Source: a virus
Length of the DNA stretch: 28,619 nt
Strand: one strand, 5' to 3'
Virus record (IMG/VR): IMGVR_UViG_3300044620_000286
Location: 1-28,619 of that record
Below, in pieces: positions 1 to 28,619 of the stretch (within the stretch, counting starts at the first letter, position 1; each line of letters opens with the position of its first letter). A model generated the notes under the pieces. It was not told where the DNA came from, made no database searches, and worked only from the letters and a program-made list of their open reading frames with translations. A program made the position numbers and the translations under genes.

Positions 1-2
1 CC

Positions 3-632
3 TTTGACATTGAGCGGGCCGTTAAGACCGGCGTTGCGCTGGGCGACACCAATGAACAGATTGCCCGGTCAATTGTTGGCGACGGAATGCGCGGGCCGGA
101 AGCGTTCCCGCGTGGCCGGCGTGACGTCATGGCGGTCACCCGAACAGCGGTGCAGACGGTGGCCAATGATGCCCGCCTTGCCACGTTTGAGGCCAACACC
201 AACGTGATCAAGGCGGTGCAGTGGATCAGCACCTTAGACAGCCGCACTAGTGATATTTGCATTGCCCGATCCGGCCTTGTTTGGACGCTGCCCGGCTATA
301 AGCCAAAGGGCCATAACATTGAATGGCAAGGGCCGCCGCCCGCGCATTGGGCTTGCCGATCAACAATCATCCCGATCACCAAAACATTCCGCGAACTTGG
401 CCTAGACATTGATGAAGTGCCGGCATCCACTCGCGCCAGCATGGACGGGCAAGTCGCCGCCGATCTGACTTTTGGCGATTGGCTGAAAGGCAAGCCCGTT
501 GAGTTTGCTGATGAGATGCTAGGCAAGGGCCGCGCCCAGCTTTGGCGTGATGGCAAGATCACTTTGCAGGACTTGCTAAACGCGCAAGGCGTTCCGCTAA
601 CGCTGCGAGAGTTGCGTGAGAAATACGGCTAA
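3..632 (+). CDS. Minor head / head morphogenesis protein (SPP1 gp7 / Mu gpF family), 5'-truncated
   Basis: The reading frame is open from the first bases of the window, so the N-terminus lies outside it; about 209 residues are visible. The C-terminal part carries the family signature: W-[IV]-S-T-L-D-x-R-T-S-x-x-C followed about 40 residues later by H-W-x-C-R-S-T-I-I-P, the paired Cys/His pattern of Phage_Mu_F / SPP1 gp7-like head morphogenesis proteins. Members sit just after the portal gene and help procapsid assembly and DNA delivery. Scaffold and capsid genes follow, as expected. An internal ATG at 87 is not the likely start, because conserved-looking sequence continues upstream of it. Confidence 0.85.
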   Translation, partial: FDIERAVKTGVALGDTNEQIARSIVGDGMRGPEAFPRGRRDVMAVTRTAVQTVANDARLATFEANTNVIKAVQWISTLDSRTSDICIARSGLVWTLPGYKPKGHNIEWQGPPPAHWACRSTIIPITKTFRELGLDIDEVPASTRASMDGQVAADLTFGDWLKGKPVEFADEMLGKGRAQLWRDGKITLQDLLNAQGVPLTLRELREKYG

Positions 633-745
633 TCCGCCACCTTGTTATTGACATCATAGTTTGTTAAAGTATCGGCGCTTACAGCATGGGTTGCGCCCAT
701 GTTGGAGTTAACGGCCAGTGGCCATCTGTCCAGAGGACGCCAAGA
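633..745 (+). promoter_or_regulatory. Leader ahead of the scaffold/capsid genes: candidate promoter, hairpin and palindrome
   Basis: A perfect TTGACA lies at 648-653; the best -10 partner after 16 bases is TATCGG at 670-675, which is weak. Downstream, CAGCATGGG (682-690) can pair with CCCATGTTG (696-704) around a TTGCG loop, with one G-U pair. A short dyad GGCCA-G-TGGCC covers 713-723. The Shine-Dalgarno AGAGGA (732-737) follows. The arrangement suggests a separate transcription start and structured leader for the highly expressed capsid genes. That is inference; the -10 is not convincing by eye. Confidence 0.4.
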
Positions 746-1354
746 ATGAGCGAAGGCAATAGCGAGATTGAAGAACTGAAAGCGGCGGTAGACGCACTGA
801 GTGCGAAAAACCGGGAACTGCTGGGCGAATTAAAGACGGTCAAAGCGAAGGCGCGGGGCGCTGACATTGATCCGAATGAATTTGCAGCCTTGCAAAGCGC
901 CAATGAGGAACTTTTCGCCAAGCTGACCAAAGTCGAAAAGGAAAGCGGCAAGACAATCGAAGGACTGCAAAAGACATTGCAGACCAAAGACGCCACCTTG
1001 CAAAGCTATCTGATTGATAATGGTTTGTCTGATGCCTTGCTAAAGGCCAACGTGAGGCCCGAACTGATGCCGGCAGTGAAGGCGATGCTTCGTGCAAATG
1101 CCAAACTTGCCGACGAAGGCGGGCAATACAAAGCCATTCTTGGGGATAAGCCGCTGTCCGATGCCGTTATGGAATGGGCAGCCACCGATGAGGGCAAGCA
1201 CTTTGTTGCAGCGCCCGCAAATGCTGGTGGCGGCGCATCTGGTGGCAATTCGGGCGGCAACAACATTCAGCCTAAGGGCAACCTTGGCGGTGACAAGACA
1301 CAACGAGTCAACGCCATCGCTTCCCGATTCCCCGAACTTGCCAATAATGGCTAA
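746..1354 (+). CDS. Capsid scaffolding protein (202 aa)
   Basis: Placed directly before the major capsid gene, with the usual scaffold composition: residues about 5-90 are charged, rich in E, K, A and L and predicted coiled coil; a compact helical part follows; the C-terminus is a Gly/Asn/Ala-rich linker (GGGASGGNSGGNN) and a short basic/hydrophobic tail that could dock on capsid subunits. Scaffold proteins chaperone capsid assembly and leave the procapsid before packaging. ATG 746 is chosen because AGAGGA (732-737) lies 8 bases upstream; an in-frame ATG at 686 would put a hairpin-forming leader inside the protein and has no such site. No protease motif is visible. Assignment rests on position and composition. 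Confidence 0.8.
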   Translation: MSEGNSEIEELKAAVDALSAKNRELLGELKTVKAKARGADIDPNEFAALQSANEELFAKLTKVEKESGKTIEGLQKTLQTKDATLQSYLIDNGLSDALLKANVRPELMPAVKAMLRANAKLADEGGQYKAILGDKPLSDAVMEWAATDEGKHFVAAPANAGGGASGGNSGGNNIQPKGNLGGDKTQRVNAIASRFPELANNG

Positions 1355-1368
1355 ATAAGGATTACGTC

Positions 1369-2340
1369 ATGTCTCTTTCGCAGATGCAGGTTTTCAACCA
1401 GTATGTGATGCCAGCGACCATCGAAACGCTGGGCCAGATGGTTGACAAATTCAACGCCGCTTCTAACGGCACCATCCGTCTGACCACTGCCGGTTTTGAT
1501 GGCGATTTCTTGCAGGAATCGTTCTTCGCCGCCATCCACTCGGCCCAGCGCCGCGTTGATCGCTACGCTTCGCAGGCATCGGCCAGCCCGACCGATCTGA
1601 CCCAGCTTAAGCATGTGTCGGTGAAGGTTGCCGGTGGTTTCGGCCCGATCCGCTTTGAACCTTCGCAGTTGACTTGGCTCCAGAAGCCGACCGCCGAAGG
1701 CATCGAAGTGGCCAGCCGCAACTTTGCCGAAGCCCTGCTTCGTGACCAGCTTAACACCGCCGTCGCGGCGCTTGTGGCTGCCATTGAGAACCAAGCAACT
1801 GCCACCAATGACGTGTCGGCTGGCACCAATGCCGTTGTGACTTACAACGTCATCAACGGCGCACATGCCAAGTTTGGTGATCGTTCGATGGACATCCTGG
1901 CCAACGTGATGACCGGCTCCATGCTGCACAAGCTGGTTGACCAGAACCTGACCAACACCGCGCGCCTGTTCTATGCACAGGGCGTTCAGGTGGTGGACAT
2001 TCTGGGCAAGGCCGTGATCGTGACCGATGCGCCGGCTCTGTCCGTGGCCGGTTCGCCGGGCAAGGATAAGGTGCTGGGCCTGGTGTCTGGCGCTGCGACC
2101 GTGTTCGACGGTGGCGATGTCATCAGCAACATCGACACGTCCAACGGTCAGACCCGCATCGAAACGACGATGCAGGTCGATTACAGCTTCGGCCTTGGCC
2201 TTAAGGGCTATGCTTGGGACGAAGCCAACGGCGGCAAGTCGCCGACTGATGCCGAACTGGCGACCGGTTCCAACTGGGACAAGGTTGCGACCGACATCAA
2301 GAACACCGCTGGCGTTATCGCCATCGGCGACATGTCGTAA
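1369..2340 (+). CDS. Major capsid protein (323 aa)
   Basis: The protein builds the icosahedral shell, probably with the HK97 fold common to tailed phages. It starts M-S-L-S-Q-M-Q-V-F-N-Q-Y-V-M-P-A, with a long helical N-terminal part, a central A-rich helix (AALVAAIENQA), then the segment H-A-K-F-G-D-R-S-M-D-I-L-A-N-V-M-T-G and a beta-rich C-terminal half ending in a G-[LY]-K-G-Y-A-W-D motif near residue 280. These are features of phage capsid proteins without an N-terminal prohead-protease region. The scaffold stop is 14 bases upstream and TAAGGA precedes the start. Codon use is strongly biased to C/G third positions compared with neighbours, consistent with very high expression. Family level is inferred from position and sequence character. 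Confidence 0.88.
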   Translation: MSLSQMQVFNQYVMPATIETLGQMVDKFNAASNGTIRLTTAGFDGDFLQESFFAAIHSAQRRVDRYASQASASPTDLTQLKHVSVKVAGGFGPIRFEPSQLTWLQKPTAEGIEVASRNFAEALLRDQLNTAVAALVAAIENQATATNDVSAGTNAVVTYNVINGAHAKFGDRSMDILANVMTGSMLHKLVDQNLTNTARLFYAQGVQVVDILGKAVIVTDAPALSVAGSPGKDKVLGLVSGAATVFDGGDVISNIDTSNGQTRIETTMQVDYSFGLGLKGYAWDEANGGKSPTDAELATGSNWDKVATDIKNTAGVIAIGDMS

Positions 2341-2353
2341 GACGTGAGGGAAT

Positions 2354-2393
2354 GGGGCTGGCAGGAAGTGGCCAGCCCCAAACCTTTTGGGGG
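2354..2393 (+). promoter_or_regulatory. Two mutually exclusive hairpins after the capsid gene
   Basis: GGGGCTGGC (2354-2362) pairs perfectly with GCCAGCCCC (2371-2379) around an 8-base loop. The 3' arm also starts a second hairpin, CCCCAAA (2376-2382) with TTTGGGG (2386-2392). The first resembles a terminator stem but has only four Ts after it (2385-2388). The second would bury the G-rich Shine-Dalgarno of the gene at 2400. This may lower readthrough or translation after the capsid gene. Confidence 0.5.
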
Positions 2394-2399
2394 CGATGA

Positions 2400-2609
2400 A
2401 TGAAGATTGCATATGAGCCGCACCCGGTGAGCGCAGCCCGCAAGGCTGAATTGCGCGCTGGCGGTTACAAGATTCTAGATGCCCGCTACAAGCCGCCCGG
2501 CGCTGTTGTGAAACAGCCGGAGCCTGTGCTAGAAGCTAAGGCAGAGCCGATCACGCCAGCACTGGCACCATCCCCGATCAAGCGGGGCAGGCCGCGCAAG
2601 GGAAGCTAA
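2400..2609 (+). CDS. Small basic protein with C-terminal AT-hook-like motif (69 aa)
   Basis: I do not recognise the family. The N-terminal 30 residues contain R-K-A-E-L-R-A-G-G-Y-K-I-L-D-A-R-Y-K; the middle is Pro/Ala/Glu-rich and probably disordered; the last eight residues are R-G-R-P-R-K-G-S, matching the minor-groove AT-hook core RGRP. It lies between the capsid gene and the first connector gene, where many phages encode small hypothetical or decoration proteins. A G-run at 2389-2393 acts as ribosome-binding site, within reach of an inhibitory hairpin. A DNA-contacting role inside the head is a guess from the motif only. Confidence 0.7.
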   Translation: MKIAYEPHPVSAARKAELRAGGYKILDARYKPPGAVVKQPEPVLEAKAEPITPALAPSPIKRGRPRKGS

Positions 2610-2612
2610 AAG

Positions 2613-3125
2613 ATGGCGTTTGTTGTCGAAACCGGAGCCGGCCTTGCAAACGCTAACAGCTTTGCCAGCGTGGCGGCGGCTGATGCCTATGTTGCGGATC
2701 GCGGCATTACGGGCTGGTCAACTTTGACAACAACAGCCAAGGAACAGGCGCTAATCCGCGCCACTGACTTTCTAGAAGCCACCTATCGAAGCGCATGGAA
2801 GGGCTTTCGGAACACCGAAGCGCAGGCTTTGGCGTGGCCGCGTTATGACGTTTGGGTGGAGATGTTCCTTGTCGATAGTGACACGGTGCCATCTGCTGTG
2901 GTTCGCGCCACGATTGAAATGGCGCTTAAGGCCACGACGAACACCGACCTGATTCCAGACACTGGCCGCACGATCACCCGCGAAAAGGTGGACGTGATCG
3001 AAATCGAATATAGTGAGTTTGGGCCGCGCGGAACGCAATTCACAGAGATTGCGCGCATCCTGTCGCCCTATACAAATTCAAGCAGCGGCGGCGCGTTTGC
3101 CTCTGTGACGGTGATCCGCACTTGA
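2613..3125 (+). CDS. Head-tail connector protein, 'DnaT-like' family (170 aa)
   Basis: The pattern F-V-V-E-T-G-x-G-L-x-N-A-N-S-F-x-S-V-x-x-A-x-x-Y followed by W-x-x-L-T-x-x-x-K-x-x-A-L-I-R-A-T-D-F-L-E and A-W-P-R marks a widespread phage family often labelled DnaT-like or putative ssDNA-binding. Its constant place after the capsid gene, and its helical resemblance to gp6-type adaptors, indicate a head-tail adaptor that binds the portal ring. GGGAAG precedes the ATG; only 3 bases separate it from the previous stop. The stop overlaps the TTG start of the next gene, implying coupled translation. Confidence 0.8.
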   Translation: MAFVVETGAGLANANSFASVAAADAYVADRGITGWSTLTTTAKEQALIRATDFLEATYRSAWKGFRNTEAQALAWPRYDVWVEMFLVDSDTVPSAVVRATIEMALKATTNTDLIPDTGRTITREKVDVIEIEYSEFGPRGTQFTEIARILSPYTNSSSGGAFASVTVIRT

Positions 3126-3475
3126 CGGGCATTGCAGAACGCGCCGCGCTTTTGCTTGCCCGCGAGGGCGAGACGGTTAGCATTGCGTTTCCCGGCACAC
3201 CCGCGTTCAATCCGATCACAGGCGAAGCGCAGACGCCAACGGCTGCAACGACCGTCACCGGCAAGGGCTATCCTGGCCAATACCGCAAAAGCGAACTTGA
3301 CCAGACGACCGTGCAATCTGGTGACATCCGCTTGACGCTGGAAAAGATCACGCCGCGACCGGAAGTCAATTGCACGGCGACCGTTGACGGTAGAACATAC
3401 CGCGTGATGGACGTGAGGCCGATCCGCAAGGCCGGCGCTGATGTGATTTACATTTGTCAGTTGAGGGCAAACTGA
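3122..3475 (+). CDS. Head-closure / stopper-type neck protein (117 aa)
   Basis: A small beta-rich protein in the neck-protein position between the adaptor and tail-terminator genes, where phages encode the head-completion (stopper) protein. The C-terminal V-D-G-R-T-Y-R-V-M-D-V-R-P-I-R-K-A-G-A-D-V-I-Y-x-C-Q-L-R pattern resembles the OB-like neck proteins of this position. The start is TTG at 3122, inside a TTGA overlap with the previous stop; no ATG exists upstream of the conserved part. The function is inferred from order more than from motifs. Confidence 0.7.
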   Translation: MTGIAERAALLLAREGETVSIAFPGTPAFNPITGEAQTPTAATTVTGKGYPGQYRKSELDQTTVQSGDIRLTLEKITPRPEVNCTATVDGRTYRVMDVRPIRKAGADVIYICQLRAN

Positions 3476-3654
3476 TGAGCGGCGAGATGCTAGAAGTCGG
3501 CGGCGACATTTGGTTCCCGGTGCAATGGGAGCGCGGCACGGTTGAGGCTATCATCGCAGAAGGCGACGAGATCACGACCGTGCTAATCCGCAAAGCTGAT
3601 GGAACACAGATCGCGCTTGATTATGCAGACGGCGAAACGGTGACAGTGCAATGA
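3475..3654 (+). CDS. Small hypothetical protein of the connector cluster (59 aa)
   Basis: Unrecognised. It is acidic and beta-rich, with G-G-D-I-W-F-P-V-Q-W-E-R-G-T-V-E-A and D-G-T-Q-I-A-L-D-Y-A-D-G-E, suggesting a small barrel. ATG 3475 overlaps the previous TGA (TGATG) and a GAGGG site lies just upstream, so I prefer it to the in-frame ATG at 3454. Its last codon overlaps the next ATG (ATGA). Its place between head-closure and tail-terminator genes suggests a structural or accessory neck role. Confidence 0.7.
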   Translation: MSGEMLEVGGDIWFPVQWERGTVEAIIAEGDEITTVLIRKADGTQIALDYADGETVTVQ

Positions 3655-4046
3655 GCCAAGCCACGATTAGCGCCGCCCTGAGCGCCCGCCTTAACACGCT
3701 GGCGGGCTATCAGGTGCAATGGGAAAACTCGCCATTCACGCCGCCCTCTGGTGTCTATCTGGCAGAGTCATTCCTACCGGCTGCCACGCTGGCCGTGGGC
3801 ATTTCCAACGCATCCAGCGACGAATATGGCGGCATCTATCAGGTGAGCGTGATGGCACCCAAGGGCGCGACCAAAGGGCCGCCAAGGGTGGCCGCTGATG
3901 CTGTGCTGGCGTTGTTCCCGCGCGGCCTGCAATTGACGCGATCCGGCATCACCGTGACGATCTTGCGGGCCAGCATGGGGCCGGCGCTCATGGATGGCGA
4001 CCGCTATGCCGTGCCGCTGTCAATTGAATATCGGGCATTTGCATGA
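3651..4046 (+). CDS. Tail terminator protein (lambda gpU-like / DUF4128-like, 131 aa)
   Basis: Residues 1-40 (I-S-A-A-L-S-A-R-L-N-T-L, then W-E-N-S-P-F-T-P-P-S-G-V-Y-L) and the later Y-Q-V-S-V and A-D-A-V-L-A-L-F-P segments follow the pattern of small tail-terminator proteins that cap the tail tube and join it to the head. Length and place, just before the HK97 gp10-like and tail-tube genes, agree. ATGA overlaps at both ends couple it to its neighbours. Confidence 0.75.
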   Translation: MSQATISAALSARLNTLAGYQVQWENSPFTPPSGVYLAESFLPAATLAVGISNASSDEYGGIYQVSVMAPKGATKGPPRVAADAVLALFPRGLQLTRSGITVTILRASMGPALMDGDRYAVPLSIEYRAFA

Positions 4047-4462
4047 GCGCGGGCGGCGACTTTGCGCTTGATCTAAGCAAGTTTGCCGAAAAGGCAGGCG
4101 AAGCGGCTAATGCCGTGATTAGCAAAATCTGCCTTGATCTGACTTCCAACATTATCCTCAAAACGCCGGTTGACACTGGCCGGGCGCGGGCTAACTGGCA
4201 AACTGGTGTCAATCAAGCGCCAAGCAATGAGATTAGCGCCACCGACAAATCTGGCAGCGCAACAATTTCAGCGGCGGCGCGTGATGTGCAGAACGCACCC
4301 GGCAACGTCTTTTATATCACCAATAACCTTCCCTACATCGCTTCGCTAGAATTTGGCCTATACCGCCCAGGGCCAAACACAGTTGGTGGCTTTTCAAAGC
4401 AGGCTCCAAGTGGTATGGTGCGGATTAGCATTAACGAAATCAGCCGCGCGCTGCGACTGTAG
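4043..4462 (+). CDS. HK97 gp10-like neck/tail completion protein (139 aa)
   Basis: The motif T-P-V-D-T-G-R-A-R-A-N-W near residues 39-50 is diagnostic of the HK97 gp10 / tail-completion family. The later Y-I-T-N-N-L-P-Y-I-A-S-L-E-F-G resembles the conserved N-x-x-P-Y-x-x-x-x-E-x-G motif of the same family. Such proteins help join head and tail. It overlaps the terminator gene by ATGA and ends just ahead of a strong Shine-Dalgarno for the tail tube gene. Confidence 0.88.
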   Translation: MSAGGDFALDLSKFAEKAGEAANAVISKICLDLTSNIILKTPVDTGRARANWQTGVNQAPSNEISATDKSGSATISAAARDVQNAPGNVFYITNNLPYIASLEFGLYRPGPNTVGGFSKQAPSGMVRISINEISRALRL

Positions 4463-4473
4463 GAGGTCGAATT

Positions 4474-4935
4474 ATGTCTGACGTTGTTTCTTCTGTTGGC
4501 ACTATCGTTTCGGTCGCCAACGCATCGCCGGCAACCTATAACTCTGCTGGCTTTGCCGCCCTCACTTGGGTGGCTTGCGGTGAGCTTGCCGAACTGCCGG
4601 CCTTTGGCGCGGAAGCCGCGCTTGCCACTCACACGCCGCTGGCGACCGGCATTGTTGCCAAGCGCCGTGGTTCGCTGAATTATGGTAGCGTTGCTTTGAC
4701 GATGGCCGTGTCGGATGACGATGCTGGTCAGACGATCTTGCAGGACGCTGCCGAAGCGGCTGCCGGCACCGACGCACAGGTTGCGGTCAAGGTGCTGCTG
4801 GTGAATGGTGAAATCCAGTATTTCACCGCCCAGGTGATGAGCTACAAGGTCAACGTGGGCAACGCCGACGCCATCACGATGGCCGAAGTGACGCTTGAAA
4901 TCGACAACAAGGTTATCAAGGTTTCTGCCCCGTAA
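4474..4935 (+). CDS. Major tail tube protein (153 aa)
   Basis: The product forms the stacked rings of the tail tube. It is beta-rich, with V-S-S-V-G-T-I-V-S-V-A at the start, a central R-G-S-L-N-Y-G-S-V-A-L-T-M-A-V-S-D-D-D-A-G-Q and a C-terminal Y-F-T-A-Q-V-M-S-Y-K-V-N-V-G-N-A-D-A-I-T-M. This resembles small siphovirus tail-tube proteins with a tail-tube-like beta sandwich. AGGAGG directly upstream of the ATG is the strongest ribosome-binding site of the window and fits high output. Location before the chaperone pair and tape measure supports the call. Confidence 0.85.
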   Translation: MSDVVSSVGTIVSVANASPATYNSAGFAALTWVACGELAELPAFGAEAALATHTPLATGIVAKRRGSLNYGSVALTMAVSDDDAGQTILQDAAEAAAGTDAQVAVKVLLVNGEIQYFTAQVMSYKVNVGNADAITMAEVTLEIDNKVIKVSAP

Positions 4936-5025
4936 CACGGAACGCCAGCGGCTAGGGTAGCACCCGAAAAGCGGATCGCCCGCCGCCTGCCGCTGGCACT
5001 TTCGGGCTGACATGAAAGGGCAAAC
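4936..5025 (+). promoter_or_regulatory. Interleaved inverted repeats: H-type pseudoknot candidate between tail tube and chaperone genes
   Basis: GCCAGCGGC (4944-4952) is the perfect complement of GCCGCTGGC (4989-4997). CCCGAAA (4963-4969), inside that loop, is the perfect complement of TTTCGGG (5000-5006), just outside it. The two stems interleave in the order of an H-type pseudoknot: loops of 10, 19 and 2 bases, stems of 9 and 7. Alternatively only the 9-bp stem forms. The chaperone's AAAGGG ribosome-binding site follows at about 5015-5020. Confidence 0.55.
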
Positions 5026-5430
5026 ATGGACTTGAACACGCTTAAGGCCGTGAAGGCCGACGAAGGCGCGACGCTGCAACTGGTGCATCCGCAGACCGAG
5101 GAGCCGCTTGATGGGATGACCATCACGCTCTTGGGCCAGGACAGCGCCGCTTATCGTAAAATCCAGATGGCCAAGCAGCAAATGGCCTTGAACCGTCTTG
5201 CCAAGGGCAAGCGGGCAACTGCCGATCTAGACGCCGAAAAGCTGGCGGCTGAGATGATTGACGATCTGGCCAAGATGACCATCAAGTGGACGGGCTTCGA
5301 GTTGGATGGCAAGGCGCTTAAGTGCGAAAAGGCTAACGCGGTGACAGTCTACACCGATTGGCCGTGGATTCGTGAACAGGCACAGGAGTTTGTCGCTAAT
5401 CGCGCAAACTTCTTTCACGGAAACGATTGA
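5026..5430 (+). CDS. Tail assembly chaperone, upstream frame (lambda gpG-like, 134 aa)
   Basis: Lies between tail tube and tape measure, where long-tailed phages encode a tape-measure chaperone in two overlapping frames. The protein is small and charged: an N-terminal beta part (V-H-P-Q-T-E-E-P-L-D-G-M-T-I-T-L-L-G-Q-D-S-A-A-Y-R), a K/A-rich helical middle, and K-W-T-G-F-E-L-D-G-K. This N-terminal pattern is typical of gpG-type proteins of Gram-negative phages. AAAGGG is 6 bases before the ATG. The next frame is open from 5345, so part of the translation may shift into it. Confidence 0.83.
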   Translation: MDLNTLKAVKADEGATLQLVHPQTEEPLDGMTITLLGQDSAAYRKIQMAKQQMALNRLAKGKRATADLDAEKLAAEMIDDLAKMTIKWTGFELDGKALKCEKANAVTVYTDWPWIREQAQEFVANRANFFHGND

Positions 5431-5860
5431 AACGCTGTCGATTTACGTCAAGCAAATCGCTTGGCTAAACACCATCCCCGAAAAAGAAAAGCGGCCAAGG
5501 CGTGACACGGTGGGCGGCGATCTGCCGCCCATCACCGCTGGCGCTTATTTGCTAGACCTGCTTTTCGAGATTGGCCCAGCCCAGCCGCTTGCTATGAGCA
5601 GCCCGGTGGCCATCAGTGAGCTTGAAATAGCTGCTTGGCAGACCAATCGCGGCATCAGCTTGTCGGCATGGGAAGCCGGCACGATCCGCCGCCTATCGCA
5701 TGATTATGCTTCGGCGCTGTCTAAGGCCAGTCAGGCATCCTGCCCACCGTTTTACATGTCGCCGGAACGCATGACCGCAGATCGGCGCGACAAAATCAGC
5801 AAGGCGATGTCGTCCTGGGCTGACAAAGTGAACGATGGTAAGCGCGCTTTGCAAAAATAG
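5372..5860 (+). CDS. Tail assembly chaperone, downstream frame (gpT-like), probably made by +1 (or -2) frameshift
   Basis: This frame is open from 5345 (after a TGA at 5342-5344) to 5860 and is +1 relative to the G frame. Its conserved-looking part starts after the G stop, with Y-L-L-D-L-L-F-E-I-G-P-A-Q-P, I-S-E-L-E-I-A-A-W-Q and W-E-A-G-T-I-R-R-L-S, resembling the second chaperone ORF of many phages. The GTG at 5372 has no convincing ribosome-binding site, so independent initiation is unlikely. The best slip site I see is TTT-C at 5413-5416: tRNA-Phe could move from UUU to UUC. The fused protein would be about 277 residues. The gene ends 44 bases before the tape measure. Confidence 0.75.
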   Translation: MNRHRSLSLIAQTSFTETIETLSIYVKQIAWLNTIPEKEKRPRRDTVGGDLPPITAGAYLLDLLFEIGPAQPLAMSSPVAISELEIAAWQTNRGISLSAWEAGTIRRLSHDYASALSKASQASCPPFYMSPERMTADRRDKISKAMSSWADKVNDGKRALQK

Positions 5861-5904
5861 CCGCGCTGTGGCATAGATAGCATGAACAGAATGGGGCTTG
5901 CTTA

Positions 5905-8900
5905 ATGGCCGAACTTGCAAGGCTGCGGATCGCAGTAGACAGCACAAGCGCCAAGACCGCCGAACGCGATCTTGAAGGGCTTGCGTCTGCCGCTGGAAAT
6001 ACTGGCCGCGCTGTTGATGCGATGATTGCCGGCCAAAAGCGCATGACTGAGGCCATGCAATCGGCCCACAAGCCGACGCTTGATGCGGTGCGCTATTTGG
6101 ACTCGCTGAACCGTGAGCTTGAGACGATTGGGAAGTCATCGCTGCAAATCAAGGCGATGGAAATCAAGATGGCCGCTGCGGCGGCTCCCACTGCTGAACT
6201 GGCGCGCGAAATCCGCAGCATGGGCGCGGAACTGATCAAGGCCGAACGCGCGGCCATGACTACTACGCCGCACATTGCTGGCATGGGCAACAGCAGCAAG
6301 CTGGCCAGCCATCACACGCAGAACCTTGCGTTCCAGTTGCAGGATGTTTTCGTCGGTCTGACAAGCGGCCAAAAGCCGATGACTGTGTTTTTCCAACAGG
6401 GCAGCCAAATCGCCGGCATCATGATGCAAGCCGGCCTAAGCGTGCGGGCGTTTGCTACAGAAGTTGCCGCATTGACGGCCCGCGTGGTGGCTGCTGTTGC
6501 GCTGAATCCGGCGTTCCTGGCGTTTGCCGCTGCGGCTGGCACGGCGTTTGTGGCGTTCAAGGATTTTCAGGCGCAGGTCGGCAAGACGGGCGAACTGGAA
6601 AAGTTCCAAAAGAGCCTTGGCTTGACCAAAAAGGAATTGAAGGAACTGGAAAAGGAAGTCGGCCCGGCTGCCATCACAATGGGTGATGTGTTCAAGGGCC
6701 TGGGCAAGACCATTTCGGACGCTTTGAATTTGGACAAAGCCTTCGACATGTTCAAGAAAGGCTTTTTTGCCACTTTCCGCTTTGTGGCGGAATTGGGCAG
6801 CGATGTCGCGGCGGGCATCTATGCGGCGTTCGTCGGCGGCTTTCGCGGCATTGTTGAGGTGTTCAAGAATTTGCCGGCTGTTTTGGGCGATCTGACCATT
6901 AGGGCGGTGAACAACGTAAGCCGCGCGATTGAAGTTTTCCTGAATGGGTTTATCGCATCAACGAACACGCTGCTTCGCAAGCTGGGCATGGAAACGATCA
7001 AAACGATTGTTGACATTCCCGAACTGGAAAACAAATACAGCGGCGCGGCCAATGCGGCTGGCAAGGCGTTCACCGGCCAGATCAAGCAGGCTTTTGGCGA
7101 GGCCAAGGATGGCTTTCGCGCGGCTGGCGACACATTGAGCGCCAACATCATTGACGCCGCCAAGCAGCGTATGGAAGGCGGTGCAGACACGATCCTTGAC
7201 GAACGCACCTTAAAGAAAGCGGCCAAAAAAGCTGGGCAGACGCTTGGCGAGTATATCGCTATCGAAACCGGCCAGGCCATCACGGCGCTGGAAAAGTCGT
7301 TCAGGTTTGATGATAGCGTTTTCAAGGACGCTGGCAAGCGCCTGCAAGAAATGGCTGACATTGGCAGCAACGCACGAGCAGAAGCCGCAAGGCAAGCCGA
7401 CGAAGCTATGCAAAACAGCCTAAACACGTTCAGCGATGTTATGAGCGGCATCGGTGATCTGTTTGGCCAGAAAGTCGGCGGCGCTATTGACCGTCTTGGC
7501 AATTTGATGAAGCGCACCTTTCCAGAGTTTTCGGCAAGCATGGGCGCAGCGTTCAAGGGCATTGGTCAAAGCATTAACGGCGTTCTGGCCGGTTTTGGCA
7601 CTAACTTGAATCAGCTTGGCGGCGCTGCCTCGTTTGGCTCCACTGTGGGTGGCATTGTTGGCAAAGGCAATCAGGGCGCGCAAATTGGTGGCGCGATTGC
7701 TGGCGCTGGCGGCATGGCCATCGGACAGACCATCGCGGCCTTGGGTAGTGCAGGCGGGCCGATTGGCATGATTATCGGCAGCGTTATTGGTTCTTTGGTT
7801 GGCGGTCTGTTCAAAGGCAAAAACAACTTTGCGGATGTGATGTTGTCAGGCACCGGGCCAGGAACCGTGTTCAATCAGCGCGGCGGCGCACAAAGCACAC
7901 AGGCTGGTCTACAGCTTGGCGGCGCTTTCAGTCAGCAGCTAAACGCCATTGCAACGGCGCTTGGCGGCACGGTTGCCGGCGGCCAAGGCTTCGGAAGCCT
8001 GGGCTTTAGCGGTGAGCAATTTTATTTCAACGCTATGGGCGGCGACTTCAAAGCAGGCGGCGCGCAGAAGTTTGCCAGCGCAGAGGAAGCCGTTGCGGCG
8101 GCTATCAAGAACGCTGTCAGCAAGGGCGCGTTTGAGGGCCTGAGCGAAAGCAGCAAGATCATCGTTGAAAAGCTGGCCGGCCTTGGCGCTGATGAGATCA
8201 TGAAGGTGCTGGAACAGATCAGCACCGCCCGCAATGCGCTGGCCGATGCCTATAACCGCGAGGCCGCTGCTATCGGCGCGACGATTGAGAAGTTTCAGGC
8301 CATGACGGCCAATCTGCAAGCGTTCCGCGATACGCTGGCACAGCAGTTGATGACGGCGGAAGAAATCTACACCGCCGCCCGCAGCAAGTTTGAGGAAATC
8401 AGCCAAGCAGCCATCGCCGGCAATGAGGAAGCGATTGGCCAGCTTGTCGGCGTTAGCCAAAACTATCTGGAAGCGGCAAAGGGCTTCCTGACACCGGAAG
8501 AATATAACCGCGAAATTGAAAACGTGATGAAGGCGGTTGATCTTGCTATTGAGCAAAGCAAGTCGCTGGAAGCCTATGCGCAGGAACAGCTTGCCGCGCT
8601 TAACGCCAGTGTTGAGGGGCTGATTACGCTTGATCAAAGCGTTTTGAGCGTGGCGGATGCAATCAAGAATCTGCAAGACGTGATGAAGAACATCAACACC
8701 CGCCCGATCAATATCACCGTGACGGGCGGCACCGGATTCCAAACGGATGGCGGCGGCGAAATGCCCGGCTTTTATAATGGCGGTATGCATAGCGGTGGCT
8801 TGCGCCTGGTGGGTGAGAATGGCCCAGAGATCGAAGCCACCGGCACTAGCCGCATCTATAACGCCAATCAGACGGCAGACATCTTGGGCGGCAGCATGAC

Positions 8901-9036
8901 AACGGCTAACCAGATCGCCGCGTTGCGTGATGAGATGCGCGCCAGCCTTTACGCTATCGCCAAAAATACCGGCAAGACGGCCAATCAGCTTGTGCGCTGG
9001 GATGGCGACGGCCTGCCGGATGCGAGGGGCTTCTAA
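5905..9036 (+). CDS. Tail tape measure protein (1043 aa)
   Basis: Sets tail length and probably forms part of the DNA-ejection channel. Order: N-terminal D-S-T-S-A-K-T-A-E-R-D-L-E repeat-like helices; residues about 134-180 with H-T-Q-N-L-A-F-Q-L-Q-D-V-F-V-G-L and F-F-Q-Q-G-S-Q-I-A-G-I, a hallmark of lambda gpH-type tape measures; hydrophobic and coiled-coil segments; a Gly/Ala/Ile-rich membrane-like stretch at about 579-638; and near 956-990 the motif N-G-G-M-H-S-G-G-L-R-L-V-G-E-N-G-P-E, common near tape-measure C-termini. At about 0.15 nm per residue the length predicts a tail near 150 nm. The TAA is followed immediately by the next ATG. Confidence 0.93.
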   Translation: MAELARLRIAVDSTSAKTAERDLEGLASAAGNTGRAVDAMIAGQKRMTEAMQSAHKPTLDAVRYLDSLNRELETIGKSSLQIKAMEIKMAAAAAPTAELAREIRSMGAELIKAERAAMTTTPHIAGMGNSSKLASHHTQNLAFQLQDVFVGLTSGQKPMTVFFQQGSQIAGIMMQAGLSVRAFATEVAALTARVVAAVALNPAFLAFAAAAGTAFVAFKDFQAQVGKTGELEKFQKSLGLTKKELKELEKEVGPAAITMGDVFKGLGKTISDALNLDKAFDMFKKGFFATFRFVAELGSDVAAGIYAAFVGGFRGIVEVFKNLPAVLGDLTIRAVNNVSRAIEVFLNGFIASTNTLLRKLGMETIKTIVDIPELENKYSGAANAAGKAFTGQIKQAFGEAKDGFRAAGDTLSANIIDAAKQRMEGGADTILDERTLKKAAKKAGQTLGEYIAIETGQAITALEKSFRFDDSVFKDAGKRLQEMADIGSNARAEAARQADEAMQNSLNTFSDVMSGIGDLFGQKVGGAIDRLGNLMKRTFPEFSASMGAAFKGIGQSINGVLAGFGTNLNQLGGAASFGSTVGGIVGKGNQGAQIGGAIAGAGGMAIGQTIAALGSAGGPIGMIIGSVIGSLVGGLFKGKNNFADVMLSGTGPGTVFNQRGGAQSTQAGLQLGGAFSQQLNAIATALGGTVAGGQGFGSLGFSGEQFYFNAMGGDFKAGGAQKFASAEEAVAAAIKNAVSKGAFEGLSESSKIIVEKLAGLGADEIMKVLEQISTARNALADAYNREAAAIGATIEKFQAMTANLQAFRDTLAQQLMTAEEIYTAARSKFEEISQAAIAGNEEAIGQLVGVSQNYLEAAKGFLTPEEYNREIENVMKAVDLAIEQSKSLEAYAQEQLAALNASVEGLITLDQSVLSVADAIKNLQDVMKNINTRPINITVTGGTGFQTDGGGEMPGFYNGGMHSGGLRLVGENGPEIEATGTSRIYNANQTADILGGSMTTANQIAALRDEMRASLYAIAKNTGKTANQLVRWDGDGLPDARGF

Positions 9037-9927
9037 ATGATTATCGTTCAGCCCGTTCCCGTCACTTCTGCAATGGTGACGGCAAGCAATGTCGCCATCA
9101 CTGAGACGCTATGGACGGCTGGCACCTATACGCTTGGGCAAGAGCGTTATGTTGGCACCCGGCTTTATAAGGTTATCGTTGCCAGCACGACCGCCAATCC
9201 GACTGTTGGCGTGACGGCGACTCCGCCAAGCTGGCAGGACATTGGCGCGATCAATCGTTTTAAGATGTTCGATCAGGTGGTGAACACGCAAACCACCCGC
9301 ACCGGCCTGATTGACGTGAGCATATTGCCGGGAACGATCATCAACGCCTTGGCGATGTTCGATCTGAATGGCGTGTCAACGACGATCACGATGACCGATC
9401 CGATTGAGGGCGTGGTTTTCAACGAGACGAAAAGCCTGCAAGACAACACCATCATCATTGATTGGTATAGCTATTTCTTTGAGAGCATCACAACGGTATC
9501 TGATGTGGTGTTCTTGGGCTTGCCTGCTTATGGCGGTGCGACAACACGCATTCAGGTAAATGCTGGTGCAGGCACCGCAGCCATTGGCGAAGTCGTGATC
9601 GGCAAGCAACGCAACCTTGGCGTGTCAAACTTTGGCACCAGCGTTAGCATTCTGGATTATAGCCGCAAGGAAACCGACCAATTTGGCAACACGGTTGTCG
9701 AAACAAGGCCATTCTCTAAGCGGGCCGATTTTGACGTTACCGTGGAAACGGGTGCCGTTGCCGCTGTGCAAAAAGCCTTGGCTGACATTCGCACAACGCC
9801 GACCGTGTTCATTGGTGATGAGGATCGCGCTGAAACCATCGTGTATGGATTTTATCGCGGTTTTAATATAGTTATATCCACGCCAAGCATTTCCGATTGC
9901 AGCATTGAAGTTGAGGGCTTGATCTAA
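9037..9927 (+). CDS. Distal tail / baseplate-region protein (296 aa)
   Basis: Unnamed family, recognisable by layout: a short carbohydrate-binding-like N-terminal repeat (T-L-W-T-A-G-T-Y-T-L-G, R-L-Y-K-V-I-V-A), then P-P-S-W-Q-D-I-G-A-I-N-R-F-K-M-F-D, a pattern I associate with uncharacterised tail proteins encoded after the tape measure. The C-terminal half has regular beta-rich sequence and a D-Y-S-R-K-E-T-D-Q-F-G-N motif. It probably belongs to the tail-tip complex under the fibre. No enzyme motif is seen. GAGGGG precedes the ATG and a TAATG overlap links it to the fibre gene. Confidence 0.7.
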   Translation: MIIVQPVPVTSAMVTASNVAITETLWTAGTYTLGQERYVGTRLYKVIVASTTANPTVGVTATPPSWQDIGAINRFKMFDQVVNTQTTRTGLIDVSILPGTIINALAMFDLNGVSTTITMTDPIEGVVFNETKSLQDNTIIIDWYSYFFESITTVSDVVFLGLPAYGGATTRIQVNAGAGTAAIGEVVIGKQRNLGVSNFGTSVSILDYSRKETDQFGNTVVETRPFSKRADFDVTVETGAVAAVQKALADIRTTPTVFIGDEDRAETIVYGFYRGFNIVISTPSISDCSIEVEGLI

Positions 9928-12434
9928 TGGCCATTACGCCGCTTCCCACACCGCCCAGCCGGTCACAGTCGCCAGCCACGTTCAGCACGGACGCAGACGC
10001 CTTCCTTGGCGCGCTGCCAGCCTTTGCCACTGAGGCAAACGCACTGGCAACCGATGTCAACGCGGATGAGATCAGCGCAGCAGCAGCGGCAACCGCAGCG
10101 GCTAACAGCGCCAACATTGCGGTGGGCGCGGCAAACTATAAGGGCGATTACAACGCCGGCACGACCTATCAGATCGGCCAGAGCGTAACGAGCGGCGGGC
10201 GGCAGTGGGTGGCCAAGACCATCAACACAGGCATCACGCCGGTTGCGGGCGCTAACTGGCTGTTGATCAATGATGGTGACGTGCTGGGGCCGCTGAGTGC
10301 TACAGATAACGCCCTTGCTGTCTATGATGGCACCACCGGCAAGATCATTAAGGCTGTTGCTAGTGTTGGCACATCGGGCCAAGTGCTTGTCAGCAACGGC
10401 GCAGGATCACCGCCTTCATTTGCTCCGCTTCCCGGCGCGAACTTGCCGCGCTCGACTCGCACATCCAACATTCAACTTGTCGCCGCTGATAATGGGCGCT
10501 TGATTGAATATACCGCCAACAGCTTCACCCAAACATTTGCCAGCGCCGCCGCGCTTGGCGCTGGCTGGTGGTGCTATTTGTCTAACGGAAACCCGCCCGC
10601 TTTTGAGCGGGCTGGCGGGGTTAGGGCTATTCGAAGCACAAGCGGCATTGCATCTGGAAACCTAAAAGCAGGTTTTATTCAACCAGATGGAACAAATCTT
10701 TTCACGGTAAACCCCGCCGGATCAGGTGCAGGGATGGTTTATCGTTACGGCATGTCAACGCCAAATGATCTTTTGTCGCTGAATACAACATTCAACCAAT
10801 CGTTTAATGCTTCTGCACAAGTTGCAGGCAATGTTCACACCATTCTTTTTAGGCCGAATGGCTTGCAAATGTTTATTTTTGCTTATTCAGGTAGCAACGC
10901 GCAGGTTTTTGTTTACAATCTTTCCACAGCGTGGTCGATCAGCACTGCAACCTATTCTGGAACGTCTTTTACGTTTGATCTTGCGGGCTTTCCAAATGGT
11001 GCCGCGTTCAAAGACGATGGCACGGCTGTTTATATTGGCAACTCTTCTCAAATTCGCCAATATACATTAGGAACGGCTTGGGCTTTCACCAGCGTCACAA
11101 CGGCGCACACGCTTTCTATTAATGAACCTGTATCAGATGGACTTATGCTTTCGTCGGATGGCCGGCGCATGTTTACCTATCAAGCTTCACCTGGATTTGG
11201 ATATTCAAGGCTTGCAGAATATCGCCTGTCTACTGCTTGGCAGATTTCAAGTGCTACTTTCTATAATGCAGTAAATGTTTGCTATGGAAATATAAACAAT
11301 TTCGAACCTTTCTACGCTGTTGGAACAGGTAGAATGTTTTTCCGAACATCATCCTCATTTTCCGATTACGTTTTAAATTCTACGCAATCAACCTTTGATG
11401 CGATGGAAAACCAAAGCGGACGTGATATTACTTTGGAAGCGTTTGCCGGTCAAACGATTGATGGGCGCACGTCTTTCGTGATGTATCCCGGTGAGCTTCG
11501 GCTTGTTGTCAGTGATGGCAGCAATCTGTTCAGCTATCCAATCAAGCCATTTCAGCGAGTTTTTACGGTAACAGGCACGTTTGTTTCACCGCCTGGATAC
11601 TCAGCTTATAACGCAATTGTTTGGGGCGCTGGCGCTGGCGGCTTTTCTGGCGCTGATATTGATTCATATGGCAGTGGTCACTTTCCCGGCGGTGGTGGCG
11701 GGGCTTATGCCCAAACCACCGTTTTGGCATCAAGTATTCAATCGTTTAGCGTTCCAGTTTTTGTCGGAGCGGGCGGAGCAGGAGGTATTTATTCAGCAGG
11801 CTCTCCACAACCTGGCGGTGCTGGTGGCCGTACTTCGTTTGGCAGCTTTGTGACTGCCTATGGCGGGCTTTCAGTTTATATCAACAATCTCAGCGGCGGC
11901 GCGTCAATGACGCCACTGGCCATTAATGTTAATGCAAGTAGAAACCCAACTTTTCCAGCCGATTCACTTGCGTTTTATAATGGGGGAACGCAGACATCAA
12001 CTAGCGATAACAGTGGATATTCTATTTTTGGCGGAGGTGCGGGTGGCGCTAGTGGCGGTTCAACCAGCAATTTCGGCAGTTGCTCAATGTATGGCGGAGG
12101 CGGTGGCGCTTCGTCAACTACCACTGGCGGGAGATCATTTTATAACCAGTCGCTGATTGTTGATTCTAGCGCCGGGTCTACTCCGTTTCTTAAAGGTGGC
12201 GGTAGCGGTGGGAGAATCAGCACAACTCGCGCGGCAACACCCTTGCCGGCTTTTGGTCAAGGTGGGGGTGGAAGTTTTCAAAGTAGCTCAAGTTTTCCGG
12301 CTGGCGTGGGGGCCGTTGGTGGCATTGCTGGCGGTGGCGGATCAGGTGCTAATGCCAGCGTAAGCAACGGCTTTACGCCCGCTGTTGGCGGCGCTGGCGG
12401 CAATGGTCTTTGCATCGTTCAAGGGGTAATTTAA
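9927..12434 (+). CDS. Tail fibre / receptor-binding protein with propeller-like repeats and glycine-rich tip (835 aa)
   Basis: Residues about 70-110 hold a carbohydrate-binding-like module (Y-N-A-G-T-T-Y-Q-I-G-Q-S-V), followed by D-G-T-T-G-K-I-I-K, a common fibre motif. Residues about 280-480 contain repeats of roughly 50 residues with Y-x-L-[SG]-T-A-W near 329, 378 and 431, each preceded by a D-G/N-G-x-x-M/V-[FY] strand pair, as in beta-propeller-like adhesins. From 545 to the end comes a glycine-rich domain with many G-G-[GA]-G-G runs, similar to polyglycine adhesin tips. The base composition turns clearly AT-richer from about 10620, unlike the tape measure, suggesting an exchanged host-range module. 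Receptor and host are unknown. Confidence 0.82.
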   Translation: MAITPLPTPPSRSQSPATFSTDADAFLGALPAFATEANALATDVNADEISAAAAATAAANSANIAVGAANYKGDYNAGTTYQIGQSVTSGGRQWVAKTINTGITPVAGANWLLINDGDVLGPLSATDNALAVYDGTTGKIIKAVASVGTSGQVLVSNGAGSPPSFAPLPGANLPRSTRTSNIQLVAADNGRLIEYTANSFTQTFASAAALGAGWWCYLSNGNPPAFERAGGVRAIRSTSGIASGNLKAGFIQPDGTNLFTVNPAGSGAGMVYRYGMSTPNDLLSLNTTFNQSFNASAQVAGNVHTILFRPNGLQMFIFAYSGSNAQVFVYNLSTAWSISTATYSGTSFTFDLAGFPNGAAFKDDGTAVYIGNSSQIRQYTLGTAWAFTSVTTAHTLSINEPVSDGLMLSSDGRRMFTYQASPGFGYSRLAEYRLSTAWQISSATFYNAVNVCYGNINNFEPFYAVGTGRMFFRTSSSFSDYVLNSTQSTFDAMENQSGRDITLEAFAGQTIDGRTSFVMYPGELRLVVSDGSNLFSYPIKPFQRVFTVTGTFVSPPGYSAYNAIVWGAGAGGFSGADIDSYGSGHFPGGGGGAYAQTTVLASSIQSFSVPVFVGAGGAGGIYSAGSPQPGGAGGRTSFGSFVTAYGGLSVYINNLSGGASMTPLAINVNASRNPTFPADSLAFYNGGTQTSTSDNSGYSIFGGGAGGASGGSTSNFGSCSMYGGGGGASSTTTGGRSFYNQSLIVDSSAGSTPFLKGGGSGGRISTTRAATPLPAFGQGGGGSFQSSSSFPAGVGAVGGIAGGGGSGANASVSNGFTPAVGGAGGNGLCIVQGVI

Positions 12435-13039
12435 TGATTAGGGCGCATCAAGTTGGCGCTGATGGCGTCATTGTGGAAACCTTTGTCGTGGAAAGCCTAG
12501 ATGCTTTTCCAAACTTGATTGACGCCAGCGAAGGCGGCGGCATTGGTCAATATAAAGATGAGGAAGGCGTTTGGCGCTTGGGCGAAAAGGCCCTTAAGCA
12601 AATGACTGAATCTGCCGTTGCACGGCGGAACGCACTTTTGGCTGAAAGTGATTTTTGGGTGACGCAAGCGGCAGAAGCCGGGCGCGGTCTTGATGTGGCT
12701 CGAAAATCTTATCGCCAAGCCTTGCGTGATTTACCAACCCAAGATGGCTGGCCCGAAAACATTGCTTGGCCGGAAATGTTGGAAGGTGAAACCGCGCCCA
12801 TCCCGCAATCCGTCACCATGCGCCAAGCCCGTCTTGCGCTGCTGTCCTACGGCCTGCTGGACGATGTCGAAGCAGTGATCATCACCATGAACGAACCGCA
12901 GCGCACACAAACGCAGATCGAATGGGAATATGCCCAGACGGTAGAGCGGGACAACGCGCTTGTTGCGGCGCTTGGCCCGGCGCTTGGCCTAGACGATGCG
13001 GCGATTGACAGCCTGTTCACGCTGGCGGCCACATTGTAA
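12434..13039 (+). CDS. Tail fibre assembly / phage tail chaperone-like protein (201 aa)
   Basis: Follows the fibre gene with a TAATG overlap. The middle shows R-R-N-A-L-L-A-E-S-D-F-W, then Y-R-Q-A-L-R-D-L-P-T-Q-x-G-W-P and I-A-W-P: the S-D-W...YRQ-x-L-R-D...W-P pattern of phage tail-assembly-chaperone (Phage_tail_APC) C-terminal domains. A second part, from V-T-M-R-Q-A-R-L-A-L-L to L-G-L-D-D-A-A-I-D-S-L-F, resembles a domain seen in many phage fibre-adjacent proteins. It likely assists folding or attachment of the fibre. ATG 12434 is preferred over the in-frame start at 12410 because AGGGG lies just before it. Confidence 0.78.
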   Translation: MIRAHQVGADGVIVETFVVESLDAFPNLIDASEGGGIGQYKDEEGVWRLGEKALKQMTESAVARRNALLAESDFWVTQAAEAGRGLDVARKSYRQALRDLPTQDGWPENIAWPEMLEGETAPIPQSVTMRQARLALLSYGLLDDVEAVIITMNEPQRTQTQIEWEYAQTVERDNALVAALGPALGLDDAAIDSLFTLAATL

Positions 13040-13086
13040 GAGACCGCTAATTGTTGTATTGTTGCGCCAGACAGGAGTTCACGGAC

Positions 13087-13275
13087 ATGGCCAGCCCGGT
13101 GCATAGCGTTATGGAGACGATGAAGCCGGCGGGCGACATCCTGTCGATTGGCGTTGTGCTGGCCACGCTGGCGTCATGGCTGCCCTCAATCGCCGCTATC
13201 TTCACCATCATCTGGACGGCGATTCGGATTTACGAAACGCGCACGGTGCAGCGACTTCTAGGCAAGGCTACATAA
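13087..13275 (+). CDS. Holin-like small membrane protein (62 aa)
   Basis: Two hydrophobic segments (about residues 17-31 and 33-48) flank a short W-L-P turn, followed by a basic C-terminus I-R-I-Y-E-T-R-T-V-Q-R-L-L-G-K. This two-segment form with an R-I-Y-E-T-[RK]-T-V-Q tail resembles class II holins of T7-like phages. AGGAG (13073-13077) sits 9 bases before the ATG, excluding the upstream in-frame start at 13051. It opens the lysis region, and another two-segment membrane protein is encoded at 15192. Confidence 0.75.
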   Translation: MASPVHSVMETMKPAGDILSIGVVLATLASWLPSIAAIFTIIWTAIRIYETRTVQRLLGKAT

Positions 13276-13322
13276 TTCGCTGATCGTCGCAGGGCCGTCC
13301 TGTCGCAGCTAACAGGTGACAC

Positions 13323-14489
13323 GTGCCGCGCAATCAACACGATATCGATCCGGCGCGTGATGCCGAGATTTATGCGGCTTATGTAGAGGCCGGCAACAGC
13401 GGGCGGGCATTGGCCAGAACGGGCCGCTATGGCGGCAAGATGGGCATCCTGTCAGCGGTGCGGCGACACAAGGCAACGCAAGGCGAAGCCTATGGGGCTG
13501 GCGGCATCGGGCAAGGTGCGGAACGCGACGGGCATAGCCCCTACGTCATCAAAGGCGTTTCAACCTATTTCGACGCAGACGGCAATCAGCGCGCCCAATG
13601 GGTGAAAACCCGACTAGATGATGAACAACGGCAAGAGGCGATCCGCGCGGCGGCGGAAGCCTTGGCCCAGGACATACCGCCAGCGGAACCCGTCACGCCA
13701 CCGGCTGCAACCTTGGCCGATCTGCTGAACCTTTACGTTTTCACGGATTACCATGTCGGAATGCTGGCGTGGCACCGCGAGGGCGGCCAAGATTGGGACT
13801 TGGCCATTGCTGAAAAACTAATAACAAACGCGTATCGCCATATGATCGACAATGCGCCAGCGGCTAAAATTGGCATCGTTTGCCAGCTTGGCGACTGGTT
13901 TCATTACGACAGCTTCAAGCCGCTAACGCCTGCCAGTGGGCATCTGCTGGATGCCGACAGCCGGTTTCCCAAGATGATCGAGGCCGGCGTTCGCATCTTG
14001 CGGCGGATCGTTGGCATGGCGCTGGAACGGCATGAGCAAGTGATCGTGCTACATGCTGAGGGCAACCATGACGAAGCCTCATCGGTCTGGCTTCGAGTGA
14101 TGTTCAAGGCGCTGTTTGAGAATGAGCCGCGCGTTACGGTGGAGGATAGCCCGCTTCCGTTTTATGCGTATCAGCATGGCCAGGTTATGCTAGCGTTCCA
14201 TCATGGCCACAAAGTCAAGATGGACGGCTTGCCGGCGCTGTTTGCCAGCCAGTTCCGCGAGATGTGGGGCAATACCAAAATGGCCTATGGCCATAGCGGC
14301 CATTATCACCATGAAGTGGTCAAGGAGTTTTCCGGCATCAAATGGATGCAGCACCCTACGCTTGCCGCGCGTGATGCCTATGCGGCGCGTGGCGGTTATC
14401 ATGCAGAGCGGGCAGCCTATGCCATCACCTATCACGCCAAATATGGCCAAGTCAGCACCTTGACCGTCAAGCCGGAAATGTTTGAGTGA
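13323..14489 (+). CDS. Calcineurin-like metallophosphoesterase with HTH-like N-terminus (388 aa)
   Basis: All metal-binding blocks of the family are present: D142-Y-H144, G-D191-W, G-N248-H249-D250-E, H293-H-G-H296 and G-H324-S-G-H327-Y-H329. It should be an active phosphohydrolase, possibly on nucleotides or nucleic-acid ends. Residues 1-60 (A-G-N-S-G-R-A-L-A-R-T-G-R-Y-G-G-K, R-R-H-K-A) look like a small HTH-type module, a layout seen in phage metallophosphoesterases. The GTG start has AGGTGA just upstream. It lies between a holin-like gene and the endolysin, an unusual place for a nucleic-acid enzyme. The substrate cannot be read from sequence. Confidence 0.85.
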   Translation: MPRNQHDIDPARDAEIYAAYVEAGNSGRALARTGRYGGKMGILSAVRRHKATQGEAYGAGGIGQGAERDGHSPYVIKGVSTYFDADGNQRAQWVKTRLDDEQRQEAIRAAAEALAQDIPPAEPVTPPAATLADLLNLYVFTDYHVGMLAWHREGGQDWDLAIAEKLITNAYRHMIDNAPAAKIGIVCQLGDWFHYDSFKPLTPASGHLLDADSRFPKMIEAGVRILRRIVGMALERHEQVIVLHAEGNHDEASSVWLRVMFKALFENEPRVTVEDSPLPFYAYQHGQVMLAFHHGHKVKMDGLPALFASQFREMWGNTKMAYGHSGHYHHEVVKEFSGIKWMQHPTLAARDAYAARGGYHAERAAYAITYHAKYGQVSTLTVKPEMFE

Positions 14490-14710
14490 AAGCCCGCATC
14501 CCTTGGGAAATGCTTAAGGCTGACACGTTTGCAGATCATGCCGACGATGTGGCGATGTTGTGGGCGCGCGAGTTTGCGGATGTCGCCAAAAACGAATTGT
14601 TCTGGTTGCGTGGCGTAATTGGCAGCGATGTGCTACAAGGCGCAACGCGCGCCGTAATGGCGCGGGCTTTGAAGCTGGCAGCTTTGGAGGTCGAGCAATG
14701 CGATGGCTAA
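14486..14710 (+). CDS. Small hypothetical protein in the lysis region (74 aa)
   Basis: Unrecognised: a helical, Ala/Leu-rich soluble protein with H-A-D-D-V-A-M-L-W-A-R-E-F-A-D-V-A near the middle. The GTG start overlaps the TGA of the phosphoesterase (GTGA), and the end overlaps the endolysin start by 13 bases while containing that gene's GGAGG. It is therefore read as part of one coupled chain. No membrane segment is seen; function unknown. Confidence 0.65.
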   Translation: MKARIPWEMLKADTFADHADDVAMLWAREFADVAKNELFWLRGVIGSDVLQGATRAVMARALKLAALEVEQCDG

Positions 14711-15195
14711 CAGAGGCACGGCAATTAATTGGCACGAGGGAACTTCCCGGCGCTGGGAACAATCCCGTCATCATGTCCTGGGGCAACCGGCTTGGCGCAC
14801 GAGTGCTGGGCATTGCATACGGGGCTGACAGCGTGCCGTGGTGCGGGCTTTATGCCGCCTGGTGCGTTCATCAGGCTGGCATTGCACCGCCCAAGATTGC
14901 CATCCGCGCCAAGGCTTGGGCGACTTGGGGAATTCCGCTGTCATTGTCTGCCACGCCACCAATGGGCGCAATCGCTGTCTTTGATCGGCAGGGCGGCGGG
15001 CATGTCGGCTTTGTGAATAGCGTCAACGCTGATGGCAGCCTAAACATCTTGGGCGGCAATCAGGGTGATGCTGTCAATGTTCGCCGGTTTACGCGAGACA
15101 GGCTCATTGCTTTGCGCTGGCCAGCCGGGCAGCCCATTGGCCCGGCAGCGCGCATCGCAGCAACCGCAGCCGCTAACACAACAGGTGAGGCATGA
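14698..15195 (+). CDS. Endolysin, TIGR02594 / CHAP-like peptidoglycan hydrolase (165 aa)
   Basis: Predicted to cut the peptide part of murein at the end of infection. The sequence follows the TIGR02594 family: W-L-T-E-A-R-Q-L-I-G-T-R-E at the start, V-P-W-C49-G with the candidate nucleophilic cysteine, G-G-G-H102-V-G-F-V with the catalytic histidine, and L-G-G-N121-Q-G-D supplying the third polar residue. No signal peptide is seen, so release depends on a holin. ATG 14698 is chosen for its GGAGG (14686-14690) and because the family starts here; the longer frame from 14560 is rejected. ATGA overlap with the next gene. Confidence 0.9.
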   Translation: MRWLTEARQLIGTRELPGAGNNPVIMSWGNRLGARVLGIAYGADSVPWCGLYAAWCVHQAGIAPPKIAIRAKAWATWGIPLSLSATPPMGAIAVFDRQGGGHVGFVNSVNADGSLNILGGNQGDAVNVRRFTRDRLIALRWPAGQPIGPAARIAATAAANTTGEA

Positions 15196-15395
15196 TCGAA
15201 TATATCAAAGCGCGGTTGCGCGAAAAAACGACTTGGGCGGGCTTGCTGGCAATCGTGCTGGCGGTCTCGCTGCTTGTGATCCCGGTGATCATGCCTGCTG
15301 ATGCTGCGGCGCTGGCCAGCCAGAATGTTCAATGGCTAATCACCGCGCTGTTCGTCGGCGGGCTGGGCGGCGTTGTCTGGCATCGAAAGATTTGA
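15192..15395 (+). CDS. Holin-like membrane protein (67 aa)
   Basis: A basic N-terminus (K-A-R-L-R-E-K-T-T) is followed by two membrane segments at about residues 15-34 and 46-63 and a short basic end W-H-R-K-I. Size, topology and place directly between endolysin and spanins are typical of holins or holin-associated proteins. It overlaps the endolysin by ATGA. With the protein at 13087 it makes two holin candidates; which one triggers lysis cannot be told. Confidence 0.78.
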   Translation: MIEYIKARLREKTTWAGLLAIVLAVSLLVIPVIMPADAAALASQNVQWLITALFVGGLGGVVWHRKI

Positions 15396-15397
15396 CC

Positions 15398-15772
15398 ATG
15401 TTCGTGCCAGCCTGGGCCTTGCGTGTCGCGCCGTATGTTGGCGGCTTGCTGCTGATCGTGGCGGCTTATGTGTGGGCCTATGGGCGTGGCGTTGATGCAG
15501 AGCGCGGCAAGTGGCAGGCAGTGCAAGCCAAGGCGGCAGAGGTGCAGCGCCAGCGAGAGGTGGCATTGCAGGCGCAAGTTGACGCTGCTGGCGTGGCGCT
15601 GTCAGAAGCGCAGTCTCGTATTTCCAACAACGCCGGCAAAGCGCAAACCATAACGAGGACATATTATGTTGCGAACCCTAGCAGCAATGTTGCTTGTCTT
15701 GATGATGGCCGGGTGCAGCACATCACGCAAAGTGACGCCGCCGCCATTGGCAATCCCGCAGCCGCCAAGTGA
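15398..15772 (+). CDS. Rz: Inner-membrane spanin, Rz-like (124 aa)
   Basis: One N-terminal membrane segment (about residues 10-28, V-G-G-L-L-L-I-V-A-A-Y-V-W-A-Y) anchors the protein, followed by a long charged coiled coil rich in A, Q, E and R. The C-terminal region holds Y-Y-V-A-N-P and C-L-D-D-G-R-V, seen in Rz-like spanins of Gram-negative phages. It should pair across the periplasm with the lipoprotein encoded at 15666, whose gene overlaps this one in another frame. Two bases separate it from the holin-like gene. The spanin presence shows a host with an outer membrane. Confidence 0.82.
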   Translation: MFVPAWALRVAPYVGGLLLIVAAYVWAYGRGVDAERGKWQAVQAKAAEVQRQREVALQAQVDAAGVALSEAQSRISNNAGKAQTITRTYYVANPSSNVACLDDGRVQHITQSDAAAIGNPAAAK

Positions 15773-15911
15773 CGCTTTACAGCCTTGCGCCATCCCGGCA
15801 CTGCTTGGCGGATCGGCGGAAGCGGTGGAGTTGGCGTTGATCGAACGCGGTGCAGAGATTGCCCGTTGCGAGGCGAAGCGGGCGGCGCTGGTGCAAGGCT
15901 GGCCGAAGTGA
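15666..15911 (+). CDS. Rz1: Outer-membrane spanin lipoprotein, Rz1-like (81 aa)
   Basis: The signal peptide M-L-R-T-L-A-A-M-L-L-V-L ends in the lipobox L-M-M-A-G-C, giving a lipid-modified cysteine at residue 17. A Pro-rich stretch (P-P-P-L-A-I-P-Q-P-P) follows, as in Rz1. The first 107 bases lie inside the Rz-like gene in a different frame, the classical overlapping spanin arrangement. The C-terminal third is helical (E-A-V-E-L-A-L-I-E-R-G-A-E-I-A-R-C). Together the two proteins should fuse inner and outer membranes in the last step of lysis. Confidence 0.87.
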   Translation: MLRTLAAMLLVLMMAGCSTSRKVTPPPLAIPQPPSDALQPCAIPALLGGSAEAVELALIERGAEIARCEAKRAALVQGWPK

Positions 15912-15920
15912 GGTGATGAC

Positions 15921-16202
15921 ATGGCGAAAGACCCAAGACTAAAGGCGGTGGGCGTGGAAGGCTATAACAAGCCAAAACGCACACCGACCCATCCGACGAA
16001 AAGCCATGTCGTTGTCGCCAAGGAAGGCGACGAAATAAAGACGATCCGCTTTGGCCAGCAAGGCGTGAAGGGATCGCCGCCGCGCGAAGGTGAAAGCAAA
16101 GCCGACAAGGCAAGGCGGGCGGCCTTCAAAGCCCGCCACGCTGAAAACATCGCCAAGGGCAAGATGTCGGCTGCCTATTGGTCAAACAAGGTGAAATGGT
16201 GA
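15921..16202 (+). CDS. Small basic conserved phage protein (93 aa)
   Basis: Strongly basic: G-Y-N-K-P-K-R-T-P, H-P-T-K-S-H-V-V-V-A-K-E-G-D, I-R-F-G-Q-Q-G-V-K-G and K-A-R-R-A-A-F-K-A-R-H-A, ending in W-S-N-K-V-K-W. I have seen this pattern in phage proteins of unknown function; I know no established role. The composition suits nucleic-acid binding or virion packaging. GAGGTGA lies 6 bases before the ATG. Its TGA overlaps the ATG of a 48-residue basic protein. Confidence 0.8.
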   Translation: MAKDPRLKAVGVEGYNKPKRTPTHPTKSHVVVAKEGDEIKTIRFGQQGVKGSPPREGESKADKARRAAFKARHAENIAKGKMSAAYWSNKVKW

Positions 16203-16348
16203 TGCCACTGAAAATGGGATATAGCGCCAAGAGCGTGAGCGCCAACATCAAGGCGAAAATGAAAGCCGGCAAGCAGCAGAATCAGGCTGTTGCCATTGCG
16301 CTGTCGGTTGCGCGCAAGGCTAAGGCGAAGGCCAAGAAAAAGAGCTAA
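16202..16348 (+). CDS. Very small lysine-rich protein (48 aa), DUF6496-like
   Basis: An ATG at 16202 overlapping the previous TGA (TGATG) opens a 48-codon frame: M-P-L-K-M-G-Y-S-A-K-S-V-S-A-N-I-K, then M-K-A-G-K-Q-Q-N-Q-A-V-A-I-A and a K/A tail ending K-A-K-K-K-S. The S-x-N-I-x-x-x-[MI]-x-x-G-K-x-x-x-Q-A-V-A-I-A pattern is common in tiny phage and bacterial proteins of unknown function. It is the last gene of the rightward late block, and its stop overlaps the stop of the opposing gene by two bases. There is no clear terminator between them. Confidence 0.75.
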   Translation: MPLKMGYSAKSVSANIKAKMKAGKQQNQAVAIALSVARKAKAKAKKKS

Positions 16349-16719
16349 GTTGGCGTCATCAGGTTAGCATCAGCGCGCTTTCGGCCATTGGCGCGGGCAG
16401 CCTCATAGATAGCGCGGCGATGCCGGCGCAGCGCATCTGTGAAGCGGTAGACACTGCCCCAGCCAAAATGATGCGCCAATTCGGTCAACGTCTTGTCGCC
16501 AATGTCACGATCAGCGGCGGGCAGAGTGGGCATAGTGCCGGGCGGGCGCGGCGGATTGGTCGTGCGCTTCGGGCTTTCCTCATTGGCCATTCGCACTTCC
16601 ACCGATCTGACCTGTGACAGATGCGCCCTGATGCGCTCGTTAGCAAAAATGCGAACCATGCGCCCATCGGGATATAGATTCCAAAAGCGCCGATCATGAA
16701 TAATGACTTTGGGCTTCAT
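16345..16719 (-). CDS. Hypothetical protein, last gene of the small leftward operon (124 aa)
   Basis: Unrecognised. The N-terminus (V-I-I-H-D-R-R-F-W-N-L-Y-P-D-G-R-M-V-R-I-F) is compact; the middle is Pro-rich and probably disordered; the C-terminal 60 residues (L-T-E-L-A-H-H-F-G-W-G-S-V-Y-R-F-T-D-A-L-R-R-H-R) look like a small HTH with a basic tail, so DNA binding is possible. The ATG comes one base after the stop of the upstream gene. Its stop codon overlaps that of the convergent gene ending at 16348, so the two transcripts must cross unless stopped by collision. Confidence 0.68.
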   Translation of the reverse strand: MKPKVIIHDRRFWNLYPDGRMVRIFANERIRAHLSQVRSVEVRMANEESPKRTTNPPRPPGTMPTLPAADRDIGDKTLTELAHHFGWGSVYRFTDALRRHRRAIYEAARANGRKRADANLMTPT

Positions 16720-16720
16720 G

Positions 16721-17008
16721 TCACAGACTCGCGGGCTGGCGGTTGGCGGAATGTTTGACCAATGCGTTCAGCACGATTTGATTGGCTGGGCGGCGGCGGC
16801 GCTGCAACTGCCATGTGTAAATCGGCTGTCCCTCGCTGGTTAGTGCGCGATGCCACATGGCGAAAATATAGCCCTCATCGTCTAGCAGCCTCACAAAGCG
16901 GCCAAGATCACCGGGAATTGAATGGGTGGCATCGCTTACAATCTTGGCGACGATGTTGCCTTCCGGCGCGTCCATCACCCATGCAGCAACTTCCTTGGCG
17001 CTATACAT
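16721..17008 (-). CDS. Hypothetical protein (95 aa)
   Basis: Not recognised. It starts M-Y-S-A-K-E-V-A-A-W-V-M-D-A-P-E-G-N-I; a helical first half is followed by L-V-x-L-L-D-D-E-G-Y-I-F-A-M-W-H-like strands and a basic, Arg-rich C-terminus (Q-L-Q-R-R-R-R-P). ATG 17008 is chosen because AAGGA lies just upstream, directly after the stop of the 21-codon mini-gene, so the two are likely translated in sequence. Longer readings to 17194 would run through that mini-gene and its leader and are rejected. Confidence 0.65.
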   Translation of the reverse strand: MYSAKEVAAWVMDAPEGNIVAKIVSDATHSIPGDLGRFVRLLDDEGYIFAMWHRALTSEGQPIYTWQLQRRRRPANQIVLNALVKHSANRQPASL

Positions 17009-17019
17009 TGTGCGTCCTT

Positions 17020-17085
17020 TCAGATCATTGCCAGCAAGGCAAGGCAGATAAACAGGCAGGCCATTGGCAGGGCTTCGCGGATCAT
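17020..17085 (-). CDS. 21-residue hydrophobic mini-protein
   Basis: On the reverse strand the ATG at 17085 follows the leader AGGAGACAACCACA, nearly identical to those of the two flanking small genes, which is the main reason to believe it. The peptide begins M-I-R-E-A-L-P and continues as a 14-residue hydrophobic run with two cysteines (A-C-L-F-I-C-L-A-L-L-A-M-I), enough for one short membrane segment. The stop is followed at once by the AAGGA of the next gene. It could be a real membrane peptide or a leader that couples translation. Confidence 0.5.
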   Translation of the reverse strand: MIREALPMACLFICLALLAMI

Positions 17086-17100
17086 TGTGGTTGTCTCCTG

Positions 17101-17301
17101 TTATCGAGCGTGAGTGGTGCGGGCGAGGCCAGCGGCGACAGCCGCTTCGCGGGTGGGGTATTCGCCGCCATCCCAGCGCAGACCGCGACTGCATACCAAT
17201 GTCAGATCGAAATGCTCATCAATGCTGACCAATGGCGCGTTGACACCATAATGGGCGGGGAACGTGGCTGCCGGGATGTGGCGGATTTTAAAGGCATTCA
17301 T
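17101..17301 (-). CDS. Small hypothetical protein (66 aa)
   Basis: Unrecognised. It has a mixed composition with H-I-P-A-A-T-F-P-A-H-Y-G-V-N-A and a C-terminal W-D-G-G-E-Y-P-T-R-E-A-A-V-A-A-G-L-A-R, a short strand-helix pattern common in phage accessory proteins. ATG 17301 follows GGGAGACGACCACC, one of three matching leaders in this operon. The longer frame to 17463 is antisense to real coding sequence. It lies 40 bases downstream of the previous gene. Confidence 0.65.
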   Translation of the reverse strand: MNAFKIRHIPAATFPAHYGVNAPLVSIDEHFDLTLVCSRGLRWDGGEYPTREAAVAAGLARTTHAR

Positions 17302-17341
17302 GGTGGTCGTCTCCCGTTGTTGGTTGGTTAGTGAAAGCAAA

Positions 17342-17521
17342 TCAGTCGTTGATCCAATCGTGCGCCGCGATGCCAGCCCAATCTTTGGTGCCGCCGCTCT
17401 GCACCTTGGCGGCCTTAAACTGGCCAGCCCAGCCAAACGCAACCGCATATTTGCCGCGCGCAAGATGAGTGATCTTTGCCCATTTGCCGTTGCTGCGGAT
17501 GTATTTTTCGCTGCCGATCAT
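17342..17521 (-). CDS. Small hypothetical protein, first gene of the leftward accessory operon (59 aa)
   Basis: Unrecognised. It reads M-I-G-S-E-K-Y-I-R-S-N-G-K-W-A-K-I-T, then H-L-A-R-G-K-Y-A-V-A-F-G-W-A-G-Q-F and K-D-W-A-G-I-A-A-H-D-W-I-N-D, so it is Trp- and Gly-rich with likely beta hairpins. ATG 17521 follows AGGAGACGACCACA. Being nearest to the control region at 17522-17645, it should be the first product of the operon. Small, orphan and early-placed genes like this often act against host functions, but nothing in the sequence proves it. Confidence 0.68.
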   Translation of the reverse strand: MIGSEKYIRSNGKWAKITHLARGKYAVAFGWAGQFKAAKVQSGGTKDWAGIAAHDWIND

Positions 17522-17645
17522 TGTGGTCGTCTCCTGTAGGGCGCTGCCCCGTTGTTTATGCCATGATACTGCCAGAGGCCCGCCATATGCGTCAAGCATA
17601 AAAATATGCTTGCAGCATTTTATTTTGACCCCTATGGGCAGCGGC
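17522..17645. promoter_or_regulatory. Divergent control region with operator-like half-sites
   Basis: Lies between the leftward accessory operon and the rightward HTH gene. AAGCATA (17594-17600) and TATGCTT (17605-17611) form a perfect 7-bp dyad with an AAAA spacer. Further TATGC half-sites occur at 17557-17561 and 17586-17590; the latter forms a second, 5-bp dyad with GCATA at 17596-17600. On the minus strand TTGACG (17595-17590) overlaps the dyad; a TATCAT at 17568-17563 is 21 bases away, too far for a normal -10. Operators for the adjacent HTH protein are likely; exact promoters are unclear. Confidence 0.6.
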
Positions 17646-17852
17646 ATGAGCAAAATCATGACCCATGCAATGCGTGCCGCTGGCCTAAATGATGTCACGC
17701 TGGCCGCGCTAATCGGCTGTTCGCAGTCGCATATCAACCGGATTCGTAACGGCAAAATGACGCCGCGACGGGTGATGGCTAACGCTATCGAACGCGCTTT
17801 AAGCGTTCATGGCTTGGCCGATGAACTAACCAAAAGGGAGCAAGACGCATGA
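17646..17852 (+). CDS. Cro/CI-type HTH regulator (68 aa)
   Basis: Residues about 10-40 form a helix-turn-helix: A-G-L-N-D-V-T-L-A-A-L-I-G-C-S-Q-S-H-I-N-R-I-R-N-G-K, where Q-S-H-I-N-R-I is the recognition helix, as in Cro-like proteins. There is no dimerisation or cleavage domain, so it is Cro-sized. It sits beside the TATGC/GCATA operator array and probably binds it. The ATG at 17646 has a weak GGGCAG upstream; an in-frame ATG at 17634 would add four residues. It is coupled by an ATGA overlap to the next regulator. Confidence 0.83.
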   Translation: MSKIMTHAMRAAGLNDVTLAALIGCSQSHINRIRNGKMTPRRVMANAIERALSVHGLADELTKREQDA

Positions 17853-18301
17853 CGCTAAAGAACTGGACGCCAGACGAAGATGCAATTCTTACCCGCATGA
17901 TGCAGGCCGGTGACACCTATGCACAGGTTGCAGCCGCTTTGCCGGGCCGAAATATTTCGGCGATCAAATGCCGCGCCTATCGGCTGAATTGCAACAATAC
18001 GCGAGTTGATGGGCGCTGGTATGGCAAGGCTGATGCAACGCTGCGGCAGATGTGGTCGGATGGCGCTACCATTATGGAGATTGCGGATCGGCTTGGCGTG
18101 GCCCACACATCGGTGCGCCGCCGCATTGAGCGCATCAATCTGCCGCCGCGCAAGTCAGCGGTTCGCGCAATCGGCACCGGCTGGGCTGCTAATGATCTGG
18201 CTATTGAGCGCAGCATTCGCCAAGCCACGGCGGCATTCGAGCGCCATTATCGTGACGTAGCAGCCAAGCGGCGATGGCATGTCTGGCAATATGCAGCGTA
18301 A
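17849..18301 (+). CDS. Two-part DNA-binding protein: SANT/Myb-like plus GcrA-like HTH (150 aa)
   Basis: Residues 5-48 (N-W-T-P-D-E-D-A-I-L-T-R-M-M, G-R-N-I-S-A-I-K-C-R-A-Y-R-L) match a SANT/Myb-like fold. Residues about 60-100 (L-R-Q-M-W-S-D-G-A-T-I-M-E-I-A-D-R-L-G-V, S-V-R-R-R-I-E-R-I-N-L-P-P-R) form a second HTH whose W-S-x-G start recalls GcrA, a cell-cycle regulator of alphaproteobacteria. The last 40 residues are basic and helical. It probably regulates phage genes and could act on host promoters; that is inference. ATGA overlap with the upstream regulator; a hairpin terminator follows 8 bases after the stop. Confidence 0.75.
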   Translation: MTLKNWTPDEDAILTRMMQAGDTYAQVAAALPGRNISAIKCRAYRLNCNNTRVDGRWYGKADATLRQMWSDGATIMEIADRLGVAHTSVRRRIERINLPPRKSAVRAIGTGWAANDLAIERSIRQATAAFERHYRDVAAKRRWHVWQYAA

Positions 18302-18308
18302 TGTTTTG

Positions 18309-18336
18309 GCGGCGGGCTTAAAAATCCGCCGCTTTT
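18309..18336 (+). terminator. Hairpin terminator of the rightward regulator operon
   Basis: GCGGCGG (18309-18315) pairs perfectly with CCGCCGC (18326-18332) around a 10-base A/T-rich loop, followed by TTTT on the plus strand. This is a good Rho-independent form for the operon ending at 18301. The element also contains the last codons and the stop (in the loop) of the opposing nuclease gene, so it is embedded in coding sequence. On the minus strand no T-run follows the stem. Confidence 0.7.
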
Positions 18337-18677
18337 ATGTGCGCTTCGATCTGGCGCTTGGCATCGTCTGCACCATAGCAAACCAACACCGTCTGGCCGA
18401 TTGATGCTAGGTAAAGGTGCCAGCTTTTTTGATCTGGCGACAAGCGCCCGCCCTGTGATCGCTTCATTTCCACCCACAATCCCCAAGCCGGCACAAATAG
18501 ATCGGGAACGCCCCGGCTAACGCCTTCGGCTTTCAGCTTGGCCGCAGTGCCGCGTGATCGCCAGCCGCCATTCGGGATCGCAAATATGCGAACATCAGAA
18601 AACTTGCGGCGGAACCAGAACACGACTTCACGCTGTTCTTCATGCTCTGTCGGTAGCCGTTCCGTGCGCTCTTTCAA
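18318..18677 (-). CDS. VRR-NUC family nuclease (119 aa)
   Basis: The standalone VRR-NUC form of the PD-(D/E)XK superfamily: E-H-E-E-Q-R-E-V-V-F-W-F near the start, I-F-A-I-P-N-G-G, G-V-S-R-G-V-P-D-L-F with the catalytic Asp, V-E-M-K-R as the E-x-K pair, and L-S-P-D-Q-K with the conserved Gln. Such phage enzymes may resolve branched DNA or nick during recombination. The likely start is TTG 18677, overlapping the TGA of the upstream gene (TTGA), with CGGGAAG as ribosome-binding site; the longer ORF to 18827 would read antisense-like sequence over that gene. Last gene of the replication operon. Confidence 0.85.
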   Translation of the reverse strand: MKERTERLPTEHEEQREVVFWFRRKFSDVRIFAIPNGGWRSRGTAAKLKAEGVSRGVPDLFVPAWGLWVEMKRSQGGRLSPDQKSWHLYLASIGQTVLVCYGADDAKRQIEAHIKAADF

Positions 18678-18886
18678 AACGGCACTTCCCGACTTTGCAC
18701 ATCGTATGGATCGAATGCCTTCCAATCCGTGCAGGCGTTTGGCGTTCCCTGAAACTGATGCGGCGGCGTTGCGGCGTGTTTGTGGCAATGGTTGGTTTCC
18801 CTGTGGAAATAGTTGCAATCCCAGCACAGTCTAGGCCGCGCAGCTTCCCAGTCAATTAGTGCGGCTGGCTTTGTTGCCATGCTCAT
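18674..18886 (-). CDS. Cysteine/histidine-rich small protein, zinc-binding candidate (70 aa)
   Basis: Unnamed. L-C-W-D-C-N-Y-F-H, then C-H-K-H and a later A-C-T-D-W make a C-x2-C-x3-H...C-x-K-H pattern that could hold zinc. Position between a helicase and a Holliday-junction-like nuclease suggests an accessory factor of the same complex. ATG 18886 is supported by an ATGA overlap with the helicase stop and by GGGAGG at a normal distance; ATGs at 18892 and 18880 are alternatives. Confidence 0.7.
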   Translation of the reverse strand: MSMATKPAALIDWEAARPRLCWDCNYFHRETNHCHKHAATPPHQFQGTPNACTDWKAFDPYDVQSREVPF

Positions 18887-20463
18887 CCCCATAGCCTCCC
18901 AATGATGCGATAATATTTGCCATCGCGTTTGTATGTTATGCCAGTTGGCGGCTTGCCACCGTTTAGGATCGCCGCAACTCCGTCTAGCGTCATGCTAGGC
19001 TTAAGCGCAACGCCGGCATTGCTGGCGATGATGCCAAGCGTGGCCACCGCTTTCTCCCCGGCATAACCTTCGTGCGTCACGGTCAAATATTCTTTGACGC
19101 CAGGATCGGACAGAGCGCCATAATAGGTAACTTCGAGCATATCCTTGCCGCTGGTTTTGCTGGTATGCTTGCGCCAGCGCCAGGACGTGACAGGCATTTC
19201 GGACGGCGCAAATCCCATGATGTCATCGTTGTGCAGCCGGTAGGTTTTAGGCTCTGGCGCGGGAAACTCTGAGCCACAAGCCGGGCAGATTTTCACGCTG
19301 GGATGGCATAGCTCATCGCAAAACTCGCACACCTTCACCGGAACTTCACCGTCGCCTTTGCCGGCTTTGTTTGGCGGCTGCACAGCAGTGATCGGGCCGT
19401 GTGTAGCTACAACGCCGGCAAAGTCTAGAACAAGGCAATCAGCCTTGCCCGGCGCAACGCGAAGCCCGCGCCCTGCCATCTGCACATAGAGTGCCGGTGA
19501 CATGGTGGGCCGCAGCATGGCAATCAGATCAATGGCCGGGAAGTCAAAGCCGGTGGTCAAGACTTGGGCATTGGTCAAAGCCTGAATGCGCCCAGCCTTA
19601 AAGTCGCCGATCATCCGTTCGCGTTCAGCCTTTGGCGTTGTGCCAGTCACGCAATTGGCTGCGATGCCGCGTTCGTTTAGCAGATCGGCAATGTGCTGGG
19701 CATGTTGAATTCCTGTACAAAACAGCAGCCAATGCTTGCGATCCGCGCCAAGTGCCATGATTTCAGCCACAACGGCGGCGTTGTTGTCGTCGGTATCAAC
19801 CGCCGCTTGCAACTCGCTTTCGATAAATTCGCCGCCACGTTTGTGGACGCCATCAAGATCAAAGCGGGCTTTCGTCACCTTGCTTCGCAGCGTTGTCAGA
19901 AACCCCTTGTAAACCAGTTCTTCAATCGTCACCGGATCAATCAGGCCATCAAATAGCGCGGGCTTGTCGGTGATAAGGCCGTGGCCTAGGCGGTAAGGCG
20001 TGGCTGTCAACCCGATAACACGCAACGCCGGATTGATGGCCAGCAAGGCGTTTAGTAACGTCCTATAACCGCCCTCATCCTTGTGCGACACAAGATGGCA
20101 TTCGTCGATAATGACAAGATCAACATGCCCTAGCAGCCGCGCCTTTTCGCGCACCGATTGGATGCCTGCAAAAGTAATCGGCTCTCCAAGCTGGCGCTTG
20201 CCAATGCTGGCGCTGTAGATGCCCAGCGGTGCGCCGGGCCAATGCTCCCGCATTTTGGCCGCGTTCTGTTCAATAAGCTCCTTCTGATGCGTCAACATCA
20301 GCACCCGCGTTTCAGGCCAATTTTGCAGCCCTTCCTTGCAAAGTGTAGCTACAATGTGGCTCTTGCCCGCGCCGGTTGGCAGCACAAGGCAAGGATGCCC
20401 ATCGTTTGAACGAAGCCAATCGTAAAGCTGGTCGATGGCGCGGCGCTGGTAATCACGAAGCAT
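18883..20463 (-). CDS. SF2 DEAD/DEAH-type helicase with zinc ribbon (526 aa)
   Basis: Walker A P-T-G-A-G-K34-S (res 29-35), motif II D120-E-C-H, motif III G-L-T-A-T-P-Y-R and motif VI Q-M-A-G-R-G-L-R place it among UvrB/RecG-like SF2 helicases, specifically the phage DEAD/DEAH group that starts L-R-D-Y-Q-R-R-A-I. A CxxC-x9-CxxC zinc ribbon (C-E-F-C...C-P-A-C-G) follows the helicase core, then a unique C-terminal domain of about 110 residues. It should unwind DNA in replication or recombination. The start at 20463 overlaps the nuclease end by 11 bases; the longer frame to 20496 is not needed. Confidence 0.9.
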   Translation of the reverse strand: MLRDYQRRAIDQLYDWLRSNDGHPCLVLPTGAGKSHIVATLCKEGLQNWPETRVLMLTHQKELIEQNAAKMREHWPGAPLGIYSASIGKRQLGEPITFAGIQSVREKARLLGHVDLVIIDECHLVSHKDEGGYRTLLNALLAINPALRVIGLTATPYRLGHGLITDKPALFDGLIDPVTIEELVYKGFLTTLRSKVTKARFDLDGVHKRGGEFIESELQAAVDTDDNNAAVVAEIMALGADRKHWLLFCTGIQHAQHIADLLNERGIAANCVTGTTPKAERERMIGDFKAGRIQALTNAQVLTTGFDFPAIDLIAMLRPTMSPALYVQMAGRGLRVAPGKADCLVLDFAGVVATHGPITAVQPPNKAGKGDGEVPVKVCEFCDELCHPSVKICPACGSEFPAPEPKTYRLHNDDIMGFAPSEMPVTSWRWRKHTSKTSGKDMLEVTYYGALSDPGVKEYLTVTHEGYAGEKAVATLGIIASNAGVALKPSMTLDGVAAILNGGKPPTGITYKRDGKYYRIIGRLWG

Positions 20464-21436
20464 CAAACGCACTCGCCAAAGCCTGCACCGTCTCATTGAT
20501 CAACTGGCGTGATGTCAGCCCGCCAACGCCATTCCGCAGGCGTGACTGCCCAATCAGCCAAGTGACAGACAAGCCGTCATCGCTGCCTTCCATCTGCCAC
20601 GGCACAAGGTCAGGGTGAAAAACGTGGTCATTACATCCGTCATACTGAGCCTCTGGCGGAATCGCCATGTCCCACCGGGCGCAGTGCCAGGTGCTGTCAT
20701 CTTTCGGCGTTGCGTGGGCGCATGTGCGGCAATTCACTTCCTTCGTCGGCTGTGACTTGTGGCACATCGCCTTTGCGGGACACCAGCCGCATTGATACCA
20801 TGTCGGATCGGTTGAAATAGGGGGGGGCATCCTGTCGGCCAACGCTATTGCCCGGCCTTTGGCAATGGCGGCATCCGCCACGTCTTTGTCATACCGCACC
20901 CGTTCGCAGTGCAGCCGATCATCGTCTTTGCACACCGCCACATAAAGCGCCCGCGTCAAATCCAGCCCGGCCATGTAAACTTGCATCTGCACATAGTGCT
21001 GCCACTTGGACAGGCGAACGCCTTTAGCCGCCAGATCGTCAAAGCTCTTTTTTCCGTGCGTCTTAAATTCTAGCAGATGCTCCGTCTTTGGCGCTTCGGG
21101 AATGCCCAGGCCAATCCCGTCAATGCTGCCGCTAACATGCGCGCCAAAATCAACGCGGTTTTGCTGGCCATGCACAGCGATGCCCACCGCTTCCAGATCG
21201 GCAATAATCGTCGCTTCCTCGCTATGGCCACGGCGGAACAAGCGCAGGGTGCGGCCTTCAAACTGTTCGACAACAGCCCAGCGAAACGATAGCCAAAGCC
21301 ACCGATCACAATGATGGCCAAGCAGGCTTGCGCCAAGGTGCGGGCGTGGCCGTTCACGCTTGGCAGCGTGGTGAGCATCTATCAGGCTTGCAACGGCGCT
21401 TTGATCGACTATAATGACTTCCGGCAGTTTTGCCAT
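20453..21436 (-). CDS. Cas4/RecB-like PD-(D/E)XK exonuclease with Fe-S cysteines (327 aa)
   Basis: Catalytic pattern: S-G-S-I-D106-G, L-L-E123-F-K125-T, and Y-V-Q150-M-Q-V-Y-M. One cysteine at C43 in L-G-H-H-C-D-R-W plus C216, C219 and C225 give the C...C-x2-C-x5-C arrangement of Cas4/AddB-type Fe-S nucleases. A second group (C236, C239, C252, C268) looks like an added zinc site. Such phage enzymes resect DNA ends for annealing recombinases, fitting the Sak4-like gene upstream. GGAGGAGA lies directly before the ATG. A run of eight Cs encodes P-P-P around residue 205. Confidence 0.87.
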   Translation of the reverse strand: MAKLPEVIIVDQSAVASLIDAHHAAKRERPRPHLGASLLGHHCDRWLWLSFRWAVVEQFEGRTLRLFRRGHSEEATIIADLEAVGIAVHGQQNRVDFGAHVSGSIDGIGLGIPEAPKTEHLLEFKTHGKKSFDDLAAKGVRLSKWQHYVQMQVYMAGLDLTRALYVAVCKDDDRLHCERVRYDKDVADAAIAKGRAIALADRMPPPISTDPTWYQCGWCPAKAMCHKSQPTKEVNCRTCAHATPKDDSTWHCARWDMAIPPEAQYDGCNDHVFHPDLVPWQMEGSDDGLSVTWLIGQSRLRNGVGGLTSRQLINETVQALASAFDAS

Positions 21437-21461
21437 GTGTGTCTCCTCCCGTGAACAACTT

Positions 21462-21484
21462 GGGGCTGGCTCATCACCAGCCCC
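21462..21484. repeat. Intergenic hairpin with the GGGGCTGG stem
   Basis: GGGGCTGG (21462-21469) pairs with CCAGCCCC (21477-21484) around a 7-base loop, between the SSB-like and nuclease genes. On the plus strand TTTTTT follows, on the minus strand (the coding one) none does. It therefore looks like a terminator only against the operon; within the operon it may be an mRNA-stability or attenuation stem. The same stem arm occurs after the capsid gene. Confidence 0.5.
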
Positions 21485-21495
21485 ATTTTTTGTTG

Positions 21496-22002
21496 TTACT
21501 TTGCCCAGGGCGGTTTGGCGCTAGATGCAGCCGGTGCAGCGGCAGCTTTGGCAACAGCCGGCGCAGGAAGCCCAGCGCCAGCCAGAGCGCGATAACCGCC
21601 GACTTCGTTGCGGGCTTGGCTGTAGCCGCGCGCCACATCATCCGGTGATGGATGCTTGATCTTCACCTTGATCTGCAACTGCCCGCCGACAAGCTGGTCG
21701 CTATCCTCAACGCGAGGCAGGCCGATGGCGCGCATGATTTCGCCAAGCTGTTGCCGGCCAATTTCTTCGGCCTTGGCAGACTGGTTGCGGATGTTGATCG
21801 CCGCAAAGATGACCCGGCCTTGGTGAGTTGGCCCGGTGATGTCGAGGCGCAGATCAATCTTCGTGCCGGTGCCGGATTTGGTCTGCCCAACTTCCGCCTT
21901 GGCGATCATTGCGCTGTAAAGCCCTTCGGGCAGCAATTCATATTCGCCGCTGTTGCCGGTGGGCAGATCGTCGGCGTTAAAGCTTTCTCCAAGTGTAGCC
22001 AT
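21496..22002 (-). CDS. DUF669 SSB-like protein (168 aa)
   Basis: The DUF669 pattern is clear: L-G-E-S-F-N-A-D-D-L-P, L-L-P-E-G-L-Y-S-A-M-I, S-G-T-G-T-K-I-D-L-R-L-D-I, V-I-F-A-A-I-N-I-R-N-Q-S, I-G-R-Q-Q-L-G-E-I and a final N-E-V-G-G-Y. These phage proteins accompany recombinase and nuclease genes and are thought to bind single-stranded DNA or assist replication. The C-terminus is a flexible Ala/Pro-rich tail ending K-P-P-W-A-K. ATG 22002 is 4 bases after the previous stop with AAGGA; the longer frame to 22062 overlaps that gene. Confidence 0.87.
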   Translation of the reverse strand: MATLGESFNADDLPTGNSGEYELLPEGLYSAMIAKAEVGQTKSGTGTKIDLRLDITGPTHQGRVIFAAINIRNQSAKAEEIGRQQLGEIMRAIGLPRVEDSDQLVGGQLQIKVKIKHPSPDDVARGYSQARNEVGGYRALAGAGLPAPAVAKAAAAPAASSAKPPWAK

Positions 22003-22006
22003 TCTC

Positions 22007-22387
22007 TTAATCCTTCTTGCTGATGTTGAATGTCGGGCGACCGGGTGTGGATGTGATGGCATCCAACAGCGGTTCAGTGATGGTTGCAGCGGCAGCTTTC
22101 CATGCCGTTGCGTTTATTTCAGGTTTCCAGCGGAAAAGGCTGGGCAAGTGATCGGCTAGGCCATGCTCTGCCGCCAAGGCTTGCAGCTTGTCAGAATCAA
22201 TCTTGCGATTGATGCGGCCAACAATCTTCACTGCATAGCCATCACGGTCAAAGTTGCTGGTGCCATCAAGATTAGCCGGCAAAGCCAATTCAAACGCCAT
22301 CGCATCTTCTAGATCACGGCGCGTCTTAATGGCGGCTTCCTCCACCGCCTTGGCGTTTAGCCATTGCTGATAGATTGGCACGGTCAC
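22007..22387 (-). CDS. Conserved phage replication-module protein of unknown function (126 aa)
   Basis: Helical, with Y-Q-Q-W-L-N-A-K-A-V-E-E-A-A-I-K-T-R-R-D-L-E near the start, D-G-Y-A-V-K-I-V-G-R-I-N-R-K-I-D-S-D-K-L and L-F-R-W-K-P-E-I-N-A-T-A-W-K. The K-I-x-x-R-x-N-R-K-[IV]-D-x-x-K-L and R-W-K-P-E-[LI] pattern is familiar from phage loci next to DUF669 and recombinase genes, but its role is not known to me. The GTG start overlaps the TGA of the 55-residue gene (GTGA) with GGAGG 7 bases away. Confidence 0.75.
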   Translation of the reverse strand: MTVPIYQQWLNAKAVEEAAIKTRRDLEDAMAFELALPANLDGTSNFDRDGYAVKIVGRINRKIDSDKLQALAAEHGLADHLPSLFRWKPEINATAWKAAAATITEPLLDAITSTPGRPTFNISKKD

Positions 22388-22551
22388 TGCATAGCCTCCA
22401 TTGCAAGGACGTAAGCGGTCACGCTGAACAGCAAGCAGGCAAATATGCTCCCCCAAGCTGCACTGACGTGCCGATCACGGATGTTGCCATTGATCACCGG
22501 CAGAGCGCCGATGGCGAATATCGCTTGTGCGATGGCTAGGGCGATTAGCAT
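22384..22551 (-). CDS. Two-segment small membrane protein inside the replication operon (55 aa)
   Basis: ATG 22551 comes 2 bases after the previous stop. The protein has a hydrophobic N-terminal segment (L-I-A-L-A-I-A-Q-A-I-F-A-I-G-A-L), a polar loop N-G-N-I-R-D-R-H, and a second segment (I-F-A-C-L-L-F-S-V-T-A-Y-V-L-A). It is holin-shaped but sits among replication genes. Its TGA is part of the GTGA overlap with the next gene, which argues for real translation. Possible membrane anchor, exclusion or anti-host factor; not recognisable. Confidence 0.68.
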   Translation of the reverse strand: MLIALAIAQAIFAIGALPVINGNIRDRHVSAAWGSIFACLLFSVTAYVLAMEAMQ

Positions 22552-22553
22552 GG

Positions 22554-22898
22554 TTACACCGCCTTCCGGTAACGTGGTTGCAGTCTGGCATGAGATTTAG
22601 TGGATTCGCTTCGGCCAAGACCGCATATTTCAATGTCGCCCGCTTTTAATGCGCTGCGGATGCGGCCACCAATAGCGCCACCCCATGCGTTATGATGATG
22701 CGGATTTCCGCAGCCGCCAAGCAAAGCAAAGATTCGGATTTCTTCGCCAATAAACGTGCGGCCATGCGGCACATTCTGCAAAAACACGTCAATTTGAGCA
22801 TATGCAGACTGTTTCCAATCATCATCTGCGGCGTCCATGACCCGCGCAATGCCCGCATCTTTTGCGGCAATGCTGGCAAACATATCAACTTGCATCAT
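22554..22898 (-). CDS. Hypothetical phage protein (114 aa)
   Basis: Unnamed. The second half is distinctive: G-E-E-I-R-I-F-A-L-L-G-G-C-G-N-P-H-H-H-N-A-W-G-G-A-I, then I-C-G-L-G-R-S-E-S-T-K-S-H-A. A His-rich, Gly-rich turn next to a basic end suggests nucleic-acid or metal contact. ATG 22898 overlaps the TGA of the ATPase gene (ATGA) and has GGGAG 6 bases before it; a second ATG directly follows. It sits between the Sak4-like gene and the small membrane gene. Confidence 0.72.
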   Translation of the reverse strand: MMQVDMFASIAAKDAGIARVMDAADDDWKQSAYAQIDVFLQNVPHGRTFIGEEIRIFALLGGCGNPHHHNAWGGAIGGRIRSALKAGDIEICGLGRSESTKSHARLQPRYRKAV

Positions 22899-23572
22899 GA
22901 CACACTCCCAATCTTTGCAATGATCGCGCCAAGGTCTGGCGCTTCCCACTGAGACAGCCTGCCGGAACGATCCTTAGCCTGCCAAAGCCCATCGCTGTCG
23001 GTAAGCAGCGCACGGTGGGCGTTGCCATCAGCATCACGTTCGACACGCAGCGCCATCACAAGGTCGAAGAAATATGGCAAACCTTGCGTTAGGCTCTTGC
23101 CCGGCATGGACGCATTGTAAAGAATGCGCCCCATCTCATCCTGAGATTTTTCCAGCTTGGCAGACATATAGACATGCTTGCCGGGCAGATCACGGAAGGC
23201 ACGAATGAGTTCGTTCATTTTGGTGCTAAGTTCGCCATAGGCCGCGCGGCCATCTTTGTTGGCTTTGAGTTCAGCGTTCAGCACCACTTCGGCAACTTCT
23301 GACAAGCTGTCGATAGCCACCGATTGAAAGCCTTTGGCTTCCTCGCTGCCGGTAAGCCACGCATACGCATCGTGCAGATCGGCCAAACTTTTGACTTCAA
23401 TATAAGGCACATCAGCACCGGCAATAGAAAGCAAGCCGCCTTCCGCACTGATTGCCACGACATTGGGCAAGGTCGAAATCAGGCTGGTTTTGCCAGCGCC
23501 TGCCTGGCCATATACGCACAGCTTAACACCATTGGCGGATAGGCCGCCTGTCCTCTTTAGGTTGATAGCCAT
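22895..23572 (-). CDS. RecA-like AAA ATPase, Sak4-type annealing protein (225 aa)
   Basis: Walker A G-Q-A-G-A-G-K28-T-S (res 22-30) is near the N-terminus after a short beta start, then V-A-I-D-S-L-S-E as Walker B-like motif and a compact RecA core lacking extra domains. This short form with Y-G-x-x-G-x-G-K-T-[ST] is typical of phage Sak4/AAA_24 proteins, which anneal single strands with help from an SSB partner. It is the first gene of the leftward replication operon, upstream of the SSB-like protein, nuclease and helicase. ATG 23572 has TTGGAGAAAG upstream; the longer frame to 23686 covers the control region and is rejected. Confidence 0.85.
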   Translation of the reverse strand: MAINLKRTGGLSANGVKLCVYGQAGAGKTSLISTLPNVVAISAEGGLLSIAGADVPYIEVKSLADLHDAYAWLTGSEEAKGFQSVAIDSLSEVAEVVLNAELKANKDGRAAYGELSTKMNELIRAFRDLPGKHVYMSAKLEKSQDEMGRILYNASMPGKSLTQGLPYFFDLVMALRVERDADGNAHRALLTDSDGLWQAKDRSGRLSQWEAPDLGAIIAKIGSVS

Positions 23573-23689
23573 TGGTCTTTCTCCAACACCGCAGTCGGCT
23601 AATCCGGTCGCGGTGTGATTGAGGGCTTTACAGGGCTTCGCGGCGGTTGTAAAGCGGAAAAATGCAGAAACGGAACGGAGCCGCAAAAA
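23573..23689. promoter_or_regulatory. Divergent control region with two 31-bp dyads
   Basis: ACACCGC (23586-23592) and GCGGTGT (23610-23616) form a dyad with an inner CGG/CCG pair (23596-23598 / 23604-23606). GCTTTACA (23625-23632) and TGTAAAGC (23648-23655) form a second dyad. Both span exactly 31 bp; centres are 39 bp apart. In the second, both strands carry TTTACA-N17-TAAAGC, a plausible overlapping pair of promoters for the leftward operon and the rightward HTH gene. Operators for the nearby HTH protein are likely. Confidence 0.6.
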
Positions 23690-23869
23690 ATGCTAACGCT
23701 TGATGAAATCAGGGCCGGGCTTAAGGATCGCCAGCCTGGCAAGGTCGCCGCTGCGGTGGGCGTCCATCCTACGACGATTAGCGCAATCCGTGAAGGCCGG
23801 CGTTCGCCGCGCTATGAAGTGGCTAAGGCGCTGTCAGATTATTTGATGGGGGGGGGTAATGCGAATTGA
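23690..23869 (+). CDS. Small Cro-like HTH regulator (59 aa)
   Basis: M-L-T-L-D-E-I-R-A-G-L-K-D-R-Q-P-G-K-V-A, then A-A-V-G-V-H-P-T-T-I-S-A-I-R-E-G-R-R-S-P-R-Y gives a helix-turn-helix with recognition helix T-T-I-S-A-I and the classical E-G-R-R-S-P wing, as in Cro or CII-like proteins. It starts the rightward middle operon and faces the Sak4 operon across the dyad-bearing spacer. ATG 23690 has ACGGAG about 10 bases upstream. A run of nine Gs (23848-23856) codes for the last Gly residues and also forms the ribosome-binding region of the next gene. Confidence 0.83.
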   Translation: MLTLDEIRAGLKDRQPGKVAAAVGVHPTTISAIREGRRSPRYEVAKALSDYLMGGGNAN

Positions 23870-24602
23870 GAAAATTGGCGCGGCAACGCTTTATCTAGGC
23901 GATTGCCTTGAAATTATGACCCAGCTTGATGCGGTTGATCACATTATTTGTGATCCACCATACGAAGCATTTATTCATAAAATGAAAAATGAACTTGCAA
24001 GGCGGATTCGTGCTGACCGTGGCCCCGACTTAAAGCCATTAGATTTTGATTCAATTGATAGCATTCGATCAGATGTGGTTCGCCTGGGCGCAGCTTTGTC
24101 CAATGGTTGGTTTATCGCATTTTGCACTCCTGAAGGAGTTTGGCTGTGGGCAGATGAGATTAATCACAGCACGATGAAATATAAGCGCGCTTGCGTTTGG
24201 GTGAAGCCTGACGCCACGCCACAACTAAATGGACAGGGGCCGGCGCAAGGCGCTGAAAACTTTGTTTGTGCATGGGCCGGTGATAGCTATGCGCGGTGGA
24301 ATGCAGGAGGCAAGCGTGGTGTGTATACACATTGCACCAACAATTCTGAACGTGAAGGCACACACCCTACAGAAAAGCCCCGCCGTTTAATGGCTGAAAT
24401 AATAGGCGACTTTACTATGGATGCCCAAACTATCCTTGACCCCTTCATGGGCAGCGGCACCACTGGCGTGGCAGCCGTTCAGATGGGCCGCAATTTCATC
24501 GGGATCGAACGCGAACCTAAGTATTTCGACATAGCTTGCCGCCGCATTGAGCAGGCACAACGTCAAGGTGATATGTTTATTGAAAGGGCGTCAAATGGCT
24601 GA
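23859..24602 (+). CDS. DNA methyltransferase, N4/N6 class, beta-type order (247 aa)
   Basis: The catalytic D32-P-P-Y35 (motif IV) comes before the AdoMet-binding D194-P-F-M-G-S-G-T-T-G (motif I), the order of beta-class amino-methyltransferases. DPPY favours N6-adenine over N4-cytosine. The segment between (V-K-P-D-A-T-P-Q, then H-P-T-E-K-P) holds motifs VII-VIII and the target-recognition part. No restriction gene is beside it, so it likely protects phage DNA or marks regulatory sites. The ATG overlaps the HTH gene by 11 bases, downstream of the G9 run. The last codons overlap the primase-helicase start by 8 bases. Confidence 0.92.
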   Translation: MRIEKIGAATLYLGDCLEIMTQLDAVDHIICDPPYEAFIHKMKNELARRIRADRGPDLKPLDFDSIDSIRSDVVRLGAALSNGWFIAFCTPEGVWLWADEINHSTMKYKRACVWVKPDATPQLNGQGPAQGAENFVCAWAGDSYARWNAGGKRGVYTHCTNNSEREGTHPTEKPRRLMAEIIGDFTMDAQTILDPFMGSGTTGVAAVQMGRNFIGIEREPKYFDIACRRIEQAQRQGDMFIERASNG

Positions 24603-26631
24603 CCTAACCAAAATCCTAGATGGCCCGTGGTCACCACCAGCCCAGCCGCAGTTTGACCCGCCAGAGGCGCAACTAGCTGCCGCGATGGAACAGGCGGGCA
24701 TAACCCCGCCGTCACATATCCAGCTTGATGGCAAACTGCATCGTTTCAACGGCAAAACCAAAGGCAAGCCCGGCCATGATGTGCCATCGTGGTATTGCGC
24801 TTTTGGCGATGGTGTTCCAGCCGGGCGGTTTGGTGATTGGCGTCTAGGTGTTGAAATTACATGGCGCGCAGATGTTGGCCGGACTTTAACGCCAGCAGAA
24901 GAGGCGATCAATGCGCGGCGTTTGGCGGAAGCGAGGAAGGTGCGAGAGGCTGAATTGCAACGCCAGCGTGAGGTTGCATCAAACACGGTAGAAGACATTT
25001 GGTCGAAAGGTATGCTGGCAGAGTCGTGGCATCCATACCTTGAGCGCAAGGGCATTGCTGGTCACGGTTTGCGTGTTACGGGCGATGGTCGCTTAATGGC
25101 ACCAATCTTTACGGCAGATGGCAACTTATCCAGCTTGCAATATATTCAAAACGAGGGCGAAAAACGGTTTCACCCTAGCGGCCAAACAAGCGGTTGCTTT
25201 TGGATGGTCGGAACAATGGATGAGCCTGGGCCGCTGTTTATCGCAGAAGGCTTTGCCACCGCCGCAACCATTCTGGAATCTACCAATCGGCCATGCGCCA
25301 TTGCCTACAGCGCCCACAATTTGCCAAGCGTAACAGGCGCATTGCGTGATCGTTATGGAAGCGGGCAAGAGATCATTGTTGTGGCAGACAATGACAAGTC
25401 TGGCGTCGGCATGGCGTATGCAACGCAAGCTGTTGCAAAGCATGGAGGCCGCGTGGTGATGCCTCCGCAGGAAGGCCAAGACGCCAACGACTACCGTGCG
25501 GCTGGTGGTGATCTTAAGGCGTTGCTCTTGCCGACCAGTGGCACGGAGGCCATGCGGCGGCTAGAAGTGCAGTTTGGCGATGAACTGCCAGCCGAATATG
25601 AACCGCCAGATGAACTGGTCGAAGATGTTATAGTGCGCGGCAAATCCACCGTGATCTATGGGGACAGCAACAGCGGCAAGACGTTTTTTGCGCTTGGCCT
25701 GGCTGCCGCCATTGCCGAAGGACGCGAAGCATATGGCAAACGCACCGATCCCGGTATCGTTGTCTATCTGGCGTGTGAAGCGCCTGGCAGCATCAAAGCC
25801 CGGCTAAAGGCCATTGCCAAATTTCAGAACGTCTCGCTTAAGCGCATTGCCGTTGTGCCAGTGCCGCTCAATTTTTATACCGGCGATGCAGACGCGGCTG
25901 CCGTTATTGCTGCGATCCGAGAGATTGAGGCTATCAAAGGCCAAGCGGTTAAACTGGTGATCGGCGACACCTTGGCCCGTATGTCATCCGGTGCAAATGA
26001 AAACAGCGGCGAAGATATGGGGCCGGTCATGGATCGGTTTGAGGAAATTTGCCGCGCGACTGGTGCAGCTATGCTGATCATTCACCACAACGGCAAAGAC
26101 GCAGCCAGAGGCGCACGCGGCTGGTCGGGCATCCGCGCCCATATCGACACTGAGATTGAGGTGGTGGAAAAAGACGGCCAGCGCAGTGCGACCATCACGA
26201 AGCAACGCGAGTTGGCTTCTAAGGGTGAGATCATTTATTTTAAGCTGGAAATAGTGGAGATGGGCGAAACCAAATTCGGCAAGCCTGCCACCACATGCGT
26301 TGCGGTTCTAGATGACGGCGCGCGAAAGCCGAAAGGGCCACATAAGCACGCCGAAGCGTTGAAGCTGTTCGAACGCGCCTTTTTCAACACCGGGGCCGAA
26401 CGGCGGCCATTCTATGAAGGCCAGCCGCAAGTGCCATACATTACCGAATCCGGGCTAACCCACTTTATGGAAGTCAGCTTACGCTGGGATAAACGAAAAA
26501 TCACCAACGCCATGAACATGAACAGCGCCACAAGCTGGGTTCAAACACTGCTTGCTGATGGCATGATCGCGCAATTTGAGCATGGCTTTGTGGTGCTGGC
26601 AGACGACCAAACCAGCGGTTGGGTGTCCTGA
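24595..26631 (+). CDS. Primase-helicase: Toprim plus RepA/DnaB-like ATPase (678 aa)
   Basis: Residues about 45-100 (W-Y-C-A-F-G-D-G-V-P-A-G-R-F-G-D-W) are typical of phage DUF5906/Toprim-associated primase N-termini. The Toprim domain has I-A-E218-G-F-A-T-A and V-A-D265-N-D267-K-S-G. The ATPase has G356-D-S-N-S-G-K-T with a later L-V-I-G-D-T-L and I-I-H-H-N-G-K, as in RepA-like AAA_25 helicases. The last about 100 residues are a separate, possibly winged-helix region. It should prime and unwind at the phage origin. ATG 24595 follows GAAAGGG; starts upstream at 24547 lie within the methyltransferase. Confidence 0.9.
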   Translation: MADLTKILDGPWSPPAQPQFDPPEAQLAAAMEQAGITPPSHIQLDGKLHRFNGKTKGKPGHDVPSWYCAFGDGVPAGRFGDWRLGVEITWRADVGRTLTPAEEAINARRLAEARKVREAELQRQREVASNTVEDIWSKGMLAESWHPYLERKGIAGHGLRVTGDGRLMAPIFTADGNLSSLQYIQNEGEKRFHPSGQTSGCFWMVGTMDEPGPLFIAEGFATAATILESTNRPCAIAYSAHNLPSVTGALRDRYGSGQEIIVVADNDKSGVGMAYATQAVAKHGGRVVMPPQEGQDANDYRAAGGDLKALLLPTSGTEAMRRLEVQFGDELPAEYEPPDELVEDVIVRGKSTVIYGDSNSGKTFFALGLAAAIAEGREAYGKRTDPGIVVYLACEAPGSIKARLKAIAKFQNVSLKRIAVVPVPLNFYTGDADAAAVIAAIREIEAIKGQAVKLVIGDTLARMSSGANENSGEDMGPVMDRFEEICRATGAAMLIIHHNGKDAARGARGWSGIRAHIDTEIEVVEKDGQRSATITKQRELASKGEIIYFKLEIVEMGETKFGKPATTCVAVLDDGARKPKGPHKHAEALKLFERAFFNTGAERRPFYEGQPQVPYITESGLTHFMEVSLRWDKRKITNAMNMNSATSWVQTLLADGMIAQFEHGFVVLADDQTSGWVS

Positions 26632-26817
26632 CTTAAACTACCCTTGACTGACTTTGTGAGGTATAATATAGCCAAGAAGGGAAGGTTGGGGAGGCAGCTA
26701 AATGCTGATTTTCTACCCTTCCCTGTCCCTACATCCTATGCCCCCTGTTATTCAAAACAGGGGCAAGGAGCAAGGGCCGGGAATAGAAAGCAGCACGGTC
26801 GTTTTGAAAGGGCTGTC
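26632..26817 (+). promoter_or_regulatory. Structured leader with perfect TATAAT, 186 bases
   Basis: A perfect TATAAT (26662-26667) is preceded by TTGACT at 26644-26649, but only 12 bases apart, too close for a standard promoter. Downstream, AGGGAAGG (26678-26685) can pair with CCTTCCCT (26717-26724), and CCCCTGTT (26742-26749) pairs perfectly with AACAGGGG (26756-26763) around ATTCAA. The stretch has no convincing gene, although a TTG frame from 26644 is open into the next gene. It is probably a regulated 5' leader. Confidence 0.45.
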
Positions 26818-27366
26818 ATGGATTTTAAGGATACGCTGATTAAGGCTCTTGGCACGGTGCAAAACGGCACCGTTTTTAAGCGCGCACAGGTTTATGATTA
26901 TCTGATCGGGTGCGGCTATGCCGAACGCACGGCAACCAACGTGCTAACGCCAAGCCGCAAGGGCAGCATGATCAACACGCTTCTGGCTGATGGCGTGATC
27001 GAACATCATGGCCCGCTTGGCTATCGCATCATCAACAACGAAGCGTTCAAGGCGAGGGCGCGCAAAAACACCGGGCGCGTTTTGCGATACGAGGGCAAGC
27101 CGAAAGAGGGATGGCAGCCAATGGGCTTAATGAGCAATCCCGGAGATTATGAAGCTGAATTGCTTTTGTGCGGTCAGCGGTTTGGCAAAGCATGTTGGAA
27201 CCTTAAACTTTACGCAGACGGCACAATGCCACGCAAAGCGAACTGGTGGTTGCAATACAAGAATGGCAAGCTGTTTGGCAGCGATGCAGCAACGCTCAAA
27301 GCCAACATGCCGGATGTTTATGAAGCCGTCATTGAGGACGTGGGTGAAATTGAGGAAGCGCAATGA
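26818..27366 (+). CDS. Winged-helix-like DNA-binding protein candidate (182 aa)
   Basis: Residues 1-75 (M-D-F-K-D-T-L-I-K-A-L, F-K-R-A-Q-V-Y-D-Y-L, L-L-A-D-G-V-I-E-H-H-G-P-L-G-Y-R-I) look like a winged helix; a basic linker (R-A-R-K-N-T-G-R-V-L-R-Y) follows, then a beta-rich C-terminus (W-N-L-K-L-Y-A-D-G-T, W-W-L-Q-Y-K-N-G-K). I do not know the family. GAAAGG sits 6 bases before ATG 26818, favouring it over the TTG at 26644 that would translate the hairpin leader. ATGA overlap with the DUF3310 gene. Confidence 0.7.
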   Translation: MDFKDTLIKALGTVQNGTVFKRAQVYDYLIGCGYAERTATNVLTPSRKGSMINTLLADGVIEHHGPLGYRIINNEAFKARARKNTGRVLRYEGKPKEGWQPMGLMSNPGDYEAELLLCGQRFGKACWNLKLYADGTMPRKANWWLQYKNGKLFGSDAATLKANMPDVYEAVIEDVGEIEEAQ

Positions 27367-27596
27367 CCGATCACATAAATCCAGATCACTACCGGCAAGG
27401 CGATGTGGAGTGCATAGACGCTCTGGCGGCTGCGACGGCGAACCTATACGGGATCGAGGCCATCTGCACAGCCAACGCGATCAAATATCTTTGGCGCTGG
27501 CGTGAGAAGGGTGGCGCTACAGACTTGGGCAAGGCGAAGTGGTATATTGAACGGCTGATGCGAGAGGTGGTTGCGGAAAGCGGCCAGAAGGCTTAA
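27363..27596 (+). CDS. DUF3310 protein (77 aa)
   Basis: N-P-D-H-Y-R-Q-G-D-V-E-C-I-D-A-L at the start, then A-N-A-I-K-Y-L-W-R-W-R-E-K-G-G and D-L-G-K-A-K-W-Y-I-E-R-L reproduce the DUF3310 (SaV-like) family motif. These proteins are found across phages, often near nucleotide-metabolism or replication genes. The family resembles MazG-like nucleotide-binding helical folds in appearance, but its activity is not established. ATGA overlap with the preceding gene; 9 bases before the small terminase gene. Confidence 0.9.
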   Translation: MTDHINPDHYRQGDVECIDALAAATANLYGIEAICTANAIKYLWRWREKGGATDLGKAKWYIERLMREVVAESGQKA

Positions 27597-27605
27597 TTTG
27601 AGCGG

Positions 27606-27929
27606 ATGCAGCCCGTAATTAAAACTGAGCAAAAACGCAAAGTGGGTGATGGCACTCCTGGCCCTGGCCGCCCGAAAGGGTTGCAGAACAAAACGACCGT
27701 TACGATCCGTGAAGCGATCCTAAAGGCGTTCGACAAGGCTGGCGGTGCGGATTATCTGGCGCGCATGGCCGACGAACAGCCCGTTGCGTTCATGGCGTTG
27801 TTGTCTAAGGTGCTGCCAACGCAAATTAATGTTGGCACCAAAGCCGATGGCATCAAGATCGTAATCGAGCGGGCAGCACCGGCCAACGGTGACGATGCCA
27901 AAGTGATTGACATAAAGCCAAATGCATGA
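27606..27929 (+). CDS. Terminase small subunit-like protein (107 aa)
   Basis: A disordered basic start (K-R-K-V-G-D-G-T-P-G-P-G-R-P-K-G-L-Q-N-K-T-T) is followed by I-R-E-A-I-L-K-A-F-D-K-A-G-G-A-D-Y-L and F-M-A-L-L-S-K-V-L-P-T-Q-I-N, the standard layout of small terminase or DUF5681-like proteins directly upstream of terL. The protein would recognise the packaging site. It is short and lacks a clear separate HTH. TerL's ATG lies 8 bases inside its end. Confidence 0.8.
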   Translation: MQPVIKTEQKRKVGDGTPGPGRPKGLQNKTTVTIREAILKAFDKAGGADYLARMADEQPVAFMALLSKVLPTQINVGTKADGIKIVIERAAPANGDDAKVIDIKPNA

Positions 27930-28619
27930 GGTGAAAATCCAGCTAACGGAGCCTCAAGAGGCTTTCGTTTTCAGCAAGGCCCGTCATCCGGCGATGGTGG
28001 CGGGCTTTGGCGCTGGCAAGTCTGAGGCCGCCGTGGTGCGCCTGGCGTTGCTGGCCCTGCAATATCCTCGCATGGACTTTGCGTTTGTCGAACCAACCTT
28101 TGACCTGGTGCGGCTGATTGCATGGCCGCGCTTTGCCGGCATCTTTGAACGCTGGGGAATCGGCTTTGAGCTAAACAAGGGCGACAACATCGGAACGCTG
28201 GAAAACGGCAGCCAGATCATCTTTCGTTCAGCAGACGCACCGGAACGGCTGGTGGGCTTTGAAGTGGCCGACGCGATCATTGACGAAATCGACACGCTTA
28301 AGGAAGCCCATGCGTCTGATGTATGGACAAAGATGTTGGGCCGGTGCCGGCAATCAAAGCCTAATGGCGCAGTCAACACGCTGGCCGCCGTGTCAACGCC
28401 GGAAGGCTTCAAGTTTGTCTACAAGACTTGGGGCCGCGATCCGAAGCCCGGTTATGAATTGATCAAAGCGCCGACTAACTCAAATCCCTATCTGCCTGCC
28501 GGCTATGTCGAACAGTTGCGGGCTGCCTATTCATCGGCGCAGCTTTCCGCATATCTTGACGGTGACTTCGTCAACCTTGTGAGCGGCAGCGTATATTCAG
28601 AGTTTGACCGGCAGGAAAA
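27922..28619 (+). CDS. terL: Terminase large subunit, 3'-truncated (232 codons visible)
   Basis: The packaging motor: Walker A G28-F-G-A-G-K33-S, then F-V-E-P-T-F-D-L-V, F-R-S-A-D-A-P-E-R-L-V-G-F, Walker B D-A-I-I-D121-E122-I-D and the coupling motif V-S-T-P-E-G-F. The C-terminal nuclease domain lies beyond the window. ATG 27922 (M-H-E-V-K-I) overlaps the small terminase end; a GTG at 27931 is the alternative, and neither has a clear ribosome-binding site. Coupled translation from the small subunit is likely. The ATPase domain has the adenine-proximal Q (E-P-Q) typical of such motors. Confidence 0.93.
   Translation, partial: MHEVKIQLTEPQEAFVFSKARHPAMVAGFGAGKSEAAVVRLALLALQYPRMDFAFVEPTFDLVRLIAWPRFAGIFERWGIGFELNKGDNIGTLENGSQIIFRSADAPERLVGFEVADAIIDEIDTLKEAHASDVWTKMLGRCRQSKPNGAVNTLAAVSTPEGFKFVYKTWGRDPKPGYELIKAPTNSNPYLPAGYVEQLRAAYSSAQLSAYLDGDFVNLVSGSVYSEFDRQE

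Follow-up and report, generated by a model that had tools for sequence, protein, structure and literature searches.

A near-identical ribosome-binding leader before unrelated small phage genes as a candidate early start signal and joint of cassette exchange

Introduction

Why should three tiny neighbouring genes with unrelated products begin with almost the same ribosome-binding leader? The question is raised by 28,619 nucleotides of viral DNA (hereafter the window, i.e. the whole stretch analysed). An earlier note on this DNA considered two causes, copying of the leader or selection for a particular initiation context, and proposed a common translation switch for a set of early genes. Our comparative analysis finds support for both causes. 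With a probability of about 0.7, we interpret the leader as a stereotyped initiation module of early genes that would also serve as a homology joint for cassette exchange, with no dedicated switch. The three genes would have nearly the same leader because it is a standard early start signal of alphaproteobacterial phages and a joint of gene swapping.

Leader copies in the window

A whole-window pattern scan with GGAGACnACCACnATG returned three matches with 0 mismatches, all on the minus strand and all at starts of leftward ORFs (17521, 17301 and 17085; Table 1), where each ATG opens an ORF. Matches with 1–3 mismatches numbered 0, while shuffles expect 1.39 at ≤3 mismatches. The near-identical leader before three unrelated small ORFs is thus borne out, as is the shortened relative before the nuclease start at 21436, which reads GGAGGAGACACACATG. 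Among the window gene starts examined, GGAGAC occurs only in the three small-ORF leaders and the nuclease leader. Three copies in 28.6 kb lie far above background because bacterial genomes seldom contain the exact 14-base pattern, an enrichment to be read in the light of the pattern having been derived from these same three copies. Over 36 bases, the window leaders consist of 73% A+C and 7% T. The predicted unpaired probability of the ribosome-binding site (RBS) is 0.63–0.70 at the three leader starts versus 0.30–0.73 at nineteen other starts, i.e. the ranges overlap.

The earlier note had suggested that these genes form an early, anti-host set. Their arrangement does look like an early leftward operon adjoining a divergent Cro/CI-type repressor gene; the early timing itself we infer. 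The 59-, 66-, 95- and 124-aa products have no Pfam match above the family cut-off and no PHROG. A GcrA/D5-like DNA-binding protein is encoded at 17849–18301, directly 3' of the repressor gene.

Table 1. Features of the leader-bearing region and of the recombination genes in the window
Feature	Position	Strand	Remarks
95-aa gene (MYSAKEVA...)	16721..17008	-	next conserved anchor; starts after micro-ORF stop (AAAGGACGCACAATG)
Hydrophobic micro-ORF MIREALPMACLFICLALLAMI, 21 aa	17020..17085	-	right-hand anchor of the slot
Leader 3 GGAGACAACCACAATG	17083..17098	-	start of 21-aa ORF
Cassette ORF 2 (MNAFKIRHIP..., 66 aa)	17101..17301	-	other phages (L009, L011) have homologues whose RBSs differ
Leader 2 GGAGACGACCACCATG, CAACCAACAACG just before	17299..17314	-	start of 66-aa ORF
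Cassette ORF 1 (MIGSEKYIRS..., 59 aa)	17342..17521	-	different leader in L226
Leader 1 GGAGACGACCACAATG	17519..17534	-	start of 59-aa ORF; varies in relatives
Hairpin B GGGGCAGCGCCCT	17538..17550	-	5' UTR, between AACAAC and leader 1
TATCAT	17563..17568	-	possible -10, assigned by eye
TTGACG	17590..17595	-	possible -35; conserved in all relatives read
GCATA...TATGC inverted repeat	17596..17609	.	possible operator
Divergent Cro/CI-type HTH repressor-like gene	17646..17852	+	HTH_3 2.4e-6, phrog_2328
Cas4-domain exonuclease	20453..21436	-	phrog_1990, 1.8e-102
Shortened leader GGAGACACACATG of the Cas4-type exonuclease gene	21434..21446	-	
Sak4-like ssDNA annealing protein	22895..23572	-	phrog_124, 5.6e-53; candidate recombinase for short-homology exchange

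A variable slot in related contigs

To find relatives, we used the small proteins, the nuclease and the product of the 95-aa neighbour as queries, and the locus was read in 14 of the related contigs. It forms a variable slot with fixed flanks: (i) on the left, the GCATA–TATGC inverted repeat (with variants GCATAAAATTATGC and GCATATTTTCATGC in relatives), TTGACGCAT and usually CAACAACAACGGG; and (ii) on the right, the 21-aa micro-ORF followed by the 95-aa gene. The slot holds 0, 1 or 2 small ORFs. Ten cassette protein types have no significant similarity to one another, and seven cassette ORFs of the relatives yielded no PHROG better than E = 0.009. The micro-ORF occurs in nine DNA variants across 14 loci, all synonymous except for I/L at residue 2. 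This suggests that it is probably real, and its product is predicted to be a membrane microprotein. Further hydrophobic micro-ORFs lie at comparable places in related or other phages (L009:2109-2210; L041:5804; L042:14256; MTPLQSDALAMLALFICIAVLAII; MFDALKAGIASGEWKVVVAFFAALAVLMVI).

The GGAGA(C) core persists in the 14 related contigs, while orthologous starts read GGAGACGATTACAATG, GGAGACACACACCATG, GGAGACAACACATG or GGAGACACACATG. The conserved part of the leader is therefore GGAGA(C) plus an A/C-rich spacer. A fixed 16-base site is ruled out because the spacer from GGAGAC to ATG differs between orthologues in both sequence and length. Leaders within one genome are sometimes more alike than orthologous ones (e.g. 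ACCAC three times in the window and ACACAC twice in L220).

We then compared the joints of the slot. Where loci with unrelated first ORFs have matching leaders, homology spans the leader and ends 3–8 bases into the ORF. Contigs L221 and L225 have 81 bases in common up to the ATG and eight more from the ATG, after which they are unrelated, and L219 and L217 share 56 bases at the joint. Homology blocks of 56–81 bases that end at the start codon before unrelated ORFs indicate common descent of the leader. Many slot pairs with unrelated first ORFs have only the ATG in common at the joint, so other recombination contributes too. At the far joint, a run of 13–25 bases up to the micro-ORF ATG is identical, whether unrelated cassettes or no cassette precede it. 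In the empty slots (L037, L223 and L224), CAACAACAACGGG is joined directly to AGACACACACCATG, the repeat that flanks filled slots; L220, for example, has it on both sides.

Leaders and ORFs also occur in different combinations. The MIGSEK ORF has a leader ending in GACCACA or GATTACA, the GATTACA leader also stands before an unrelated MTTKTLK ORF, and GACGACAG is found before four types of ORF. Not every cassette has the leader, since the first ORF of L228 has GAGGAGAAGACAG and the 66-aa family in L009 and L011 uses other RBSs. We read this decoupling, together with the joints, as the mark left by exchange at short stretches of common sequence.

The leader in other viruses and in bacterial genomes

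The exact 14-base pattern, by which host start contexts were tested, has 25 matches in 299 bacterial genomes versus 9 for a reversed control. The wider core CAAC(n)GGGAGAC is rare in bacterial genomes as well. Host assignment through nuclease homologues led only to metagenome-assembled contigs of scattered phyla, probably misbinned, and capsid homologues were too widespread to be informative. The earlier note would have given up its idea if the leader had proved a generic context shared by the majority of phage or host genes; instead, the leader is absent from most genes of the window and rare in bacterial genomes. Of 81 exact matches in unrelated viral contigs with GC contents of 33–73%, 67 stand at the start of an ORF of ≥50 aa, which clearly marks the pattern as a start context in viruses.

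Three cultured phages have the leader at genome-end gene starts. Sphingobium phage Lacusarx was reached through a 45-base probe; when leader and hairpin were matched together against phage and plasmid records, the hits were weak but pointed to Lacusarx and to CcrPW. GGAGAC stands at 10 of the 25 gene starts in the terminal-repeat region of Lacusarx, typically as CACCGAAACGGGAGACACCAAATG, versus none of the 58 starts in the first 50 kb, a stretch with structural and some metabolic genes (p = 1.3e-6). In Brevundimonas phage Gurke (321 kb), 18 of the 25 starts in 298–312 kb carry the leader, versus 6 of 106 in 40–88 kb (p = 7.5e-12), and in Erythrobacter phage vB_EliS-L02, 12 of 15 starts in 134–150 kb do. 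Whole-record scans placed the zero-mismatch matches of AACNGGAGACNNNNNATG in the genome-end clusters in Gurke and, with one exception, in Lacusarx. CcrPW mostly uses another leader (GCGCCCTGGAG), with GGAGAC at 1 of 30 starts. The genome-end regions of Lacusarx, Gurke and vB_EliS-L02 are presumably transcribed early, by analogy with terminal-repeat phages in general. That a small phage with a repressor gene has this leader in common with large phiCbK-like phages was unexpected. No text on ribosome-binding sites or leaders was found in the genome papers of Lacusarx and phiCbK, and a literature search with the core string gave nothing on phage early genes among the matches listed.

Upstream of GGGAGAC leaders in Lacusarx, a block GACCAGAAGAAAAGxCCTTGACGAATC recurs in at least 8 copies at 121.5–129.6 kb (L364:36500-44600). 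The block, shared by many of the leader starts, is a likely promoter.

Comparison with known systems

By analogy, the closest counterparts of the leader appear to be the Start-Associated Sequences (SAS) of Cluster K mycobacteriophages and the boundary sequences of lambdoid phages. The SAS is a 13-bp element, GGGATAGGAGCCC, present in 11–19 copies (PMC3203893). Like the leader, it is a short, asymmetric, Shine–Dalgarno (SD)-containing repeat a few bases 5' of unrelated non-structural starts (PMC3203893), and the window leader likewise lies directly 5' of the start codons of unrelated ORFs. Both are conserved beyond SD pairing. The SAS is rare in its host; for the leader, the rarity seen is that across the 299 bacterial genomes. 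However, GGAGACnACCACnATG does not fit the SAS consensus, and the leader, whose spacer and length are variable, coincides with the joints of cassettes.

Boundary (linker) sequences of lambdoid phages (Clark et al. 2001; Susskind and Botstein 1978, both as cited in PMC3029335) are described there as short conserved edges of exchangeable genes and proposed sites of homologous recombination. At our locus, too, a short conserved sequence flanks variable genes at a fixed position. The boundary here differs in being a ribosome-binding leader, and the joints and empty-slot forms are what point to recombination.

The large phiCbK-like phages Lacusarx and Gurke have the same core, AACGGGAGACAC-ATG, clustered at gene starts of the terminal repeat or genome end; they differ in genome size, and many such Lacusarx genes also have their own repeated promoter-like block. 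The PeSL of T4-type phages (Arbiol et al. 2010) are reportedly mobile regulatory cassettes with a stem-loop before small genes that may aid shuffling. The likeness is a repeated regulatory sequence with a stem-loop before small genes. In the window, inspection by eye showed no promoter for each cassette, and a GGGGC-type hairpin (hairpin B) was seen in the first 5' UTR only.

Interpretation and alternative explanations

The proposed module would comprise, in order, an A/C-rich, poorly structured lead-in (CAAC repeats), GGGAGAC as a strong SD core, a short spacer rich in A and C, and the ATG. Host ribosomes could use it directly, which would make a dedicated regulator unnecessary, and initiation would presumably be strong. 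Since almost all accessory genes of the slot follow such a leader, adjacent cassettes have short direct repeats in common where they join. Recombination between these repeats would allow unrelated small ORFs to enter, leave or replace one another behind an early promoter that stays constant. The recombining enzymes are plausibly those that the phage itself encodes, namely the Sak4 annealing protein and the Cas4-type exonuclease; SSAPs are named as a source of phage mosaicism in PMC5499656.

Convergence alone is an unlikely alternative to this reading. It would make the leader the best unstructured SD context for alphaproteobacterial hosts, arisen repeatedly at strongly expressed genes and with no role in exchange. 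The A/C-rich composition common to the leaders and the many ORF-opening matches in unrelated viral contigs of widely differing GC content are consistent with it, but it does not account for the concentration at accessory and genome-end genes, the rarity in bacterial genomes or the homology blocks that end at start codons. Less probable still is the trans-acting switch of the earlier note, in which a phage or host protein or a small RNA would bind the leader and turn the early genes on or off together. The note's broader statement, that the leader is common to unrelated proteins beyond the SD, is supported. In favour of the switch, GGAGAC and the flanking CAAC show more constancy than SD pairing calls for and mark particular gene sets, and for the analogous SAS element a role as a binding site is left open by its authors (PMC3203893). 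However, the spacer differs among orthologues so that no fixed site beyond the SD core remains in the relatives, an Rfam search of the region gave a chance-level match only, and unrelated phages that differ in gene content have this core before many further genes, all of which argues against a dedicated switch for these three genes.

The resemblance of leaders within one genome might instead have arisen because one leader was recently duplicated in tandem or copied by gene conversion, with no functional meaning. Leaders of the same genome are indeed sometimes closer than orthologous ones, but similar leaders are kept in many genomes and in unrelated phages, and the ORFs behind them are unrelated, so no gene duplication accompanied the copying; we regard this account as very improbable. 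Hardly credible is a signal for early mRNA decay. RegB of phage T4 is an endoribonuclease that cuts GGAG in early leaders, and a GGAG within an unstructured A/C-rich early leader resembles its sites, but REGB_T4 (PF10715) has no match in this phage or in the records of four other loci, nor in Lacusarx, Gurke or vB_EliS-L02.

The preferred reading, i.e. start signal plus exchange joint, could be extended. The constancy of AC after GGAG and of CAAC before it exceeds the need of SD pairing, and further selection is possible. CAAC(n)GGGAGAC-A/C-ATG, sometimes with the fixed hairpin GGGGCANNGCCCC in front, might be an early-gene element of alphaproteobacterial phages of different sizes that is recognized beyond the SD, whether by S1, by some factor of the phage or by a modified ribosome; we hold this to be rather improbable. 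If true, the element would give early mRNAs priority during takeover. For the long-standing question of what directs phage mosaicism to particular sites, the locus offers a concrete example at the level of sequence, in that a swapped gene would land behind a working start because the joint is the ribosome-binding leader. In poorly annotated alphaproteobacterial phages, AACGGGAGAC-ATG, with or without the hairpin GGGGCANNGCCCC, could serve as a marker for early accessory genes, possibly including counter-defence genes.

Hairpin-bearing leaders

The pattern GGGGCANNGCCCCACN{0,14}GGAGA matched 101 stretches of viral contigs. At 95 of 102 distinct hairpin-plus-SD sites, loci of the related phages included, a start codon follows within 12 bases and opens an ORF of ≥20 aa; some loci contain several such sites. 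A second hairpin, GGGCCGGCCACAGCGCCGGCCC, lies between a stop codon and the leader that follows it, both in the relatives L027, L218 and L221 and in otherwise different contigs such as L126, L246 and L260. A dispersed linker GGGGCANNGCCCCAC..GGGAGAC..ATG with conserved hairpin sequence stands before small ORFs in many viral contigs, among them L258, L270, L317, L345, L246 and L257, and some of them have several copies. Upstream hairpins with other stems before GGGAGA starts occur near the shuffled level. A relaxed-stem scan for covariation gave one compensated stem (GGGCC/GGCCC, L362) versus eight GGGGC, too thin for a structured RNA.

The first hairpin linker occurs in only one of the 299 bacterial genomes; its three copies there lie no more than 1.3 kb apart in all, suggestive of a mobile element. 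On this bacterial chromosome (G027:C1:76338-77636; L355-L358), the linkers stand in a row, one of them before a 296-aa ORF whose product looks, by eye, like an ArdC-type antirestriction protein.
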